Part shown: piece after piece, positions 1 to 64,000 of the stretch
How positions within the stretch are numbered: the first letter of the stretch is position 1
Layout: each line of letters opens with the position of its first letter
DNA from: Candidatus Nanohaloarchaea archaeon
GTDB lineage: Archaea; Nanohalarchaeota; Nanosalinia; Nanosalinales; Nanosalinaceae
Reading direction: 5' to 3'
Length of the DNA stretch: 64,000 nucleotides
NCBI GenBank assembly: GCA_013343275.1
Contig: CP046106.1
Coordinates: forward strand, 620,001-684,000
The notes under the pieces: generated by a model
Told to the model about the DNA's origin: nothing
What the model saw: the letters and a program-made list of their open reading frames with translations, nothing else
Database searches by the model: none
Position numbers and translations under genes: made by a program

Positions 1-335
1 CAGTAGTTGGCGCACCAATCCTCTTCTCAATCACCGTATACATGTCCCAGACTACCAGTCAGATGTGGGAGCAGACCAATCTGCAGGATGCCAACCAGTT
101 CGCATCAGGGGGAACCGGAGGTCTCTCCTTCTCACAGCCACAGGTAAACACAGAATTCCTGATCTTCTTCTCGATTGCTGCCCTCATAATATCCAACAGC
201 TTTGCAGGAATGATAATTTCGCAGATCAAAAACGGAAACATACGTGAAGGTGCTAAATACATACCCTTCACAGTCACTATATCCGTAGCTATATTCCTGG
301 GTGTTAAGACTGCTGTAACCACAGCTCTCGGATGA
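1..335 (+). CDS. TadC/ArlJ-like pilus assembly membrane protein (3' end only)
   Basis: The reading frame is open from base 3, so the ATG at 42 is probably internal and the gene begins before the window. About 110 C-terminal residues are visible. They contain a short hydrophobic stretch at the extreme left (VGAPILFSITVYM), then two membrane segments (FLIFFSIAALIISNSF and FTVTISVAIFLGVKTAV) separated by a short basic loop. This fits the C-terminus of the type II secretion F/TadC/ArlJ family, the inner-membrane platform on which type IV pili are assembled. The next gene is a class III pilin and five prepilin-like genes follow on the other strand, which supports the call. The cognate TadA-type ATPase would be expected just upstream. 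Confidence 0.6.
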   Translation, partial: VVGAPILFSITVYMSQTTSQMWEQTNLQDANQFASGGTGGLSFSQPQVNTEFLIFFSIAALIISNSFAGMIISQIKNGNIREGAKYIPFTVTISVAIFLGVKTAVTTALG

Positions 336-367
336 ATAATATAAAGGAGCTAAACCTAGAATAAGAC

Positions 368-838
368 ATGACCATGGACTATTTCAACCAGACCCGTAAA
401 GGTCAGTCCGCAATTGAGTATCTGACCACTTACGGTTGGATGCTTTTGGTCGTCGCTATTGTAGGAGGAGCAATCTTCACAACAGTACAGGGACAGACAA
501 ATATCTCAAACTCGTCTGGTTTCTCTAACGCAGACGTGAGAATCTCCCAATTTGGAATGACTTCTGACGGGCTATCAGTTGAATTTAGGGCTGCTGCATC
601 ACAGGCAGTAACAATCAACCAAGTAAATATCACCGAAGAAGGTACTCCAACAAATGGGATGAACAGGACAGGGTTAAGCATAACCATTCCTGTCGGAGAA
701 ACCAAGACTGTCCAGTTCGATAACTTCACAGAGGGCAACACCCAAAGAACCTACAATGTTGACGTAGTTTACGACAGCGGCGGTATACCAGACCTAATAG
801 TATCGGGTACAATCACAGGTACTATGACAACCAACTAG
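368..838 (+). CDS. Class III signal peptide type IV pilin
   Basis: 156 aa. The N-terminus has the archaeal prepilin signature: basic RKG at residues 10-12, then QSAIEYL, then a hydrophobic alpha helix to about residue 37. Prepilin peptidase should cut after Gly12, leaving Gln13 as the mature N-terminus and Glu17 at the +5 position. The rest is a Ser/Thr/Asn-rich beta-type domain with several N-x-S/T sequons, consistent with an N-glycosylated extracellular pilin. It lies 32 nt after the TadC-like gene and is probably cotranscribed with it. A second in-frame ATG at codon 3 could also be used. Compared with the five opposed prepilin-like proteins it has the cleanest signature and may be the major subunit. 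Confidence 0.85.
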   Translation: MTMDYFNQTRKGQSAIEYLTTYGWMLLVVAIVGGAIFTTVQGQTNISNSSGFSNADVRISQFGMTSDGLSVEFRAAASQAVTINQVNITEEGTPTNGMNRTGLSITIPVGETKTVQFDNFTEGNTQRTYNVDVVYDSGGIPDLIVSGTITGTMTTN

Positions 839-848
839 AATTAAATAT

Positions 849-865
849 CCTTTTTCTTTATTCTT
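849..865. terminator. T-rich convergent terminator
   Basis: Pyrimidine-rich tract (ctttttctttattctt) between the stop of the + strand pilin and the stop of the opposed prepilin operon. Oligo-T tracts of this kind are the usual archaeal terminator. No stem-loop is needed or seen. Confidence 0.45.
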
Positions 866-2009
866 ATCTAGCTAATCCCGAAATCCCAAGTCTACTCGCG
901 ATACTATCACTCAACCGGAACCAAGGAATCATATTGCCCCGACCGTAACTGACACCTGCTACTTCCACTAGAGTGCCCGCGCCGTTGAAGTATTCATAGC
1001 CGACTGAGGATGTGGAGTTACTAGCTGATATTTCTGTCTCGTTGATGAAAGTGGCGACCGAGCCATTGTAATTTACAGTATTGTTCGCGAAGCGTTCCTC
1101 AACGCCAGGATATCCTGAGACAGCTAGGTAGCAGCTTTCTGAAATAATCTCTCTAAAGTGAGATCTGTATACTTCACCTTCGTGCACAATAAGAGGTTCA
1201 GAATCATCGATAGTACTGATATTTACGTTGGATGCATATACAGAGTTGTAGGAACCTGAAATACTTGACTGGCTGGTAACTATAGCTGCAAACCCATCCG
1301 TTTCTGATGTAGTGTAGTTCGAAGGATTAGATGTCACAAGCACCCTCTCTATAGGATCAGATATAGAGGCCATAGAAGGCTCAACAGCTGCTCTACCGTA
1401 GCCTGTTCCATTATAGTCAGAGGCAGAAATAGTTAGGGATTCTGAGATAGGAGAACTGAAGCCACACTTGTTGAAGCTAGCTTCGTAACCCCTGGAAACA
1501 AGATAAGGATCTCTAACACTAGTAATAGGCCTGGAAGTGTCAAAAGTAGAGTTAACTATAGTTTGCCTTTCCCTCCCATTATAATTTATACTCAGAGCTG
1601 TTTCCACTCTCAGCGTGAGATTGGAGATTTCCACCGATACCTGAGATAGTTGAGAGGAAAGTCTGAATCCTGAGTTTTCAGCCAAGGCCTCTGATCGAGA
1701 CTCCCACTGATTAAAGGTATAATTAGATACTCTATCGCCATTGAAAGTACCGGATACAAACACATTCTCCGAGGCGTTCTCTACATTATCAACAACAATA
1801 CTATTGGAGATAGAGTAGTTGGCGAGGTTTCGAAGCGCAGTCTGAGCGAACAGACCTTGATTCTGGCGCCACGATACCCGGTAACTGTCCAGTACATTAC
1901 TCGATGCGTAGTCTGTATCCTGTTTCTCAAGGCCTCCAGGAACTGTTATCAGGCCGAGCATAACTACTGCTGCTACAAGAGCGAATGGAGTGTATGCGAG
2001 GCCTTTAAT
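864..2009 (-). CDS. Ser/Asn-rich surface protein of the pilus operon, N-terminal membrane anchor
   Basis: Last gene of the five-gene minus-strand pilus operon. From the first ATG (1961) the protein has 365 aa and would begin inside a hydrophobic segment. The open frame continues upstream for 16 codons to an ATT at 2009-2007 that overlaps the TAA of the preceding gene; this adds KGLAYTPFALVAAVVM and completes a transmembrane helix. No ATG, GTG or TTG lies between that frame's upstream stop and 1961, so either ATT initiates or the anchor is truncated. The remainder is very rich in Ser, Asn and Thr with many N-x-S/T sequons, as in glycosylated extracellular proteins. No family recognised. The extended coordinates are my inference. 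Confidence 0.55.
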   Translation of the reverse strand: MKGLAYTPFALVAAVVMLGLITVPGGLEKQDTDYASSNVLDSYRVSWRQNQGLFAQTALRNLANYSISNSIVVDNVENASENVFVSGTFNGDRVSNYTFNQWESRSEALAENSGFRLSSQLSQVSVEISNLTLRVETALSINYNGRERQTIVNSTFDTSRPITSVRDPYLVSRGYEASFNKCGFSSPISESLTISASDYNGTGYGRAAVEPSMASISDPIERVLVTSNPSNYTTSETDGFAAIVTSQSSISGSYNSVYASNVNISTIDDSEPLIVHEGEVYRSHFREIISESCYLAVSGYPGVEERFANNTVNYNGSVATFINETEISASNSTSSVGYEYFNGAGTLVEVAGVSYGRGNMIPWFRLSDSIASRLGISGLAR

Positions 2010-2469
2010 CCCAGACCACCACTTTAGCAGAGTTGTAAACAGTTTTAGAGGAGCTTCTGTAAGGGATAAATACTGTATGCGCTCTTATCTCCTCGGCGCC
2101 GGCCATAGTTGAAGTATTGTATACCAGCCTGTTGCCCGTACTGTTAGAGAGGTACAGCGAGGCCTCATAGCTGAACTGCTTTAAGTACTGTCTCGCAATA
2201 TCACGGGATAGAGAAGTATCGCCTCGAGCATAGGTATTTCTGATTGCTACAATCACAGAGTCATTTAGGTCTTTATAGATTATAGAGTCATTCAGTTCGC
2301 CTACAGGCTGTTTAAGAGCGTTGATAGCACTGTTCTCTCCTTCGTCAACTGTTGGCCCCATGTTTTCTATTGCATAGGTTCTGAAGACCAGCAGTATCAA
2401 TGCAGAGAGCACCATGAGTGCGAGCAGTGCGTCAAGGGAAAAGTAAAAGCCTTTAGATTTCAGCTCCAT
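2005..2469 (-). CDS. Prepilin-like membrane-anchored protein
   Basis: 154 aa. The N-terminus is MELKSKGFYFSLDALLALMVL: a basic KSKG followed by a hydrophobic helix to about residue 29, resembling an archaeal pseudopilin with a degenerate class III cleavage site (Gly7-Phe8). The extracellular part is about 120 aa with several N-x-S/T sites. The gene overlaps its upstream neighbour by 10 nt and its stop overlaps the likely start of the next gene, so it belongs to the operon running 3755 to 864. Role inferred: minor pilin or pilus-associated subunit. No specific family recognised. Confidence 0.6.
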   Translation of the reverse strand: MELKSKGFYFSLDALLALMVLSALILLVFRTYAIENMGPTVDEGENSAINALKQPVGELNDSIIYKDLNDSVIVAIRNTYARGDTSLSRDIARQYLKQFSYEASLYLSNSTGNRLVYNTSTMAGAEEIRAHTVFIPYRSSSKTVYNSAKVVVWD

Positions 2470-2969
2470 TCGGAATAAACCGCCTCCATTAATGCTATTT
2501 CCCCAGATTTATTTACAGCCACAGTTTCTCTCAAGGTAACTATATCACCGGACTGATTTATTTCCGAGCCTATAGTCATTTTCTGTCCCTTGAAACTTGC
2601 TACAGATCCATTATTCATGAATGTCAGGTTGTAGAAAGCGTTCTTGAACATTCTGTTCCTCCGGGTAGCACTTATATTCTTTAGATCCAGAAACTTGCCT
2701 GCATCGATATAACCAGACTCTTTCAGGCCAGGAACCATGACATTAGATTCATTCCAGTCACTTGGATAGCCCTGCGTTTCAAGTAATAGCGTCTTGGTTC
2801 TCTGAGCATTATTAACTAGGTCTTCTCTACCTTGGGAAAAATTGCTCTCCACCAGATTATTCCAGCTTATCATGAAGAAGAATAGTATAAATGAGAAGAT
2901 GACTACGCTAGAGATGAAGTCTGGCAGGAATACCTGTCCTTTATCTTTCCTGGAAATAGACACTTCCAT
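2460..2969 (-). CDS. Prepilin-like protein (KGQVFLPDF signature)
   Basis: The start is placed at ATG 2969 because the minus strand shows a strong Shine-Dalgarno (GAGGTGG) six bases upstream; an in-frame start 15 nt earlier lacks this. The protein is about 169 aa: basic SRKDKG, then QVFLPDF and a long hydrophobic helix, the class III prepilin pattern with cleavage predicted between Gly and Gln. The extracellular part carries N-x-S/T sequons. The gene overlaps the 3' end of the preceding prepilin gene by about 29 nt, with its ribosome binding site inside that gene, which suggests translational coupling. Likely a minor pilin. Confidence 0.65.
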   Translation of the reverse strand: MEVSISRKDKGQVFLPDFISSVVIFSFILFFFMISWNNLVESNFSQGREDLVNNAQRTKTLLLETQGYPSDWNESNVMVPGLKESGYIDAGKFLDLKNISATRRNRMFKNAFYNLTFMNNGSVASFKGQKMTIGSEINQSGDIVTLRETVAVNKSGEIALMEAVYSEWS

Positions 2970-3327
2970 TGTTAACCACCTCATATCTTCCTCCTGATTT
3001 TATCTGGATAACGCGGCCTTCGTAATTGTTGAGAGACCTGACTACCTCTCCTCCTATCAATATTCTTGTCGTACCAGATTCAACTGTTATACTGTAGTCC
3101 TCCGAAGAGATCTGTAGAGGAAGTCTGACGTTGAAAGAGGTATTTTTCTTCGTAAGGGCATATTCTGCAATATACGAAACCCTAGAGGCAAGTTCTTCGG
3201 CCTCTCTTTCCTCCTCGGTCTGAAGATAATTCGCCTGTTTATCCTGCAGAACACCCATCAGAACTGCGGATACGAAAAGCGTGAAGGAAAGATATGCGAT
3301 AAACTCTACGCTTACCTGGCCTTTCAT
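2941..3327 (-). CDS. Class III signal peptide prepilin
   Basis: 128 aa. It begins MKGQVSVEFIAYLSFTLFV: KG directly followed by Q, with Glu at the +5 position of the mature protein (Q-V-S-V-E), then a hydrophobic helix. This is a textbook archaeal class III prepilin N-terminus with a three-residue leader. The start codon overlaps the stop of the upstream gene by 4 nt (ATGA), typical of coupled translation in an operon. The remaining domain is small and beta-rich by eye. Function inferred as a pilus subunit or minor pilin. Confidence 0.75.
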   Translation of the reverse strand: MKGQVSVEFIAYLSFTLFVSAVLMGVLQDKQANYLQTEEEREAEELASRVSYIAEYALTKKNTSFNVRLPLQISSEDYSITVESGTTRILIGGEVVRSLNNYEGRVIQIKSGGRYEVVNNGSVYFQER

Positions 3328-3755
3328 CCAACCACCGACACATTAATCTGGTCTTTCCAGAGTTGGACTGCTACCTTCGGCTTGCCTTCTCCTTCCAGTT
3401 CGCTCGCGTTCTGCAGGACCACTCTCCTGTCAAAGATCCTGCTCCTGTTAGTCATTTCACCCCTCTGCTGTACATTAAATATTATAGCAGACCTGTCCGC
3501 AAACTGCTTTGACCGTACATCAACTACACTAGAAGGGATGTCAACCCGGAAAGTAGTTTTAGTGGGGGCAGAGTACTTTGAAACAAAATTAACGCCGCTC
3601 TCAATTTTATCAAGAGAACTTTCAACCCTTAGAAGCTTTGAACCAGTCTGGAGATCAAGTACAGCATCCTGGGAGGTCAATATAAACGGGGATGCAAGAA
3701 CCATGGCCATACCTATAACCATGATCAACTCGATAGAGGACTGGCCTTTCATCAT
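3324..3755 (-). CDS. Class III signal peptide prepilin, first gene of the operon
   Basis: 143 aa. It begins MMKGQSSIELIMVIGMAMVLA: KG|QSSIEL followed by a hydrophobic helix, the class III prepilin signature with Glu at +5. It is the promoter-proximal gene of the minus-strand run of five prepilin-like genes; the next gene starts inside its stop codon. The upstream gap (3756-3809) is shared with the divergent redoxin gene and is AT rich, so it probably holds both promoters. Likely a pilus subunit. Confidence 0.75.
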   Translation of the reverse strand: MMKGQSSIELIMVIGMAMVLASPFILTSQDAVLDLQTGSKLLRVESSLDKIESGVNFVSKYSAPTKTTFRVDIPSSVVDVRSKQFADRSAIIFNVQQRGEMTNRSRIFDRRVVLQNASELEGEGKPKVAVQLWKDQINVSVVG

Positions 3756-3809
3756 TAAAGAAGTACTTTATTTCCAAGTTTAAAATCCTAAACCACCAAA
3801 TACCAATAC

Positions 3810-4346
3810 ATGACAACTCTTGAACAGGGCCAGAAAGCGCCAAGATTTGAACTTGAAGACTACCAGGGCCAGACAGTTGCTCTCTCCGACCTCGATAACT
3901 ACGATGGAGTGCTGGTAATATTCATGTGCAACCACTGTCCATATGTACAGGCCGAGGTACCGGAGATCAAGAAACTGAACGATGAGTTCTCTTCTATCGC
4001 AATCGTCGGTATCAACCCCAATGCAGAGACTCATCCAATGGACTCCGAGAAGAAAATGCCGGAGTTCGTCGAGGAGAAAGGCCTTGACTCTCCGCACTTC
4101 TACTACCTTTCAGACCCTGATCAGGAAGTTGCCAAAGAGTTCGGAGCCGAATGCACACCCGACCCATTCCTCTTAGACATGCGCCACCGGCTTTTCTACC
4201 ACAGCAAACTCAACGACAAGGCCGGCCCGGACGACGAAGTCGAAGACAGGTATATGAAAGAAGCAATACAGAAAATGCTGAAAAAACAGGATCCACCAGA
4301 GGCCCACGAAGAACCTGTAGGATGCTCAATCAAGTGGAAAGAATAA
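3810..4346 (+). CDS. Thioredoxin-fold redoxin (AhpC/TSA-like)
   Basis: 178 aa. The N-terminus matches the redoxin pattern (GQKAPRFELEDYQGQTVALSDL), followed by a strand and the redox motif MCNHCPYV near residue 35, a CxxC equivalent of the thioredoxin active site. ECTPDPFLLD near residue 117 supplies a second Cys and the cis-Pro region. The C-terminus ends in a conserved-looking GCSIKW. This is the stand-alone thioredoxin family protein related to AhpC/TSA peroxiredoxins, expected to act as a cytoplasmic thiol-disulfide oxidoreductase or peroxidase. It has no signal peptide and is monocistronic. Confidence 0.8.
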   Translation: MTTLEQGQKAPRFELEDYQGQTVALSDLDNYDGVLVIFMCNHCPYVQAEVPEIKKLNDEFSSIAIVGINPNAETHPMDSEKKMPEFVEEKGLDSPHFYYLSDPDQEVAKEFGAECTPDPFLLDMRHRLFYHSKLNDKAGPDDEVEDRYMKEAIQKMLKKQDPPEAHEEPVGCSIKWKE

Positions 4347-4427
4347 AGAAAAAGTGTTCTCAGCCAAGGAAGTTGAGGCAGGGAATAAAATATTCGGGCA
4401 TTAATAGAGGTACTAGGCGATTGAAAA

Positions 4428-4988
4428 ATGGATTATACTATTGAGCCGTCGGCGGAGAATTTTCGTGAGGTCCGTGATACTGTAGAAGGTATTTTGCAGA
4501 CCTGTAGCGCGGTTCTCTCCAAGGATTCTGATTTGAAGGTAAACCTGAGCTGGGGCGACAGCAACAGCCCCAATGTTTTCTCTGAGGACGAGGCCCGGAT
4601 TAATGTCTCTGTTGGAGAGGGCTGGAAGGAAGAACTTAAGCAGACGGTTGCTCAGGCATATGCCCAGTCCTGGTTCCTGGAGTACAAGTCTAACTCCTAT
4701 CACTGGGAGGAGCTGTTGATGCTGGGTCATTCTCTGCGTTTCGCGGAGAACATCACTGAGAAGCAGCCGGAACTTGATCCAAAAGATGAAGTTGCCGAGA
4801 ACTGGCCTGTTCTGCGCGAAGAAGTTCAGCTATCTCTTGTAGAGGAAACTGAGGAGATGAGTTACTACGGCTTCAGTCTGGCCTATTACCTGGCTGAGGA
4901 GCTGGAAGAGGTTCACGGCCTGAAAAACTTCCCTGAGCTGACTATGTCAGATCTGCTGGATGCTGGAGACCGTATTTTCAGAGATTAG
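4428..4988 (+). CDS. Unassigned protein resembling a DUF2268-type protease with lost zinc ligands
   Basis: 186 aa, acidic, no signal peptide. The overall pattern recalls DUF2268-type predicted Zn proteases: an N-terminal strand region with NLSWGDSNSPNVF, then TVAQAYAQSWFLEY where those proteins would carry HExxH, then LMLGHSLRF and a C-terminal YYGFSLAYYLAEEL. Here the putative HExxH reads QAYAQ, so both zinc-binding His and the catalytic Glu would be absent. If the relation is right this is a pseudoenzyme. The relation is from pattern memory and is uncertain. The gene stands alone between the redoxin and the DUF2267 gene. Confidence 0.45.
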   Translation: MDYTIEPSAENFREVRDTVEGILQTCSAVLSKDSDLKVNLSWGDSNSPNVFSEDEARINVSVGEGWKEELKQTVAQAYAQSWFLEYKSNSYHWEELLMLGHSLRFAENITEKQPELDPKDEVAENWPVLREEVQLSLVEETEEMSYYGFSLAYYLAEELEEVHGLKNFPELTMSDLLDAGDRIFRD

Positions 4989-5043
4989 AGGCATAGCTGG
5001 TTTTTCAGCGGATCGCAAGCTCTACCGAAGATTAGAAAAGGTT

Positions 5044-5066
5044 AAGCATCTATAATAGGAATGCTT
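5044..5066. promoter_or_regulatory. Inverted repeat AAGCAT-N11-ATGCTT spanning a TATA-like box
   Basis: Perfect 6-bp arms at 5044-5049 and 5061-5066 flank ctataatagga, which contains a TATA-like element about 45 nt upstream of the DUF2267 start. The geometry suggests a repressor site covering the promoter, or simply a symmetric promoter region. Confidence 0.3.
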
Positions 5067-5098
5067 CGAGCAGTTTGAGAACGAGGTGTTTTAACAAA

Positions 5099-5494
5099 AT
5101 GCAGTTTGATGACTTCGTGGGCGAGGTTCAGAATCGTTTGGAACAGGGTTCAAAAGCAGAAGCAGTTCGGTCAAGCCGTGCAGTGCTGACAACTATAGGA
5201 GAGTACCTGCAGGAAGGAGAAGACGAGGATCTGGCTGGAAGCCTTCCAATGGAGATAGATTTCTATGTTTTGAACGCGGAAAGCGGCCAGCGCATGGACT
5301 GGTCGGAGTTTGTTGAAAGAGTCAGCGCCAGAGAAGATGGACTGGATGAGGCCGATGCAGCATACCATGCCAGAGAGATAGTGGACTTCCTTCAGGAGAT
5401 AGTTCCTGGCGGTGAGTTCCAGGATCTGAGAGATAACTTCGAGCCAGAGGTAGAGCAGGAGTTGTTCGAACTGGTAGATCAGAGAGGTCGGTGA
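5099..5494 (+). CDS. DUF2267 protein
   Basis: Start set at ATG 5099, preceded by GAGGTG about 10 nt upstream; an upstream TTG at 5075 lacks a binding site. 131 aa, strongly acidic. It matches DUF2267: MQFDDFVGEVQNRL, the VRSSRAVLTTIGEYL helix, LPMEIDFYVL and DAAYHAREIVDFL. Family members are small all-helical proteins, common in haloarchaea and bacteria, of unknown biochemical role and often with stress genes. The next gene (PAC2 chaperone) starts 8 nt downstream, so the two are likely cotranscribed. Confidence 0.8.
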   Translation: MQFDDFVGEVQNRLEQGSKAEAVRSSRAVLTTIGEYLQEGEDEDLAGSLPMEIDFYVLNAESGQRMDWSEFVERVSAREDGLDEADAAYHAREIVDFLQEIVPGGEFQDLRDNFEPEVEQELFELVDQRGR

Positions 5495-5501
5495 GTAACT
5501 G

Positions 5502-6236
5502 ATGACCCGAATTAAAGAAGTGGACGACAGCATCGATCCTGAAGGGTTCACTCTTGTAGAGGGTTTTCCTGGTACAGGCCTTGTAGCCAAGATCTCCGCT
5601 GACTACATCAAGGATCATCTGGATATGGATCTTTACGCAGAGGTTTACAGCGAGGAAATACCGAGTATCTCTGTCTTTGAGCAGGGAAGCAGAAATCTGA
5701 AGCCTGCTGTCTGTATATACGCTGATCCAGAGAATGAGTTACTGGTTCTCAAGTGTGATGCCCCTGTCTCTGCGAAGGCAGATGGTTTTATCTCCGGACT
5801 GACAGACTGGATTGATGGAAACAACATCACCCCTATCTACCAGCTCGGAATCCCTTCCAGAAGCGACGAGAAAAAAGTTTTCGGAGTTTCCATCGGCGAT
5901 GCTGAGAAAGAATTGGATGCAGCAGAAGTACCTAAGCCTGAGACTGTAGGAGGTATTTCAGGGCCAACGGGAGCAGTACTTGAGCGTTCTCAGGAAGAAG
6001 AGATTTCGAGTATAGGATTGACTGTTAGCTGTGCTGAACAGCTTCCGGATCCTGAAGCCGCCCGGACTCTTATTGAAGAAGCTATTGAACCGATAACAGG
6101 TATAGATCTTGATACCCAGCAGTTAGCTGAAACCGCCGAGCAGATAAAGGAGCAGAAGAAGAAGCTGGCGGAGAAAATGCAGCAGGCCCAGCGAGATGAA
6201 ACCAGTCAGGCCTACCCAGAAGAGCTATACAAGTAA
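5502..6236 (+). CDS. PAC2-family proteasome assembly chaperone
   Basis: 244 aa. The N-terminus VEGFPGTGLVAKISADYI matches the PAC2/PbaB family signature (GFPGxGLVG), and GGISGPTGAVL in the middle is the second conserved patch. The C-terminus is a charged helix (about residues 205-230, QIKEQKKKLAEKMQQAQR) that would project from the globular core, as the C-terminal tails of PbaA/PbaB and PAC chaperones do to engage the proteasome alpha ring. Likely role: assembly or gating factor of the archaeal 20S proteasome. It may work with the Cdc48 unfoldase encoded at 59.7 kb. Confidence 0.85.
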   Translation: MTRIKEVDDSIDPEGFTLVEGFPGTGLVAKISADYIKDHLDMDLYAEVYSEEIPSISVFEQGSRNLKPAVCIYADPENELLVLKCDAPVSAKADGFISGLTDWIDGNNITPIYQLGIPSRSDEKKVFGVSIGDAEKELDAAEVPKPETVGGISGPTGAVLERSQEEEISSIGLTVSCAEQLPDPEAARTLIEEAIEPITGIDLDTQQLAETAEQIKEQKKKLAEKMQQAQRDETSQAYPEELYK

Positions 6237-6261
6237 CAAACCTTTCCTGCTCTCTTCTTTT

Positions 6262-6675
6262 TTATACAACTGTCACTGGCACGTCAGTCGTTCTCAGGAC
6301 TTTGTCAGCAGTACTTCCAAGCAGAAGATTATCAATGCCAGTATTTCCTGTAGAACCTATAATTATGCCGTCAATATCATGCTCTTCGACGTAATCAGCT
6401 ATCTCCTCATGCGGCACGCCATGTACTACATCAGCTTTCACATCAAGGCCTTCCTCTTCGGCCTCTTCCTGCTGATCCTCCACCATTTCAATCCTGGCCT
6501 TCTCCAGCTGGTTAACTGCTGAAGGAGCCATTCCATTGAGGTTGTCGTTTCTCTGATCTATGACGTTCACTATATGTAGTTCGGCGCTGTGGGTTTCGGC
6601 GACAGTCTCAGCCATCTCAAGCGCTTTCTCAGAACGGTCGCTGCCATCCGTAGGCACCAGAATTTTATCGTACAT
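6262..6675 (-). CDS. Universal stress protein UspA family
   Basis: 137 aa, single Usp domain. It starts MYDKILVPTDGSDRSEKAL, with the strand and DGS loop that bind the adenine nucleotide, and ends with GSTGNTGIDNLLLGSTADKVLR, the G-x2-G-x9-G-(S/T) ATP-binding pattern, followed by PVTVV. It is therefore of the ATP-binding UspA type. Convergent with the PAC2 gene; monocistronic. Confidence 0.92.
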   Translation of the reverse strand: MYDKILVPTDGSDRSEKALEMAETVAETHSAELHIVNVIDQRNDNLNGMAPSAVNQLEKARIEMVEDQQEEAEEEGLDVKADVVHGVPHEEIADYVEEHDIDGIIIGSTGNTGIDNLLLGSTADKVLRTTDVPVTVV

Positions 6676-6713
6676 AGACCCTATTTACCGCAGGAATCTT
6701 TTAGGCCTTTTTA

Positions 6714-8744
<2,031 letters not shown>

Positions 8745-10433
8745 CTAACCACGGAAGTAGTCCAGGAGGTCTTCCAGGTTTTCTGTATTGATTATGTTTT
8801 CTTTCTCGCACCAGCCGCGGCGGGCCTGTGATACTCCCAGGTGCAGTAGTTCCATCTCTGAGGTGGAGTGTGCGTCTGTTGAGATAACGTACTTTACTTT
8901 ATCGCGGTATTCCTTTACATTGGCCCAGTCCAGGTCAAGTCTTGCCGGCTGCGAATTGATTTCCAACGCCACATCTTCCTCCGAGGCCTTCTCTACAACT
9001 CTGTCGAGATCCAGATCAAGTGGCTCTCTCTCATTGATCTTCCTGTTCTGTGGATGTGCAATGATATCAACAGGGTAATCCTCCATAACCCAGATGAGAT
9101 CTTCCGTAGGATTTTCTGTAGGGTTATGCATCGCTACAACAACAAGATCGAACTCTCCGCAGGCCTCTTTCGAGACATCAAGGCCTTCATCTGTTATATT
9201 TGCTTCAATCCCGTGGAGAACTTCTACATCGTACTTTTCGTTTATTTCTTTGATTTCTTCTCTCTGTTCATCTATTTCGTCTTCTTCCAGGCCGTTTGCG
9301 ATCTGCAGGGAAGGCCCATGATCTGTAATCAGTATGTATTCGTGGCCTAGTTCTTCCGCTTTCTCCGCCAGTTCCTCTATACTGTCTCTGCCGTCGCTGT
9401 ACTTTGAGTGCATCTGAAGATCTCCTTTAACCTCTTCTCGCTCCACAAGATCCGGTAAGTTTTCTTTCTGGGCGGCTTCTACTTCTCCAGTATCTTCCCT
9501 CAGTTCTGGTTCTATGTAGTTCATCTGCAGCTTGTTGTAGATTCCTTCCTCAGTTTCTCCAGCGAGCTTGTTTTCATCGGAGTCGAAGAGGCCGTATTCA
9601 TTCAGTTTCCAGTCTTTCCTGGTTGCGATTGTTCTTACCGTTACGTTGTGGTCTTTGGATCCGGTGAAGTACTGTAGAGCTGCGCCGTAGCTTTCATCAT
9701 CAACTATTCTTAGATCTACCTGTAGGCCTCCGGAAACCTTTATTGAGGACTTGGTCTCTCCTTCTACCATTACTTCTTTTACATCACTTCCAGAGGTGAA
9801 ATCCTCCATTGCCTCCATTGCGTCATCTGCTGTCGCAAGGATATCAATATCTCCTACTGTAGGCCTTCTCCTGCGGAATGATCCAACTATGGTCACTCTA
9901 TTGTATTTTTCAGACTCTTCCATTTCTTCCCTGAGGTTCTGGGCGATCGGGAAGGCCTTTCCTATAAGCATCCTTTCCTGACCTTCTTTTGCCTGTTCTA
10001 TGTGCCCCAGGATCTTCCCCTGTGATTTTTTCCCGAAATCCTCTACCTCTTCTATCTTTCCTTCTTCCGCCGCTTGCTCAAGTTCATCGAGATCAGTAAC
10101 TTCGAGAGCTTTGTACAGTTTCTTCACTCTTTTCGGTCCCAGGCTTTCGACAGAGGTTAAGGCCTCTATATCTACAGGCAGTTCCTCTCTCAGCTGCTGA
10201 TAGTACTCCATTTCCCCGGTATCCAGGTATTCTGCGATCTTCTTGGCTATATTTTCTCCTACGCCATCAATTTCCTCGAGCTCTCCCCTCTCATGGATGT
10301 CTTCTATACTTTCTGATAGGGCCTCGATGTTCCTGGCTGCTCTCCTGTATGCCCGCGGCTTCCATTCAACTTCCTGCATCTCGAGGTAGTCAGCTATTTC
10401 GTACAGTTTGTCAGCTACTTCTTTGTTTTTCAT
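8745..10433 (-). CDS. polX: DNA polymerase X with PHP domain
   Basis: Start taken at ATG 10433 because the minus strand has AGGTG nine bases upstream; an earlier in-frame TTG does not. About 562 aa. Domain order: N-terminal HhH/8-kDa region (GVGENIAKKIAEYL), palm with GSFRRRRPTVGDIDIL near residue 185 carrying the paired metal-binding Asp, thumb, then a C-terminal PHP domain from about residue 335 (GDLQMHSKYSDG, ITDHGPS, HPQNR, STDAHS). Bacterial and archaeal PolX enzymes fill short gaps, and the PHP domain provides 3'-5' exonuclease or AP-site processing. Operon with LigA suggests joint gap filling and sealing in base excision repair. Confidence 0.95.
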   Translation of the reverse strand: MKNKEVADKLYEIADYLEMQEVEWKPRAYRRAARNIEALSESIEDIHERGELEEIDGVGENIAKKIAEYLDTGEMEYYQQLREELPVDIEALTSVESLGPKRVKKLYKALEVTDLDELEQAAEEGKIEEVEDFGKKSQGKILGHIEQAKEGQERMLIGKAFPIAQNLREEMEESEKYNRVTIVGSFRRRRPTVGDIDILATADDAMEAMEDFTSGSDVKEVMVEGETKSSIKVSGGLQVDLRIVDDESYGAALQYFTGSKDHNVTVRTIATRKDWKLNEYGLFDSDENKLAGETEEGIYNKLQMNYIEPELREDTGEVEAAQKENLPDLVEREEVKGDLQMHSKYSDGRDSIEELAEKAEELGHEYILITDHGPSLQIANGLEEDEIDEQREEIKEINEKYDVEVLHGIEANITDEGLDVSKEACGEFDLVVVAMHNPTENPTEDLIWVMEDYPVDIIAHPQNRKINEREPLDLDLDRVVEKASEEDVALEINSQPARLDLDWANVKEYRDKVKYVISTDAHSTSEMELLHLGVSQARRGWCEKENIINTENLEDLLDYFRG

Positions 10434-10539
10434 TCCTGGAAGCACCTCTCAGTTTAAGGGTTAAACATCTTGCCCTCCAGTTCTTACTTACAACTCCAGT
10501 CTTTTCAAAAAACCTCAGAAAACGCGAAAAGGTAGAAAT

Positions 10540-11094
10540 ATGAGCGATAAAGCAGTTCTAGTCGGCAGATTCCAGCCCTTTCACCAGGGCCACAGAGAAG
10601 TAGTTGAGGAATACATAGATGAGCACGAACTAGCTATCGCTATCGGCAGTGCCAACGAGGAAGGCTCCGAGGAAAACCCTCTTAGCTTCGAGGAGAGAAA
10701 AGAAATCATCAGAGCCTGCTACCCTGAAATAGAGGTGGTTGGCCTGGAAGACTTTGATGAGGACGAGGAAGGCAACTTCAGATGGCTGAAGGAATTGAAG
10801 GAAAATACTTCTGCTGAGAAAGTTATTTCCCAGAATAACCTTGTCAAGAGACTGGTTCGAGAAGACGGCGAGCTGGAGCTTGTAGAACAGGATATGCATG
10901 AGCCCAGCATCTACTCAGGGACCGAGGTACGGAGGAGGATAAAGTCCGGCGAGGAATGGAGATATCTTGTACCTGGATGTGCAGAGGACAGAATCGCCGA
11001 AAAGATCGAGAAGATAAAGGAGTCCGGAATACAGTACGAGTTCGAGCCAGGATGGGAGCCTAAGAACTCCTACCACGACACATACGAAAAATAG
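10540..11094 (+). CDS. nadM: Nicotinamide-nucleotide adenylyltransferase NadM
   Basis: 184 aa. Starts with the nucleotidyltransferase motif GRFQPFHQGH (residues 9-18), with the HxGH-type ATP-binding loop, and ends with SGTEVRRRI (ISGTxIR family motif) before a C-terminal tail. It joins NMN and ATP to make NAD+. The usual archaeal protein is about 170 aa, so this is full length. It is divergent from polX-ligA and ends flush with the opposed nnrD, placing NAD supply beside an NAD-consuming ligase. Confidence 0.95.
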   Translation: MSDKAVLVGRFQPFHQGHREVVEEYIDEHELAIAIGSANEEGSEENPLSFEERKEIIRACYPEIEVVGLEDFDEDEEGNFRWLKELKENTSAEKVISQNNLVKRLVREDGELELVEQDMHEPSIYSGTEVRRRIKSGEEWRYLVPGCAEDRIAEKIEKIKESGIQYEFEPGWEPKNSYHDTYEK

Positions 11095-11862
11095 TCACTC
11101 TTTAAGAACTGCAGGGATAAAATCCAGCAGATCAGTAGCTACAAGGCCATTACCGTGCTCTTCAAAGACTTTTTCTCCAGCACGGCCATTTACATAGGCA
11201 GCCAATCTTGAGGCCTCTACATCAGCAAGGTCTTGAGACCTGAAACCAGCAACTAGCCCCGCCAGTACATCACCTGTTCCTCCAACAGTCATTCCTGCGC
11301 AGCCAGTGTCGTTCTCGAAAACAGTTTCCTCGGAGAAAACTTTATCGACCTCTCCTTTCAGAAGCACGGTACTACCTGTTTCAGCTGCAAAGTCTTTCTC
11401 TGAACCGTACTCCTGTCTTATTGCCTCTGCTTCTCCAGAATGAGGAGTAAAAATATTATCCGTGAACTCGAGCAACGGCTCTATAGCTGCTGCATCCACA
11501 ACAAGTCTTCCTGCCTCCTCGGCGAACTCCTTGAGAGTTACAGGATCGAAATCTACCAGTCCAGCCCCTACAACAGTTGTATCGGCCCATTCTTCAAGCT
11601 CCCAGGCCTTCCTAAGAGATCCTTCATCGAAAGTTTCTCCATAGCTCTCCACAATCAGGTTTTCAGAGAAACCCTGTACTACAGGTTTTGCATCTTCCGA
11701 GGTCAGAACCTTCACGAGGTCGGCTCCTGATCTGAGAGCGGCCTGAGCTGCAAGAGCTGGTGCACCAGTGTACTTCTCACTGCCTCCTATCACGAGTACC
11801 TTGCCGTTCTGACCCTTATGAGATCCTGAATCTCTATGAATTTTCTGCAGAAGCTGTTCCAT
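11095..11862 (-). CDS. nnrD: ADP-dependent NAD(P)H-hydrate dehydratase
   Basis: About 255 aa from the ATG at 11862 (a GTG two codons upstream is possible). Ribokinase-like YjeF C-terminal domain: SHKGQNGKVLVIGGS near the N-terminus, PHSGEAEA, TVLLKGEVD and the catalytic GGTGDVLAGL (about residues 194-202). It repairs hydrated NAD(P)HX using ADP. The NnrE epimerase domain that is fused in many species is absent here, so the epimerase must be encoded elsewhere or be missing. Confidence 0.92.
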   Translation of the reverse strand: MEQLLQKIHRDSGSHKGQNGKVLVIGGSEKYTGAPALAAQAALRSGADLVKVLTSEDAKPVVQGFSENLIVESYGETFDEGSLRKAWELEEWADTTVVGAGLVDFDPVTLKEFAEEAGRLVVDAAAIEPLLEFTDNIFTPHSGEAEAIRQEYGSEKDFAAETGSTVLLKGEVDKVFSEETVFENDTGCAGMTVGGTGDVLAGLVAGFRSQDLADVEASRLAAYVNGRAGEKVFEEHGNGLVATDLLDFIPAVLKE

Positions 11863-11958
11863 AAACACGTATTATTTACAGTTCTCTGCTGAAAAAGCTG
11901 TACCAGTCTTCAAGTAATTCTTTTTATTCAGGCTGGAGAAATTGTGTTACGTGATATT

Positions 11959-12984
11959 ATGGTAAAAGTCGTTGTAAACGGAATAGGTACTATCGGCAAG
12001 AGAGTTGCCGAGGCCGTCAGAAAACAGGAAGACATGCAGCTTTACGGTATTGCAGATGTCTCTCCATCAGGACAGTTAAAAGATGAATTAAGCGAGGAAG
12101 GAGGCCTTCATGGAACCCCGCTCTATGCATCCAATCAGGACGGGCTTGAAAACCTGTCAGATGCTGGAATGCATGTAGAAGGCCTGTTGGAGGAGGAAGT
12201 CGATGAAATAGATGTAGTAGTTGACTGCACCCCTTCAGGAGTCGACCAGATGAACAAGGAAAACCTGTACGAGCCGAACAATATCAAGGCGATCTTCGAG
12301 GGCGGAGCCGACTCTGAAATAGCACCAGTATCCTTTAACGCAGATGCCAACTACGACGAGGCCCGCGGAGAGGACTTTGTAAGAGTTGTATCCTGCAACA
12401 CCACTTCACTCTCCAGGACCATGGATGCAGTTGAATCAAGCTTTGAGATAGAGAAAGCAACTGCGAATCTGGTCAGAAGAGGGGGCGACATCCCTCAGGA
12501 CTCCAGAGGCCCTATCAACTCCACAATCCCAGTTACAGAGGTTCCTTCACACCACGGGCCTGATGTACAGGAAGTGATGCCGGATTTAGATATCAAGACG
12601 CTGGCTGTGAAAGTTCCTACGACGTACGGCCACGTGCATATGGTGACAGCGGAGCTGGAGAGCAATCCTTCAGAAGAAGATGTGAAAGCTGCATTCAGAG
12701 AGCAGCCTCGTGTCGAAGTTCTCAGCGCGGGCGAAGGATATGACTCTACCGCGAAGATCCACGAGAAGATGAGGGATCTGGGCCGGAAGAGAAGCGATAT
12801 GCAGGAGGCCGCTGTCTGGGAGGAAACCATTACTGTAGAGGACGGCACCCTGTACTGGATCCACATGGTGCATCAGGAGGCAATTGTGGTACCCGAGAAC
12901 ATCGATGCTATCCGGGCCATGTTCGAGACGGAGGACCAGGAGACTAGTATCGAGATGACCAACGACTCGATGGGTATCGAGTAG
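11959..12984 (+). CDS. gap: Archaeal type II glyceraldehyde-3-phosphate dehydrogenase
   Basis: Start at ATG 11959 (MVKVVVNGIGTIGKRVA), which puts the Rossmann GxGxxG at residues 8-13; an upstream in-frame TTG is less likely. About 341 aa. The catalytic Cys is C146 in VSCNTTSLSRT, and the phosphate-binding RRGGDIPQDSRGPINS and TTYGHVHMV follow. This is the archaeal phosphorylating enzyme rather than the bacterial GapA type. It converts glyceraldehyde 3-phosphate to 1,3-bisphosphoglycerate or the reverse. First gene of the sugar island. Confidence 0.95.
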   Translation: MVKVVVNGIGTIGKRVAEAVRKQEDMQLYGIADVSPSGQLKDELSEEGGLHGTPLYASNQDGLENLSDAGMHVEGLLEEEVDEIDVVVDCTPSGVDQMNKENLYEPNNIKAIFEGGADSEIAPVSFNADANYDEARGEDFVRVVSCNTTSLSRTMDAVESSFEIEKATANLVRRGGDIPQDSRGPINSTIPVTEVPSHHGPDVQEVMPDLDIKTLAVKVPTTYGHVHMVTAELESNPSEEDVKAAFREQPRVEVLSAGEGYDSTAKIHEKMRDLGRKRSDMQEAAVWEETITVEDGTLYWIHMVHQEAIVVPENIDAIRAMFETEDQETSIEMTNDSMGIE

Positions 12985-13031
12985 TCCTATTCACCTTTCC
13001 TATTTTATTTCTCATCTATCTATTCTGAACT

Positions 13032-14069
13032 GTGGACAGGAAAATCTTGATGCTTGGCTGGGGATTCCCTCCGAAGATAGAGGGCGGTCTTGACATACAT
13101 GTAGCACATCTATTCGAGGAGCTGCGGAAGAAGGATATCGATGTAGATCTGGCGCTGCCAGAGGAGTACGCACCAGCCATGAATGATGTTACCGCGCTGG
13201 AGACAGAGTCAGAGCATATTCTGCCGCAGTCACGGGAGATCTCCTCAAAGGTTGCAGAACTGGCCAAGGACTACGATATAGTTCATACCCACGACTGGTT
13301 TGGAAGCGAGGCCGGTCTCAAGTCAAAGAAGTACTCGGGCGTGAAATGGGTTTCGACCCTGCACTCACTAAGCAGCCAGAGATCAAGGAGCACAAATGAG
13401 GAAGGCCTGAAGCTGGAGAGAGCGGCAGCAGAGAAATCTGACACCCTGATAACTGTGAGCAACAAGCTAGCTGAAGAGGTTAAATCAGAGTTCAACACTT
13501 CGGCCCAGGTAATCCACAACGGATTCTCAAGCAAGAAGAAAAAAGGTAGAGACATGAAAGAAGAACTAGGAATAGAAAACAACATGATTTTCTTTGTAGG
13601 CCGGCATGCAGAGCAAAAAGGTCTCGAACACCTGCTATATGGATTTAAGAAGTTCTTGGAGGAGGAAGACGGAGTGCTTGTGCTTGGAGGCGAAGGCCAC
13701 ATGAGTGAAGCGCTACAGGACTTCGCAGAGATACTTGGTATAGATGAAAAAGTACTGTTCCCTGGCTTTATCCCTGAAGGAGATCTAGGAGACTACTACA
13801 GTTCTGCAGATGTATTTGTCTCCCCTTCGCTGAACGAACCTTTCGGACTTACTCTTACCGAGGCCCTAGAGCACCAGACTCCTGTAGTTGCTGCTGAAAG
13901 CGGGGCTGAAGAGATACTGCCCGACAATACTATCATCAAAGTCGAGCCTGACTCCAGCGAGATAAGTGCGGGTATTTCAGAGGCCTTAGATAAAGAGATC
14001 AGCAGTATAGAGGGCCGGAGCTGGGAAGAAGTTGCAGAGGAAACACTCGAAGTTTACAGGGATCTGTAG
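13032..14069 (+). CDS. GT4-family glycosyltransferase (glycogen-synthase-like)
   Basis: 345 aa from a GTG start. GT-B fold: N-terminal LMLGWGFPPKIEGGLDIHVAHL with the Gly-rich donor loop, HTHDWFGSEAG, then the C-terminal Rossmann half with FFVGRHAEQKGLEHLL (R and K for phosphate binding) and SPSLNEPFGLTLTEAL, the retaining E-x7-E motif. It should transfer an activated sugar and, given its neighbours, probably acts on glucans, but the donor cannot be read from sequence. It lies 47 nt after gap and may share a transcript. It is a distant relative of the GT4 enzyme at 17.5 kb. Confidence 0.85.
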   Translation: MDRKILMLGWGFPPKIEGGLDIHVAHLFEELRKKDIDVDLALPEEYAPAMNDVTALETESEHILPQSREISSKVAELAKDYDIVHTHDWFGSEAGLKSKKYSGVKWVSTLHSLSSQRSRSTNEEGLKLERAAAEKSDTLITVSNKLAEEVKSEFNTSAQVIHNGFSSKKKKGRDMKEELGIENNMIFFVGRHAEQKGLEHLLYGFKKFLEEEDGVLVLGGEGHMSEALQDFAEILGIDEKVLFPGFIPEGDLGDYYSSADVFVSPSLNEPFGLTLTEALEHQTPVVAAESGAEEILPDNTIIKVEPDSSEISAGISEALDKEISSIEGRSWEEVAEETLEVYRDL

Positions 14070-14074
14070 CAAAT

Positions 14075-14302
14075 CTATCCCAGTATTTCGAAATCCGATA
14101 TTTCGCCTTCATGCACCAACTGATAGCCGAAATCAGTGCTTCTGAGGCCTTCATAGCTTTCAGCATAGTAACTTGTATTGTTATCTGATTCTTCAGGCAG
14201 GTAGATCCTCTCTTCTTCGCCTTCTACCGCTACCGCTATCTTCCTGTCGGTGTGAATGTCGATCTGGCTTCCTTTCTCTGTTTCCTGTATCCGGACATCC
14301 AT
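14075..14302 (-). CDS. Small acidic hypothetical protein
   Basis: 75 aa, no Cys, no membrane segment. Alternating hydrophobic and charged stretches (DVRIQETEKGSQIDIHTDR, KIAVAVEGEEERIYLP) suggest a small beta-sheet protein. No family recognised. It is convergent with the upstream glycosyltransferase (5 nt gap) and divergent from the GH57 gene. A 13-nt palindrome (GAAGT-TAT-ACTTC, 14305-14317) sits directly before its start codon and may be a regulatory site. Confidence 0.6.
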   Translation of the reverse strand: MDVRIQETEKGSQIDIHTDRKIAVAVEGEEERIYLPEESDNNTSYYAESYEGLRSTDFGYQLVHEGEISDFEILG

Positions 14303-14372
14303 AAGAAGTTATACTTCACGGCAGTTTTTAACGACCGTGGCCGATTTAAACGAGGTTAAAGAAAACCTTTCT

Positions 14373-15587
14373 ATGACAGATCTAACCCTTTCATTCGAAG
14401 TGCATCAGCCTCACAGATTGAGGATCGACGGAGTAAAAGAGGATGCAGAAGACCTCTACGACAGGTATTTCGATGACGAAATGAATGAGCACTTCTTCAA
14501 GGATGTGGCCGAGAACTGCTACTTTCCTGCAACCGAGAGGCTTTTGAGGGCGGCCAGAGAGCTGGAAGGTACAGAAAACGAGCTGGTTGTGAACTTCTCG
14601 ATCTCCAGCTCCTGGATCGAACAGGCAGAGAAATATCACCCGGAACTGATCGACATGCTGAACAAGTTCCCTGAGGACAGCATAGATTTCATCGGGCAGG
14701 CCCACTACCACAGCCTTGCAGGCCTTTTCTTCGACAAAGAGGAGTTCAGGTGGCAGATCAACAGGCACCGCGACATCATTGAGGAGAAGTTCGGCGTAAG
14801 GCCTCAGGTCATGACCAACACCGAGCTAATCTACCACAACGAGATAGGTAAAGTTGCCGCAGAGGAAGGCTACGAAGGCATTTTTACGGAGGGCGCTGAA
14901 AGAATACTGGGCTGGAGATCTCCTAACCACGCGTACACTCAGCCAGATTTCATGGATGGAGAGAAAACCAGCATCTTGCTGAGAAACCGTGAGCTTACAG
15001 ACGATGTTGGCTACCGTTTCTCTGCGGAGTGGTGGAGCGAATACCCGCTGACCGCTGACAAATACGCAGCCTGGCTTGACGAAGAGGAAGGCGACATGAT
15101 CAACCTGTTCATGGACTACGAAACATTTGGAGAGCATCACTGGGAGGGAACCGGAATACTGTGGTTCCTGGAAGATCTGCCGCATGAGGTAGCAGATAGG
15201 GAGGACCTTCAGTTCAGGAAAGTGCGCGAAGTAGCTGAGAAAGAACCTGTCGGCGAGTTCGATGCCTTCGAATACAACACCGTTTCCTGGGCCGACCAGG
15301 AGATGGACGCCTCCGCCTGGCTTGGAAACCCTATGCAGAAGATGCTCTTCGAAAAACTTCAGGAACTTGAGGACAAAGTAAAAGATCTTGACGATCCCGA
15401 AGTCAAGGATGTCTGGAGAAAATTCCTCACCTCCGATCATCTGCACCATATCGCGACAAAAACCATGGACGACGGTTCAGTGCATAACTACTTCTCATAC
15501 TTCGATCACCCACACCAAGGTTTCGCAGTTATCACAGAACACATAATGGATTTCCAGCAGCAGGTCGAGAAAAAGTTAAGAGAGTAG
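14373..15587 (+). CDS. GH57-family alpha-glucan hydrolase or glucanotransferase
   Basis: Start at ATG 14373, directly before the GH57 motif FEVHQPHR; in-frame sequence further upstream overlaps the promoter region and the divergent gene. 404 aa. Conserved GH57 regions in order: His11 in motif 1; IGQAHYHSLAGLF; nucleophile Glu151 in MTNTELIYHNE; acid/base Asp248 in MDYETFGEHHW; and a C-terminal helical domain. The family includes alpha-amylases, 4-alpha-glucanotransferases and branching enzymes. The compact length favours an intracellular amylase-type enzyme. No signal peptide, so it should act on internal glycogen. Confidence 0.9.
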   Translation: MTDLTLSFEVHQPHRLRIDGVKEDAEDLYDRYFDDEMNEHFFKDVAENCYFPATERLLRAARELEGTENELVVNFSISSSWIEQAEKYHPELIDMLNKFPEDSIDFIGQAHYHSLAGLFFDKEEFRWQINRHRDIIEEKFGVRPQVMTNTELIYHNEIGKVAAEEGYEGIFTEGAERILGWRSPNHAYTQPDFMDGEKTSILLRNRELTDDVGYRFSAEWWSEYPLTADKYAAWLDEEEGDMINLFMDYETFGEHHWEGTGILWFLEDLPHEVADREDLQFRKVREVAEKEPVGEFDAFEYNTVSWADQEMDASAWLGNPMQKMLFEKLQELEDKVKDLDDPEVKDVWRKFLTSDHLHHIATKTMDDGSVHNYFSYFDHPHQGFAVITEHIMDFQQQVEKKLRE

Positions 15588-15600
15588 CTTATTATCCTAG

Positions 15601-16563
15601 TTAGTCTCTAGAATCATTCAAAAATATTTGATTATTATCGAAACCTTCCTCTGGAAACAAATCTCCATATAACTCCACATAACTATCCACTTTCTCCTTA
15701 AATTCTTCGTTGTTACCTGATTCAGCGCTTACTTCCCAGTTCTTCGCCCAGTTTATGATATCATTCAGCAATATTGCTCGCTCTTTGAATTCAGCTACAG
15801 AAAATATCTCTTCTTTTCTCACTTCCATCTTGTCAGCGTAATCCCGAAGAGTCTCTTTATAGAAGTCTCTATCTAGACCTTCGTGTATATACATGAATAC
15901 TATTTCTCCCTCAGGATTATTGTTTAGACCAGCTCTCTCCCAGTCAATTAACCGGGGATCTTGAGGCGAACCGATAAGAGAGCTCGAGATATCTCCATGA
16001 ACGAACCCAGTTCTTCCCGACGGAATTTTCCCAGCCTCCTTCTTCACTGCTTCAAGCTGTTCGGAGATCCAGTCCATGAAGTCAGAAGAGAATTTATTTC
16101 CCTCAATATCTTCGTACCGCTGTACCCCAAACTGCTCAACATCTTCTTCCGGAGTATTAGTGTTTCTCAGTATATCTTCAGGAATCTTTCTCTGCAGTGC
16201 TTCAGTGTCTAAAGAGTGAATATCAGCAAAGATCTGTGCCAGTCTTTCCGGAGGCAGTTCTTGAGGATCAATAACATCTCCCTCTATATACTCTATGAGT
16301 TCAGTTTCTTTTTCCGAGAAGTATCTTACAGGTTCAGGAGAATAACCAAAGTTCAAGCATTCAAGAGCCTCTAGTACCCTGTACTCTATTTCTAGTCTAT
16401 TCTCCTCTTCAATATCAGGCCGGTTACAGCGGTAGACAAAATAGTCCCCATCTATTTCGACAGTGAAGTTCCAGTTGCTGTAGCCTGTCTTCCTATCGAG
16501 AACCGAAATATTTCCATCAAACTGTTCTTCGAGATAAAACTTAACCTCTTCTTGCTTAACCAT
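15601..16563 (-). CDS. APH-like phosphotransferase, degenerate Brenner motif
   Basis: 320 aa with the aminoglycoside/choline kinase fold: N-lobe NFTVEIDGDYFVYRCNRP, hinge TELIEYIEGDVI, then FVHGDISSSLIG and LIDWERAG. The catalytic Asp (D191) and metal-binding Asp (D207) are present, but the Asn that normally ends HGDxxxxN is Leu196. This may change metal use or reduce activity. The substrate is unknown; relatives phosphorylate small alcohols such as choline or ethanolamine, or sugars. Convergent with the GH57 gene (13 nt gap). Confidence 0.75.
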   Translation of the reverse strand: MVKQEEVKFYLEEQFDGNISVLDRKTGYSNWNFTVEIDGDYFVYRCNRPDIEEENRLEIEYRVLEALECLNFGYSPEPVRYFSEKETELIEYIEGDVIDPQELPPERLAQIFADIHSLDTEALQRKIPEDILRNTNTPEEDVEQFGVQRYEDIEGNKFSSDFMDWISEQLEAVKKEAGKIPSGRTGFVHGDISSSLIGSPQDPRLIDWERAGLNNNPEGEIVFMYIHEGLDRDFYKETLRDYADKMEVRKEEIFSVAEFKERAILLNDIINWAKNWEVSAESGNNEEFKEKVDSYVELYGDLFPEEGFDNNQIFLNDSRD

Positions 16564-16607
16564 GAAAAATTCGCCTTCTCGAAAAAGAAATTTAGTTGGG
16601 AAACTTA

Positions 16608-16650
16608 TTAACTTGCCGAGAGCAGTTGTAGTTGATATCCAGCAAGTTAA
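16608..16650. repeat. 9-bp inverted repeat in a divergent promoter region
   Basis: TTAACTTGC (16608-16616) and GCAAGTTAA (16642-16650) are perfect inverted copies separated by 25 nt. They sit in the 210-nt AT-rich gap between the APH-like and alpha/beta hydrolase genes. A nearby 9-mer, TCTATTAAG, occurs twice. Could be a regulator site or an RNA hairpin. Confidence 0.4.
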
Positions 16651-16773
16651 GCTCTATTAAGGAGATTGAATAGGTAAGATGAATTTAGAGATGGCAAAAT
16701 TCTATTAAGCGCTATTTACTAGCATAGTATTGAAAAATCTAGAAATAAAAAATCTGGCTTAGACAAATTAGAC

Positions 16774-17481
16774 GTGACAACAGAGAAACATCAGATAGAG
16801 GTTGAAAACGGAGAAGAAATCTCCGCAGTACACCACAAATCAGATTCTGACAAATGGATTTTCTTCTGCCATGGATTCGGAAGCAACAAGGAAGGTAGCT
16901 ATGAGGCCCGTGCTGAGAGAGCTGTTGAAGAAGGATTTAACGCGGCAAGATTTGATTTCAGAGGTAACGGTGAGAGCGATGGCTGTTTCAAGGAACAGTT
17001 CCTTAGCGACAAAATAGATGATCTCAAGGCCTGTGTTGAGTATTTTGATCCGGACAGAGTTCTTCTCTTCGGTATGAGCTTCGGTGGGAAAGTGGTATTC
17101 CACGCGGCCAGAGATGTGGATGCTGAGGTCGTTGTCGGCAAGTCTCCGGTAACCTACAACTCTGTGATGGATAAGTTCCGGGAGGCCGTTGAGGAGAATG
17201 GAGAGTTCACGTTGTTCGAAGATAAAACAATTACAGCAGATTTCTACACAGATCTAGATACTTACGACTTCCGTGAAGCAGTTGAAGGCCTCGACGTTCC
17301 AGTAGCTATTTTCCATGGCGGTGCCGATACCACAGTTCACTTCGAGAACTCTGCCAAGGCTGTTAAAGAGTTAGATGGCGAAGCCCTGCTTTACAAGCTG
17401 AAAGGTGAGAAGCACTCTCTAAGCGATGATGGAGAAGCAAAGATGCAGGACATGATGTTCTCCTGGCTAGAGAACCTTTAA
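16774..17481 (+). CDS. Alpha/beta hydrolase
   Basis: 235 aa from a GTG start. Oxyanion region FFCHGFGSNKEGSY, ARFDFRGNGESDG, nucleophile elbow GMSFGG with Ser102, acid Asp in FHGGADTTV and His in GEKHSLSDDG complete the catalytic triad. It resembles small cytoplasmic esterases or acyl-hydrolases. No signal peptide and no cap domain of note. Substrate not predictable. It converges with the GT4 operon, with stops almost touching at 17481 and 17483. Confidence 0.88.
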   Translation: MTTEKHQIEVENGEEISAVHHKSDSDKWIFFCHGFGSNKEGSYEARAERAVEEGFNAARFDFRGNGESDGCFKEQFLSDKIDDLKACVEYFDPDRVLLFGMSFGGKVVFHAARDVDAEVVVGKSPVTYNSVMDKFREAVEENGEFTLFEDKTITADFYTDLDTYDFREAVEGLDVPVAIFHGGADTTVHFENSAKAVKELDGEALLYKLKGEKHSLSDDGEAKMQDMMFSWLENL

Positions 17482-17482
17482 T

Positions 17483-18625
17483 TTATCTAAGCGCATCCTG
17501 GTAGATGCCAGTTGTCCAGGCAGAGATCTGCTCCCACTGGAAGTTCTCTTCGACTCTTTCACGGGCGTTGTCGCCCATCCAGTTGTTCCATCCAGGATCT
17601 TCCAGCGCGCGGTTGACCTGGTGAGCAATCGAGTTAGGGTCAGCAGGATAGGAGTGAAGGCCCGTGTATTCATGAACGATTGTATCTTTCATTCCGCCTA
17701 CGTAGCTGCCGACAGTCATTGTTTCAGATGCCGCAGCTTCCAGAGGCACGATACCGAACGGTTCGTAGACGCTCGGCGTCACCATCATTTCAGCATGCTT
17801 CATAAGGCCTAGAAGCTCTCTATCAGATACGTAGCCTGGGAAATGTACTTTGTCGCCCATCTTTGACTTGGCCATATCCCTGTAGTACTCTGTTGCACCG
17901 CTGCCACACATGACAAACTTGGCCTCCTCGTACTGATCCGTTATCTGCGGCATGGCCTCTATAAGATGGCCTGGGCCTTTCTGAGGATACATGCGGCCTA
18001 CGAAAAGAACTATTTTCTCCCAGTCCAGCGCGTAATCATTGTGATTTATACTGTGAGAATGGTTGTCAAACTTCTCAAGATCGACGCCATTCGGAATATA
18101 GTTTATCTTGTTCTCCGGAACATCGTAAAGATGTTTAACCTCTTCAGAGAACTCTCTTCCAACAGTTATCACCTGAGAGGCCTCATAGGTACCGTACCAC
18201 TCCAGATTGTGAATAGTCTCCTGATACTCCGAGTCCCTGCCGTCACGGCCTTCCTGTGTGGAGTGAACTGTGAAAACCATCGGAAGATTCAGAGTCTTCT
18301 TGATACCTGTAGCGCCAGGAACCGCCATCCAGTCATGCGCATGCACCAAGTCGAAATCCTTCTTCTTGCTCAGCTCGATGGCTTTTTTCTCCATCTGGTG
18401 GCCTAGATGCATCGCCCAGGAGATTGTATCGCTGGCAGAGTCCGTCGCCGGAACCCTGTGAATCTCGACGCCATCACGGTACTCAGATTCCTCTGTGTCT
18501 CCATACGAAATAACTACGGGATCGTGTCCTTGCGAGGCCATGGTAGTGGCTAGGTCTTCGCAGTGAGCTGCTATACCTCCTGCCTTATACGGCGGGTACT
18601 CCCATGTGATAAATAAAGGCCTCAT
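17483..18625 (-). CDS. GT4-family glycosyltransferase (archaeal glycogen/alpha-glucan synthase-like)
   Basis: 380 aa, full GT-B enzyme. N-terminal domain MRPLFITWEYPPYKAGGIAAH with the Gly-rich acceptor loop, VHAHDWMAVPGA and VFTVHSTQEGR; linker INYIPNGVDLEKF; C-terminal domain LFVGRMYPQKGPGHL, GSGATEYY and TPSVYEPFGIVPLEAA with the E-x7-E retaining motif. Starch/glycogen synthase-like GT4 enzymes in archaea look like this. It is last in the operon GT3 glycogen synthase-PGI-truncated GT4-GT4 and lies 6 nt after the truncated paralog, so a glucan-related role is likely. Confidence 0.88.
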   Translation of the reverse strand: MRPLFITWEYPPYKAGGIAAHCEDLATTMASQGHDPVVISYGDTEESEYRDGVEIHRVPATDSASDTISWAMHLGHQMEKKAIELSKKKDFDLVHAHDWMAVPGATGIKKTLNLPMVFTVHSTQEGRDGRDSEYQETIHNLEWYGTYEASQVITVGREFSEEVKHLYDVPENKINYIPNGVDLEKFDNHSHSINHNDYALDWEKIVLFVGRMYPQKGPGHLIEAMPQITDQYEEAKFVMCGSGATEYYRDMAKSKMGDKVHFPGYVSDRELLGLMKHAEMMVTPSVYEPFGIVPLEAAASETMTVGSYVGGMKDTIVHEYTGLHSYPADPNSIAHQVNRALEDPGWNNWMGDNARERVEENFQWEQISAWTTGIYQDALR

Positions 18626-18631
18626 ATGTAT

Positions 18632-19243
18632 CTAGTTCTCCTGAACCGCTTTTTCCTCTTGTTTAACTATTTGCTTGTATTCGTTTAAAATTCTTGACTG
18701 CCAGTCATGGCTGTAAGGGTCTACAGCCTTCAGCTTTTCCTCTGGGACATCTAAGTCGAATAAAACCGAGTTCTTGGTATCTTCTTTTGTTACAAACACC
18801 TTGTCGGCCTCGAAGGTTCCCTGCCACTCCAGCTCAGAGATAAGCTCTGCATGATCTCCTTCAAAACCTCTCTCATTTTCAGTCGAGTGAATGGTAACTG
18901 CCAGGGGAAGCTCAAGATGTTTCTGCAGAGATACCCCTCCAGGAACTGTAATCCAGTCGTTGCAGTGTATAATATCATAATTCTCTGCCTCTATAATCTC
19001 TCTGGCCCTGTTCTTCAACTCGTTGTTCATCATCATAGCCCAGTTGTAAATATTGTCACCTTCAAAAGGCAGAGGCACTTTCTGAACATCCACTCTATCA
19101 TCGACGTGATACTCGGCCATATCATCGAAGGAAACTATAGTTGCTTGATGGCCCTGATCAACAAGATATTCTGCCAGGTTCTTACAGTACTCTGACACAC
19201 CTTCTCCATCTCTAAACTCTTTGGCAAGCAGAAGTACTTTCAT
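18632..19243 (-). CDS. Stand-alone N-terminal half of a GT4-type glycosyltransferase
   Basis: 203 aa. It aligns by eye with the first ~190 residues of the next gene: KVLLLAKEF, GEGVSEYCKNLAEYLVDQGH, IIHCNDWITVPGGVSLQKHL, TIHSTENERGFEGDHAEL, LEWQGTFEADKVFV. It then stops after a short basic tail. The C-terminal Rossmann domain that binds the nucleotide sugar and carries E-x7-E is missing, so it cannot be a conventional transferase on its own. The frame is intact and translationally coupled to PGI (TAATG overlap), which argues for a maintained accessory subunit rather than decay. Alternatively a recent truncation. Confidence 0.75.
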   Translation of the reverse strand: MKVLLLAKEFRDGEGVSEYCKNLAEYLVDQGHQATIVSFDDMAEYHVDDRVDVQKVPLPFEGDNIYNWAMMMNNELKNRAREIIEAENYDIIHCNDWITVPGGVSLQKHLELPLAVTIHSTENERGFEGDHAELISELEWQGTFEADKVFVTKEDTKNSVLFDLDVPEEKLKAVDPYSHDWQSRILNEYKQIVKQEEKAVQEN

Positions 19244-20403
19244 TACTTGAACCTCATCTGGAAACCTTTTTCCTTGCTTTTCTCCACGTCTGGCTGACTG
19301 TAAGGATCAACGCCGCGCAGCTCTGCCGAGTAGACAGCAAGATACTGCAGGAACGCCATTAACCTGCCGACATTCCTGTAATCTACACTTTCAGCTGAAA
19401 GAACAGTGAAAGGCCTTTCTTCATCCTGGAGAGCATGCTTCACTCCGGTGTACTCGGATTCAAGTGCTGACCCGAACGTCTCTCCATCCAGCTCTCCAAG
19501 ATCGCGGCCTCTGAGATCTATATCCTGTAAATTCTCAGGTACTTCGAGTTTGCTGTGCCTGTGCGCGTTGCTCTTGACGAAAAGAGGCACAATATCTCTT
19601 TCCCCGCCGAAAAGCCTCTGATTGGTGTGATGCTGGTACTCCGGGCCTAGATCTCCAAATACGGACTGTCCCTCTCCCTCTTTGCACACTGTCTCGTGCA
19701 TTAGCTGTACAGTCAAGGGGTAGAACCCGAAGAGTCTTGTGGTATAGAAAGGTGTAAGTATCTGGTCGTATCCTTCTTTTTCTGCGCTGTAAAGCGATTG
19801 TGCCAGTTTCCATGCAGGGTTAGGTCCCTGGTTGAACTTATCGTATATTTCTTCCCCTCCTGCTCTTACTTCATCTACATCTATGCCGCATACTGCTGCA
19901 GGCATCAGGGCGGTTTCTGTAAGGCCCGAAAACCGTCCTCCTACATCCTTGTGCTCTATCCATTCATAGTCGTTTCTATCAACTACTTCTCGGAGAGTTC
20001 CATCGTTATCGGATGTTACTGCGAACACAGGATAGTCTCTTTCTATGAAATACAGCAGCGATTCAAGCACACTTGTTGTTCTGCCGGATTTGCTTATCGG
20101 CATGACCAGTGTGTTTTCGCTGTCAGTACTGGAGGCCACACGATGCAGGTAGTCTGGCTCCTGAGTTGTCACCATATGGACATCGATCTCAACCTCATCG
20201 ATGAAAGCATAGTATAGAGCTCGGAAAGAGGTTATTGAGCCACCGTTACCTATTACAACCAGGCTTTCGCAGTCCTGTCTTTCGGCCTTCTCAAGAATCT
20301 CATCTATATCAGGCTCTACCTCAGAGAACCCAGGTTTATCTACGTCGGAAAATTCTGTATCTACCTCTCTGTCTATATTCTGTATCTCAAGTCCCAGGCT
20401 CAT
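19243..20403 (-). CDS. pgi: Glucose-6-phosphate isomerase (SIS-fold PGI)
   Basis: 386 aa, shorter than common PGIs. SIS subdomain with GNGGSITSFRALY and SKSGRTTSVLESL, then GGRFSGLTETALMPAAV, the counterpart of the PGI GGRYS signature, and GPEYQHHTNQRLFGG containing candidate catalytic Glu and His. It should interconvert glucose 6-phosphate and fructose 6-phosphate, linking glycogen turnover to glycolysis. Its ATG overlaps the glycogen synthase stop by 4 nt. A bifunctional phosphomannose isomerase activity, as in some archaeal members, is possible. Confidence 0.85.
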   Translation of the reverse strand: MSLGLEIQNIDREVDTEFSDVDKPGFSEVEPDIDEILEKAERQDCESLVVIGNGGSITSFRALYYAFIDEVEIDVHMVTTQEPDYLHRVASSTDSENTLVMPISKSGRTTSVLESLLYFIERDYPVFAVTSDNDGTLREVVDRNDYEWIEHKDVGGRFSGLTETALMPAAVCGIDVDEVRAGGEEIYDKFNQGPNPAWKLAQSLYSAEKEGYDQILTPFYTTRLFGFYPLTVQLMHETVCKEGEGQSVFGDLGPEYQHHTNQRLFGGERDIVPLFVKSNAHRHSKLEVPENLQDIDLRGRDLGELDGETFGSALESEYTGVKHALQDEERPFTVLSAESVDYRNVGRLMAFLQYLAVYSAELRGVDPYSQPDVEKSKEKGFQMRFK

Positions 20404-22142
20404 TGATGGTTTCTCACCGCTTCTTTATGGGCCTCTAGATAGTTCTCTCCGAGTTTCTCCCAAGAAGTCATCTGCGCAAGCTTCCTGGCATTATGCTTCC
20501 TCTCCGTTATCTCTGTCTTCGAGTACTCGGTTAGTTCCTGTATCATATCTGCAAGGTTCTGTGCGGCCTCTTCGTCAGAGAAGTTCTGCCTTCTGAGAAC
20601 CTTTATTCCTTTGCGCTCCCCTTCTTCAGTATTATCCATCAGGAAGTGGCCGAAACCAGCCATATCAGTTGTTATAGACATTGCACCGTTGGCCGCTGTT
20701 TCCACAGGCGTGTAACCCCATGGCTCGTAGTAACTTGGGAATATACCTGCTGATGATGCCACCATGGCATCCTTGTAGCTCATTGATAGCAGGCGGTCTC
20801 CCACAGAGAGATAGGTCGGATAGAAGACCACCTTGACTCTGTCGTCTTCACTATTCGTTATTCCTCTCTCCCTCAGTCTTTCAAGTATGTTGTCGTTATC
20901 ATAGTTTAGATCAAACGCGCAGAGCGGCGCTTCCTCCGATTTCTTGGCGTGGAAGTTTCTCTGCAGCGATTCAAGTGTCGAGCTCTCGACTATATCCTCC
21001 AGACCATCAGGATTTTCTCCTGCAGTTACTGAATCAAGTACACGGTTCCTGACCTGTGGAATAATTGAGTCAATGTAGTCCTCAAGTTCCTCATACAAAG
21101 CCATATTGTCGAGGACCTCTCTTTTCGGTCCTGAAGTGTCGCTCGGTACAAAGAAGAACACGAAGAAGTCATCCCCCTCCTGCTCGTTCACCTCTGCCAG
21201 AGCATCTATGAACAGATCCAGGCCTTTGTTGTGGAACTCGTACCTGCCCGATACAAACATTATCCTTGGATCATCCTCCAGCTCAACACCGTAGTAAGGT
21301 TCGAAATAAGCCCTCAGGAACTGTTTCATTTCCTTTTTCTTCTCCTTATGCTGGTAAGACAGCTCTTCAAGGCTAGGAAAGTCTTCAACGTTGAAACCAT
21401 TCGGCAGAATCCTATCAGGTTCTGTGTCAAGCACTGCTGCGGCCTCTTCTCCAGTATTTTTACTTACAGTTGTGAATACATCTGCCTCAGTTGCTGCAGC
21501 CTTCTCAACCTGATGCTTTGGTTTAACACCGTACTCTTCGGCCTTTGAATCATCTACATGACCGCTATCTACCGCCGCCTCCAGATCGTAGTCCGAATCA
21601 GAGAGTGCTCTCCCCAGAACAGTCGCGTGAGTTGTGAAAACAGTTGGGCTGTCCAGCCCAAACATCGCAGGACCGGAAAGCCATTCATGGCAGTGGAAAA
21701 CAGTTTCACCCTGCCACATTTCCTCTATCTTCTCTAGAACACGGCCGACTGCGTAGCTCCATTTCACCGGTTCATCAAAGTCGTCTCCCGCATTCATTGA
21801 GTCGATTCCGTGCTCTTCCCAGAGATACTCTTTGATCTCGTCTACAGATTTCTCCAGGCCTGAAGGATCTACAAGTATTGTGCGTGGAGAGCTTGAGATA
21901 TTCCATACTCCTAGATGGCATTCTATCCCTTCATCTTCAAGCTCCTCCAGGAATCCGAAGTCGGAGAACTCTCTTGATATGAAGTCGTCACGTGCCTTTT
22001 CTTCGTCGTAATATCCTATTGTGAGGTAGCTGTCGCCGTAGAAGTCCTGCATTTTTCCGGCCTTTGAACTCAGGACCTGGTATATTCCTCCGACTTTGTT
22101 TGCTACTTCAAAAGATACCTCAACTACATTTTCCGGCCGCAT
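20400..22142 (-). CDS. GT3-type glycogen synthase
   Basis: 580 aa. The N-terminus EVSFEVANKVGGIYQVLSSKA is the hallmark of the GT3 (fungal/animal GYS) family, with the conserved Lys-Val-Gly-Gly donor loop. Further GT3 regions: FHCHEWLSGPAMFGL, FTTHATVLGRAL, MFVSGRYEFHNKGLDLFIDAL, FYPTYLS and PSYYEPWGYTPVETAANGA with the E-x7-E pattern. GT3 enzymes use UDP-glucose and differ from bacterial GlgA (GT5). The large phosphorylation-rich C-terminal extension of eukaryotic enzymes is absent. First gene of a four-gene operon with a near-leaderless promoter. Confidence 0.92.
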   Translation of the reverse strand: MRPENVVEVSFEVANKVGGIYQVLSSKAGKMQDFYGDSYLTIGYYDEEKARDDFISREFSDFGFLEELEDEGIECHLGVWNISSSPRTILVDPSGLEKSVDEIKEYLWEEHGIDSMNAGDDFDEPVKWSYAVGRVLEKIEEMWQGETVFHCHEWLSGPAMFGLDSPTVFTTHATVLGRALSDSDYDLEAAVDSGHVDDSKAEEYGVKPKHQVEKAAATEADVFTTVSKNTGEEAAAVLDTEPDRILPNGFNVEDFPSLEELSYQHKEKKKEMKQFLRAYFEPYYGVELEDDPRIMFVSGRYEFHNKGLDLFIDALAEVNEQEGDDFFVFFFVPSDTSGPKREVLDNMALYEELEDYIDSIIPQVRNRVLDSVTAGENPDGLEDIVESSTLESLQRNFHAKKSEEAPLCAFDLNYDNDNILERLRERGITNSEDDRVKVVFYPTYLSVGDRLLSMSYKDAMVASSAGIFPSYYEPWGYTPVETAANGAMSITTDMAGFGHFLMDNTEEGERKGIKVLRRQNFSDEEAAQNLADMIQELTEYSKTEITERKHNARKLAQMTSWEKLGENYLEAHKEAVRNHQ

Positions 22143-22159
22143 AATGAGTTAGTTCTCCT

Positions 22160-22231
22160 CGCTCAGTATAAAAACCAATGGCCGGATAGATTACTACCTA
22201 CCGGTTAAAATAAAGGTTTTATACCTGAGCG
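22160..22231. promoter_or_regulatory. Mirror-image promoter/operator pair between glycogen operons
   Basis: Left arm 22160-22176 and right arm 22215-22231 are 17-nt inverted copies differing only by the placement of one base. Read toward each gene the arm is GGTTTT(T)ATAC(C)TGAGCG. Each arm therefore holds a TATA box about 26-28 nt before the ATG of its gene, followed by TGAGCG between TATA and the likely start of a nearly leaderless transcript. Shared regulation of glycogen synthase and debranching enzyme is inferred. Confidence 0.65.
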
Positions 22232-22248
22232 CAGGCCGTTTATTTTCT

Positions 22249-24030
22249 ATGTACAGTTTAAACCAGGATCTCTCGGAGAAGTACGGAGTAATTTCCAACC
22301 TCCACGGTTTTCTCAACAGACATTTCGACACCGGTTTCAAGACGAAATGGAGCGGTTACTGGGCGCCGCCCTACAAGTTCCTCGACTACTACGCGATAAA
22401 GGTTAACGGTATCTGGCTGGACGATTCAACAGTCAGGAACGTGGAGTACGGCGACAAGATGGTTTTCTACCACAAGGCCGGAGGCCTGGAGATAAAGGAG
22501 GAGGTAAGAACCCCCGACTCTGTTCCTGGTTTCGAGATCGAACTTGAGATAACAAACAGCGAGGAAAGCAAAAAAGCTGCTCATATAGTTATAGAACCAG
22601 CTGTAGATATCCGATCCAAGTCAGAAGACGTAGTTGCCGGAGAGTACGATGTCGAAAAAGGACAGGACAAGATAGCAGTTTCGAGAAATGGCAGAAAGAT
22701 AATGATGTGTGGAGAAGGCATGGAGATAGAGGAGAGAGATGACTATAAGACACATCACCCGGGAGGAGAGAAACAGGAGTGCTTCATACCGGCAAACCTA
22801 ATATACCGCAAGGAGATAGAGGCCAATTCCTCTGAAAGCGTAAAGATGGAGGCCTCAACAACCTCAGGTAGCTTTGACAGTCTTGAATCCCAGAAAACAC
22901 ATTTCGAAAACATCCAGCTGGGCCAGGGTTTCTCTGCAGCCGTCAAGAGTATGGAGAACATGGTTTACGACAGGGATGGAAAAGGAGTGATCGCAGGCCA
23001 CCCCTGGTTCCAGAATTACTGGGCCCGAGACACATACTGGACGCTTCTCGGCCTTATCGATGCCGGATACTTCGAGCTGAGTCACGACATACTTGAGAAC
23101 TTTGCAGAAGAGGACGGCTTCCCGGATCAGATACTTCTCGAGGACGAAGAAGTAGATACTCCAACCTCCGATGCCGCCCCTCTCTTCGTTATAGCCGCTG
23201 ACAAGCTGAGAAGACACTGGAAGGTCAGCGATGAAATAGAGGACAAGATAGAGGAGGCCTTCGAAGAACTCGAGACTGAGGACGGAGTAGTACAGCATAA
23301 ACCATGCGGAACATGGATGGATACCATAAGAAGGCCTTCGGCAGTAGATATCCAGGCCCTGTGGCTGAAAGCCGCTGATGCAGAGGATAGAACAGAGTTA
23401 AAGAATAGTCTTGAAACAGGTATGAAAAAATTCCTTGAGGGAGATCGCATCCTGGATCACATGGGCGACAATCCAGGCCTGACAATCAATCCTGCTGTGG
23501 CGCTGATGTTCGGACAGGTTCCGGAAAGCTACATCGAGGATATAAACGCAGAGTTCTCCTCACGTCACGGGGCCAGAACACTGTCCGTAGTTGATCCTGG
23601 TTACGATGCAGAAGGATATCATACAGGCAGCGTCTGGGGTTTAACAACAGGATGGGCTGCAGCAGCAAACTTCAGACAGGACAGAGATGTTCAGGGCATG
23701 AACTTTCTGGAGAAGCTGAACAAGTTTACGATGAGAAACCAGGTAGGAGGCTTCCCAGAAGTAGTAGATGCCGAGAACGGTCACCTGCTCGGATGCGGCG
23801 AACAGGCCTGGAGCGCTGGAATTTACGTGCACACTGTAGACCGATACCTGCTAGGCATAGAGGTAGTCGACCCAGAGACTGTAAGAATTAATCCATCGGA
23901 AAAAGCTGAGGGCCGCAGAACCAGGAAGAGGATCGGCGACGAGTACCTAGATATAGAGTTCAGAGAAGACAGCTTCGAAGTACTGAACTCACCGGATATA
24001 GAGATACTTGAAGGAGGAGAGCAGAAATGA
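22249..24030 (+). CDS. Glycogen debranching enzyme (amylo-alpha-1,6-glucosidase)
   Basis: 593 aa. N-terminal beta domain (MYSLNQDLSEKYGVISNLHGFLNRHF ... HKAGGLEIKEEV), then an (alpha/alpha)6 barrel typical of the GDE C-terminal glucosidase family: HPWFQNYWARDTYWTLLGL, EEDGFPDQILLEDE, WMDTIRRPSAVDIQALW and a C-terminal HTGSVWGLTTGWAA. The acidic residues in WARDT and GFPDQ are candidates for catalysis. It removes alpha-1,6-linked glucose from glycogen. No signal peptide. First gene of the operon with tpiA and the ADP-dependent kinase; its stop overlaps the tpiA ATG by 4 nt. Confidence 0.92.
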   Translation: MYSLNQDLSEKYGVISNLHGFLNRHFDTGFKTKWSGYWAPPYKFLDYYAIKVNGIWLDDSTVRNVEYGDKMVFYHKAGGLEIKEEVRTPDSVPGFEIELEITNSEESKKAAHIVIEPAVDIRSKSEDVVAGEYDVEKGQDKIAVSRNGRKIMMCGEGMEIEERDDYKTHHPGGEKQECFIPANLIYRKEIEANSSESVKMEASTTSGSFDSLESQKTHFENIQLGQGFSAAVKSMENMVYDRDGKGVIAGHPWFQNYWARDTYWTLLGLIDAGYFELSHDILENFAEEDGFPDQILLEDEEVDTPTSDAAPLFVIAADKLRRHWKVSDEIEDKIEEAFEELETEDGVVQHKPCGTWMDTIRRPSAVDIQALWLKAADAEDRTELKNSLETGMKKFLEGDRILDHMGDNPGLTINPAVALMFGQVPESYIEDINAEFSSRHGARTLSVVDPGYDAEGYHTGSVWGLTTGWAAAANFRQDRDVQGMNFLEKLNKFTMRNQVGGFPEVVDAENGHLLGCGEQAWSAGIYVHTVDRYLLGIEVVDPETVRINPSEKAEGRRTRKRIGDEYLDIEFREDSFEVLNSPDIEILEGGEQK

Positions 24031-24662
24031 TAATCATCAACACAAAGGCCTACAGAAAAGGCGTTGGAAAGGACTTAGAGCAACTGGTCAAAACCTGTAC
24101 AGAAATGGTCGATCCAGAGAACCTGATATTTTCAGTTCAGCCGGAGGACCTCCTGAGACTGGAGGAAACAGATGTAGAGGTATTTGCCCAGCACCTGGAT
24201 CCAGTAGAGCCCGGAAGCCATACAGGTAGTATCCTTGGAGAAGGCATAGTAGAGGCAGGTGCATCAGGAACTCTTCTCAACCACTCAGAGAACAGACTGG
24301 AAAGTGAACAGATCAAGGCCTCCGTAGAGAAAGCGAAAGAACTAGGCCTGAACACGGTAGTATGCGCTCAGAGCCCTGAGGAATGCAGAGAGTTCAAGGA
24401 GTTCGAGCCAGATTATATCGCGTTTGAACCGCCGGAGCTGATCGGCGGAGATACTTCTGTTGCAGAGGCGGAACCTGAGATCATAGAAGAGGCTGTCGAG
24501 GCCTCCGCTCCCGTACCTGCTTTAACCGGTGCCGGGATTAAAACAGCGGAAGACGTAAGCAAAAGTCTAGAGCATGGATGTGAAGGCGTGCTTGTAGCTT
24601 CAGGAGTTGTAAAAGCTGAAAAACCTGGTGAGGCAGTTGAGGAACTGGTGAAAGGTCTTTGA
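24027..24662 (+). CDS. tpiA: Triosephosphate isomerase, archaeal type
   Basis: 211 aa, within the short archaeal TIM size. Catalytic residues are in place: Lys7 in INTKAYR, His86 in LLNHSENR and Glu134 in AFEPPELIG, with the phosphate loops GAGIKTAED and GVLVASGVVKA. It interconverts dihydroxyacetone phosphate and glyceraldehyde 3-phosphate. It sits between the debranching enzyme and the ADP-dependent kinase with 4-nt overlaps at both ends, so the three are translated together. Confidence 0.96.
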   Translation: MIIINTKAYRKGVGKDLEQLVKTCTEMVDPENLIFSVQPEDLLRLEETDVEVFAQHLDPVEPGSHTGSILGEGIVEAGASGTLLNHSENRLESEQIKASVEKAKELGLNTVVCAQSPEECREFKEFEPDYIAFEPPELIGGDTSVAEAEPEIIEEAVEASAPVPALTGAGIKTAEDVSKSLEHGCEGVLVASGVVKAEKPGEAVEELVKGL

Positions 24663-25912
24663 AAAATGTATGGCGTGAGAGGTACCAGGATATAGATACA
24701 GGTTCTCCTGAAGCAGATGTTCTAACTGGTTTTAACGCTAATATAGATGCAAAATACGATGTCAGCCAGTTATCAGGAGAACTGGAGAGAGTTGATCCTG
24801 AAGAGGTTGAAGAGGCCGATAGCAGGGAGGAGTTTCTCTCACTGTTAAAGTACTGTATAGAGAACGGAGAGAACAAGGAGGTGAACTACCAGAACTTCGA
24901 ACCAGGTATCGAAGCCGATAAAGAGGAAATAGGCGGCCAGGCAGGTATTATGGCGAACTTTCTATGCGGAACCGGCAACAGCACGGTCTTCTACACACCT
25001 TTCCTCTCCGACAGGCTTGCGGAGAACCTGGAGCCTGAACTGAAATACCCTGTTAACTCGGGCGAAGGCCTCGAGTTAGAGAAGATAGAGCAGGCAGCGA
25101 ACACCGACAGGACAAAAGTCAACCATATATTCGAGTTCGACGGCGAGAAAACCGGCAGACTGATTCTATCGGACAAGCTGCGGGGTTTCGGCCCTTACTT
25201 CCGCAAAGGAGTCGAGGACCATATCCAGCAGCTAGACGAAGACCTTGACAGAGTTCTTCTCTCCGGATTCCACAACGCAGATGGCAACATAGAGGCAAAG
25301 TTGAAGAAGGCCTCTCAGCAGCTCGAGAAGTTCAGTACACCAGTCCACATGGAGTACGTGGATCTAAGCAGCAAGCTGAATCTGCTGGAGAAGTATATCT
25401 TCCCTCATGTGCAGAGTATAGGCCTGGATGAGTACGAGATGAAGGCTCTTGAGGAAGCTCTGGATGTACAGCTAGATGGTGAAGAGCCTTCACTTGGCGA
25501 GGCCTTCCAGTTTGCGAAGTTCTTTATAGAGGAGTTCGGGCTTGATCGAGTTCATATCCATACCTATGGATACCATGTAAACGTGACGACAGAGAACTAT
25601 GGAGTTTCACCTGAGAAGATCAGGGAAAGCATGCTCTACGGTGAGACCTGTGCAGTACAGATGGCGGATGAAGGAGAAATACCTGAAGATGTCGATACAC
25701 TGGACTTCGATAACAAGCACGTGAAGAAACTGGATGATCTCGAGAACTTCGAGGAATTTCTGGGCCTCGAGGAGTTCACCAGAGAGGGAATAGGAAAAGT
25801 AGAAGGATACAACGTTGTGGCTATTCCTCCGGTTATCCACGAGGATCCAGAGAGACTGGTCGGAATGGGCGACGTAATATCGGCAGGAAGCTTTGTGAAA
25901 GAGGTTAACTAG
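24659..25912 (+). CDS. ADP-dependent phosphofructokinase/glucokinase
   Basis: 417 aa from a TTG start that overlaps the tpiA stop (TTGA). Ribokinase-like ADP-GK/PFK family: TGFNANIDAKYDV at the N-terminus, EIGGQAGIMANFL, LLSGFHNADG, and the C-terminal catalytic GMGDVISAGSF with Asp405. These enzymes phosphorylate fructose 6-phosphate or glucose using ADP, as in archaeal modified glycolysis. Slightly shorter than the usual ~450 aa. The substrate choice is not certain from sequence; the operon with TIM favours PFK, and a bifunctional enzyme is possible. Confidence 0.92.
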   Translation: MKNVWRERYQDIDTGSPEADVLTGFNANIDAKYDVSQLSGELERVDPEEVEEADSREEFLSLLKYCIENGENKEVNYQNFEPGIEADKEEIGGQAGIMANFLCGTGNSTVFYTPFLSDRLAENLEPELKYPVNSGEGLELEKIEQAANTDRTKVNHIFEFDGEKTGRLILSDKLRGFGPYFRKGVEDHIQQLDEDLDRVLLSGFHNADGNIEAKLKKASQQLEKFSTPVHMEYVDLSSKLNLLEKYIFPHVQSIGLDEYEMKALEEALDVQLDGEEPSLGEAFQFAKFFIEEFGLDRVHIHTYGYHVNVTTENYGVSPEKIRESMLYGETCAVQMADEGEIPEDVDTLDFDNKHVKKLDDLENFEEFLGLEEFTREGIGKVEGYNVVAIPPVIHEDPERLVGMGDVISAGSFVKEVN

Positions 25913-27239
25913 CCTCCTCTATAAACTCCCTGACATCGCCTTCAACCCTTTCAAGAATCTCATCCAGATCCTCTTCAGTATCAGCCTCACACCTTACACT
26001 CATCTTCTCCTCAGTGTTGGAAGGCCTGACTAGCGCCCATCCATTCTCGAAGTATACCTTGACCCCATCAACTGTTGCAAGTTCATGGTCAGAGTACTTC
26101 TGCTTGACAGATTCAATTACGGGCTGCTTGGCCTCTTCAGGGCAGTCAATTCTTAACTCTGGAGAGACTGGGTATTCAGGCCAGGAGTAAAGCTCCTCCA
26201 CGACATCGGTCTCAGATACAATCTTCGACATAAGCGCTGCAGTGAACAGGCCGTCGTCCCACGGAAAGTCGAAGGCCGGGAAGTAGTAGTGGCCTGAAAG
26301 CTCTCCAGCAAACACTACTTCAGAGTCCTCGTGTATTTTCTCCGAGATAAATGTATGGCCTACACGGGTCTCCACTGCTTCTCCACCGTGCTCCTGGATT
26401 TTCTCAGGTACAAGTTTGGAGGCTCTGAGATCGTGAACTACAGAACCTTTCTCCTCATTCAAACTCTCCTCTGCAAGAAGCGCAATCACTTTATCCTCCT
26501 CTACATAGCCGTATCCAGGAAGAATAAATCCTGCGCGATCGCCATCGCCATCAAATATTATACCTAGATGTTCATCGCTCATAGCTTCCTCAAGCTGTTC
26601 CTGAGCCTCTTCCTCTCCTGGGGCTGGCAGATGGTTCGGGAAGCTGCCGTCGATTTCTTCATTAACCATTTTGACCTCTGCGCCGAGCTCTTCAAACAGT
26701 GCACGGGCCATGGATCCTGTTACTCCGTTTCCACAGTTGATGGCTAGCTTCAGGTCCAGTTCACCTATCTCGTCCCTGACAGCTTCAGTATATTCTGATA
26801 GTATTTCGACTTCTTCCTCCTCTCCTTCACCTGTCTCAAACTCTCCGGACTCGTAGATGCTCTCTATCTCCTCCATGCCTCCGTCACGGGACATTGCGAG
26901 AGCGTTCTCCAGGCAGAACTTGAAACCGGTGTACTCAGGAGGATTATGCGAGGCCGTTACAACAGCAGATGAGCCATAATCTCCCTCTACCTGGCCATAG
27001 TATACCACAGGCGTTGGAACCATGCCAGCATGGGCCACATCAGTACCTGTGGACTTGACTCCTTCGATAAAGGCCTCGGCTACTTCTTCTCCATGCTCTC
27101 TGCCGTCCCTGCCGACTAGAACTTTTTCCGAATCGATGAATGTTCCGTAGGCCTTGCCTACTTTTTCTGCCTCTTCTTCAGAGATTTCATCAGGATAGGT
27201 TCCTCTGAGATCGTAAGAGTGGAAGAAAGAGGTCATCAC
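25905..27239 (-). CDS. Phosphoglucomutase/phosphomannomutase
   Basis: 444 aa, four-domain alpha-D-phosphohexomutase. Catalytic Ser97 in TASHNP, metal-binding DGDGD at 229-233, sugar-binding GELSGHYYF near 315, and phosphate-binding RPSNTEE near 405. It converts glucose 1-phosphate and glucose 6-phosphate (or the mannose forms), linking glycogen with glycolysis and sugar nucleotides. It begins 3 nt after the HIT gene and converges with the ADP-dependent kinase gene, overlapping it by 8 nt. Confidence 0.94.
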   Translation of the reverse strand: MMTSFFHSYDLRGTYPDEISEEEAEKVGKAYGTFIDSEKVLVGRDGREHGEEVAEAFIEGVKSTGTDVAHAGMVPTPVVYYGQVEGDYGSSAVVTASHNPPEYTGFKFCLENALAMSRDGGMEEIESIYESGEFETGEGEEEEVEILSEYTEAVRDEIGELDLKLAINCGNGVTGSMARALFEELGAEVKMVNEEIDGSFPNHLPAPGEEEAQEQLEEAMSDEHLGIIFDGDGDRAGFILPGYGYVEEDKVIALLAEESLNEEKGSVVHDLRASKLVPEKIQEHGGEAVETRVGHTFISEKIHEDSEVVFAGELSGHYYFPAFDFPWDDGLFTAALMSKIVSETDVVEELYSWPEYPVSPELRIDCPEEAKQPVIESVKQKYSDHELATVDGVKVYFENGWALVRPSNTEEKMSVRCEADTEEDLDEILERVEGDVREFIEEAS

Positions 27240-27242
27240 CGA

Positions 27243-27764
27243 TCACCCCCAGTAGTCTTCAAGTATGTCTGTTCTCTCTTTGTATTCGTCCTGTACGTCA
27301 GGCAGCGATTTCTTCATGACCTTGGTGTCGAGCGAGGTCTCCATAAATCCTCTGTCCTTCTCGAAGATCGGAACCAGTTGAACGTGGAGGTGTGGAATTG
27401 ACTCTCCTGCGGCCTTACCAATATTCATACCGATGTCGATCCCTGCAGGCTCCATAACTTCCTCCTGCAGCTCCTCAACTTTCTGCACCATTGCGAAAAG
27501 TCGGTCGCGTTCCTCATCCTCCAGATCAGCTAGATCATTGACATGACGCTTCGGAACAACCATCAAATGGCCTGTATTGTACGGAAATATATTCAGCTCC
27601 ACCATGAGGAAGTCATCCTCATACACGGCTAGCTTGGAGACTCGGTCATCGCCTTCGACCTGCGCGCAGAAGATACAGTCTATATCCTCTGGCACCTCCT
27701 TGGCCTCGTATTCCGATCTTTTTGGACTCCAGAGATACTGCTCGTACGGCTTCAAATCAGTCAT
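27243..27764 (-). CDS. HIT-family nucleotide hydrolase/transferase
   Basis: 173 aa. Contains the histidine triad HLHVQLVP (His125, His127), an upstream CIFC pair (C30, C33) that in related proteins binds zinc with a later His, and VELNIFPYNTGHLMVVPKRH, the nucleotide-binding strand. This matches the HIT/Ap4A-phosphorylase-like branch; relatives hydrolyse dinucleoside polyphosphates or adenylylated substrates. It lies between the MinD pair and the phosphohexomutase on the same strand. Confidence 0.88.
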   Translation of the reverse strand: MTDLKPYEQYLWSPKRSEYEAKEVPEDIDCIFCAQVEGDDRVSKLAVYEDDFLMVELNIFPYNTGHLMVVPKRHVNDLADLEDEERDRLFAMVQKVEELQEEVMEPAGIDIGMNIGKAAGESIPHLHVQLVPIFEKDRGFMETSLDTKVMKKSLPDVQDEYKERTDILEDYWG

Positions 27765-27815
27765 AACGTAGAATTAGTAAGAATGGAATTTAAGATTAGC
27801 GAGTAGCAAGGAAAA

Positions 27816-28577
27816 TCAGAAAGGATTCAGGTCGTGAAGATTCGATTTCAGCCTGACCGTCAGGCCTCTCTCAGGAGGTTCATTCCCTTTCATACGGTGA
27901 GCTACATCTTTTATCGCAAGCGAGGCCTTTGATTGTGGTTTGTGCGCTACCACAGGCTTTCTGAGTGCGATGGATTCTCTGACATGTTTGTGGTCAGGTA
28001 CTTTTCCTATAATATCTGTCTCCATCAGATCCTCTGCGTCCTCAAGACTTACCTCGGATTTCTCGTCTTTAACGCCGTTAACCACAAGACCTAGTACTTC
28101 TCTATCCAGTTCTTCTGCCAGCTTCTTCGCGCCCAGACAGTTAGTTAGTGCCGGAAGTTCGGGTTCAGATACCAGGAGAACTTCATCAGAGGCCTCTATT
28201 GCTGCCTCAACTTCCTCTCCAATACCTGCTGCCGCATCTATGAATACAAAATCTTTATCTCCCAGAAATTCAACCAGAGAGTGCTTAAGCTGCTCTGCGT
28301 TGGAGCTGAACTCCAGAACAGAGGCCGGTATAATAGATACTCCTTCAGGATGTTTGGAAACAGCCTGTGTAATATACGCATCGCCGTTGAGTACATCGTT
28401 AAATGTTACTTCTGAAAACCCGAGTCCGAAATGCTGGGCCAGGTTCGCACCAGAGAAGTTACCGTCAATAATCAGTACGTCCTCTCCCTGCCGGGAAAGC
28501 GCTGTTCCCAGATTAGATGTTACAGTGGTTTTTCCGACACCACCTTTGCCAGATACGACAGAGATAACCCTGGTCAT
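27816..28577 (-). CDS. MinD/ParA-type ATPase (copy 1)
   Basis: 253 aa. Deviant Walker A KGGVGKTT at residues 10-17, switch I IIDGNFSGANL, switch II FIDAAAGIGEEV. This is the MinD/ParA family, dimeric ATPases that position proteins or DNA. The C-terminus is LTVRLKSNLHDLNPF; it is not an obvious amphipathic membrane-targeting helix, so membrane binding is uncertain. It lies 38 nt downstream of a close paralog. Confidence 0.9.
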   Translation of the reverse strand: MTRVISVVSGKGGVGKTTVTSNLGTALSRQGEDVLIIDGNFSGANLAQHFGLGFSEVTFNDVLNGDAYITQAVSKHPEGVSIIPASVLEFSSNAEQLKHSLVEFLGDKDFVFIDAAAGIGEEVEAAIEASDEVLLVSEPELPALTNCLGAKKLAEELDREVLGLVVNGVKDEKSEVSLEDAEDLMETDIIGKVPDHKHVRESIALRKPVVAHKPQSKASLAIKDVAHRMKGNEPPERGLTVRLKSNLHDLNPF

Positions 28578-28615
28578 TGAAGAAAAATTGGTTTTATCGA
28601 GTTAAAAAGGTGGGC

Positions 28616-29383
28616 TTACTTGAACCGGTCCATAATCTTCGAGAAAAGACCTGGCTCCGAGAGATCTGCCTCATACTCTACACCTGCAAGATCACCTGCA
28701 ACAGCCTTGAACCGCTCCGATACATGGTGATCCGGCTCATGATGGACCACCGGTTTCTTCATTGAGAGAGCTTCCTCAACCTTCTCGTGATGCGGAATCT
28801 CCATCATCACAGGATGGCCTATCATCGACTCAACCTCTTCAGTATCGAGCTCCGAGTCATGACCTTTCACCATGTTCAAAATAACTCCTCTGACATCAGT
28901 TCCAGCTTCCTCAGCAATATTAACAGTCTTCAAGGCATCTGTAACTGCTGGAAGATTTGGATTTGTTACAACAAGAACTTCATCAGATGCCTCGATAGCA
29001 TTAATCGATTCATTGCCAAGGCCTGCTGCGGAATCAACCAGTACAAAGTCCGGTTCTCCGACAGCATCAAGAAGCACATCCGAAAGATTTGCTGGATCAG
29101 TATCTTCCAGATCCTCTACCGATAGACCTGCTGGAACGACACGGAGGCCGGAATCATGGATATACATGGCCTCTGTGATGTGGGCATCTCCCTTGAGAAC
29201 GTCGTGAAGCGTCTTAGGGTATAGCGGGATGCCTATGTGGAATCCGAGGTTTGGGTTAGTAAGATTTGCATCGAGCACCACTGTATCCGCGCCGAAATTC
29301 GTCAGCGCTGCTCCAAGATTTGAAGTTACTGTGGTCTTTCCGACCCCTCCCTTTCCACTAGTCACACAGATCAATCGGGTCAT
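28616..29383 (-). CDS. MinD/ParA-type ATPase (copy 2)
   Basis: Start taken at ATG 29383 (MTRLICVTSGKGGVGKTTV) by comparison with its paralog; in-frame sequence upstream is promoter DNA with an ATTTAAAT element. About 255 aa. Deviant Walker A, VLDANLTNPNLGFH and LVDSAAGLGNESI are clear. The C-terminus LSEPGLFSKIMDRFK could form a short amphipathic membrane-targeting helix as in bacterial MinD. No MinC or MinE is visible nearby. It is divergent from leuS. Confidence 0.88.
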   Translation of the reverse strand: MTRLICVTSGKGGVGKTTVTSNLGAALTNFGADTVVLDANLTNPNLGFHIGIPLYPKTLHDVLKGDAHITEAMYIHDSGLRVVPAGLSVEDLEDTDPANLSDVLLDAVGEPDFVLVDSAAGLGNESINAIEASDEVLVVTNPNLPAVTDALKTVNIAEEAGTDVRGVILNMVKGHDSELDTEEVESMIGHPVMMEIPHHEKVEEALSMKKPVVHHEPDHHVSERFKAVAGDLAGVEYEADLSEPGLFSKIMDRFK

Positions 29384-29514
29384 CGTATCAAACTGTTTAC
29401 TCCACGCATTTAAATTATCTATGAGGCCTCCCATTCCCTCACTTTCCTGCAACAGAAACAAACCGCTCAGAGATTTTCTTCAGATTAAAATAACTTGGAT
29501 CCCAAAAACCCGAC

Positions 29515-32289
29515 ATGGCCCAAGAATTCGCGGAAGAGCTCAAACAGATCGAAGAAAAATGGCAGAAAAAATGGGAAAAGGAAGGCCTTTACGAGGCCGA
29601 GAAAGACGAAGACCAGGAAAAATGCTACGTACTGGATATGTTTCCATACCCTTCCGGAAAAATGCACATGGGCCACGGTCGCGCATTCTCTCTAGCTGAC
29701 GCATACGCTCGTTACAAGTCAATGCAGGGCTTCAATGTCATGCATCCGATGGGCTGGGACGCATTCGGCATGCCAGCGGAGAACGCAGCAATTGACAGAA
29801 ACGTTGATCCAGGAGAGTGGACTTTCGACTGTATCAGCGACATGAAAGAAGAGTTCAAACGACTAGGTTTCTCACTTGACTGGAGCCGTGAAGTAACAAC
29901 CTGTAAACCAGAATACTACAAATGGGACCAGTGGATCTTCCAGAAAATGCTGGAAGAAGGCCTAGCATACAGAGACGAGGCAGAAGTCAACTGGTGCCCA
30001 AGCTGCGAGACTGTTCTCGCCGACGAGCAGGTTGAGGACGGCCTGTGCTGGAGATGTGACACCGTAGTCGAGAACAAAGACATGAAGCAGTGGAAGCTCG
30101 GAATCACAGAGTATGCTGACGAACTTCTTGAAGATCTTGAACAGCTTGATGGATGGCCTGACAAAGTCAGAAAGATGCAGCACGACTGGATCGGAAAAAG
30201 CACAGGCGCAGAAATCAACTTCCCGGTCAAAGATGGCGGAGAACTCGAAGTATTCACCACAAGGCCTGATACTATCTTCGGAGCAACATTCATGGCTCTG
30301 GCGCCGGAACACAAGCTGGCTGAAGAAGTAGCGGAAGAAAATAATGATGTAGCAGATTATATCGAAGAGGCCAAGAAGAAAGACGATGAAGAACGCGAGG
30401 AGAAATCCAAGGCAGGAGTATTTACAGGAAGATATGCAGAAAATCCTGTAACAGGCGAAGAAATCCCTATTTACGTAGCAGAGTTCGTTCTTCCAGACTA
30501 CGGTACTGGAGCAATCATGGCCGTTCCTGCACACGACCAGAGAGACTTTGAATTTGCACAGGAGCACGGAATAGAAATACAGAAAGTTGTAGAACCAGAA
30601 GGAGACCACAGTTTCCAGGAAGAGGCCTACGAAGGAGACGGCGACCACGTAAACTCGGAGTTCCTTAACGGCCTCGATAAGGACGAGGGAATAGAAAAGA
30701 TAATTGAATACCTCGAAGATGAAGGACTCGGAGAGGAAGACGTTAACTACAAGCTACGTGACTGGCTGATCTCACGACAGCGCTACTGGGGAACACCGAT
30801 CCCTGTTATCTACTGTGATGAATGCGGCACAGTACCGGTTCCTGAAGAAGATCTTCCTGTCGAGCTACCGGAAGACGTGGAGTTCACAGGCCAAGGTAAC
30901 CCTATGAAGACTTCAGATCATTTCGAGCATACAGAATGTCCTGAATGTGGAGAAGAGGCCCGAAGAGAGACCGACACGATGGATACATTCATCAACTCTT
31001 CTTGGTACTTCCTCAGATACTGTTCACCAGATTTTGAGGAAGCTCCTTTCGATGAAGAGAAGGCCAACTACTGGATGAACGTAGATCAGTACGTCGGTGG
31101 TGTAGAGCACGCAGTAATGCACCTTCTCTATGCAAGATTCTTCCAGAAATTCCTCAGAGACGAAGGTCTTGTTGAAGAAGATGAGCCTTTCGAAAAACTC
31201 TTGACACAAGGGATGGTCAACCATCCAGCCTACAAATGCCCTGAACACGGCTGGCTTTATCCTGAAGAAGTAGAAAATCAGGAAACCTGCAGTAAATGCG
31301 GGAAAGAGGTCGAGACAGAGATGATGAAGATGAGCAAGTCGAAGAACAACGTCGTCAGGCCTTCAGAACTTGTTGAACGTCACGGGGCAGACACAGCCAG
31401 GCTTTTCATCCTCAGGGCCTCACACCCTACTAAAGAACTCGACTGGTCAAAGGACGGAGTAAAGGCCTCAGAAGAAATGCTTGAAAGGATCAACCGGCTT
31501 ATAACAGAAAATGAAGAACTGATCGCAGAAGAAGATGCAAGTCTCGAGGATTCAGACCTTCAGGATAGGATTGTCTCGAGCAGAATTCAGAGAGCAAAGG
31601 AGAAAGCCACAGAGTATATAGAAAATTACGAGTTCAATCTTGCCGCTGGAGAAGCTGACAAACTGTTGACAAAGCTTTACTGGTACAAACAGAGAAATCC
31701 AGACCCTGCAATCTTCACGCACGGAGTAGAAACACTTGTCAAGCTCATCGCGCCTTTCTCCCCTCACCTTGCGGACGAATTATGGAGAGATCTAGGAAAC
31801 GATGAATACCTATGGAACGGAGAATGGCCTGAAGTAGATGAACAGCTGCTTGATGAACAGGCCGAGAGAATCGACGAGTACTTTGACAGAGTATCCAGCG
31901 ATATAAGAGATATTGAGGAAATGATCGACGGCGAACCTGAAAAGGTCAAGATTATACAGGCTGCTGACTGGAAGTACGAGGCCTTCTCCAGTATTATCGA
32001 TAACCTGGAGCTTAGAGATGTCGGAGATATCATGGATGAAGTTCTCAACGGCGAACTGAAGCAGCACGCACAGGACATCAACCAGATGGTTGTGGAGGCC
32101 GTTGAAAATCCTGGCAAGTTCCAGGAACAGTTCATGAAGAAGGCTGCTGAGACTGATGCTCTTGGAGAAAACGTTGGGCGATGGGCCGAGGAGTTCGACG
32201 CCGAGATCGAGGTTGAGACAGAAGACGAGTCCTCAGAAGAAAAAGCCTCCAGAGCTGAGCCAGGAAGGCCTGCAATAGTGATAGAATGA
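29515..32289 (+). CDS. leuS: Leucyl-tRNA synthetase, bacterial type
   Basis: 924 aa. Class I signatures HMGH (51-54) within MFPYPSGKMHMGH and KMSKS (605-609). The editing domain includes FTTRPDTIFGATFMALAPEH and GTGAIMAVPAHDQRDFEFA. The layout and wording of these blocks are those of bacterial LeuS rather than the archaeal/eukaryal enzyme; haloarchaea are known to carry this form. Two Cys clusters (CPEHGWLYPEEV...CSKCG and CDECG...CPECG) suggest bound zinc. TATA-like gattaaaata lies about 28 nt before the ATG. The HAD gene starts within its stop codon. Confidence 0.96.
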   Translation: MAQEFAEELKQIEEKWQKKWEKEGLYEAEKDEDQEKCYVLDMFPYPSGKMHMGHGRAFSLADAYARYKSMQGFNVMHPMGWDAFGMPAENAAIDRNVDPGEWTFDCISDMKEEFKRLGFSLDWSREVTTCKPEYYKWDQWIFQKMLEEGLAYRDEAEVNWCPSCETVLADEQVEDGLCWRCDTVVENKDMKQWKLGITEYADELLEDLEQLDGWPDKVRKMQHDWIGKSTGAEINFPVKDGGELEVFTTRPDTIFGATFMALAPEHKLAEEVAEENNDVADYIEEAKKKDDEEREEKSKAGVFTGRYAENPVTGEEIPIYVAEFVLPDYGTGAIMAVPAHDQRDFEFAQEHGIEIQKVVEPEGDHSFQEEAYEGDGDHVNSEFLNGLDKDEGIEKIIEYLEDEGLGEEDVNYKLRDWLISRQRYWGTPIPVIYCDECGTVPVPEEDLPVELPEDVEFTGQGNPMKTSDHFEHTECPECGEEARRETDTMDTFINSSWYFLRYCSPDFEEAPFDEEKANYWMNVDQYVGGVEHAVMHLLYARFFQKFLRDEGLVEEDEPFEKLLTQGMVNHPAYKCPEHGWLYPEEVENQETCSKCGKEVETEMMKMSKSKNNVVRPSELVERHGADTARLFILRASHPTKELDWSKDGVKASEEMLERINRLITENEELIAEEDASLEDSDLQDRIVSSRIQRAKEKATEYIENYEFNLAAGEADKLLTKLYWYKQRNPDPAIFTHGVETLVKLIAPFSPHLADELWRDLGNDEYLWNGEWPEVDEQLLDEQAERIDEYFDRVSSDIRDIEEMIDGEPEKVKIIQAADWKYEAFSSIIDNLELRDVGDIMDEVLNGELKQHAQDINQMVVEAVENPGKFQEQFMKKAAETDALGENVGRWAEEFDAEIEVETEDESSEEKASRAEPGRPAIVIE

Positions 32290-32921
32290 GCGTAGCAATA
32301 TTCTTCGACCTAGATGGAACCTTGATAACCTATCCCGAGGATTTCCGGACGCTTTTTGAAGAATCTATCGGATCCACAGTGTCCGACGAAGTTTTCGATC
32401 TATATGTAGACAAACTCTTCCAGAGTATAGAGAATCTTGAAGACTCACCATACCAGAAAGCGTTTAGGGAGGCAGAAAAGGTCTCCGACATAAGCTTTGA
32501 CGCAGATAAGGCAGCAGAAAAATATATTGAGATAGAACTTAATGCTACAGAACTAAATCAAAACCTGTACAACCTCATGAAGAAGCTTTCCGAAGAACAT
32601 AGTGTAGGAATTCTCACCAACGGAGAAGGCAGGGTACAGAAAAAGAAAGTGAAAAAACACGAGATATCAGACGTAGCCGACGACATAATAATTTCTAATG
32701 AAGTAGGTAGCAGAAAGCCAGACCAGGAGATTTTCCAGATAGCAAAAGACAGGTTACAGGCCGATAATTACATTTACATTGGAGATACCTATGAAGAAGA
32801 CATAGAACCAGCAAAAGAAGCAGGGTTCAAAACTATATACATCTCAGGAGAAAACGAGGCAGATTTACAGGCTCGAAATCCGAACTCTCTAGCCAATTTA
32901 CTGAATCTTCTCCTGGACTAA
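32286..32921 (+). CDS. HAD-family phosphatase
   Basis: 211 aa. All four HAD motifs are visible: FFDLDGTL (nucleophile Asp8 and Asp10), ILTNG, the Lys in SRKPDQEIF, and GDTYEEDI. The helical cap inserted after motif I places it in the subfamily with phosphoglycolate phosphatase and sugar phosphatases. Its ATG overlaps the leuS stop by 4 nt, so it is translationally coupled. Substrate not predictable. Confidence 0.88.
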   Translation: MSVAIFFDLDGTLITYPEDFRTLFEESIGSTVSDEVFDLYVDKLFQSIENLEDSPYQKAFREAEKVSDISFDADKAAEKYIEIELNATELNQNLYNLMKKLSEEHSVGILTNGEGRVQKKKVKKHEISDVADDIIISNEVGSRKPDQEIFQIAKDRLQADNYIYIGDTYEEDIEPAKEAGFKTIYISGENEADLQARNPNSLANLLNLLLD

Positions 32922-32924
32922 CTT

Positions 32925-33194
32925 CTAGTATTTCTTCAGGCTTTCTTCCAGGTTCTCGCTGAGGTGTTTGTCTACGTCGACGTCGGCCTCTATTTCCTGC
33001 AGGGCCTTCCTCTGTGCGCGAGCCATCTTCTCTATTTTTTCAAGTCTGCGGTTCATGACTGCCATTGCGACCCATATCTGGCCTATGGATACATTTTCTG
33101 CCTGTGTGTATACGTCTTCGTGCCGGTCTACTGATCTGAGAAGTGACTGCAGAGAGTTCTTTAACTTGGAGGGAAGTTCTTTTCTCCAGCTCAT
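32925..33194 (-). CDS. Small helical hypothetical protein
   Basis: 89 aa, predicted mostly helical and probably coiled coil (NRRLEKIEKMARAQRKALQEIEADV, about residues 47-72). No Cys, no membrane helix. I do not recognise the family. It converges with the HAD gene and is divergent from the FKBP gene. Confidence 0.6.
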   Translation of the reverse strand: MSWRKELPSKLKNSLQSLLRSVDRHEDVYTQAENVSIGQIWVAMAVMNRRLEKIEKMARAQRKALQEIEADVDVDKHLSENLEESLKKY

Positions 33195-33285
33195 GGAACG
33201 ATTTTTCGTATAGAAATCTTTTAACGATGTCTGGAGCGGTGGAAGTTTTAATGGTTTACAAGCAGTTACTTTCTGTGAATTAACA

Positions 33286-33933
33286 ATGGAAAAAGGAGAT
33301 CTAGTTCTAGTTGACTATGTAGGCCGTGCGAACGGAGAAATATTCGACCTTTCAAACAAGGAAAAAGCAGAGGAAGAAGGCCTTGACACCAGCCAGATGG
33401 AGTTCGAACCAGTACCTGTACTGGTTGGAGAGGAGTACGTTATCCCTGGATTCGAGGAAGCAGTAAAGGATATGGAAGTAGGAGAGGAGAAAGAGTTCGA
33501 AGTCTCTCCTGAGAAAGGTTACGGCGAGAGAAAGTCTGAAGATATCGAAACCTACCCTGAGAAAGAGTTCAACAAGCAGGACGTAAATGTCAGTGTCGGC
33601 GACACACTGATGGTAGGACGCAGACAGGGCCGCGTAATTTCCAAAGGATCAGGTCGCGTAAGAATCGATTTCAACCACCCTCTTGCAGGCAAAGAACTTG
33701 ACTACTGGGTAAAAGTAGTTGAGAAAGTCGAGGACGACGAGGAGAAGGCCCGTACAATCTTCGACTACAGACTGGGCCACGGAGAAATCGAGTTCGACGG
33801 AGAAAAAGTAACTATTGTCCACGAGCACGACGAAGAAGGCCATCAGCACGAACTACCTGAGCAGCTGAAGGACGCGATCAGCAGAGAGATCACGGAATAC
33901 ACGAAGTACGAGAACGTCGAGTTCGACGAGTAG
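33286..33933 (+). CDS. FKBP-type peptidyl-prolyl isomerase (SlyD-like)
   Basis: 215 aa. FKBP core MEKGDLVLVDYVGRANGEIFD, PVPVLVGEEYVIPGFEEAVKDMEVGEEKEFEVSPEKGYGER, interrupted by an IF (insert-in-flap) chaperone domain and closing with VRIDFNHPLAGKELDYWVKVVEKV. This arrangement is shared by SlyD and long archaeal FKBPs. A His-containing C-terminal part (HEHDEEGHQHELPEQL) follows and may bind metal. It assists folding in the cytoplasm. A 6-bp GC hairpin lies just downstream. Confidence 0.92.
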   Translation: MEKGDLVLVDYVGRANGEIFDLSNKEKAEEEGLDTSQMEFEPVPVLVGEEYVIPGFEEAVKDMEVGEEKEFEVSPEKGYGERKSEDIETYPEKEFNKQDVNVSVGDTLMVGRRQGRVISKGSGRVRIDFNHPLAGKELDYWVKVVEKVEDDEEKARTIFDYRLGHGEIEFDGEKVTIVHEHDEEGHQHELPEQLKDAISREITEYTKYENVEFDE

Positions 33934-33956
33934 AATTTTCCAGTAGTTAAACTTCT

Positions 33957-33975
33957 GGCCGGGTTTTCTCCGGCC
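33957..33975 (+). terminator. GGCCGG/CCGGCC hairpin after the FKBP gene
   Basis: Perfect 6-bp stem (33957-33962 with 33970-33975) around a 7-nt loop, 24 nt after the FKBP stop and 11 nt before the ftsZ TATA box. The T-run that follows is short, so termination by this hairpin is only a suggestion. Confidence 0.35.
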
Positions 33976-33985
33976 TTCAGCCATT

Positions 33986-33993
33986 TTTATATA
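33986..33993 (+). promoter_or_regulatory. ftsZ TATA box
   Basis: tttatata, a strong archaeal TATA match, 43 nt upstream of the ftsZ ATG. Transcription would begin near 34015-34020, giving a short leader. Confidence 0.5.
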
Positions 33994-34035
33994 CGTTGGT
34001 GATTACTTCTTATACATAACAAGAGTGGTCGCAAG

Positions 34036-35148
34036 ATGGAAGATCAGATCGAACAGGCAAAGAGAAACGACGAAGGCGGAGTACCTCAATCAAGTCAGAA
34101 AAGCCACGACATCGACGAAGAACTCGAAAACTTGATAGAGCAGAGAAAAGCTGACATCAAGGTTATCGGAACAGGAGGAGCAGGAAACAATACTATTTCC
34201 CGCCTCGTAGACGTTGGAATCGAAGGATGCGACACAGTCGCAATGAACACCGACGCACAGGATCTTCTATACGCAAACGCTGACCAGAAAGTACTGATCG
34301 GAAAAGAACTTACACAGGGCCTCGGAGCAGGAGCCGATCCAAAAGTAGGAGAGGAATCCGCAAAAGAGTCCCAACAAAAGATCAAGGAACAGGTCAAAGG
34401 AAGCGACATGGTATTCATCACCTGCGGCCTCGGAGGAGGAACAGGAACCGGATCAGCACACGTAATCGCAGAACAGGCCAAAAAAGAAGGCGCACTAACA
34501 GTCGGAATCGTAACACTGCCATTCGAAATGGAAGGAACTTCTCGTCAGGAAAACGCAGAATACGGCCTAGAACGGTTGGAAGAAGTAGTCGACACACTAA
34601 TCGTAATTCCAAACGACAAGCTCCTCGAAATCGTTCCAGACGTATCGCTTAACACAGCATTCAAGATTGCAGATGAAATACTTGTAAACGCAGTCAAAGG
34701 CGTAACAGAACTTGTCACCAAACCAGGCCTAGTCAACCTCGACTTCGCAGACATCCGCGCAGTCATGGGAGAAGGAGGGATCGCAATGATCGGAATGGGC
34801 CAATCCGATACAGACTCCAGAGCAAACGAAGCAGTGCAGAAAGCACTATCCAACCCTCTACTCGACGTAGACATCGCAGGTGGAGAAGGAGCACTCGTAA
34901 ACGTAACAGGAGGATCATCACTATCCCTCAACGAAGCCCAGGAAGTTGTCAACACAGTTTCAGGAAAGCTTGATGACTCTGCAAAGATCATCTGGGGAGC
35001 ACAGGTCAGAGAAGACATGAGCGACGCACTCCAGGCTATGATCATAGTCACAGGAGTCGACAGTCCTCAGATCTACGGGCCCGACAACACGCATCAGGAC
35101 GAGTACGAGGAAGAGATCGAGCAGGAGCTTGGCGTAGAGTTTATCTAG
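34036..35148 (+). CDS. ftsZ: Cell division protein FtsZ
   Basis: 370 aa. Tubulin-family GTPase: IKVIGTGGAGNNTISRL, signature loop CGLGGGTGTGSAH, TLPFEMEGTSRQENA, and synergy (T7) loop NLDFADIRAVM with the catalytic Asp needed for GTP hydrolysis. The short acidic C-terminal tail (DEYEEEIEQELGVEFI) would contact membrane anchors. It resembles euryarchaeal FtsZ. In archaea ftsZ often lies just before secE-spt5, as here. Confidence 0.97.
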   Translation: MEDQIEQAKRNDEGGVPQSSQKSHDIDEELENLIEQRKADIKVIGTGGAGNNTISRLVDVGIEGCDTVAMNTDAQDLLYANADQKVLIGKELTQGLGAGADPKVGEESAKESQQKIKEQVKGSDMVFITCGLGGGTGTGSAHVIAEQAKKEGALTVGIVTLPFEMEGTSRQENAEYGLERLEEVVDTLIVIPNDKLLEIVPDVSLNTAFKIADEILVNAVKGVTELVTKPGLVNLDFADIRAVMGEGGIAMIGMGQSDTDSRANEAVQKALSNPLLDVDIAGGEGALVNVTGGSSLSLNEAQEVVNTVSGKLDDSAKIIWGAQVREDMSDALQAMIIVTGVDSPQIYGPDNTHQDEYEEEIEQELGVEFI

Positions 35149-35170
35149 AAGCCAAGGCCTTCTCACAGAA

Positions 35171-35195
35171 TTCTTTTTCTTTTCTCCTTTAATTT
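35171..35195 (+). terminator. T-rich terminator after ftsZ
   Basis: ttctttttcttttctcctttaattt, beginning 23 nt after the ftsZ stop; typical archaeal oligo-T terminator. Confidence 0.45.
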
Positions 35196-35245
35196 CAGCC
35201 AGCAAAGACAGTATAATTTTAAACAGCAATCCGAAATAGCTACCT

Positions 35246-35740
35246 ATGAAGCCTGATGCCTTGAGAGGTACCTTCGCTCGGCTCTGGGAAGGCCTGTTTC
35301 TATCGGTTGCCGACAATATCTCGGTTTTCTCAATCAGCGATGCAAGATTTCCGCCGTACTTCTTCCGGTTGATGTTGGTCGCGGCCGTACCAATATTTTT
35401 CCTGGCAGGTTACCGTCCTACAAACCCTATTCTACAGCTGCTGGCACTGGTTTCAATACTAGGCGTTGTCATTTCTATTCCTATAGCAACCTATCTCAGC
35501 CTGAAGAAAAAGGAATACACGCTTCAAGGATCGGAGGTAAGAGAGGTAGAGACATTTCTTGGTAGAAATGAGTCATCAGTAAACCTAAGCGAGGTAGGAG
35601 ACGCCTATATAAGCGAAGGAGTTATAGGCCGCATTTTAGGTGTCGGAAAGGTTTGTCTGACTACTGATGAAGGCATTTTCCAGATAGATTACGTTAAAGA
35701 TCCTGAGCAGGTAAAGGCTGATATCAAAAGAGCGCTATAG
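35246..35740 (+). CDS. Membrane protein with bacterial PH-like domain
   Basis: 164 aa. Two predicted transmembrane helices (about residues 42-55 and 62-82, PYFFRLMLVAAVPIFFLAGY and LQLLALVSILGVVISIPIATY) are followed by a cytoplasmic bPH2-like domain: YTLQGSEVREVETFLGR, VGDAYISEGVIGRILGVGKVCLTT, GIFQIDYVKDPEQV. This is the YdbT/bPH2 arrangement, where the domain follows a membrane hairpin. Function unknown. It lies between ftsZ and secE. Confidence 0.72.
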   Translation: MKPDALRGTFARLWEGLFLSVADNISVFSISDARFPPYFFRLMLVAAVPIFFLAGYRPTNPILQLLALVSILGVVISIPIATYLSLKKKEYTLQGSEVREVETFLGRNESSVNLSEVGDAYISEGVIGRILGVGKVCLTTDEGIFQIDYVKDPEQVKADIKRAL

Positions 35741-35792
35741 ATCACGCTACATTTGTCTTTTAAATCTTGTCTTCTATCTCTGTTTTAGTATC

Positions 35793-35861
35793 GCCCGTAT
35801 GGACCAGCTTTGCTGGGAGGGAGGCCAAGTCTTTTTGGACTAGTTCTCTCTAAATACGGGT
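35793..35861 (+). ncRNA. Structured RNA element just upstream of secE
   Basis: Three helices fold inside 69 nt. P1: GCCCGTAT (35793-35800) with ATACGGGT (35854-35861), 8 bp. P2: CCAGC-ttt-GCTGG (35804-35816). P3: GAGGGAG (35817-35823) with TTCTCTC (35844-35850), capped by an inner hairpin (CCAA/TTGG or AGTC/GACT). A TATA-like ttttaaat at about 35758 would start transcription near its 5' end. The 3' end is 2 nt before the AGGTG binding site of secE. Either a 5' UTR regulatory structure or a small RNA gene; it lacks a T arm, so it is not a normal tRNA. Confidence 0.5.
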
Positions 35862-35878
35862 ATAGGTGTAATTTAGCC

Positions 35879-36079
35879 ATGGAACTAAACCCCGGAGAAT
35901 GGAAGCAGCATGCAGTAGATAAGCTTAGAGAGTACCGTAGAGTGCTCAAGATATCTGAGAAACCTGATAGAGAAGAGTTCGAGATGAGCGCCAAGGTTAC
36001 CGGCGCCGGAATGATCATCATCGGGCTGATAGGTTTCGTGTTCTACCTGCTTTCAAACCTGATTCCGAACTACCTGTGA
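35879..36079 (+). CDS. secE: Preprotein translocase subunit SecE/Sec61-gamma
   Basis: Start at ATG 35879, 10 nt after an AGGTG binding site; in-frame codons further upstream overlap the RNA structure. 66 aa: amphipathic N-terminal helix (ELNPGEWKQHAVDKLREYRRVLKIS), the conserved KPDREEF that precedes the membrane helix, and one TM helix (GAGMIIIGLIGFVFYLLSNLI). It clamps SecY in the translocon. The Spt5 gene follows at 6 nt, the classical archaeal arrangement. Confidence 0.93.
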   Translation: MELNPGEWKQHAVDKLREYRRVLKISEKPDREEFEMSAKVTGAGMIIIGLIGFVFYLLSNLIPNYL

Positions 36080-36085
36080 TCTACA

Positions 36086-36523
36086 ATGATACTTACCGCA
36101 AGAACGACAAGAGGCCGTGAGAAGACCGCAATAAACTCTCTGGAAAGCAAAGTTAAAGGCAAAGATATAGATGTAAGAGCGGTTTTCCATCCAGAAGACC
36201 TCCAGGGATATATCTTCATCGAAGGAAACGAGGCCGATATCAGGACACTCGCGAACGATACCCGAAATATCAACGGGATCATCGATGAAGAAGTAGAGGT
36301 TGACGAGATCGAGAAATACCTGAGCGAAGAACAGGAAGAGATCAAGATCGAGGAAGGAGACGTCGTAGAAGTAATCGGCGGGCCTTTCAAAGGCGAAGAA
36401 GCTAAAATCAACAGGGTTGACGAAACCAACAGAGAAGTCACCATCGAACTTATCGACGCAGCAGTACCGATCCCTACAACAGTCGACGCAGACATGGTGC
36501 GGAAGAAAGCTCAGCAAGACTAA
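36086..36523 (+). CDS. spt5: Transcription elongation factor Spt5 (NusG)
   Basis: 145 aa, usual archaeal length. NGN domain (ILTARTTRGREKTAINSL ... HPEDLQGYIFIEGN) followed by a KOW domain (EEGDVVEVIGGPFKGEEAKINRVDETNREVTIELIDA). It binds the RNA polymerase clamp with Spt4 and promotes processivity and coupling to ribosomes. In the conserved order secE-spt5-rpl11-rpl1-rplP0. Confidence 0.95.
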   Translation: MILTARTTRGREKTAINSLESKVKGKDIDVRAVFHPEDLQGYIFIEGNEADIRTLANDTRNINGIIDEEVEVDEIEKYLSEEQEEIKIEEGDVVEVIGGPFKGEEAKINRVDETNREVTIELIDAAVPIPTTVDADMVRKKAQQD

Positions 36524-36562
36524 AACAATACTATCTAGCTAAAAATCTAGAGTGATCAATTT

Positions 36563-37060
36563 ATGGGAGACAAAAAAACGATTTCGACACTAGTCGAGGG
36601 TGGATCTGCATCAGCAGGCCCTCCGCTAGGACCAGAACTTGGGCCTCTACCAACTGACGTTGGAGAGGTTGTAAAATCAATTAACGAAGAAACAGCAGAC
36701 TTCCAGGGAATGGAGGTTCCTGTTGACGTCATCATCGACGAAGAAACAGGCGACTTCGAGATAGAAGTCGGAAAGCCACCAGCAGCAGTCCTGATCAAGG
36801 ATGAACTGGGTATCGAGTCCGGGTCCGGTGAGCCTAACAAGAACAAGGTTGCCGACATGGACTTCGAGACAGCTTGCAAAGTTGCAAGAATGAAGGCCTC
36901 CGACCTGCTTGCAATGGATCTACGCGGAGCTGTAAAGGAGATTATCGGAACAGCTCACTCAATGGGAGTTACCATTGACGGTAAAGACGCGTACGACGTT
37001 GCACAGGAAATCGACGAAGGAAAATACGACGACAAACTGGAAGCAGAGGAAGGAATTTAG
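36563..37060 (+). CDS. rpl11: Ribosomal protein L11
   Basis: 165 aa. N-terminal domain ISTLVEGGSASAGPPLGPELGPL with the Pro-rich factor-binding helix region, and the RNA-binding C-terminal half ending GTAHSMGVTIDGKDAYDVAQEIDEG. Part of the GTPase-associated stalk base. Its stop TAG runs into the GAGGTGA binding site for rpl1, 12 nt before that start. Confidence 0.96.
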   Translation: MGDKKTISTLVEGGSASAGPPLGPELGPLPTDVGEVVKSINEETADFQGMEVPVDVIIDEETGDFEIEVGKPPAAVLIKDELGIESGSGEPNKNKVADMDFETACKVARMKASDLLAMDLRGAVKEIIGTAHSMGVTIDGKDAYDVAQEIDEGKYDDKLEAEEGI

Positions 37061-37072
37061 AGGTGAACAAGA

Positions 37073-37699
37073 ATGAACTTTGAAGACGCAGTTAACGAAG
37101 CCGTTGAACAGGCAGAGGAAAGAGGCTTTACAGAAAGTATCGATCTAATAATTAACTTTACAGGCCTTGATCTTTCAGATCCTGACAACAGATTCAACGA
37201 GGACTTCAAGCTTCCTTTCCAGGCTGACGAAGATGTAAAAGTTGCAGTCATCGGAGATACTCTTGCGAAGAATGCAGAAAATGCCGATCTGGAGATTACA
37301 GAGGACGAGCTTGAGGAAGAATACTTTGACAACCCTAAGAACGCAAAAGATCTTGCAGACGAGTACTCGTTCCTGATTGCTGAGGCGCCACTGATGCCTA
37401 AGATTGGTTCTCAGCTGGGACAGGTGTTCGGACCGCGCAATATGATGCCGGATCCAATGCCTCCAGGAAGCGATCCTACAGACGAGATCGAGGACTTGAG
37501 GAACACAGTTACTCTCAGACTTCGTGAAGATCCTTTGATGCAGATCAAGATTGGTAACGAGGACAGAGATCTGGAAGAGGCCGCAAGGAACGCATCCGCA
37601 GTCTACGATTTCGTGGAGAGCCAGCTTCCTCAGGGCCAGAACAACATCAAATCCGTACTGATAAAGACCACTATGGGTCCTACAGTGGAGGTGAATTAA
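37073..37699 (+). CDS. rpl1: Ribosomal protein L1
   Basis: 208 aa. Typical archaeal L1: NEAVEQAEERGFTESIDLIINFTGLDL at the N-terminus, EAPLMPKIGSQLGQVFGPRNMMPDPMP in domain II, and the C-terminal NNIKSVLIKTTMGPTVEVN. It forms the L1 stalk. The start has a strong GAGGTGA site. In several archaea L1 represses its own operon by binding mRNA; I did not find an obvious mimic site here. Confidence 0.96.
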   Translation: MNFEDAVNEAVEQAEERGFTESIDLIINFTGLDLSDPDNRFNEDFKLPFQADEDVKVAVIGDTLAKNAENADLEITEDELEEEYFDNPKNAKDLADEYSFLIAEAPLMPKIGSQLGQVFGPRNMMPDPMPPGSDPTDEIEDLRNTVTLRLREDPLMQIKIGNEDRDLEEAARNASAVYDFVESQLPQGQNNIKSVLIKTTMGPTVEVN

Positions 37700-37700
37700 G

Positions 37701-38726
37701 ATGGTGCAGCCAAAGCCGAAGAAACTCTCACGAGAAGAGAAAGAACAGAAGGTTGAGTACTTCAAGGAAGAGATCGAATCGAATCCAGTAATCGGGATCC
37801 TGGACATGCACAACCTTCCGGCGAAGCAGCTCCAGCAGATCAAGAAAGAGATGAAGGAGTTCGCGAAGGTTCGAATGTCTCGAAAGACCTTGATGGAGAT
37901 CGCCATCGAGAAAGCAGATAAAGAGGATATCGAACAGCTGGAAGACAACGATGCAATCCAGCCAGCATTCATCTTCTCAGAGAAAGATCCTTTCCAGCTC
38001 TACTCACTGATCAAACAGAACAAGACCAGTGCAGCAGCTCAGGGAGGAGAAACCGCACCGAACGATATCGAAGTCCCTGACGGAGACACAGGAATCGGGC
38101 CAGGACCAATGCTTGGAAAACTCCAGCAGAGAGGCCTACAGGTGCAGGTCCAGGAAGGTTCCATCCACGTACAGGAACCAGGCGTCATCATCGAGAAAGG
38201 AGAGGAAATCACTGCAGACGATGCAGAAATCCTCAACCAGCTCGGAATCGAACCACTGGAAATCGGACTCGACCTGGACGTAGCATACAGCGAAGGAGAA
38301 CTGTTCACAGCTGACGAACTAGACATCGACACAGAACAGTACAGAACAGATGTCAAATCCGCAGCAAGCGGAGCATTCAACCTCGCAGTCAACGCAGGAA
38401 TCGTCAACGAGACAACCTCAGAGACACTCGTCCAGCAGGCAGTCCGCAAAGCCAAGAACCTGGCAACAAGCGAAGGCCTACCAGTCGAAGAAACAATCGA
38501 AGAAGCACTGGCCTACGCCAAATCCAACGCAGACGGCCTCGACTCCCAGGTAGACCTCGAATCAGTCGACCTAGAAGAAGGAGATGAAGAATCTTCCGAG
38601 GAGCAATCTTCCGAAGAGGAGGACACAGAAGAAGAGACAGAGACTGAAGAGGAAGACACCGAATCCGAAGAGGGATCGGAAGAGTCAGAAGAATCTGAAG
38701 AAGATTCGGACAAGGAAGAGGAATAA
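37701..38726 (+). CDS. rplP0: Ribosomal stalk protein P0 (L10)
   Basis: 341 aa; ATG one base after the L1 stop, with GGAGGTGA in the end of rpl1. L10 RNA-binding domain (EIESNPVIGILDMHNLPAKQLQQIKKEM ... RKTLMEIAIEK), the archaeal inserted domain (GPMLGKLQQRGLQVQVQEG), helices that anchor P1 dimers (about residues 215-280), then a long Glu/Ser tail. The tail ends in EEDSDKEEE without the usual archaeal C-terminal factor-binding motif of the G-L-G-x-(L/M)-F type, which P1 retains. This is unusual. Confidence 0.93.
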   Translation: MVQPKPKKLSREEKEQKVEYFKEEIESNPVIGILDMHNLPAKQLQQIKKEMKEFAKVRMSRKTLMEIAIEKADKEDIEQLEDNDAIQPAFIFSEKDPFQLYSLIKQNKTSAAAQGGETAPNDIEVPDGDTGIGPGPMLGKLQQRGLQVQVQEGSIHVQEPGVIIEKGEEITADDAEILNQLGIEPLEIGLDLDVAYSEGELFTADELDIDTEQYRTDVKSAASGAFNLAVNAGIVNETTSETLVQQAVRKAKNLATSEGLPVEETIEEALAYAKSNADGLDSQVDLESVDLEEGDEESSEEQSSEEEDTEEETETEEEDTESEEGSEESEESEEDSDKEEE

Positions 38727-38733
38727 ATTCCTC

Positions 38734-38760
38734 TTACCCTACTTTTTCCTTCTAAATTTT
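38734..38760. terminator. T-rich convergent terminator after rplP0
   Basis: Pyrimidine-rich stretch (taccctactttttccttct...) between rplP0 and the opposed HTH gene. Likely terminates the ribosomal operon before P1. Confidence 0.4.
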
Positions 38761-38761
38761 C

Positions 38762-39466
38762 TTAACCTACTAAATTTCTGACTTTACTTGATTCTTCAGC
38801 AATCAATTCCTGAATTTTTTCCTTATCTCCACGGGCCAGCGCCAGATCAAAGGTCTTGCTGCGTGAGTAAAGTTCTGCATCGAACTCTTCAGCAGGAATT
38901 TCTCTATCGGAGGCCTTTACTTTTTCATCGGAAATCTCCCCTTCTTCATCTACAAGAGCAGAAAATTCTCTATCGAACTCAAGGCTTGAGAGTACTCTAT
39001 GCGAGTACTTCGAGTATCGGACTTCGTAGCGGCCTTCACGGTTGTAGAAGCTCTGTTCTACACCTATTTTTTCCAGCAGATCGATGAATCTCGAGGCCAG
39101 AGATTTCTCATCTGTAATATAGACCGGTGTGCCTTTTCGATTAACTGTTACCGAGGCCTCTACCCGAGTCAGAAGCTCTTCATCTATTTCGACCGGCAGA
39201 TCTATTTCCCAGACCTTTCCCCGGCCTTTACCTTTCACAGCGGAAATTTCCGGAGGGTTCTGTCCCATCAACCTTCGAATGAAGCTTATCGGCATGAATG
39301 AGTTTTTGGATCGCCAGTTGTACATTTTCGAGCTGGAGAAGTCGAATGCCTCCGAAAGCTGTTTGACTCCACCGAATTCGTCTACCCTGTGCCAGAGATC
39401 TTCGCGGCCTTTCTCCGTCAGCTTCACTCGGGTCTGATCTGGCAGATCCTCGAACTTCAATCTCAT
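38762..39466 (-). CDS. HTH protein with LAGLIDADG-like region
   Basis: 234 aa. N-terminal helix-turn-helix-like segment (FGGVKQLSEAFDFSSSKMYNWRS, about residues 31-53, followed by SFIRRLMG), then a middle domain with VEASVTVNRKGTPVYITDEKSLASRFIDLLEKIGV and YEVRYSKYSHRVLSSL. That pattern (short strand, SLA helix, lLekiGv, Y-x-V-x-x-S) is typical of LAGLIDADG endonuclease folds, but no canonical LAGLIDADG acidic motif is seen, so it may be a DNA-binding regulator that reused the fold. It sits on the opposite strand between rplP0 and rpl12, which are normally adjacent. Confidence 0.55.
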   Translation of the reverse strand: MRLKFEDLPDQTRVKLTEKGREDLWHRVDEFGGVKQLSEAFDFSSSKMYNWRSKNSFMPISFIRRLMGQNPPEISAVKGKGRGKVWEIDLPVEIDEELLTRVEASVTVNRKGTPVYITDEKSLASRFIDLLEKIGVEQSFYNREGRYEVRYSKYSHRVLSSLEFDREFSALVDEEGEISDEKVKASDREIPAEEFDAELYSRSKTFDLALARGDKEKIQELIAEESSKVRNLVG

Positions 39467-39536
39467 TTGTATTCAATTATGCAGGAGAGGTTTTTAAGGG
39501 TTGGTCTCCGATACTGAGGTATTGGTGAATTAATTA

Positions 39537-39851
39537 ATGGAACTAGTTTACGCAGCACTGGCACTACACGAAGCTGGAAAAGAAGTTAACGAAGACAATC
39601 TACAGGACATTGTAGATGCAGCAGGTCTTGACATCGAAGATACTGAGATCAAGGCTCTAGTTGCAGCACTGGAAGACGTCGACATTGAAGAGGCAATGGA
39701 GACAGCTGTCGCTACAGGCGCAGCACCAGCAGCATCAGAATCCGCAGAAGAAGGCGGAGAAGAAGCAGCTGAAGAAGAGGAAGAGGAAGCCGAAGAAGAG
39801 GACGAATCTTCCGAAGAGGAAGCTGCTGAAGGCCTAGGATCAATGTTCTAA
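39537..39851 (+). CDS. rpl12: Ribosomal stalk protein P1 (archaeal L12)
   Basis: 104 aa. N-terminal dimerisation helices ([33 protein letters not shown]), an Ala-rich hinge, an acidic linker and the terminal GLGSMF that recruits translation GTPases. The start is preceded by GGTGA at 39523. It has its own promoter (tttttaag about 39491) because the HTH gene separates it from rplP0. Confidence 0.96.
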
Positions 39852-39884
39852 AGGCCTTTCAGGCCTACCATTTCTTTTTTATTA
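39852..39884 (+). terminator. rpl12 terminator: AGGCC/GGCCT stem with T-run
   Basis: AGGCC (39852-39856), 5-nt loop, GGCCT (39862-39866), then tttcttttttatt. It looks like an intrinsic stem-loop plus oligo-T terminator and uses two copies of the over-represented AGGCCT hexamer. Confidence 0.5.
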
Positions 39885-39908
39885 ATTTAACGCATATCTC
39901 TTTCTACA

Positions 39909-40679
39909 ATGAAGCTAGATATTACAGACACAGTTCTGTCCAGCTTCGAACGAATTTACTCCAAAGCCACGCTAGGCGTTATAGGTGCAGGCCTCGCACT
40001 GCTCGTATTTCTTGCAGCAGGATTTATGCTAGGCGGTGCACTATCGACTGTCAGCGGAGTTCTTGGAGGACTTGTAATGCTATTAACATTTGTCGCATAC
40101 ATTGCAGGAGCAGGAATGCTCACCGTAGGCGCGTTAAGGGCCTTCGATGAAGAAACAATCCGCAAGGAAATGTTCACAGAAAACATTCTGTGGCCTTTCC
40201 TCAGAATTCTAGGAGCGAACATCACGACGCAGGCATTCATCATTGCAATCCTGTACGTCGTCCTTTACCCACTACTGCTTGTAGGCATGATGGGATCAGT
40301 GGCGTCTATGAGTACCGCAATGACCGGAGCCGCAGCAACATCCATGATGGCAGGCCTTGCGCCTCTGATGGGTGTCGGAGCACTAATCGCTCTACTGCTT
40401 TCGCTCTACGTATTCGCAAGTCTGGTGCTTGCACTGCCAAGAATCGCAGTTAACGACAGCAGGCTTTTCCAGGGACTGGACGAAAGCGTGCAGTTCACCA
40501 GCGGAAACAGACTCAGAGTAATGGTCTCATTCATCCCATTTGTCCTGCTCATGGCTGTAGCATTCGGAGGCATGTTCCAGGAAGGAGTGATCGGAATGAT
40601 CATCTACCTCCTGGGAGCCCTTATCGGAGCCTTCTACAACCTGGCACTGATGACAGAACTGAACGAAAGACTTGAGTAA
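39909..40679 (+). CDS. Polytopic membrane protein of unknown function
   Basis: 256 aa. Six or so predicted transmembrane helices, rich in Gly, Ala and Leu: around residues 20-45, 48-75, 103-127, 148-172 and 205-250. Between TM2 and TM3 lies an acidic cytoplasmic loop RAFDEETIRKEMFTENILW; before the last helices a loop VNDSRLFQGLDESVQFT. The general layout recalls DUF4013-like small membrane proteins common in halophilic archaea, but I cannot confirm it. Located between rpl12 and alaS. Confidence 0.65.
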   Translation: MKLDITDTVLSSFERIYSKATLGVIGAGLALLVFLAAGFMLGGALSTVSGVLGGLVMLLTFVAYIAGAGMLTVGALRAFDEETIRKEMFTENILWPFLRILGANITTQAFIIAILYVVLYPLLLVGMMGSVASMSTAMTGAAATSMMAGLAPLMGVGALIALLLSLYVFASLVLALPRIAVNDSRLFQGLDESVQFTSGNRLRVMVSFIPFVLLMAVAFGGMFQEGVIGMIIYLLGALIGAFYNLALMTELNERLE

Positions 40680-40683
40680 AGAC

Positions 40684-40715
40684 CTTTCTTCCTTTCTTCT
40701 TTCTTTTTTTCTTCT
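40684..40715 (+). terminator. Pyrimidine-rich terminator
   Basis: ctttcttcctttcttctttc followed by a run of seven T, directly after the membrane protein stop. Strong archaeal oligo-T terminator. Confidence 0.5.
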
Positions 40716-40753
40716 CACAGCAGATAAAAAAATTCTCGAACAAACCCTGCTGT

Positions 40754-43546
40754 ATGAAAGGCCTCGACGAACTCAAAGAAGAAATCAAACAGGAAGCATC
40801 CGACAATCCCGAGAAATTCTTCGCAACAGACGTACTGAGAGAAAAAGGATTCACTCGAGGCCAATGCTCTAACTGTGGAATGTATTTCTGGGCCAAAGAT
40901 GAAGATAGAGAGATCTGCGGCGAACCGGAATGTGGCGACGGATACACATTCATCAACGACTCCCCAACATCAGAGACGCTGACACATACCGAATCCTGGG
41001 AGCTATTCGAGGAGTTCATGGTCGATCGCGGATACAGGTCAATCGACAGATACCCGGTAGTGGCCCGCTGGAGAGACGACGTAGAATTCACAGGCGCGAG
41101 CATTTACTGCTTCCAGCCCTACGTCGTAAGCGGAGAAGCAGAACCACCAGCAGATGAATTAATCATACCTCAGCCAAGTCTGAGATTCAACGACGTCGAC
41201 AACGTCGGAATAACCGGAAGACACTACACCAACTTCACGATGATCGGTCAGACGTGCTTCAAGGAAGGCGACGAATACGATCAGGACCGTTACTTCCGTG
41301 ACATGTTCGAATTTACGGTAGAAGGCCTTGGAATACCTGAAGAAAAACTTATACTGCACGAAGACAGCTGGGGCGGAGGAGGAAACCTGGGAGCATGCAT
41401 GGAGTTCTTCGTCGACGGCCTCGAGCTGTTTAACCAGGTCTACATGTTCTACGAGCAAACTCCAGACGGCTACGAAGAGCTAGACCTCAAAGTACTGGAC
41501 ATGGGAATGGGCCACGAAAGAATCACCTGGATCAGCAACGGCACAGAAACAAGCTACGAATCAGTCATGCCGGAAACACTGAAGAAGATGAAAGAGAAAA
41601 CAGGCCTGAAAATAGATCAGGAAGTATGGGGGAAATTCCTGCCGCACAGCTCCGAACTCAACATCGATGAGGTAGAGGATATCGACGAAAAATGGAGTGA
41701 GATAGCAGATAAAATAGATGAAGACGTTGACGAACTTAAGGCCGAGATTAAGCCAGCAGCAGGCCTCTACTCGGTAGCAGAACACACCAGAGCACTTATT
41801 TTCGCGCTGGCTGATGGAAAGATTCCTTCAAACACTGGAGGAGGCTACAACCTGAGAATGATCTACAGAAGGGCTCAGGACTTCATCGAGAAGTACGACT
41901 GGGATCTCGACATGGTTGAAGTCGCCAGATGGAACGCAGAAGAACTTGAGGATATGTTCCCAGAGCTCCTGGCCTCAATGAACGAGATAGAGGAAATTCT
42001 CAGAGTGGAGAAAGAAAAATACGAGAAGGCACGGGAAAAAGCCCGCGAACAGCTGGAAAAAGTCGAAGGTCAGCCATCTCTAGACGAAATGATCGAACTT
42101 TACGAAAGCCACGGAGTCTCTCCAGAGATGATGGAGGAGTACGGCCTCGACGTGCCGGAAGACTTCTACACACTGGTAAGCGAGGAAGATGAGACAGTGA
42201 CGGCTGTTGAAGAAAAATTCGATGTTGAAGGCCTTCCAGATACAGAGAAACTTTACTACGAACGACGTGAACCTTATCGGCAGAACGGAGAAACCCGGCA
42301 TTTCAATTTCAAGGCCGAAGTTGTCGATATAGTTGACGAGGAATGGGTTGTCCTTGACAGAACCATGTTCTATCCTCAGGGCGGAGGCCAGCGGTACGAT
42401 GTCGGAAAGATTAACGGCCATCAGGTAGAGGAAGTTCAGAAACAGGGCAACGTGGTACTCCATCGAACGCCAGAGCACGAACTTGAAGAAGGGAAGCGTG
42501 TGAAAGGTGTCGTCAATGGTGAGAAAAGGAAACAGTTGACCCAGCACCACTCCACAACCCACATGGTTAACGCTGCAGCACGTGAAGAGCTCGGCGAACA
42601 TATCTACCAGGCCGGCGCCAACAAGACACTGGAAAAAGCCAGGCTTGATATCACACATTACGAGAAACTTTCACGAGAAGACCTGGACGAAATCGAGGCC
42701 CGCGTCAGAAAGATAATCAACGAAGACCACGATATCAACGTAATTGAGATGCCGAAAAGCGAGGCCGAACAGCAGTACGGCTTCAGAATCTACCAGGGAG
42801 GCGCACCACCAGGCAACACGATCAGGCTCATAGAAATCGAGGACGTCGATATCGAGGCCTGTGGGGGAACACACCTGACAGCGACTTCTCATGCTGAAAA
42901 GTTCTTCATCAAGGGCTCGAAGAGGATTCAGGACGGCGTCATCCGACTGGAATATGTGGCTGGAGAGGCCGCAGAAGAATACATCAACGCGATTGAGGAG
43001 AGAGTAGAGAAAGTAGAGGAACTTCTCGATACGGAGTCGAAGTCGAGGCCTAGAACAGTACAGAGAGAACTCTGTAACATCCTTTCAGTTCAGCCAGAAC
43101 ATCTTGAAGACACTGTACAGAGATTTATTGATGAGATAGAAGATTACAGGCAGAAAATTGAGAAGCTATCCAAATTCCTCGACACTGAGGCAGAGAAAGC
43201 AGAGATAGAGGAGAAAAATACTGTTGAGAAGGCCCGAAAACTCTACGAACTGAGGAAAGACTTGGAGAAGAAAGTTGAGAACCTTGAAGACCAGATAGAG
43301 AACGTTATAGAGGAAGAACTTGAAGATCAACAGGAAATAGAGCTCGAGGTACCAACTGAGAATGTAGGCCTTCTTATTCAGGTTGCTCAGAAACTCTCGC
43401 GGAAGCATCAGGCCTGCGTCACTTTGATCGGTGAGAAAGGTGCTGTTTCTGCGTCTCAGACAGATGAAAGTGCGGAAGAAAAATTAGAGAAGTACTCGGA
43501 GAACGTGCAGGGGGACTCCGAGTTTGCGAAGGCCTTCGATCTCTAG
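40754..43546 (+). CDS. alaS: Alanyl-tRNA synthetase
   Basis: 930 aa, archaeal AlaRS. N-terminal zinc-ribbon-like pair (CSNCGMYFW...CGEPECG) peculiar to the archaeal type; class II core RDMFEFTVEGLGIPEEKLILHEDSWGGGGNLGACMEFF; editing domain with QHHSTTHMVNAA and CGGTH near residue 705; C-terminal DHHA1-like domain preceded by a coiled coil (about residues 745-865). It charges tRNA-Ala and removes mischarged Ser/Gly. Upstream sits an oligo-T terminator, so it has its own promoter. Confidence 0.96.
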   Translation: MKGLDELKEEIKQEASDNPEKFFATDVLREKGFTRGQCSNCGMYFWAKDEDREICGEPECGDGYTFINDSPTSETLTHTESWELFEEFMVDRGYRSIDRYPVVARWRDDVEFTGASIYCFQPYVVSGEAEPPADELIIPQPSLRFNDVDNVGITGRHYTNFTMIGQTCFKEGDEYDQDRYFRDMFEFTVEGLGIPEEKLILHEDSWGGGGNLGACMEFFVDGLELFNQVYMFYEQTPDGYEELDLKVLDMGMGHERITWISNGTETSYESVMPETLKKMKEKTGLKIDQEVWGKFLPHSSELNIDEVEDIDEKWSEIADKIDEDVDELKAEIKPAAGLYSVAEHTRALIFALADGKIPSNTGGGYNLRMIYRRAQDFIEKYDWDLDMVEVARWNAEELEDMFPELLASMNEIEEILRVEKEKYEKAREKAREQLEKVEGQPSLDEMIELYESHGVSPEMMEEYGLDVPEDFYTLVSEEDETVTAVEEKFDVEGLPDTEKLYYERREPYRQNGETRHFNFKAEVVDIVDEEWVVLDRTMFYPQGGGQRYDVGKINGHQVEEVQKQGNVVLHRTPEHELEEGKRVKGVVNGEKRKQLTQHHSTTHMVNAAAREELGEHIYQAGANKTLEKARLDITHYEKLSREDLDEIEARVRKIINEDHDINVIEMPKSEAEQQYGFRIYQGGAPPGNTIRLIEIEDVDIEACGGTHLTATSHAEKFFIKGSKRIQDGVIRLEYVAGEAAEEYINAIEERVEKVEELLDTESKSRPRTVQRELCNILSVQPEHLEDTVQRFIDEIEDYRQKIEKLSKFLDTEAEKAEIEEKNTVEKARKLYELRKDLEKKVENLEDQIENVIEEELEDQQEIELEVPTENVGLLIQVAQKLSRKHQACVTLIGEKGAVSASQTDESAEEKLEKYSENVQGDSEFAKAFDL

Positions 43547-44070
43547 CCGAAGCAGTAGACGACTGCTGAATCCGGTAGCTGTCTGATGTAGCTGCAGGTG
43601 GAGGATGCAACGTTCTGTTCGGTTATGTTGTAGATTACGCTCTGCTGAGGTACAGCTCTCCTGTTCCGGACTACTGCCCCTACTACATGTACGGCCGGGG
43701 TTTTCTCAAGCTGTGTCTGGGCAGGTATATTACTTGTGTTGACGTAGTTCAGGTACATCTTGTCTCCAAAGTTGTTCTGAACTGTTTTTACTGCTTCAAG
43801 CTGCTGGCGGCCTTCCGAAGTGTTGTAGTATCCTGTAACAAAGACCACGTCGTTCACCGCAGCAAGATAGCTTTTCTCACGCGTAGTGAGACCTAAAGAT
43901 CCCCGGGAGAAGGTCTGGTTAGGTAGTTCAGGTGCCTGCTGCTGTTGATTATTGTTTGTTCCTCCGCCTCCACCGGTAAGGCCGGAGTATGATGCGATTC
44001 CTCCGAAAGCGAATCCGCCGCCGATAAGTATTGCTATAATTGCTGTACCGTATTTCTCTACGAATCCCAT
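43543..44070 (-). CDS. Membrane-anchored extracellular protein, possible thioredoxin-like fold
   Basis: Start at ATG 44070 (MGFVEKYGTAIIAILIGGGF), giving one N-terminal anchor (about residues 8-30), a Gly/Asn/Gln linker (TGGGGGTNNNQQQQ) and an extracellular domain; 175 aa. The domain pattern VNDVVFVTGYYNTSEGRQQLEAV, then KMYLNYVNTS, then KTPAVHVVGAVV looks like a thioredoxin-type beta-alpha-beta with a Pro before the third strand, but the CxxC is absent. Two Cys near the end (STCSYIRQLPDSAVVYC) may form a disulfide. Function unknown. Confidence 0.6.
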   Translation of the reverse strand: MGFVEKYGTAIIAILIGGGFAFGGIASYSGLTGGGGGTNNNQQQQAPELPNQTFSRGSLGLTTREKSYLAAVNDVVFVTGYYNTSEGRQQLEAVKTVQNNFGDKMYLNYVNTSNIPAQTQLEKTPAVHVVGAVVRNRRAVPQQSVIYNITEQNVASSTCSYIRQLPDSAVVYCFG

Positions 44071-44123
44071 GTCTAGGTATTGTTCGGAAACAAATAAAGG
44101 ACTTGCCGGTCCACAATCCATAC

Positions 44124-44519
44124 ATGATAGTAGGATTCAACGTCACGGAGCTCGAAGCTTCACAGGAGGAAAACGTACAGGGAGATCTTCAGATCAATTA
44201 CACCCCGGAAATAGAAGATGTGGAGACGGCAGATGTCAACGCATTCGAAGAACCGGTAGCTAAAATCTACTACAGCTTCACAGTAGACTACGATGCAAAC
44301 GGCCAGACAGGCGCACAGATCAAGCTCTCAGGAAACGTACTCTGGAAAGGAAACACAGAAGAAATAGTAAAGGCCTGGGAAGACGACAACAGGCTGCCGG
44401 AAAGCATCAACGCACCTCTGATGAACGACATGTACAGAAAACTGATCTCAGAGGCCGTAGGAGTAGCAGACACGCTGAACCTTCTGCCACCGGTACCTAC
44501 ACCACAGGTAGAACAGTAA
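44124..44519 (+). CDS. SecB-like fold protein
   Basis: Start at ATG 44124 (MIVGFNVTELEA); upstream in-frame codons overlap the divergent gene. 131 aa. Pattern of four beta strands (NVQGDLQINYTPEIEDVETA, AKIYYSFTVDYDAN, AQIKLSGNVLWKGN) followed by PESINAPLMNDMYRKLISEAVGVADTLNLLPPVP. The closing P-x6-YR-x2-IS-x-n-LNL-x-PV pattern recalls SecB export chaperones and SecB-like antitoxin-associated proteins. Assigned by pattern only. It could be a chaperone or part of a small complex; no toxin-antitoxin pair is evident next to it. Confidence 0.5.
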   Translation: MIVGFNVTELEASQEENVQGDLQINYTPEIEDVETADVNAFEEPVAKIYYSFTVDYDANGQTGAQIKLSGNVLWKGNTEEIVKAWEDDNRLPESINAPLMNDMYRKLISEAVGVADTLNLLPPVPTPQVEQ

Positions 44520-44520
44520 A

Positions 44521-44730
44521 CTATCTCTTCACACCAATTAAACGGTGCTTGCGCCCCATAAAGGCCTTTGTATACGTCTCGATCTTTCCTTTTTTCTCCA
44601 GCGAGTTCAGACACCGATGTACATCATTTTCAGGCCATCCCAGTTCCTGCGAGAGAACCGTGGCCGAAGGTTTACGGCCGTTGTCGATCATACTCTGGGC
44701 CTGTTCAAGTACTTTTTCTCCACGCCTCAT
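44521..44730 (-). CDS. Small winged-helix DNA-binding protein
   Basis: 69 aa. Single winged-helix domain: VLEQAQSMIDNGRKPSATVLSQELGWPENDVHRCLNSLEKKGKIETY, where the recognition helix is ENDVHRCLNSLEKKG and the wing follows. No effector domain. Likely a transcriptional regulator. It ends 1 nt from the opposed SecB-like gene. Confidence 0.7.
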   Translation of the reverse strand: MRRGEKVLEQAQSMIDNGRKPSATVLSQELGWPENDVHRCLNSLEKKGKIETYTKAFMGRKHRLIGVKR

Positions 44731-44767
44731 ACACAGCTTTAAACTCTGGAGGCGTTAAAATGTTACT

Positions 44768-44962
44768 ATGACGGATTACGAGGACGCCTTGAATGAACTG
44801 GAGACTGAGGTCGAGCAGGTCGAGGACGAGTTCTCCGAGATAGAGAGCAATAGCGATGAGAAAAGCGACAAGGAAGTTCAGGCCGAAAACCTGCTGAACG
44901 AGATACACGAACAGATAGAGTTCCTTGAAGAACAGATGGAGAGAATTGAGGAAAAAGATTAA
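44768..44962 (+). CDS. Small acidic coiled-coil protein
   Basis: 64 aa, about 40 percent Glu/Asp, predicted as one or two long helices (MTDYEDALNELETEVEQVEDEF, LLNEIHEQIEFLEEQMERIEEK). The composition is extreme even for this genome. No family recognised. Located between the winged-helix gene and hsp20. Confidence 0.55.
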   Translation: MTDYEDALNELETEVEQVEDEFSEIESNSDEKSDKEVQAENLLNEIHEQIEFLEEQMERIEEKD

Positions 44963-45004
44963 ATATTTTTATCGACATCAACAAAAATGAGGTGCTTGAA
45001 ACAA

Positions 45005-45433
45005 ATGAGAAGACTTGACCGTGAGGACGATATCGACGATGTATTCAGCCAGATGCAAAAATTCGTAGAACAGTTCCAGGACTTCGGAAAGGACATGACC
45101 TCTAGCTTCACAGGCGCAGTACCTGTAGACGTGACAGAGGAAGACGGACACATCACAGTGAAAGCTGATCTACCAGGAGTAGAAAAAGAAGAGATCAATG
45201 TAAAGGCCGACGAGGAAAAGATCGAGATCATGGCCGAAAGCTCACAGGAAGTAAAAGAGGAGAACGAGAAATACTACCGAAAAGAGAGATCCTCCAGAAC
45301 ATTCCAGAGAACCGTCGCCTGGCCTAAACCTGTCGACCCGGAAACAGTCGGGGCAGAGTACGAGGACGGAGTCCTCAAAGTCACTGCAGAAGTCAGCGAA
45401 GAGGAATCAGGCCGCGATATCGAGGTAGAGTAA
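45005..45433 (+). CDS. Small heat shock protein Hsp20
   Basis: Start at ATG 45005, since GAGGTG lies 10 nt upstream, within an earlier spurious in-frame start. 142 aa. Alpha-crystallin domain: VPVDVTEEDGHITVKADLPGVEKEEINVKADEEKIEIMAE, FQRTVAWPKPVDPETVGAEYEDGVLKVTAEV. The C-terminal I-x-I/V anchoring motif is present as DIEVE. ATP-independent holdase for unfolding proteins. Confidence 0.93.
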   Translation: MRRLDREDDIDDVFSQMQKFVEQFQDFGKDMTSSFTGAVPVDVTEEDGHITVKADLPGVEKEEINVKADEEKIEIMAESSQEVKEENEKYYRKERSSRTFQRTVAWPKPVDPETVGAEYEDGVLKVTAEVSEEESGRDIEVE

Positions 45434-45539
45434 ACTTTTTCCTCTACCGACAACTTTTTCAATTTCTCCTCCCTGTTTTTCATTAGATGGTAGGGCCGGA
45501 CAGTGTAAGGACGCCAGAAAACCAGTTTACTGAAACAGG

Positions 45540-46622
45540 GTGTTCTATCTGAGCGCCAGTTCAGGCCCCGAATACCTCCCTGACGACTTCGATATCCCCG
45601 ATAACTACAACATTCTGCAGATTTCTGAAATACACGCATTCGAGGAGTTCAACGAGGCGGAAAGCGAGAACTACAGCCAGGAAGTAGCCCGCCAGGTCAA
45701 CAGCTACACCGAAAAATATGACGTCGACGAAATCCATGTAATGGGCGACACAGGAACCTTCGACGACGTATACAACTTCCTGGATACCCTGAACCCGGGG
45801 CCCGAAGTTGTAATCGTGGCTGGAGATGAAGACAAGAAAGACGCAAATCCAGGCCCAGGAGAAAAGTCAGACGAATTCACAGGATTCTACACCCAGATCA
45901 ACAGCCTACAGCCCTTCGATGTCGATGTAGACTACCAGATATTCGACGAAGGATTCGAAAAAGAAGTAGCGGGCAACAAAGTGCAGGCAGCACACCATCC
46001 GAGAAAATCCAAGAGAGAAAACTCTCTCAACCGGCCCGACCCAAGGCCTGACAGCTTCCTGGATGATCTTTTCTCCGTTGAGAAACACACAAACGAGAAA
46101 ACAGCAGAATGCATGATATACGAAGCTGAAAACAACAAAAAACATTTCCCGAAAAGCGGGCCTGATGAAGGAAACCCAGAATTGCGGGAAAACGACATGG
46201 TTAAAAGCCCTCCAAGCCTCAAAGGCCTTGACGTAGTTGTATACGACCACCTGCACATGCCATACGCAAGAACCGCTGGCAACACAGTTGTCATGGGTCT
46301 AGGCGGTCGTAAAAACAACCACGATCCTGGAACAGAGGCCTTACCTAGTGAAAGCATGCATCTTGCAAGCTTCGGGGATGAAAGAATTCATTCAATGCAT
46401 TTCGACGCAGGAAAGGACCGCATATTCGAGCACCAGGTTTTCGAGCAGTCAGAGACTGATGTCCAGATGTACGACGTGGAGATCCCTGAAGAGTTAAACT
46501 CTGAAGGCGGTTACAGGCCTGTACAGAAAAGATTTCGACGGGAAAAGATTCCTGAAGAGGCCTGGGAGTTTGAGGAAGACCTACCAGAGAAATGGACTGA
46601 AGAAGTCAGGCCTGCTGCCTGA
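45540..46622 (+). CDS. Divergent metallophosphoesterase-like protein
   Basis: 360 aa from a GTG start. It follows the calcineurin-like phosphoesterase layout with altered metal ligands: ILQISEIHAF where D-x-H is expected, HVMGDTGTFDDV for the GD motif, VVIVAGDEDKKD for GNHD, QAAHHPRK for the following His motif, and VVVYDHLHMPYARTAGNTVVMGLGG for GHTH plus the closing NPGS-like strand. Asp to Glu, Asn to Asp and His to Glu substitutions suggest changed or lost catalysis. A large insert lies between the last two motifs, and a C-terminal extension follows. Confidence 0.55.
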   Translation: MFYLSASSGPEYLPDDFDIPDNYNILQISEIHAFEEFNEAESENYSQEVARQVNSYTEKYDVDEIHVMGDTGTFDDVYNFLDTLNPGPEVVIVAGDEDKKDANPGPGEKSDEFTGFYTQINSLQPFDVDVDYQIFDEGFEKEVAGNKVQAAHHPRKSKRENSLNRPDPRPDSFLDDLFSVEKHTNEKTAECMIYEAENNKKHFPKSGPDEGNPELRENDMVKSPPSLKGLDVVVYDHLHMPYARTAGNTVVMGLGGRKNNHDPGTEALPSESMHLASFGDERIHSMHFDAGKDRIFEHQVFEQSETDVQMYDVEIPEELNSEGGYRPVQKRFRREKIPEEAWEFEEDLPEKWTEEVRPAA

Positions 46623-46662
46623 AAAAGTACAAAAATAGCGGCCTAACAGTTTTTTACATAGA

Positions 46663-47178
46663 ATGAGCAACTACTTCACCCAGTCTCCAGAACAACTGAA
46701 AGAATTTCTTGAATTTATAGAAGACGACATCGACAACGTGAGAAGGGTAATAGATACAGTTGAAGAAAAAGGCCTTGACGCAGATTTCATGGTTCATGCC
46801 AAGAGCGAGACTGTAGAGGAGTCAGCAGAAAACACAGATATTGACGAGAAAGAGATTGTCAAGACCCTGGTATTCATGGCCGATGAACCTGTGGCTGTGC
46901 TCTGCCCGGGCCATACATCAGTATCTGAAACAAAATTAGAGAGTATTCTAGAAGCAGAGATCAGGATGGCTTCGCCGGAAGAAGTTACAGAGGCCACAGG
47001 ATACTATGTCGGCGGAGTATCTCCTTTCGATCTTGATATACCTGTTTTGATGGAGGAATCGATTCTTGAACAGGAGAAAGTTAAGCCAGCGGCAGGATCG
47101 CGTGTAGTAGGAGTAACAATCAATACCGAAGATCTGAAAGAAGTTACCGGTGCAGAAGTAGTTGATGTATCGCGGTAA
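46663..47178 (+). CDS. YbaK/ProX-type aminoacyl-tRNA deacylase
   Basis: 171 aa. Single YbaK/prolyl-tRNA-synthetase-associated domain: HAKSETVEESAENTDIDEKEIVKTLVFMADEPVAVLCPG, the conserved Lys in EIVKTL, GYYVGGVSPFDLDIPVLMEESIL and GSRVVGVTINTEDL. Stand-alone members hydrolyse mischarged tRNA such as Cys-tRNA-Pro or Ala-tRNA-Pro in trans. Confidence 0.9.
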   Translation: MSNYFTQSPEQLKEFLEFIEDDIDNVRRVIDTVEEKGLDADFMVHAKSETVEESAENTDIDEKEIVKTLVFMADEPVAVLCPGHTSVSETKLESILEAEIRMASPEEVTEATGYYVGGVSPFDLDIPVLMEESILEQEKVKPAAGSRVVGVTINTEDLKEVTGAEVVDVSR

Positions 47179-48120
47179 TCAGAAAACCTTCTCTCCTTCC
47201 ATTTCAGGCCTTTCGCCTTCAATCAGCTCCGATATATCATCACGGAAGAAAAACTCGTTGAGAACTTCCAGATCATCTGAATTCTCGGCCTTCCTGATCC
47301 CTTCATCTGATCCAAGAATATATCCCGGATCCTGGCTGTACTGAGGTGGTAGCGCGTACTCAGGATTTGACGAAAGCCGTTCTACATCAAGAACTTCGGA
47401 ACCGAAAACAAACTCCGGTTCATATACACTCCAGTCATTTCCAAGCTCATCTACAACGCTCTGCCAGGCCTTTCTCCAGCTAGATGTCTTCTTAACGAGC
47501 GAGCCTCCGCCACGATTATCAGCAGTATCCTGGGCATTAGACTGATCGAAACCTCTTCTTTCAGGCTCAGCGTCCAGAAGCTGGTGTTCTTCCATCTCTT
47601 CCTCTTCAATGAAGAAACGGGCTTCGGCCGGATACTCCTCCTCTATTTCGCTCCATTCTGCAGGATCAGGATCCGAGAACTCTCCACGGTTTTTTACATC
47701 TGTATAGCCTTCATGAGGTTTAACCTCTACCATGTGGGCCTCGTAACGATCCAGATCCAGGAAAAGAAGGTCGGCATCTCCCATCAAAGTTTCATGCTCG
47801 GAAGCTGACATATCTCCCGGGTTCTCATGGAAATCTCTCTCGGTAAGCACCAGATCCCATTTATTGCTGCCGCGATCGATATTTTCAGCGTAACGATCTA
47901 ATCGGCCGTCAACCAGCAGGTCGTGGCGATCCTGAGATTCCCGTGGATCAGAACGCAAAATACCTTCGACATAGGTACCTTCCTCTATCCTGACACCAGG
48001 CTGAGAAACTACTTCCGGAGTCCATGGACGGCCCTGACTAGCATTTTCAAGAACAACGGCGTGCGCATCCTCTGTAATATCATATCTATCTAATGCCTGC
48101 GCCGCATCAAGATCTCCCAT
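47179..48120 (-). CDS. Hypothetical protein with a possible PD-(D/E)XK nuclease core
   Basis: 313 aa, acidic, no membrane segment. A segment near residues 110-130 reads GDADLLFLDLDRYEAHMVEVKPHEG, which resembles the PD-(D/E)XK nuclease hairpin: an Asp on the first strand and E-x-K (VEVK) on the second. A Trp-rich helix follows further on (TSSWRKAWQSVVDELGNDW). No family recognised. Start uses ATG 48120; the stop touches that of the YbaK gene. It forms a pair with the next upstream orphan. Confidence 0.5.
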   Translation of the reverse strand: MGDLDAAQALDRYDITEDAHAVVLENASQGRPWTPEVVSQPGVRIEEGTYVEGILRSDPRESQDRHDLLVDGRLDRYAENIDRGSNKWDLVLTERDFHENPGDMSASEHETLMGDADLLFLDLDRYEAHMVEVKPHEGYTDVKNRGEFSDPDPAEWSEIEEEYPAEARFFIEEEEMEEHQLLDAEPERRGFDQSNAQDTADNRGGGSLVKKTSSWRKAWQSVVDELGNDWSVYEPEFVFGSEVLDVERLSSNPEYALPPQYSQDPGYILGSDEGIRKAENSDDLEVLNEFFFRDDISELIEGERPEMEGEKVF

Positions 48121-48158
48121 CTAAAGAAAAATCACACAGTACAAGATTAAAAATATTT

Positions 48159-48647
48159 CTACAGCTCCGACAGCACATCAGAACCTACCATATCTACAAA
48201 GTCCTCATAGGCCTCATCTCGGGCAAAATCCTGATGCTCAGGCCAGTAAACCGTGCCTGCAAGAAGAGAGTTTTCAGGCCTCTCCAACTCCCTGGTATTA
48301 TCGTAGGGAATCGTGGCCAACTCATAACCCCAGTCATTATCCAGTTCCTGAATTATACCGGAAACTTTACGGCCTTCAGAGAACTCTGCACCCGGATCAA
48401 AATCCGTGGAGGCCGGCGAAAAATCAACGTCGTAAATGCGGAGGTAACAGTTCTCCAGGTCAAAATTAGCCATATCTACCTTAACTCCGGGCCTCTTCCC
48501 GAGATCGAAACCCTCTACATCTTCGGTTTCAGCGTTATACTCTCCTCTAACCAGAATATCGAAAGGCCTGTCGCTACCAACTTCGCTCATCCTTTCACGG
48601 GTAATTCTATCCCAGAACAGCTCTTTATGAGAGATATCGTTCGACAC
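48159..48647 (-). CDS. Orphan hypothetical protein
   Basis: 162 aa, acidic. Strand-rich middle (FDILVRGEYNAETEDVEGFDLG, VKVDMANFDLENCYLRIYDVDF), possibly a small beta barrel. No family recognised. It is 38 nt upstream of the putative nuclease gene on the same strand, so the two likely share a transcript. The 227-nt gap to tyrS that follows is AT rich with short palindromes and no gene that I can support. Confidence 0.5.
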   Translation of the reverse strand: MSNDISHKELFWDRITRERMSEVGSDRPFDILVRGEYNAETEDVEGFDLGKRPGVKVDMANFDLENCYLRIYDVDFSPASTDFDPGAEFSEGRKVSGIIQELDNDWGYELATIPYDNTRELERPENSLLAGTVYWPEHQDFARDEAYEDFVDMVGSDVLSEL

Positions 48648-48874
48648 AGAAAGTTAAATGACTGGCAAAATATTTACAGTAACGCCCTACTGTTGAGATT
48701 GACTGCAGCATTCAAAACCTCCGACAGTAAGAATTTAACAGTTAAGCACGAAGACTTCTCTGTTCCAATGAAAGGTGGACGCTTTTATCCACGAGAAGTT
48801 TGAAAACGCCGTAAAACCTTCCAGCCACAGCTCTTTAAGCGTTCTCTCACAAATTCTTCGTAGGTAGATACTAA

Positions 48875-49900
48875 ATGGACAACGAGAAACGTAAAGAACT
48901 AGTTCTCCGTAACTCGGAGGAGATAATCCAGGAAGAAGAACTGGAACAGATACTTGAAGAAAAAGACGAGCCACGGGCCTACGTAGGATACGAGACCTCA
49001 GGGCCTGTACACCTCGGCCACTGGATCTCAGTCCGTAAAATGCTGGACATCCAGAAAGCAGGATTCGATCCCGTAATTCTGTGGGCAGATCTGCATACCT
49101 TCCTCAACAAGAAAGGAGAGGAGGACTGGATCGAGGACATGATCGAGTACTGGCAGGCCACATTCGAAGCTCTAGGCCTTGACGCAGAGTACGTCCACGG
49201 CCGGGACTTCCAGGAAGACGACGAGTACTTCCACGATTTATTGACCATGATGCAAAAAACCACGATCAACCGTGGAGAACGCTCAATGCAACACGATTTG
49301 AGGGACAAGGACGAAGTCTACATCTCCCAGATCACATACCCACTGATGCAGGCACTTGACATCGTCCACCTAGACCTTGATCTGGCAGTCGCTGGAATCG
49401 AGCAGAGAAAAATCCACATGCTCGCAAGAGAACAGCTGCCAAAACTCGGATACGAGAAACCAACCTGCCTGCACTGGCCTCTACTCACATCACTGGCCGG
49501 AAGCGGGGACAAAATGTCTTCATCCAAGAAAAACACGATGTTCCCACTGCACGCAGACCCAGAAGACATCAGGGACGTACTTGAAGACGCTTACTGCCCA
49601 CAGGGCGAAGTAGAAGACAACCCGATTATCCAGATCTGCCAGTTCTTCATCTTCGGAGCAGACCGCGAACTAACAGTCGAGAGAAAAGAAGAATACGGCG
49701 GAGACCTCCACTACGAAACATTTGAGGAGATGACAGAAGATTTCGAAAGCGGCGAACTCCACCCGCTGGACCTAAAAGAAGCAGTAGCAGACGAAGTAAT
49801 CGACAGATTCGAACCAGTAAGAGAAAGGTTCAAAGAAGAACCAGAACTACTGGAACCGCTCGAAGAGATAGGCCACGAAAAACCAGATTATCTGAAGTAA
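48875..49900 (+). CDS. tyrS: Tyrosyl-tRNA synthetase, archaeal type
   Basis: 341 aa. Class I signatures: YVGYETSGPVHLGHW (HxGH at the end), Tyr-binding ISQITYPLMQALDIVHLDLDLAVAGIEQRKIHMLARE, and KMSSSK at 213-218. The compact size and the GIEQRKIHMLARE block are those of the archaeal enzyme, and TrpRS is excluded by the Tyr/Asp pocket pattern. Confidence 0.95.
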   Translation: MDNEKRKELVLRNSEEIIQEEELEQILEEKDEPRAYVGYETSGPVHLGHWISVRKMLDIQKAGFDPVILWADLHTFLNKKGEEDWIEDMIEYWQATFEALGLDAEYVHGRDFQEDDEYFHDLLTMMQKTTINRGERSMQHDLRDKDEVYISQITYPLMQALDIVHLDLDLAVAGIEQRKIHMLAREQLPKLGYEKPTCLHWPLLTSLAGSGDKMSSSKKNTMFPLHADPEDIRDVLEDAYCPQGEVEDNPIIQICQFFIFGADRELTVERKEEYGGDLHYETFEEMTEDFESGELHPLDLKEAVADEVIDRFEPVRERFKEEPELLEPLEEIGHEKPDYLK

Positions 49901-49902
49901 AG

Positions 49903-49931
49903 GCCTTCTCTTCTTCTAACTTTTTCTTTTC
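49903..49931 (+). terminator. tyrS terminator
   Basis: AGGCCT-containing pyrimidine tract ending in tttttctttt, immediately after the tyrS stop. Confidence 0.45.
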
Positions 49932-49997
49932 TAGCTAGTTCCCCTTTGGCAGATAGAGTTACTGTATGTTGAAATGTAGAGAAGTAAAGTTGAGAGT

Positions 49998-50198
49998 TTA
50001 CTCCTCTTCTGGATCGTCTTCTTCTACCCAGACACGTACTTTTCCGGGCGGTGCGTCGAAAGGCCTTTTGCCAAACCTGATGTTCTCCGCGAGATCCATT
50101 GCTTCCTTTATCTTGTCGAATTCTTTTTCTGTTACTACTTTTTCCTTGAGTTCGGTGGGATGTGTTTCATCGAACTCGTATCCAGCTACTTCTTTCAT
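49998..50198 (-). CDS. Small acidic hypothetical protein
   Basis: 66 aa. MKEVAGYEFDETHPTELKEKVVTEKEFDKIKEAMDLAENIRFGKRPFDAPPGKVRVWVEEDDPEEE has a helical middle and a conserved-looking RFGKRPFDAPPGKVRVWV strand near the end. No Cys, no membrane segment, no family recognised. It lies between tyrS and ogt on the opposite strand. Confidence 0.55.
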   Translation of the reverse strand: MKEVAGYEFDETHPTELKEKVVTEKEFDKIKEAMDLAENIRFGKRPFDAPPGKVRVWVEEDDPEEE

Positions 50199-50280
50199 GT
50201 ATACCTATGGGACAGGCATCTTTATGATATCTCGACATCAACAGGATTGAACTAAAAAGAAACAAGTTACAATTTAAGGT

Positions 50281-50661
50281 GTGAAGATCACTATCTACGG
50301 CCGCACGCTCAACGTCTACGAGCAGTTGATCGATGAACCGCAGAAAGAAGTTAACGACCAGCTTAACGAATACTTCAACGGAGACCGGGAAATCTTTGAC
50401 CTTGAGTACGATATTCCTGAAGGATTTGTCGGCAGTGTTCTCCGCGAGATCCAGAAAATAGACTACGGGGAGACCAAGACCTATGGAGAAATTGCTGATA
50501 AAGTAGACAGCATTCCTATAGCTGTAGGTCAGGCCTGCAGCAAGAACCCTCTCCCTCTAATCGTTCCCTGCCACAGAGTAGTAGGTAAAAACTCTGTAGG
50601 AGGGTATCTTGGAGAAAGCGATAGTGAAGTGAAACGGAAACTGCTACAGCTAGAGAAATAA
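50281..50661 (+). CDS. ogt: O6-alkylguanine-DNA alkyltransferase
   Basis: 126 aa from a GTG start. The active-site IVPCHRVVG with Cys97, the upstream helix-turn-helix GETKTYGEIADKV, the Asn hinge (SKNPLPLI) and the C-terminal GGYLGESDSEVKRKLLQLE are all present. It transfers alkyl groups from O6-alkylguanine to the Cys in a suicide reaction. Short N-terminal domain, as in small archaeal MGMTs. Confidence 0.93.
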   Translation: MKITIYGRTLNVYEQLIDEPQKEVNDQLNEYFNGDREIFDLEYDIPEGFVGSVLREIQKIDYGETKTYGEIADKVDSIPIAVGQACSKNPLPLIVPCHRVVGKNSVGGYLGESDSEVKRKLLQLEK

Positions 50662-50713
50662 GTTTTTAACTCTGCTTGCAGAATTTCTGGTTACAATGAA
50701 AGGTGGACGTCCC

Positions 50714-50762
50714 TCTGAAAATCGGAGATTTTCTGGAGTCAAAGGAAATCTGCGATTTCCAG
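50714..50762 (+). repeat. Two-hairpin intergenic element, copy A
   Basis: Hairpin 1: GAAAATC-gga-GATTTTC (50717-50733). Hairpin 2: GGAAATC-tgc-GATTTCC (50744-50760). It resembles the element at 56574-56623 read on the minus strand: 20 of the first 23 bases match, and the second hairpin shares GAAATC and CGATTTC. Confidence 0.55.
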
Positions 50763-50863
50763 ACTTTTCTCACCGGACACATTTTGCAACCAACCAGGCT
50801 CGATGAGAGCCAGTTAGATCTAAAACCTATTCTAGATAAAAATTTCTACGTAAGTGGTTACGT

Positions 50864-52126
50864 ATGATTGCTATAGAAGTCTTCCGCGATAATCCTGAGG
50901 AGATTAAAGACGCACAGAGACGTAGAGGAAAAGACCCTGAGAAAGTAGATAAAGTAGTTGAACTCGACAGAGAATGGAGAGAGAAACTGCAGGAGCTTGA
51001 ATCTCTTCAGCAGGAGAGAAACGAAGTAGGGGATAAGATCGCGGAGCTTAAACAGGAAGGAGAAGATGCCTCCGATAAAATTGAACGCATGCAGGAAGTA
51101 AAACAGAGAATCAGCGAGCTGGAGGACGAAGTCGACGATCTGAAAGAGGAACGTGACGAAGTCCGCTACCAGGTAGGCAACCTGCTAGCCGACGATGTTC
51201 CTGAAGGAGAGGGAGAGGAAGACAACCCAGAACTCCGGACATGGGAGCCGGAGGAAGGGATGAAAGAGGACTCAAAACTTGCTGCAGACTTCCTTGAAGA
51301 AAACGATCTTCTGTCAGCGGAGAAGGCCACAGAGGTAGGAGGAGAACGCGCATACTACCTATCACCGGAATTGCTACAGCTGAGCCAGGCCCTGATCAAC
51401 TTCTCGATCGACTTCCTGAAAGAGAAAGACTTTGGAGTCTATCAGGTGCCGTACATGCTGGAGGAGAAGTCGATCTCTGCAGCTGTAGATCTGGAAACAT
51501 TCGAAGACCAGCTCTACCAGGTAAACGAAAACGACAGATACCTGATAGGTACCGCAGAACATGCACTGGCCGCGAAATATCAGGGGGAAGTAATAGAACA
51601 AGACCTACCACTCAAACTTGGAGGATACTCCACAAACTTCCGGAGAGAGGCCGGTAAACACGGTAAACAGACCAGAGGTCTCTGGAGAGTCCACCAGTTC
51701 GAGAAAGTAGAGCAGTTCGCATTCTGCAAACCAGAAAACCACCTGGATATACTCCAGGAGACTCTTGGCAATGCAGAGGAGATCATGCAGGAGCTAGGTC
51801 TTCCATACCGAGTAGTCGATATCTGCGACGGCGACATCTCGAACAAGACCTTCAAGCAGTACGATATCGAGGTATGGAGGCCTCCTCTCGGAGAGTACGG
51901 AGAAGTTGGTAGCTACGGGTCATGTACCGATTACCAGGCCCGCGAGTTCGATACCAGATACCGTGAGCAAGGCGACAGAAAAGTTCCTTACACAGTCTAT
52001 GCGACCGGTCTCGTACCTCAGAGGATCATCACGGCAATTATTGAGAACAATATGACTGAGAAAGGAGTGAAGATTCCAGAGGCATTACAGGATTACATGG
52101 GTGGGAAAGAGTACCTGGAAGTTTAG
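50864..52126 (+). CDS. serS: Seryl-tRNA synthetase
   Basis: 420 aa. N-terminal tRNA-binding coiled coil (about residues 30-110), class II core with motif 2 STNFRREAGKHGKQTRGLWRVHQFEKVEQFAF and motif 3 TVYATGLVPQRIITAIIENN. This is the common bacterial/eukaryal/haloarchaeal SerRS, not the rare methanogen type. A 200-nt upstream gap contains the two-hairpin repeat copy A. Confidence 0.96.
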   Translation: MIAIEVFRDNPEEIKDAQRRRGKDPEKVDKVVELDREWREKLQELESLQQERNEVGDKIAELKQEGEDASDKIERMQEVKQRISELEDEVDDLKEERDEVRYQVGNLLADDVPEGEGEEDNPELRTWEPEEGMKEDSKLAADFLEENDLLSAEKATEVGGERAYYLSPELLQLSQALINFSIDFLKEKDFGVYQVPYMLEEKSISAAVDLETFEDQLYQVNENDRYLIGTAEHALAAKYQGEVIEQDLPLKLGGYSTNFRREAGKHGKQTRGLWRVHQFEKVEQFAFCKPENHLDILQETLGNAEEIMQELGLPYRVVDICDGDISNKTFKQYDIEVWRPPLGEYGEVGSYGSCTDYQAREFDTRYREQGDRKVPYTVYATGLVPQRIITAIIENNMTEKGVKIPEALQDYMGGKEYLEV

Positions 52127-52184
52127 ATAGAAGATCAGGAGAATAGAGGAGGAGTAAAAATATTCCTCTCTTATTCCCTTTCTT

Positions 52185-52703
52185 TTACTGGAGGCCTGCG
52201 TCGTAGTTGCTTCCGAATGCGCGGTCGCCTTCGCTGGATGAATGGCCTACGATCTCTTTGCTTTCTTCATCATTGAAGAGTCCCGAGAAAGCATTCATGG
52301 CTTCTTCGCTTTCAAAACCTGTGGCCCATCTATCGTATTCCGGGCCTTCTGTGTGAGGTTCTTTATCTTCAGGTCTCTGACCATTTTGATCGTAGTGCGA
52401 AGGATTGTTGCCCGGCCTGTCCATTGTTACTCCTGCGACTCTTTCAAATTCTACAACCCTTGGATCTTTATCCAGATCAACTGGCGAGGAAATTTCGGAT
52501 TCTTCGGAGCCGTAGAGCACATCTCTAAGCTCTTCAGGTTCAACTCCGACATCTTCAGCAGCTTCTTCTACTGAGTCGTATCTTTCTTCCCCTATATAGA
52601 CTGCTGGTTCGTCTTCTGGAATATCAATATCGTCAGGACTCTCAAATCTGTCTTGCCAGAATTCTTCGTTTGTCTTGGCGTACTCAGGTTTTCTATCTAC
52701 CAT
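52185..52703 (-). CDS. Orphan acidic hypothetical protein
   Basis: 172 aa, very acidic and low in hydrophobics, likely largely disordered. A short region EPAVYIGEERYDSVEEAAEDVGVEPEELRDVLYG looks like a small helical module (RYDSVEEAAEDVGV suggests an HTH-like helix pair). No family recognised. Converges with serS. Confidence 0.5.
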   Translation of the reverse strand: MVDRKPEYAKTNEEFWQDRFESPDDIDIPEDEPAVYIGEERYDSVEEAAEDVGVEPEELRDVLYGSEESEISSPVDLDKDPRVVEFERVAGVTMDRPGNNPSHYDQNGQRPEDKEPHTEGPEYDRWATGFESEEAMNAFSGLFNDEESKEIVGHSSSEGDRAFGSNYDAGLQ

Positions 52704-53035
52704 CAGTACCGGCCTCCTGTTTTTTCTACTGATTTTAAATGGTTGAATACCATAGAGTTGTGTTGTAGTTGTTTCATGTGTATTGTCACCTTTTAGAATT
52801 TTTACAGCAGTAGAACTAGCAGCAGTAGAGCCACAAGTTCCACAGAAGCTTTGGAGTTAGAGAAAAAGCTATCGTAGCAGAACGCATCCACCCTTAGGCA
52901 CAAAACAACCACCTGAAGTCGTGTCTGCGTTCATAGGACTACTTTGAAGGATAGTTCTTATAAAACCTCTGTTCTCGCCTACAACCTAAACAAAGTGAAT
53001 GCGGAGCAACAAATAGGTTTTAAGGTGAAGACACT
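52704..53035. other. 332-nt gap without a supported gene
   Basis: No ORF I can support. It holds the promoter of the small membrane protein (cttataaaa near 52957, AAGGTGA binding site at 53022) and an imperfect hairpin at 52880-52932: GAACGCA pairs with TGCGTTC, then GGCAC with GTGTC across a 10-nt bulge. The left half is low complexity (cagcagtagaactagcagcagtag). Confidence 0.4.
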
Positions 53036-53245
53036 ATGAGCGTTATGGAAGCTCTTTCCGAGCTACTGGAAAGTGTAGTGGCCTATGTAGTAATGATTCT
53101 GCTGGGAGTAGTATCCTTCTTTGTAACCGTATTCATAGTGAAGTACGGAGCAGATCTGGCAGGTTACGCACCGAGCGGAGACTTCGCAGTCCTTTCAGCA
53201 GCACTGCTGGTAGCAGCATCTATGCTGTCGGGTTCAATGAGGTAG
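53036..53245 (+). CDS. Small two-helix membrane protein
   Basis: 69 aa. Two predicted membrane helices: VVAYVVMILLGVVSFFVTVFIV and FAVLSAALLVAASMLSGS, joined by KYGADLAGYAPSGD. A strong Shine-Dalgarno (AAGGTGA) lies seven nt before the ATG and a TATA-like box upstream, so it is a real transcribed gene. No family recognised. It lies just upstream of topA but a pyrimidine-rich tract separates them. Confidence 0.65.
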   Translation: MSVMEALSELLESVVAYVVMILLGVVSFFVTVFIVKYGADLAGYAPSGDFAVLSAALLVAASMLSGSMR

Positions 53246-53264
53246 TAAAATTCCGCAGTAAAAA

Positions 53265-53292
53265 CTTCCTTTTCCAATTTTTTCTTCCTTTC
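53265..53292 (+). terminator. T-rich terminator before topA
   Basis: cttccttttccaattttttcttcctttc, starting 20 nt after the small membrane protein stop; it separates that gene from topA. Confidence 0.45.
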
Positions 53293-53327
53293 AAACAAAC
53301 CCTTTCTTCTTTTAAGCTTCTCAGTTC

Positions 53328-55397
53328 ATGGATAAATCAATGGCAACGACAGTAATGATTGGTGAGAAACCCAAGGTAGCAAGCCGTATAGCCCAGGCAC
53401 TGGGAGATTATTCCATAAAAGAGAACCGTGGAGTGAAGAACTACGTAATCGACAAAGGGGGGAACGACAGAATAATTATTGCACCAGCAGTAGGCCATAT
53501 CTTCAATCTCGAACAGATCAGCGAAGGATGGGACTACCCTGTATTCGACGTTGAATGGGTTCCAACTTTTGAAACCGATGATTCTGCTGACTACATGAAA
53601 AAATACTACAACAATCTACGAGACCAGATCGAAAAGGCCGACGAATACATCAACGCATGCGACTTTGACCTTGAAGGATCCGTCATCGGAGCCAACGTTA
53701 TCAAACAGATCGCTGACGCGCCCGAAGAAAGAATCAAGAGGATGAAGTTCTCAACACTGACTCCAAGCGATCTGCAGGAGGCCTACGACAACCTGGAGGA
53801 CTACGACAGAGGAATGACCGAGGCTGGATTTACAAGACACTATCTGGATTTCTACTATGGTGTAAATGTTTCGAGAGCACTGATGCAGGCTGTCAGAGAG
53901 AACGATCGGTACAAGACCTTGTCCACCGGACGAGTGCAGGGCCCGGCATTAAAGGTTCTTGCGGACAGAGAGCGCGAGATCATGGAGTTCGAACCGGATC
54001 CTTACTGGGAGATCTACCTGATCCACGAAGAGTTCGAGGCCCAGTGGGAGGACGACGAAGACCGTATCTGGAACGAAGACGTAGCTGAAGGGGTATTCAA
54101 CAGAGTCAAGGATGCGAAAAAGACTCACGTCTCCAACATCAAAATCAATAACTACAAGCACAACCCGCCAATCCCTTTCAACCTGACAGGCCTTCAGAAA
54201 GAGGCCTCTTCGCAGTTCAACATCAACCCTAAACAGACTCAGGCTATTGCACAGACACTTTACGAGAACGGCCTGATCAGTTATCCTCGTACCGAGTCAC
54301 AGAAGCTGCCGCCGAAGATCGGGTACAAAAATATACTTAACAAGCTGAAGAAGCAGGACAAGCTGGAAGAACCTGCCAAGAAGGTTCTGGACAAGGATGA
54401 CGATGATCTGTACACCCGGCAGGGTAAGAAAGAGGACGATGCGCACCCTGCAATCTATCCTACAGGCGAGCATCCTTCAGGCCTTTCGAAGAGAGAAGGC
54501 CAAGTCTATGACTTGATTGCGAAGCGTTTCTTCGCGGTCTTCGGTGAGGCCGCTCAGAGACAGTCGCTGACTCTAACCCTTGATGTCGAAGGCCACGAGT
54601 TCAAGGCGAAGTCGAAGGTCACCAAGGAACGTAACTGGTTCGATCTCTACGATCCATATGTTAATGTGGAGGAGGCAGAGCTTCCAGGCCTTGAAGAAGG
54701 AGAGGTTCTTGACATCGAGGATTTCAGACTGGATGAGAAAGAGACTCAGCCACCTAGAAGGTACTCTCAGTCAGGTATTGTCTCCGAGCTGGAGAAGAAA
54801 AATCTGGGTACAAAGGCCACAAGAGCTCAGGTAGTTGATCGACTTTACAACAGGAACTACATTGAGGAAGATCCTATCGAGGTATCTGATCTAGGGCTGA
54901 CCATCGTCAAGACTCTGGAGGAGTACTCTCCAAGCCTCCTAAGCGAAGAATTAACCCGTGAGTTCGAGGAGAACATGCAGGCTATCAGAAACGAGGAAGA
55001 TTCCCGAGAGGAAGTTCTTTCGAAGGCCCGCGAGGAGTTGAAGGAGACTCTTGAGAACTTCAAGGAGAACGAGGCCAAGATTGGTGCACAGCTCGTAGAT
55101 ACCATCGATTCCGAGAGGAAGAGAAGGAGAACTCTAGGGCCGTGTGAGAAATGTGAGGAAGAAGGCCGTGAAGACGGGAAGCTGAGGATTATCAAGTCTA
55201 ACGGCAGCAAGTTTGTAGGCTGCTCCAACTATCCGGACTGTGAGAACACTTATCCTCTTCCGAACAACGGGAAGATTTCCAGTCTTGATAAAGAATGTGA
55301 GACATGTGGTAAGCCTATGATCGATGTGCAGAGGAAGAAGGGCCGTGACTACCAGATGTGTATCGACCCTGACTGCGCTAGTAAAGATGACTGGTAG
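53328..55397 (+). CDS. topA: DNA topoisomerase I, archaeal type IA
   Basis: 689 aa. Toprim domain (VMIGEKPKVASRIAQAL, then AVGHIFNL and NACDFDLEGSVIGANV with the acidic metal triad), catalytic Tyr319 in GLISYPRTES, and two C-terminal four-Cys zinc ribbons (CEKCEEEG...CSNYPDCE and CETCGKPM...CIDPDC). Relaxes negative supercoils; no reverse gyrase helicase domain, consistent with a mesophile. An alternative ATG four codons downstream is possible. Its stop touches the stop of aroQ. Confidence 0.95.
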   Translation: MDKSMATTVMIGEKPKVASRIAQALGDYSIKENRGVKNYVIDKGGNDRIIIAPAVGHIFNLEQISEGWDYPVFDVEWVPTFETDDSADYMKKYYNNLRDQIEKADEYINACDFDLEGSVIGANVIKQIADAPEERIKRMKFSTLTPSDLQEAYDNLEDYDRGMTEAGFTRHYLDFYYGVNVSRALMQAVRENDRYKTLSTGRVQGPALKVLADREREIMEFEPDPYWEIYLIHEEFEAQWEDDEDRIWNEDVAEGVFNRVKDAKKTHVSNIKINNYKHNPPIPFNLTGLQKEASSQFNINPKQTQAIAQTLYENGLISYPRTESQKLPPKIGYKNILNKLKKQDKLEEPAKKVLDKDDDDLYTRQGKKEDDAHPAIYPTGEHPSGLSKREGQVYDLIAKRFFAVFGEAAQRQSLTLTLDVEGHEFKAKSKVTKERNWFDLYDPYVNVEEAELPGLEEGEVLDIEDFRLDEKETQPPRRYSQSGIVSELEKKNLGTKATRAQVVDRLYNRNYIEEDPIEVSDLGLTIVKTLEEYSPSLLSEELTREFEENMQAIRNEEDSREEVLSKAREELKETLENFKENEAKIGAQLVDTIDSERKRRRTLGPCEKCEEEGREDGKLRIIKSNGSKFVGCSNYPDCENTYPLPNNGKISSLDKECETCGKPMIDVQRKKGRDYQMCIDPDCASKDDW

Positions 55398-55398
55398 A

Positions 55399-55677
55399 TT
55401 ACTTGTCCATCATCGTTCTCTCTGCATCAACAGCAGTGTCGATCAGAAGACGGCCTAGCTGGCGTCCTCGCTCCCTTGGTAAATCTCTTTTCTCGAAGAG
55501 ATCGCCGAACTGCTGCATAACCTGTTCCTCTCTGTCCTCATCTTTGACGTTCATATCGTTCTCTTCCTTGTACTCAACTACTTTGACGACCTCTTCCATC
55601 CTGTCGGCAACCTTATCAGCAATTTCTCTATTGATTTCATCGATATTCTGTCTCGCGTCTTCAAGCAGATCGGTCAT
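55399..55677 (-). CDS. aroQ: Chorismate mutase AroQ
   Basis: 92 aa, all-helical AroQ fold. N-terminal helix DARQNIDEINREIADKVADRMEEVVKVVEYKEEND follows the R-x-x-I-D-x-I pattern of the family; DREEQVMQQFGDLFEK and RERGRQLGRLLIDTAVDAE complete the active-site helices. It converts chorismate to prephenate for Phe and Tyr. Last gene of the aromatic operon. Confidence 0.85.
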   Translation of the reverse strand: MTDLLEDARQNIDEINREIADKVADRMEEVVKVVEYKEENDMNVKDEDREEQVMQQFGDLFEKRDLPRERGRQLGRLLIDTAVDAERTMMDK

Positions 55678-55719
55678 ACCTTACACCTTGAAACTCTCTG
55701 AACTTCAAATTTACGCATC

Positions 55720-56574
55720 CTACCGGACCTCATCAGACAGGAACTCGATAACCAGATCAGTCCTGTTCTGAGCACCCTCCAGATCAAACTCGTCGCCAAG
55801 CTCATCGAACTTCTCTGCAAAGGCCTCCTCATCACCAACAATCTCTCTGATATCCTCCGCAGAATCAATGAATCGTTCACGAACGTCCTCGTTCTCCGGG
55901 TTCTCGGCCTGAATACTGCCGTACAGACCTGGCTTCTGGTTCAGCATCCTCGCAGTCAGATCGGTAATCAGCTGATAGACCGGAGAGGAGAACTCCTCCA
56001 TGTCGTCGCCGGAAAGCTCCGACTTCCTGATAACATCGGCAACAACCAGCTCAGAGAAATGCATCAATCCCTGAACCAAGCTCATGGCCTTATCATGAAC
56101 CTCTGGCTCAGTGAAGTGGAGATCAGCGCCGTGCTCCTCCCAGAACTCCTCCATCTCAGACCACTTCTTCCCTCTCTCAGGACACATAACAACTTTCTGG
56201 CCTTTAACCGAGTTGCTCGGAGCATACATCGGATGCATACCAAGAACCTCATCCGAATACTCCCTCATGGCCTCCGTCGGCATCTGCTTCACACTGGTAA
56301 TATCACATAAAAGCGCATCATCGGGGACATGAGGCCCTACCTCATGTATAACTTCTTCCGTAACTGCGATCGGAACTGCGATAATAACTACATCAGCATC
56401 TTCAACTATTTCGGTGCTCGGGCCGTAGCTCCAGCCTCTTTCCTCTGCAACTTCTTGTGCATCCTCTACAGTCTTGCCGGAGATGAAGATCTCGTTTTTC
56501 TCATCCATTCTTTCTCCCAGATGCCGGCCGAACTGTCCTGTACCTCCAACAATCGCGATCTTTCTATCAATCAC
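55720..56574 (-). CDS. tyrA: Prephenate dehydrogenase
   Basis: 284 aa from a GTG start. N-terminal NAD-binding fold KIAIVGGTGQFGRHLGERM, then ADVVIIAVPIAVTEEVI, LLCDITSVKQMPTEAM, GMHPMYAPSNSVKGQKVV with conserved His, and a helical C-terminal dimerisation domain (LVQGLMHFSELVVADVI). It oxidises prephenate to 4-hydroxyphenylpyruvate. The intergenic gap to the upstream aminotransferase is occupied by the two-hairpin repeat, copy B. Confidence 0.93.
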   Translation of the reverse strand: MIDRKIAIVGGTGQFGRHLGERMDEKNEIFISGKTVEDAQEVAEERGWSYGPSTEIVEDADVVIIAVPIAVTEEVIHEVGPHVPDDALLCDITSVKQMPTEAMREYSDEVLGMHPMYAPSNSVKGQKVVMCPERGKKWSEMEEFWEEHGADLHFTEPEVHDKAMSLVQGLMHFSELVVADVIRKSELSGDDMEEFSSPVYQLITDLTARMLNQKPGLYGSIQAENPENEDVRERFIDSAEDIREIVGDEEAFAEKFDELGDEFDLEGAQNRTDLVIEFLSDEVR

Positions 56575-56623
56575 TCGAAATCGCCTCGATTTCTGTGTGA
56601 CCAGAAAATATCAGATTTTCGGA
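56574..56623 (-). repeat. Two-hairpin intergenic element, copy B
   Basis: On the minus strand: GAAAATC-tgatATTTTC followed by GAAATC-gagg-CGATTTC. It fills exactly the gap between the aminotransferase stop and the tyrA start, and the GTG start of tyrA lies at its edge. Similar in sequence and structure to copy A at 50714-50762. It also creates a direct repeat of 13 nt (GATTTCGAGTGAT) with the aminotransferase 3' end. Confidence 0.55.
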
Positions 56624-57730
56624 TCACTCGAAATCACCTCTTTCTTCAAGCCTGTCAAAGGCCTTGTCGATTTCCTCTATCGTAGTTGAGCCGAAACAGA
56701 TTCTGACGTTTTGATCGCTGTCAGGCCCCATCGGCTCGCCGGGCACCATTGCAACTCCTTGTTCAATCATCTCCATGCAGAAATCCCAGGAATCCTCTCC
56801 GACCTCAGGGAATGCATAGATTGCTCCCTCTGGTGCGACAAAGTCCCATCCAAGATCATTCATCCGTTCTACAAGAAGATCTCTGCGGCCCTCATAGGCC
56901 TCTCTCATCTCCTCTACATGAGAATCATTTTGGAGAGCTTCTATCGCCGCATACTGTGAAATTCTTGGAGGGCATGCAGTAGAGGCTCGAGAGACTTTTG
57001 CGTATTCTTCGATATTTTCCGGATCATCGACCAGCCAGCCAACTCTCCAGCCGGTCATCGCATGATTTTTCGAGGCCGAACCGATTATCGCCGCGTTCTC
57101 CGCGTAAGCTGCAGGTGAGAAATGTTCACGGCCGTAAGTCAGTCTATGGTATACCTCATCGGAAACCAGAAAAGTATCATTTTCTTCAGCTACCTCCGCA
57201 ATTTTGCGGGCCTGATCCTCGTTAAGAACGTATCCAGTAGGATTTCCAGGCGTGTTAACGATCACAAGGTCGGCCTCTGCAATTTCCTCTCTGGCTTCTT
57301 CTCTAAGTTCTCTGTCGTCGTTCCAGTACTGTACCTGGCTCCATTCATTTTCCGAGACCTCGGAGATCATCTTGTAAGGTCCCCAGCATGGATCATTGAA
57401 AACTGCTTTATCCTCAGCACCAAGTCGGGCCGCCATTATCGCGTAGAGAGCACCCATACCACCGGTAGTAACCATTACCTCTTCACCGGAGACATTAAGC
57501 CCTTTCTTGCCCGATTCTTCCTCTGCAACAGCTTCTCTAAGCTCTTCGAGGCCCAGCATCGGAGAGTATCCCTGTTTCTCTTCCAGGCCTTCTCTAGCTG
57601 CTTCTTTAACATGTTCTGGCGTGTCGAATGATGGCTGGCCTATGTCGAACCTGACGATGTCGTCCTGTTTTGCTGCTTTTTCCGAAATTTTTCTTATTGA
57701 AAGATTGATGTTCTGTATTCGTTCTCGCAT
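56624..57730 (-). CDS. PLP-dependent aminotransferase, class I/II (aromatic/aspartate type)
   Basis: 368 aa, fold type I. PLP Lys221 in SASKNHAMTGWRVGW, DEVYHRLTYG with the pyridine-binding Asp, VNTPGNPTGYVL, and the C-terminal carboxylate-binding Arg in QNVRICFGSTT. In the operon pheA-aminotransferase-tyrA-aroQ it is positioned to transaminate phenylpyruvate and hydroxyphenylpyruvate to Phe and Tyr. Aspartate aminotransferase activity is an alternative. Confidence 0.92.
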   Translation of the reverse strand: MRERIQNINLSIRKISEKAAKQDDIVRFDIGQPSFDTPEHVKEAAREGLEEKQGYSPMLGLEELREAVAEEESGKKGLNVSGEEVMVTTGGMGALYAIMAARLGAEDKAVFNDPCWGPYKMISEVSENEWSQVQYWNDDRELREEAREEIAEADLVIVNTPGNPTGYVLNEDQARKIAEVAEENDTFLVSDEVYHRLTYGREHFSPAAYAENAAIIGSASKNHAMTGWRVGWLVDDPENIEEYAKVSRASTACPPRISQYAAIEALQNDSHVEEMREAYEGRRDLLVERMNDLGWDFVAPEGAIYAFPEVGEDSWDFCMEMIEQGVAMVPGEPMGPDSDQNVRICFGSTTIEEIDKAFDRLEERGDFE

Positions 57731-57738
57731 TTTTTGAT

Positions 57739-58518
57739 CTACTCCGGCATCTCCGCCGAACTGTAACTTCCAAGATTTTGGACCTCTCCGTAGGTTTCAA
57801 GGCACTTTAAGGCCTTTTGCAGCCGGCCATTCGCTGTCTCGGCCTCAACATAGAAGAAGTACTCTCCAAGTTTTTCCTTCGTAGGCCGTGACTGTATGTG
57901 GCTCAGGTTAATCTCGTGGCCAGAAAAACACGACAGCATCGAGTGAAGCAGGCCCGGCCTGTCCTCTCCAGGTTTCAGTATCAGCGAAGTTTTCTCCTCG
58001 GCCTCTGGCTCTCCGTTAAGCACAAGGAATCTGGTGACATTCACATCCCTGTCCTGTACGGATTTCCTCAAAATGTTTTTTCCGTTCAGCTCTGCTGCGA
58101 TCTCCGAGGCCAGTGCTGCCTCGCCACTTCCAAGATTTTCAACTGCGTCGGCCGTCGAATTGGCCTCTTCTGTTTCCCATCCATACTCGTTAATTATTTC
58201 TTTGCACTGTGCAAGGGCCTGTGGGTGAGATTTCACTTTCTCAATATCTGAAATATCTTTTTCGTCGGAGATCAGTGCGTGTTGAATTCCTAGAATTACT
58301 TCGCCAGTGATTTTTTCGTCGCGTTCTTCCAGGAGATCGATGGTATCTGTTACCCCTCCGCCCAGCGAGTTCTCGATTGGTACAAATTTTTTCTCGGCTT
58401 CTGATTCGAAAACCTCTCTTATAGTTGAGCAGAACTGTGTTTCAAGGTTGTCAAAGTATTTTTCAGCTGCTTGATGTGTGTAAGTTCCGGAAGGGCCTAG
58501 AAGTGCGACCTTCACCAT
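57739..58518 (-). CDS. pheA: Prephenate dehydratase with ACT domain
   Basis: 259 aa. Catalytic PDT domain: KVALLGPSGTYTHQAAEKYF, FVPIENSLGGGVTDTIDLL, HPQALAQCKE, DVNVTRFLVLNGEP with the Thr-Arg-Phe motif. C-terminal ACT domain from about residue 178 (TSLILKPGEDRPGLLHSMLSCFSGHEINLSHIQSRP), which binds Phe and gives feedback inhibition. It converts prephenate to phenylpyruvate. First gene of the aromatic operon, 8 nt before the aminotransferase. Confidence 0.94.
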   Translation of the reverse strand: MVKVALLGPSGTYTHQAAEKYFDNLETQFCSTIREVFESEAEKKFVPIENSLGGGVTDTIDLLEERDEKITGEVILGIQHALISDEKDISDIEKVKSHPQALAQCKEIINEYGWETEEANSTADAVENLGSGEAALASEIAAELNGKNILRKSVQDRDVNVTRFLVLNGEPEAEEKTSLILKPGEDRPGLLHSMLSCFSGHEINLSHIQSRPTKEKLGEYFFYVEAETANGRLQKALKCLETYGEVQNLGSYSSAEMPE

Positions 58519-58586
58519 TTTTTCCTGCCTCCTGTGTGCATACCGTTGTTTTTCTTGTCAAACCTGTTAAATCTTTCAGGAGGACT

Positions 58587-59285
58587 CTAGAAGAGGCCTT
58601 TGTTCTCCGGTGTTTCAAGGCCGTCGTTGGTTATATCGAACTGTGTGGATCTTCCTTCAGGTATTGAACGGTGTTTGGCGACTTTGATCTTTCTGGTGCC
58701 GTCGGATTTCTCGGAGAGCTGGAGTAGGGCCTTCGACCAGTATTTTGGCACGTCTCTTCCTACGAGTTCCAGTTCGTCGTCATCAAAGCTTGTGTAGACC
58801 TGGTTGGTTATGACTACAGGGATTTCATGAGTCCTTGCTATCTTGGAGAGTTCGGATAGCTGGCGTGAAAGCCTCTGGTTGATCTCGGACGCGTTTTCGC
58901 CGTTAACCTGTAACCGGTACAGGGAAACCGCTGAATCCACTATAACGAGCTCCACGTTCTCAGATTCTACAACATCTGCCAGAGAATCTATGGCCTCTTC
59001 CTGCTCCTCGAAGTCTACAGGATCTCTCAGTAAAAGATTTTCGAGGGCCTTCTCTGATGCTACCTGTTCGAATCTTTCAGGCGAGAATCCTCCTTCTGTA
59101 TCGATGTATATTACTTTTCCACCGTTTTCTGCGACCGTGGCTGCTATCTGTATGCATACGTTGGTCTTCCCGGTTCCGGATCCTCCGTAGAAGTTGGTGA
59201 TGATCCCTTTCTCTATCCCGCCGTTCAGTAACTTGTCGACGGATTCACACCGAGTGGACACTCGCTCGACTTTCACAGGAAACAT
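58587..59285 (-). CDS. radB: RadB recombinase paralog
   Basis: 232 aa. RecA-fold ATPase without the RadA N-terminal domain: Walker A GGSGTGKTN (34-42), Walker B LVIVDSAV, and VVITNQVYTSF. The size and the absence of the N-terminal HhH domain identify RadB, an archaeal recombination mediator. It lies upstream of the aromatic operon with a 68-nt gap; cotranscription is uncertain. Confidence 0.93.
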   Translation of the reverse strand: MFPVKVERVSTRCESVDKLLNGGIEKGIITNFYGGSGTGKTNVCIQIAATVAENGGKVIYIDTEGGFSPERFEQVASEKALENLLLRDPVDFEEQEEAIDSLADVVESENVELVIVDSAVSLYRLQVNGENASEINQRLSRQLSELSKIARTHEIPVVITNQVYTSFDDDELELVGRDVPKYWSKALLQLSEKSDGTRKIKVAKHRSIPEGRSTQFDITNDGLETPENKGLF

Positions 59286-59383
59286 CTGGTTGGAAATCTT
59301 TTATCGTTACTCTTGAGGAAAAACTACTTTTTTACGGACGTAAACAAAAATCCATTTAAACTTTCACTGACTACTGTTATACT

Positions 59384-59737
59384 ATGTCAGAAGAGGCCTC
59401 TCTCCTCACGTACAACACGGAACGCGATAAGTTCGAGTCCGTGTACGAGAGAAACAAGTTTTACCGCGGGCTGTTCGGATATACCCAGACAGTGAAGCGG
59501 AACGGGAAGAAATACGAGTACGAGAAAGACGGTTTGATGGATGAGATTCCGAACGTCCGTATCGATGACTCTGTTTTTATCCTGTCAAATCAAGATGTTA
59601 AACGTGTAGAGGCATACTTTACAGACTGGGGAGAGAAGGTATCACACCATATTTTCAAGGTCCTTCTCCAGGACCAGAACATAATTCAGAAGATTCAACC
59701 AGACGAAACAGAAGGTGAAGAACAAGATGGCAGATAA
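59384..59737 (+). CDS. Conserved-looking hypothetical protein upstream of cdc48
   Basis: 117 aa, no Cys, no membrane helix. [70 protein letters not shown] suggests a small alpha/beta protein. Its last codons overlap the cdc48 start by 11 nt, and the cdc48 Shine-Dalgarno (AAGGTGA) lies within it, so the two are translationally coupled and probably work together. No family recognised. Confidence 0.65.
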
Positions 59738-62000
59738 CGACAACGAAGTAAAACTACGGGTTGGCGAAGTCCCTCCAAACGCCCAGCAAGACGTGGGCAA
59801 AGGAGTGATCAGGATAGACAGCAAAATCATGGAAGAACTAGGCGTCAGAGAAGGCGACGGAGTAATAGTAGAAGGAGACCGCGAAACAGCAGGAGTAGTC
59901 GCCAGAAGCTATCCTGCAGACAAAGGTCTCGGAATCGCCCGAATGGACGGATACATGAGGAAAAACGCAGGAACCAGCCTGGGAGAAAACGTAACAGTCA
60001 GCCCTGCCGAAGTAGAAGAAGCCGACAAAGTAGTGCTGGCGCCAGCCGAGGAAGGCGTAATGATGCAGGTATCCAACCCGAACTACTTCAAACGCGGATT
60101 AGGAGGCCGGATCCTGATGAAAGGAGACATCGTAGTACCAGGATCCAACAGAGATATGTCACCAAGCCTCTTTGACGAGTTTATGGGCGGAGGCGCCGAC
60201 AACATGAGGTTCGGATTCGGAGACCTCAAACTTTCAGTTGTAAACACAAAGCCGAAAGGCGCAGTCAAGATTACAGACGAAACGGAGATCGAAATGAAAC
60301 AACAAGCAGTAGAACCAAGCCAGACAGAAGTAAGCGTACCAGAGGTAACCTACGAAGATATCGGAGGTCTCGACGAAGAAGTACAGAAAGTCAGAGAAAT
60401 GATCGAGCTACCTCTCAAACACCCGGAAGTATTCCAGCAACTGGGAATCAGCGCACCAAGTGGAGTGCTACTGCACGGCCCGCCAGGAACAGGAAAAACA
60501 CTTCTTGCAAAGGCTGTAGCAAACGAGGCCGACGCAACCTTCCTCTCAATCGACGGCCCGGAAATCATGTCCAAATACTACGGAGAATCAGAGAAACAGC
60601 TGCGCGAAAAGTTCGAGGAAGCTCAGGAAGGAGCGCCAGCAATCATCTTCATCGACGAAATCGATGCAATCGCACCGAAGAGAAGTGACTCGGGCGGAGA
60701 AGTAGAACGCAGGGTAGTCTCAACCTTGCTCAGCGAGATGGATGGCCTGGAAGAAAGAGAAAACGTTATCGTCATCGCAGCAACTAACCGCGTTGACCAC
60801 ATCGATCCAGCACTGCGTAGAGGAGGCCGTTTCGACAGAGAGATCGAGATAGGGGTTCCAAACCGCGAAGGCCGTAAAGAGATCATGCAAGTCCATACAC
60901 GCAACATGCCGATGGATGACGACGTCGACCTTGACGAGATCGCAGACATGACCCACGGATACGTAGGAGCTGACCTCGAAGCGCTGTGCAAAGAAGCTGC
61001 TATGAGCGTGATACGGGGCGTGCTTCCAGAGATCGATATGGACGAAGAAATTCCAAGCGAGGTACTGGAGCAACTCGTTGTTGACAGAGACGCAATGGTC
61101 GAAGGAATGCGGATGGTAGAGCCATCGCAGATGAGAGAAGTCATGGTCGAAGTACCGAAGACCAGCTGGGACGACATCGGAGGCCTCAACGAAACAAAAG
61201 AGCGCCTACGTGAAATGGTTGAATGGCCGCAGAAATACCCTGAAAGATTCGAACGCATGGGAATCGACGTACCAAAAGGCATCCTGCTCTATGGAATGCC
61301 GGGAACAGGAAAAACCATGCTTGCCAAGGCCGTAGCAAACGAATCAGACTCAAACTTCATCTCAATCAAAGGCCCGGAGATTTTCTCCAAGTACGTCGGA
61401 GAATCAGAGGAATCTGTCAGAGAAATCTTCAAGAAGGCCCGCCAGGTAGCACCCTGCATCCTGTTCATCGACGAAATCGATGCAATCGCACCACGCAGAG
61501 GAGGCCGTAACTCAGATTCCGGTGTAGGAGACCGCGTAGTCAACCAATTACTGACAGAGCTCGACGGAATCGAGGCCCTTGAAGGAGTAACAGTTATTGC
61601 AGCAACCAACAGACCTGACATGATTGATCCAGCTATTATGCGTACAGGAAGGATTGATCGTAGCGTGGAAATCCCTATTCCAGACATGGAGGCCCGCAGA
61701 AAGATCTTCGAGGTTCATACAGAAGATATGCCTCTTGCAGATGATGTAGATCTCGACGAGTTAGCTGAGAAAGCAGATAACTGTGTAGGCAGTGATATCG
61801 AGTCGATCTGCAGAGAAGCCGGCATGAACGCTCTGCGTTCAGATACAGAAAGCGATGAAGTAACCATGGAAGACTTTGAGGAAGCAATGAGCGGTACCAG
61901 GCCTACTGCTACCGATGAGAACGTAGAGAACTACAAGGCTATGACGGAGAAGATGAGAGAACTGGAGACAGAGGAAGAGATTCCTGATTACTACGCATAA
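59727..62000 (+). CDS. cdc48: Cdc48/VAT AAA+ unfoldase
   Basis: Start at ATG 59727, eight nt after AAGGTGA; an earlier in-frame ATG lacks spacing. 757 aa. N-terminal double-psi barrel domain ([22 protein letters not shown]), D1 with Walker A GPPGTGKT near residue 250 and [15 protein letters not shown]2 with GMPGTGKT near 522 and [14 protein letters not shown]. Arginine fingers follow each. It unfolds substrates for the 20S proteasome; the PAC2 chaperone gene is also in this window. Confidence 0.96.
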
Positions 62001-62005
62001 TCAGG

Positions 62006-62031
62006 CCTCCTCTCCCTTTCCCTTTTCCTTA
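62006..62031 (+). terminator. cdc48 terminator
   Basis: AGGCCT-initiated pyrimidine tract (cctcctctccctttcccttttcctt) just after the cdc48 stop. Confidence 0.45.
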
Positions 62032-62058
62032 TTAATTCTGCTTTCTCAATGATTTACC

Positions 62059-62976
62059 ATGAGCGATACCTTAACCTGTGAAGAATGTGGCCGAGAATTT
62101 GATTCTGAAAGAGCTCTACATATACACCAGAGCCGGGCGCATAAAGAAGAGGAAGACTCAGACAACAGCTCTGAGGAAGAAGATACTGGAGAAGAAGAGG
62201 GCCGGATGAAGGCAGTTTTCCAGTTCAACTCGAAGAAAACTCTATACGCAAGCTTTCTGATAGGTGTTCTCGTAGGAGGATTCCTTATCGGAGGTCTCAA
62301 CGCATTGAACTCACAGGATATAGGCCTTCCTTCAGATAATAATGATTCAGGCTCTGATAGAATCCAGTTCTCTCCCAGCAACTTCTCCAACGACCCTACT
62401 CTAGGCTCCGCAGACGCTCCGGTTAGAGTGGTCATGGTTACAGACTACGGATGTCCATGGTGCGCAGAATGGATGGGAGTCAACGCAATCCCAAGCAGAA
62501 ATATCGATCAGACACAGACCTACCAGAGAATCAAAAACAACTACATAGACACCGGCAAAGTCAAGATGACGGTACTTGATTATCCTGCACATCCAAACGC
62601 CTTAAAGATGCATAAAGCCGCAAACTGCGTATATGAACAGGATAAAAGCCTTTACGGGGATTTCAGCATAAAGCTATATGAGAGAAGGGAAGATTGGCTT
62701 GGAGGAAGATCCGGCGCCGACAGACCTGTAGAAACGATTAGATCAATTTCACAGAATGTAGGGATCAACACTACTAGCGTACTGCAGTGTGTCAACAATA
62801 CAGGAACTACAGAAATCCAGAACGATGTACAGCTAGTGTCCAGCAAGGTCAGTAAGATTGGAACACCGCTCTTCTTCATCGGAAACGAGGAGAACGGGTA
62901 CGTTAAGATTAGCGGTGCGCAGACGTACAGTACCTTCAGCAAAATTATCGATCAGGAGCTTCAGAACTCAAACTGA
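62059..62976 (+). CDS. C2H2 zinc finger-TM-DsbA-like thioredoxin fusion
   Basis: 305 aa with three clear parts. Residues 7-28: a C2H2 finger (CEECGREFDSERALHIHQSRAH, C7, C10, H23, H28) on the cytoplasmic side. Residues about 62-86: one membrane helix (ASFLIGVLVGGFLIGGLNAL). Residues 90-305: extracellular DsbA-like thioredoxin domain with active-site CPWC (C132, C135) in TDYGCPWCAEW, a helical insert and the cis-Pro loop KIGTPLFFIG. Likely an extracellular thiol oxidoreductase tethered to the membrane, with an intracellular zinc finger of unknown use. The next gene encodes a CxxC membrane protein. Confidence 0.8.
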   Translation: MSDTLTCEECGREFDSERALHIHQSRAHKEEEDSDNSSEEEDTGEEEGRMKAVFQFNSKKTLYASFLIGVLVGGFLIGGLNALNSQDIGLPSDNNDSGSDRIQFSPSNFSNDPTLGSADAPVRVVMVTDYGCPWCAEWMGVNAIPSRNIDQTQTYQRIKNNYIDTGKVKMTVLDYPAHPNALKMHKAANCVYEQDKSLYGDFSIKLYERREDWLGGRSGADRPVETIRSISQNVGINTTSVLQCVNNTGTTEIQNDVQLVSSKVSKIGTPLFFIGNEENGYVKISGAQTYSTFSKIIDQELQNSN

Positions 62977-62977
62977 G

Positions 62978-63508
62978 ATGACAGACGTAGCAGAACAACT
63001 GGAAAAGCTAGCGGGTATACTGAAAAGGCCCAGATATTTTTCCTTCTCTATTCTAATATCTCTCACAGCACTCACCGTCTACAGCCTTCTGAACAATTTC
63101 AGCGTTTTAAGCAGATACATTCTGGACGGAGATTTCTCCCTGGTGTTCGCACTAATACCTGCAATATCTATCAGGTACTTTGAAACACTTCCCAGCGCCG
63201 AAATACTGCTGGTAGTAACGATCTCTGCACTGGTGGGCCTCAACATTACACTCGCTATATTCCGGCTTCTTGAACTATCGGAGTTCGGTAGAGAAAACGC
63301 CACCTCTCTAACCGGGGCGGGAATCGCAACGCTGGCACCGGCATGTACTGCATGCGCTGGAGCAGTTGTAGGCCTGACAGGAATTTCCAGTGCTGTAGCT
63401 CTTATTCCGTTCTCAGGCTACATAATCAGAATACTGGCCATAATACTGCTCGCTGGCTCAACAGTCTATACTCTGAACCAGATCGGTCTAAAGGCCTGTA
63501 AAATCTAG
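62978..63508 (+). CDS. Polytopic membrane protein with CxxC motif, possible DsbB/VKOR-like partner
   Basis: Start at ATG 62978, two bases after the upstream stop. 176 aa, four or five predicted helices. The fourth hydrophobic region carries APACTACAGAVVGLTG, a CxxC at a membrane face, and one more Cys lies near the C-terminus (LKACKI). The immediately upstream gene is a DsbA-like oxidoreductase, so this protein could reoxidise it in the manner of DsbB or VKOR, but it shows neither family signature by eye. Confidence 0.6.
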   Translation: MTDVAEQLEKLAGILKRPRYFSFSILISLTALTVYSLLNNFSVLSRYILDGDFSLVFALIPAISIRYFETLPSAEILLVVTISALVGLNITLAIFRLLELSEFGRENATSLTGAGIATLAPACTACAGAVVGLTGISSAVALIPFSGYIIRILAIILLAGSTVYTLNQIGLKACKI

Positions 63509-64000
63509 TTTCTGGTAGTGACGATATTCTCGCCGTCCTCGCCAGCACCTACGAGAACAGTGTGCTCGGCCTGTACAACAGTTCCTCCTTCAACCTCTTT
63601 CAGGACAGGATAGGAATGCACTATATCGGCCTGTACTAGCTTGTTCAGCGCCATCTTCTGTCGGGCCCCGAAATCATCGAACCACCGCGGGCTGAACGGT
63701 AGGCCCTGGAACTCCTTGATCTCTCCAAGAAGTTTTCTCTCATGACGACCTCTAACATTCCGATCAGTCTCCAGCTTGTAGATATTCCCTTGTTTTCCGT
63801 TCTTGATCTTTCCGGAGCCGTCGGTCAGGAAAGGCTCTATCGCAACAGCATCTCCTTCCTGGATAACATGGTCTGACCCGTTGTCCACGTTCGGGATAGA
63901 TACACCGGCGTGCTGAGTGTACTTGCCAAGGTAATGGCCTGTCAAGTTTCTGATAGCAGAGTACTCATCCGGAATCTGTCTCTGAACAAAAGCACCGAAC
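63505..64000 (-). CDS. map: Methionine aminopeptidase type II (3' part; start beyond the window)
   Basis: Reading from the window edge the minus strand gives FGAFVQRQIPDEYSAIRNLTGHYLGKYTQHAGVSIPN, then EGDAVAIEPFLTDGSGKI and the closing EVEGGTVVQAEHTVLVGAGE. The His of the GH motif, the Glu of EPF and the C-terminal Glu are metal ligands of the pita-bread fold. The insert between them places it in type II, as in archaea and eukaryotes. About 165 codons visible; the N-terminal half lies outside. Confidence 0.9.
   Translation of the reverse strand, partial: FGAFVQRQIPDEYSAIRNLTGHYLGKYTQHAGVSIPNVDNGSDHVIQEGDAVAIEPFLTDGSGKIKNGKQGNIYKLETDRNVRGRHERKLLGEIKEFQGLPFSPRWFDDFGARQKMALNKLVQADIVHSYPVLKEVEGGTVVQAEHTVLVGAGEDGENIVTTRN

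Follow-up and report, generated by a model that had tools for sequence, protein, structure and literature searches.

A conserved leader of the nanohaloarchaeal secE-spt5-rpl11-rpl1-rpl10 operon is most likely a uL1 operator that mimics 23S rRNA

A structured leader at the secE operon

Directly upstream of secE in a nanohaloarchaeal genome, the RNA of positions 35793 to 35861 is predicted to fold into three helices that end next to the Shine-Dalgarno (SD) sequence. Positions refer to the window, the whole 64-kb stretch of DNA analyzed, which spans 620001 to 684000 of a 915,886-base genome in one contig. This raises the question of what the structure does at the head of this operon and which ligand it may recognize. 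Judged from its sequence, the folded stretch is a conserved mRNA leader that copies the L1-bound part of 23S rRNA.

Pfam searches of the window gave the gene series ftsZ, a bPH_2 protein, secE, spt5, L11, L1, L10, an opposite-strand ORF, and L12. The proposed controlled operon lies on the forward strand and starts with secE (35879 to 36079; PF00584), followed by spt5 (36086 to 36523; Spt5-NGN and KOW domains), rpl11 (uL11; 36563 to 37060), rpl1 (uL1, the proposed ligand; 37073 to 37699; PF00687), and rpl10 (uL10; 37701 to 38726), which ends the codirectional run. Archaeal L1 homologues with solved structures exist. The order secE-spt5-L11-L1-L10 is retained in 25/25 relatives, with rpl1 as the fourth gene in all 25. 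At the downstream border, an opposite-strand ORF without a Pfam match (38762 to 39466, reverse strand) separates rpl10 from rpl12, so that rpl12 is probably transcribed separately from rpl10 there. Within the family, many relatives carry this ORF as well, and in several other families rpl12 lies directly 3' of rpl10. At the upstream border, the bPH_2-domain membrane protein (35246 to 35740) separates ftsZ from the leader, and in the family containing Nanoanaerosalina the end of ftsZ directly adjoins it.

The element was originally described as a three-helix fold located after a TATA-like box and 2 nt before AGGTG of secE, and the sequence bears out both the fold and the position. The box TTTTAAA (35758 to 35764, forward strand, like all leader features below) begins 36 nt upstream of CCCG, and the SD sequence AGGTG (35864 to 35868) starts 2 nt past the element. 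Folding of 35793 to 35861 yielded a minimum free energy of -30.7 kcal/mol, compared to a mean of -19.7 kcal/mol for shuffled sequences (z = -3.79; 0/200 dinucleotide shuffles equal), and exactly reproduced the 8-bp P1, the 5-bp P2, and the 7-bp P3a with its inner hairpin. P1 joins GCCCGUAU (35793 to 35800) to AUACGGGU (35854 to 35861). P2 is the hairpin CCAGC UUU GCUGG (35804 to 35816). P3a pairs GAGGGA (35817 to 35822) with UCUCUC (35845 to 35850) and encloses the variable apical hairpin P3b (AGUC/GACU; 35828 to 35841), a helix similar to which is visible by eye in nearly every relative. The suggested likeness to a tRNA proved unproductive, as ARAGORN detected no tRNA in the element and none of the Rfam 15 families matched it at the gathering threshold or with an E value below 1.

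Conservation in nanohaloarchaea

The secE loci of relatives were collected, and their upstream regions were oriented and read, giving 26 readable loci (including G019) from five families. All 26 share one layout. A TATA box lies 30 to 38 nt 5' of CYCG, which leads into a short loop whose last base is an invariant A; P2 and GAGRG come next, and a further hairpin and UUCUC (or a sequence close to it) precede the SD sequence and the start codon. From the uniform TATA spacing, transcription is expected to begin at the element or slightly upstream of it. Each nanohaloarchaeal genome whose secE locus could be read has a single copy of the element, solely before secE. Genomes of one genus (g11) and one family (f4) were missed by the search models, and the motif is readable by eye in three such leaders (L012, L020, and L027). 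The leader L012, from genome G011, carries a hairpin of about 20 nt (UGGUGU..ACACCA) inserted in the P2 loop, as expected if this loop tolerates insertions.

A MAFFT alignment of all leaders shifted P2 by 2 nt between families and was replaced by a structure-guided alignment made by hand and checked against the DNA. On a tree of the SecE, Spt5, and L11 proteins, this hand alignment showed 11 double compensatory changes and 1 breaking change in P2, with two P2 pairs at an E value of about 0.01 in a tree-based null, and 5 double compensatory changes and 6 breaking changes in P3a. The covariation proposed for testing in relatives' secE upstream regions is thus present in both helices, at a conserved position. 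In alignment A6, 98.4% of the paired cells can pair and the covariation score is 0.55 versus 0.31 in shuffles, the paired percentage being biased toward the structure that the alignment was built to fit. Partners slid by 1 to 3 columns paired in 48 to 64% of cells. For P1, the fold prediction was complemented by a test of how well the 5' strand matches the 3' part of the leader as a pairing partner, which gave a Fisher p of 5e-10 against shuffled tails and of 0.04 against swapped tails, the latter being weak because the SD sequence is common to all tails. In roughly half of the relatives' loci, P1 takes in the SD sequence, whereas in this genome it stops 2 nt short of it; likewise, in roughly half of the genomes the SD sequence is hidden by the three-way junction.

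A competing hairpin and its occurrence in other archaea

The tree-based null also revealed an unexpected covarying pair, in which the second base of CYC changes with the central base of GRG (E = 0.009; double changes on two independent occasions). This pair implies a hairpin CYC-loop-P2-GA-GRG that is mutually exclusive with P1, whose 5' strand overlaps CYC, and with P3a, whose 5' strand contains the GA and GRG. Here the hairpin reads CCC-GUAUGGA-[P2]-GA-GGG (35794 to 35821), and its C-stem pairs 35794-35796 with 35819-35821, alternating between CCC:GGG and CUC:GAG among relatives. The functional core is probably this competing 5' hairpin, outside the three-way-junction fold.

A search with a structure-based model, as originally proposed, recovered the same hairpin in distant archaea. 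Model R2, comprising P2 and P3a and trained on secE leaders only, was run on 345 genomes, and of its best six matches outside the lineage, 3 coincide with the SD sequence of rpl1 (G093, G113, and G195). The R2 matches in G325, G229, and G060 fall in or at unrelated ORFs and were attributed to chance, as was a match inside a peroxiredoxin-like ORF in G057. Model R3, the 30-nt hairpin with 21 training rows (two of them rpl1-type), was run on 394 genomes and gave 36 matches outside the lineage, in 35 of the genomes. Twenty-one of these matches are located directly upstream of rpl1, with rpl10 following. Another eight, in seven genomes, precede secE-operon genes; for G279 and G296 this assignment rests on spt5 and L11 near the match, the small secE itself not being detected, and G279 contributes two identical matches, one at a contig end. 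The remaining seven lie elsewhere. Outside the lineage, the C-stem also shows C-G to U-A changes.

The two types of leader differ in their remaining parts. In rpl1-type leaders, the GGAGGG in the hairpin is placed so as to serve as the SD sequence of rpl1 itself, so that bound uL1 would cover it directly. The UUCU(C) strand, the competitor for GRG, is found in 7/7 secE-type leaders outside the lineage, whereas it occurs in 0/21 rpl1-type leaders. Together with the SD sequence lying further downstream, this makes a switch likely in secE-type leaders.

Mimicry of the L1 stalk and proposed control by uL1

To locate an rRNA counterpart, position matrices (PSSMs) of both hairpin strands were scanned over the 23S and 16S rRNA of the same genome. 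For the P2b-GAGRG strand, the L1 stalk (23S position 2189, GGUAGGAGGC) ranks first of 4405 positions. When both strands were scanned together, the L1-stalk pair 2189/2244 came first of 548 complementary pairs with 18.1 bits, nearly equal to the runner-up, a 16S strand pair with 17.6 bits. The strand order is reversed, as the GA strand comes first in 23S rRNA and second in the leader. In this genome's 23S rRNA (L050, about 2239 to 2251), the internal loop of the L1 stalk has AUGGGACA on its 3' strand, before CUACC, unlike the GUGAAAUA of haloarchaea. It is established that uL1 binds helices H76-H78 and that, in bacteria as in archaea, it controls its own synthesis through mimicry (PMC10931766).

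These results identify the element as most likely a uL1 operator acting by rRNA mimicry, and uL1 as the likely protein bound by the leader. The first 28 nt would imitate the L1-stalk site, with P2 as the counterpart of helix 76, GA on one strand, and an asymmetric loop on the other. Because the leader mimics L1-bound rRNA, L1 probably controls the whole secE-spt5-L11-L1-L10 operon in nanohaloarchaea. From the conservation, the helices, the position, the recurrence before rpl1, the rRNA mimicry, and the mutual exclusivity of the two folds, we infer with good confidence that uL1 binds the first 28 nt of the secE-spt5-rpl11-rpl1-rpl10 leader and represses the operon, the remainder acting as a probable switch that may relay the bound state to the secE SD sequence. 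Without uL1, UCUCUC would take GRG to form P3a, and the CGGGU/SD region would take CYC to form P1, giving the three-way junction. When uL1 is in excess over new 23S rRNA, it would bind the hairpin and expression of the whole operon would fall. Transcription yields the operator hairpin first, which could allow uL1 to bind it while the competing strands are still to be made.

Net repression is expected because known uL1 sites work by repression. When the operator hairpin was forced by constrained folding, at a cost of about 9 kcal/mol relative to the free fold, the secE SD sequence became slightly more open (0.47 versus 0.37 unpaired; p = 0.014). Simple sequestration of the SD sequence by bound L1 is therefore unsupported in secE-type leaders. 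The same opening would fit a leader in which uL1 activates the operon, or in which P1 hides the SD sequence and uL1 opens it, as would the pairing of P1 with the SD sequence in about half the relatives. We nevertheless regard either as unlikely, since it would be unusual for a ribosomal protein to act by positive feedback and since binding to the same hairpin in rpl1-type leaders, where it contains the SD sequence, should repress.

Mimicry of 23S helix 42 by a uL10 (L10-L12) operator was a serious candidate. The arrangement CYCG-UU-GAGR / UUCUC-CGRG resembles ACCCGUUGAG / GUUCUCAGACAGCGGG, leader nucleotides 1 to 9 (35793 to 35801) match helix 42 (23S position 1236) best among 23S and 16S rRNA, rpl10 belongs to the operon, and bacterial L10 leaders exist (PMC4538822). 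However, helix 42 has a conserved AGACAG strand that the leader does not keep, the UUCUC strand is unremarkable in the rRNA scan, and the hairpin recurs before rpl1. The Rfam L10_leader model (RF00557) did not match the element either, its sole match lying elsewhere in the genome with an E value of 5. The nine-base match is probably a coincidence, and a uL10 operator, overtaken by the rpl1 matches and the L1-stalk scan, now appears very improbable.

A small-molecule riboswitch, or a kink-turn bound by L7Ae, is a still fainter prospect. A multi-helix junction with conserved unpaired bases would suit either, and archaeal L7Ae regulates mRNAs via kink-turns (PMC5539422, PMC6298567). A kink-turn, however, needs G then A directly before P2, and the base preceding the invariant A is A in 15 loci, C in 5, G in 3, and U in 3; as for a riboswitch, the downstream genes are ribosomal-protein operons with no shared metabolic gene. 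An independent small RNA derived from the secE transcript, also raised originally and in keeping with the compact fold and its own promoter-like box, is equally hard to credit, as the element begins where the mRNA should start, continues into the SD sequence of secE with the P1 3' strand beside or within it, and has no separate copy elsewhere in the genome. The original suggestion that a bound protein regulates the secE-spt5-ribosomal operon, by contrast, gains support from the conserved position and operon, the covariation, the SD sequence in or beside P1, and the hairpin before rpl1.

Relation to known ribosomal protein leaders

Archaea have few known cis-regulatory RNAs (PMC7247131), and the proposed uL1 operator would join this small group. 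It resembles the candidate archaeal r-leaders described by Eckert and Weinberg in 2020 (L4, eL15, and S15; PMC7247131) in being a covarying leader of a ribosomal-protein operon. Table 1 of that paper lists no candidate for L1, L10, L11, or secE, and its text makes no mention of secE, Nanohaloarchaea, or DPANN. No reported nanohaloarchaeal secE leader, or cis-regulatory RNA in these lineages, was found in the open-access literature. Like Rfam L10_leader RF00557 and the B. subtilis L10(L12)4 leader (PMC4538822), the element heads an operon for ribosomal stalk proteins and mimics rRNA, but it differs from them in lacking a covariance-model match and a kink-turn.

We lean toward the broader view that this is an undescribed class of archaeal uL1 operators, strand-permuted relative to rRNA and present in many small-genome archaea. 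Of its two forms, one would be a minimal hairpin placed on the SD sequence of rpl1, and the other an elaborated switch, relocated to the first gene, that would extend uL1 control to SecE and Spt5. If so, ribosome assembly would be linked with protein export and transcription elongation through SecE and Spt5, and a one-site-per-genome uL1 operator would exist in about 19 archaeal families beyond nanohaloarchaea. The same aptamer would be used in one of two places, on rpl1 or, together with additional competing strands, at the operon's head, offering a ready comparison of an operator turning into a switch.

The closest known counterparts are the autoregulatory uL1 sites in bacterial rplK-rplA and in the archaeal L1 mRNA of Methanococcus, which share the irregular stem-loop, the internal loop, the mimicry of the L1 stalk, and the location in the operon encoding L1 (PMC10931766). 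Unlike these sites, the nanohaloarchaeal one precedes secE and carries the extra competing helices P1 and P3. In addition, its loop closes the helix-76 side, so that its strands follow the opposite order to those of 23S rRNA, in contrast to the Methanococcus L1 mRNA site. Autoregulation by uL1 is thus already known, whereas the RNA form, the reversed strand order, the distribution, and the placement before secE appear to be new.
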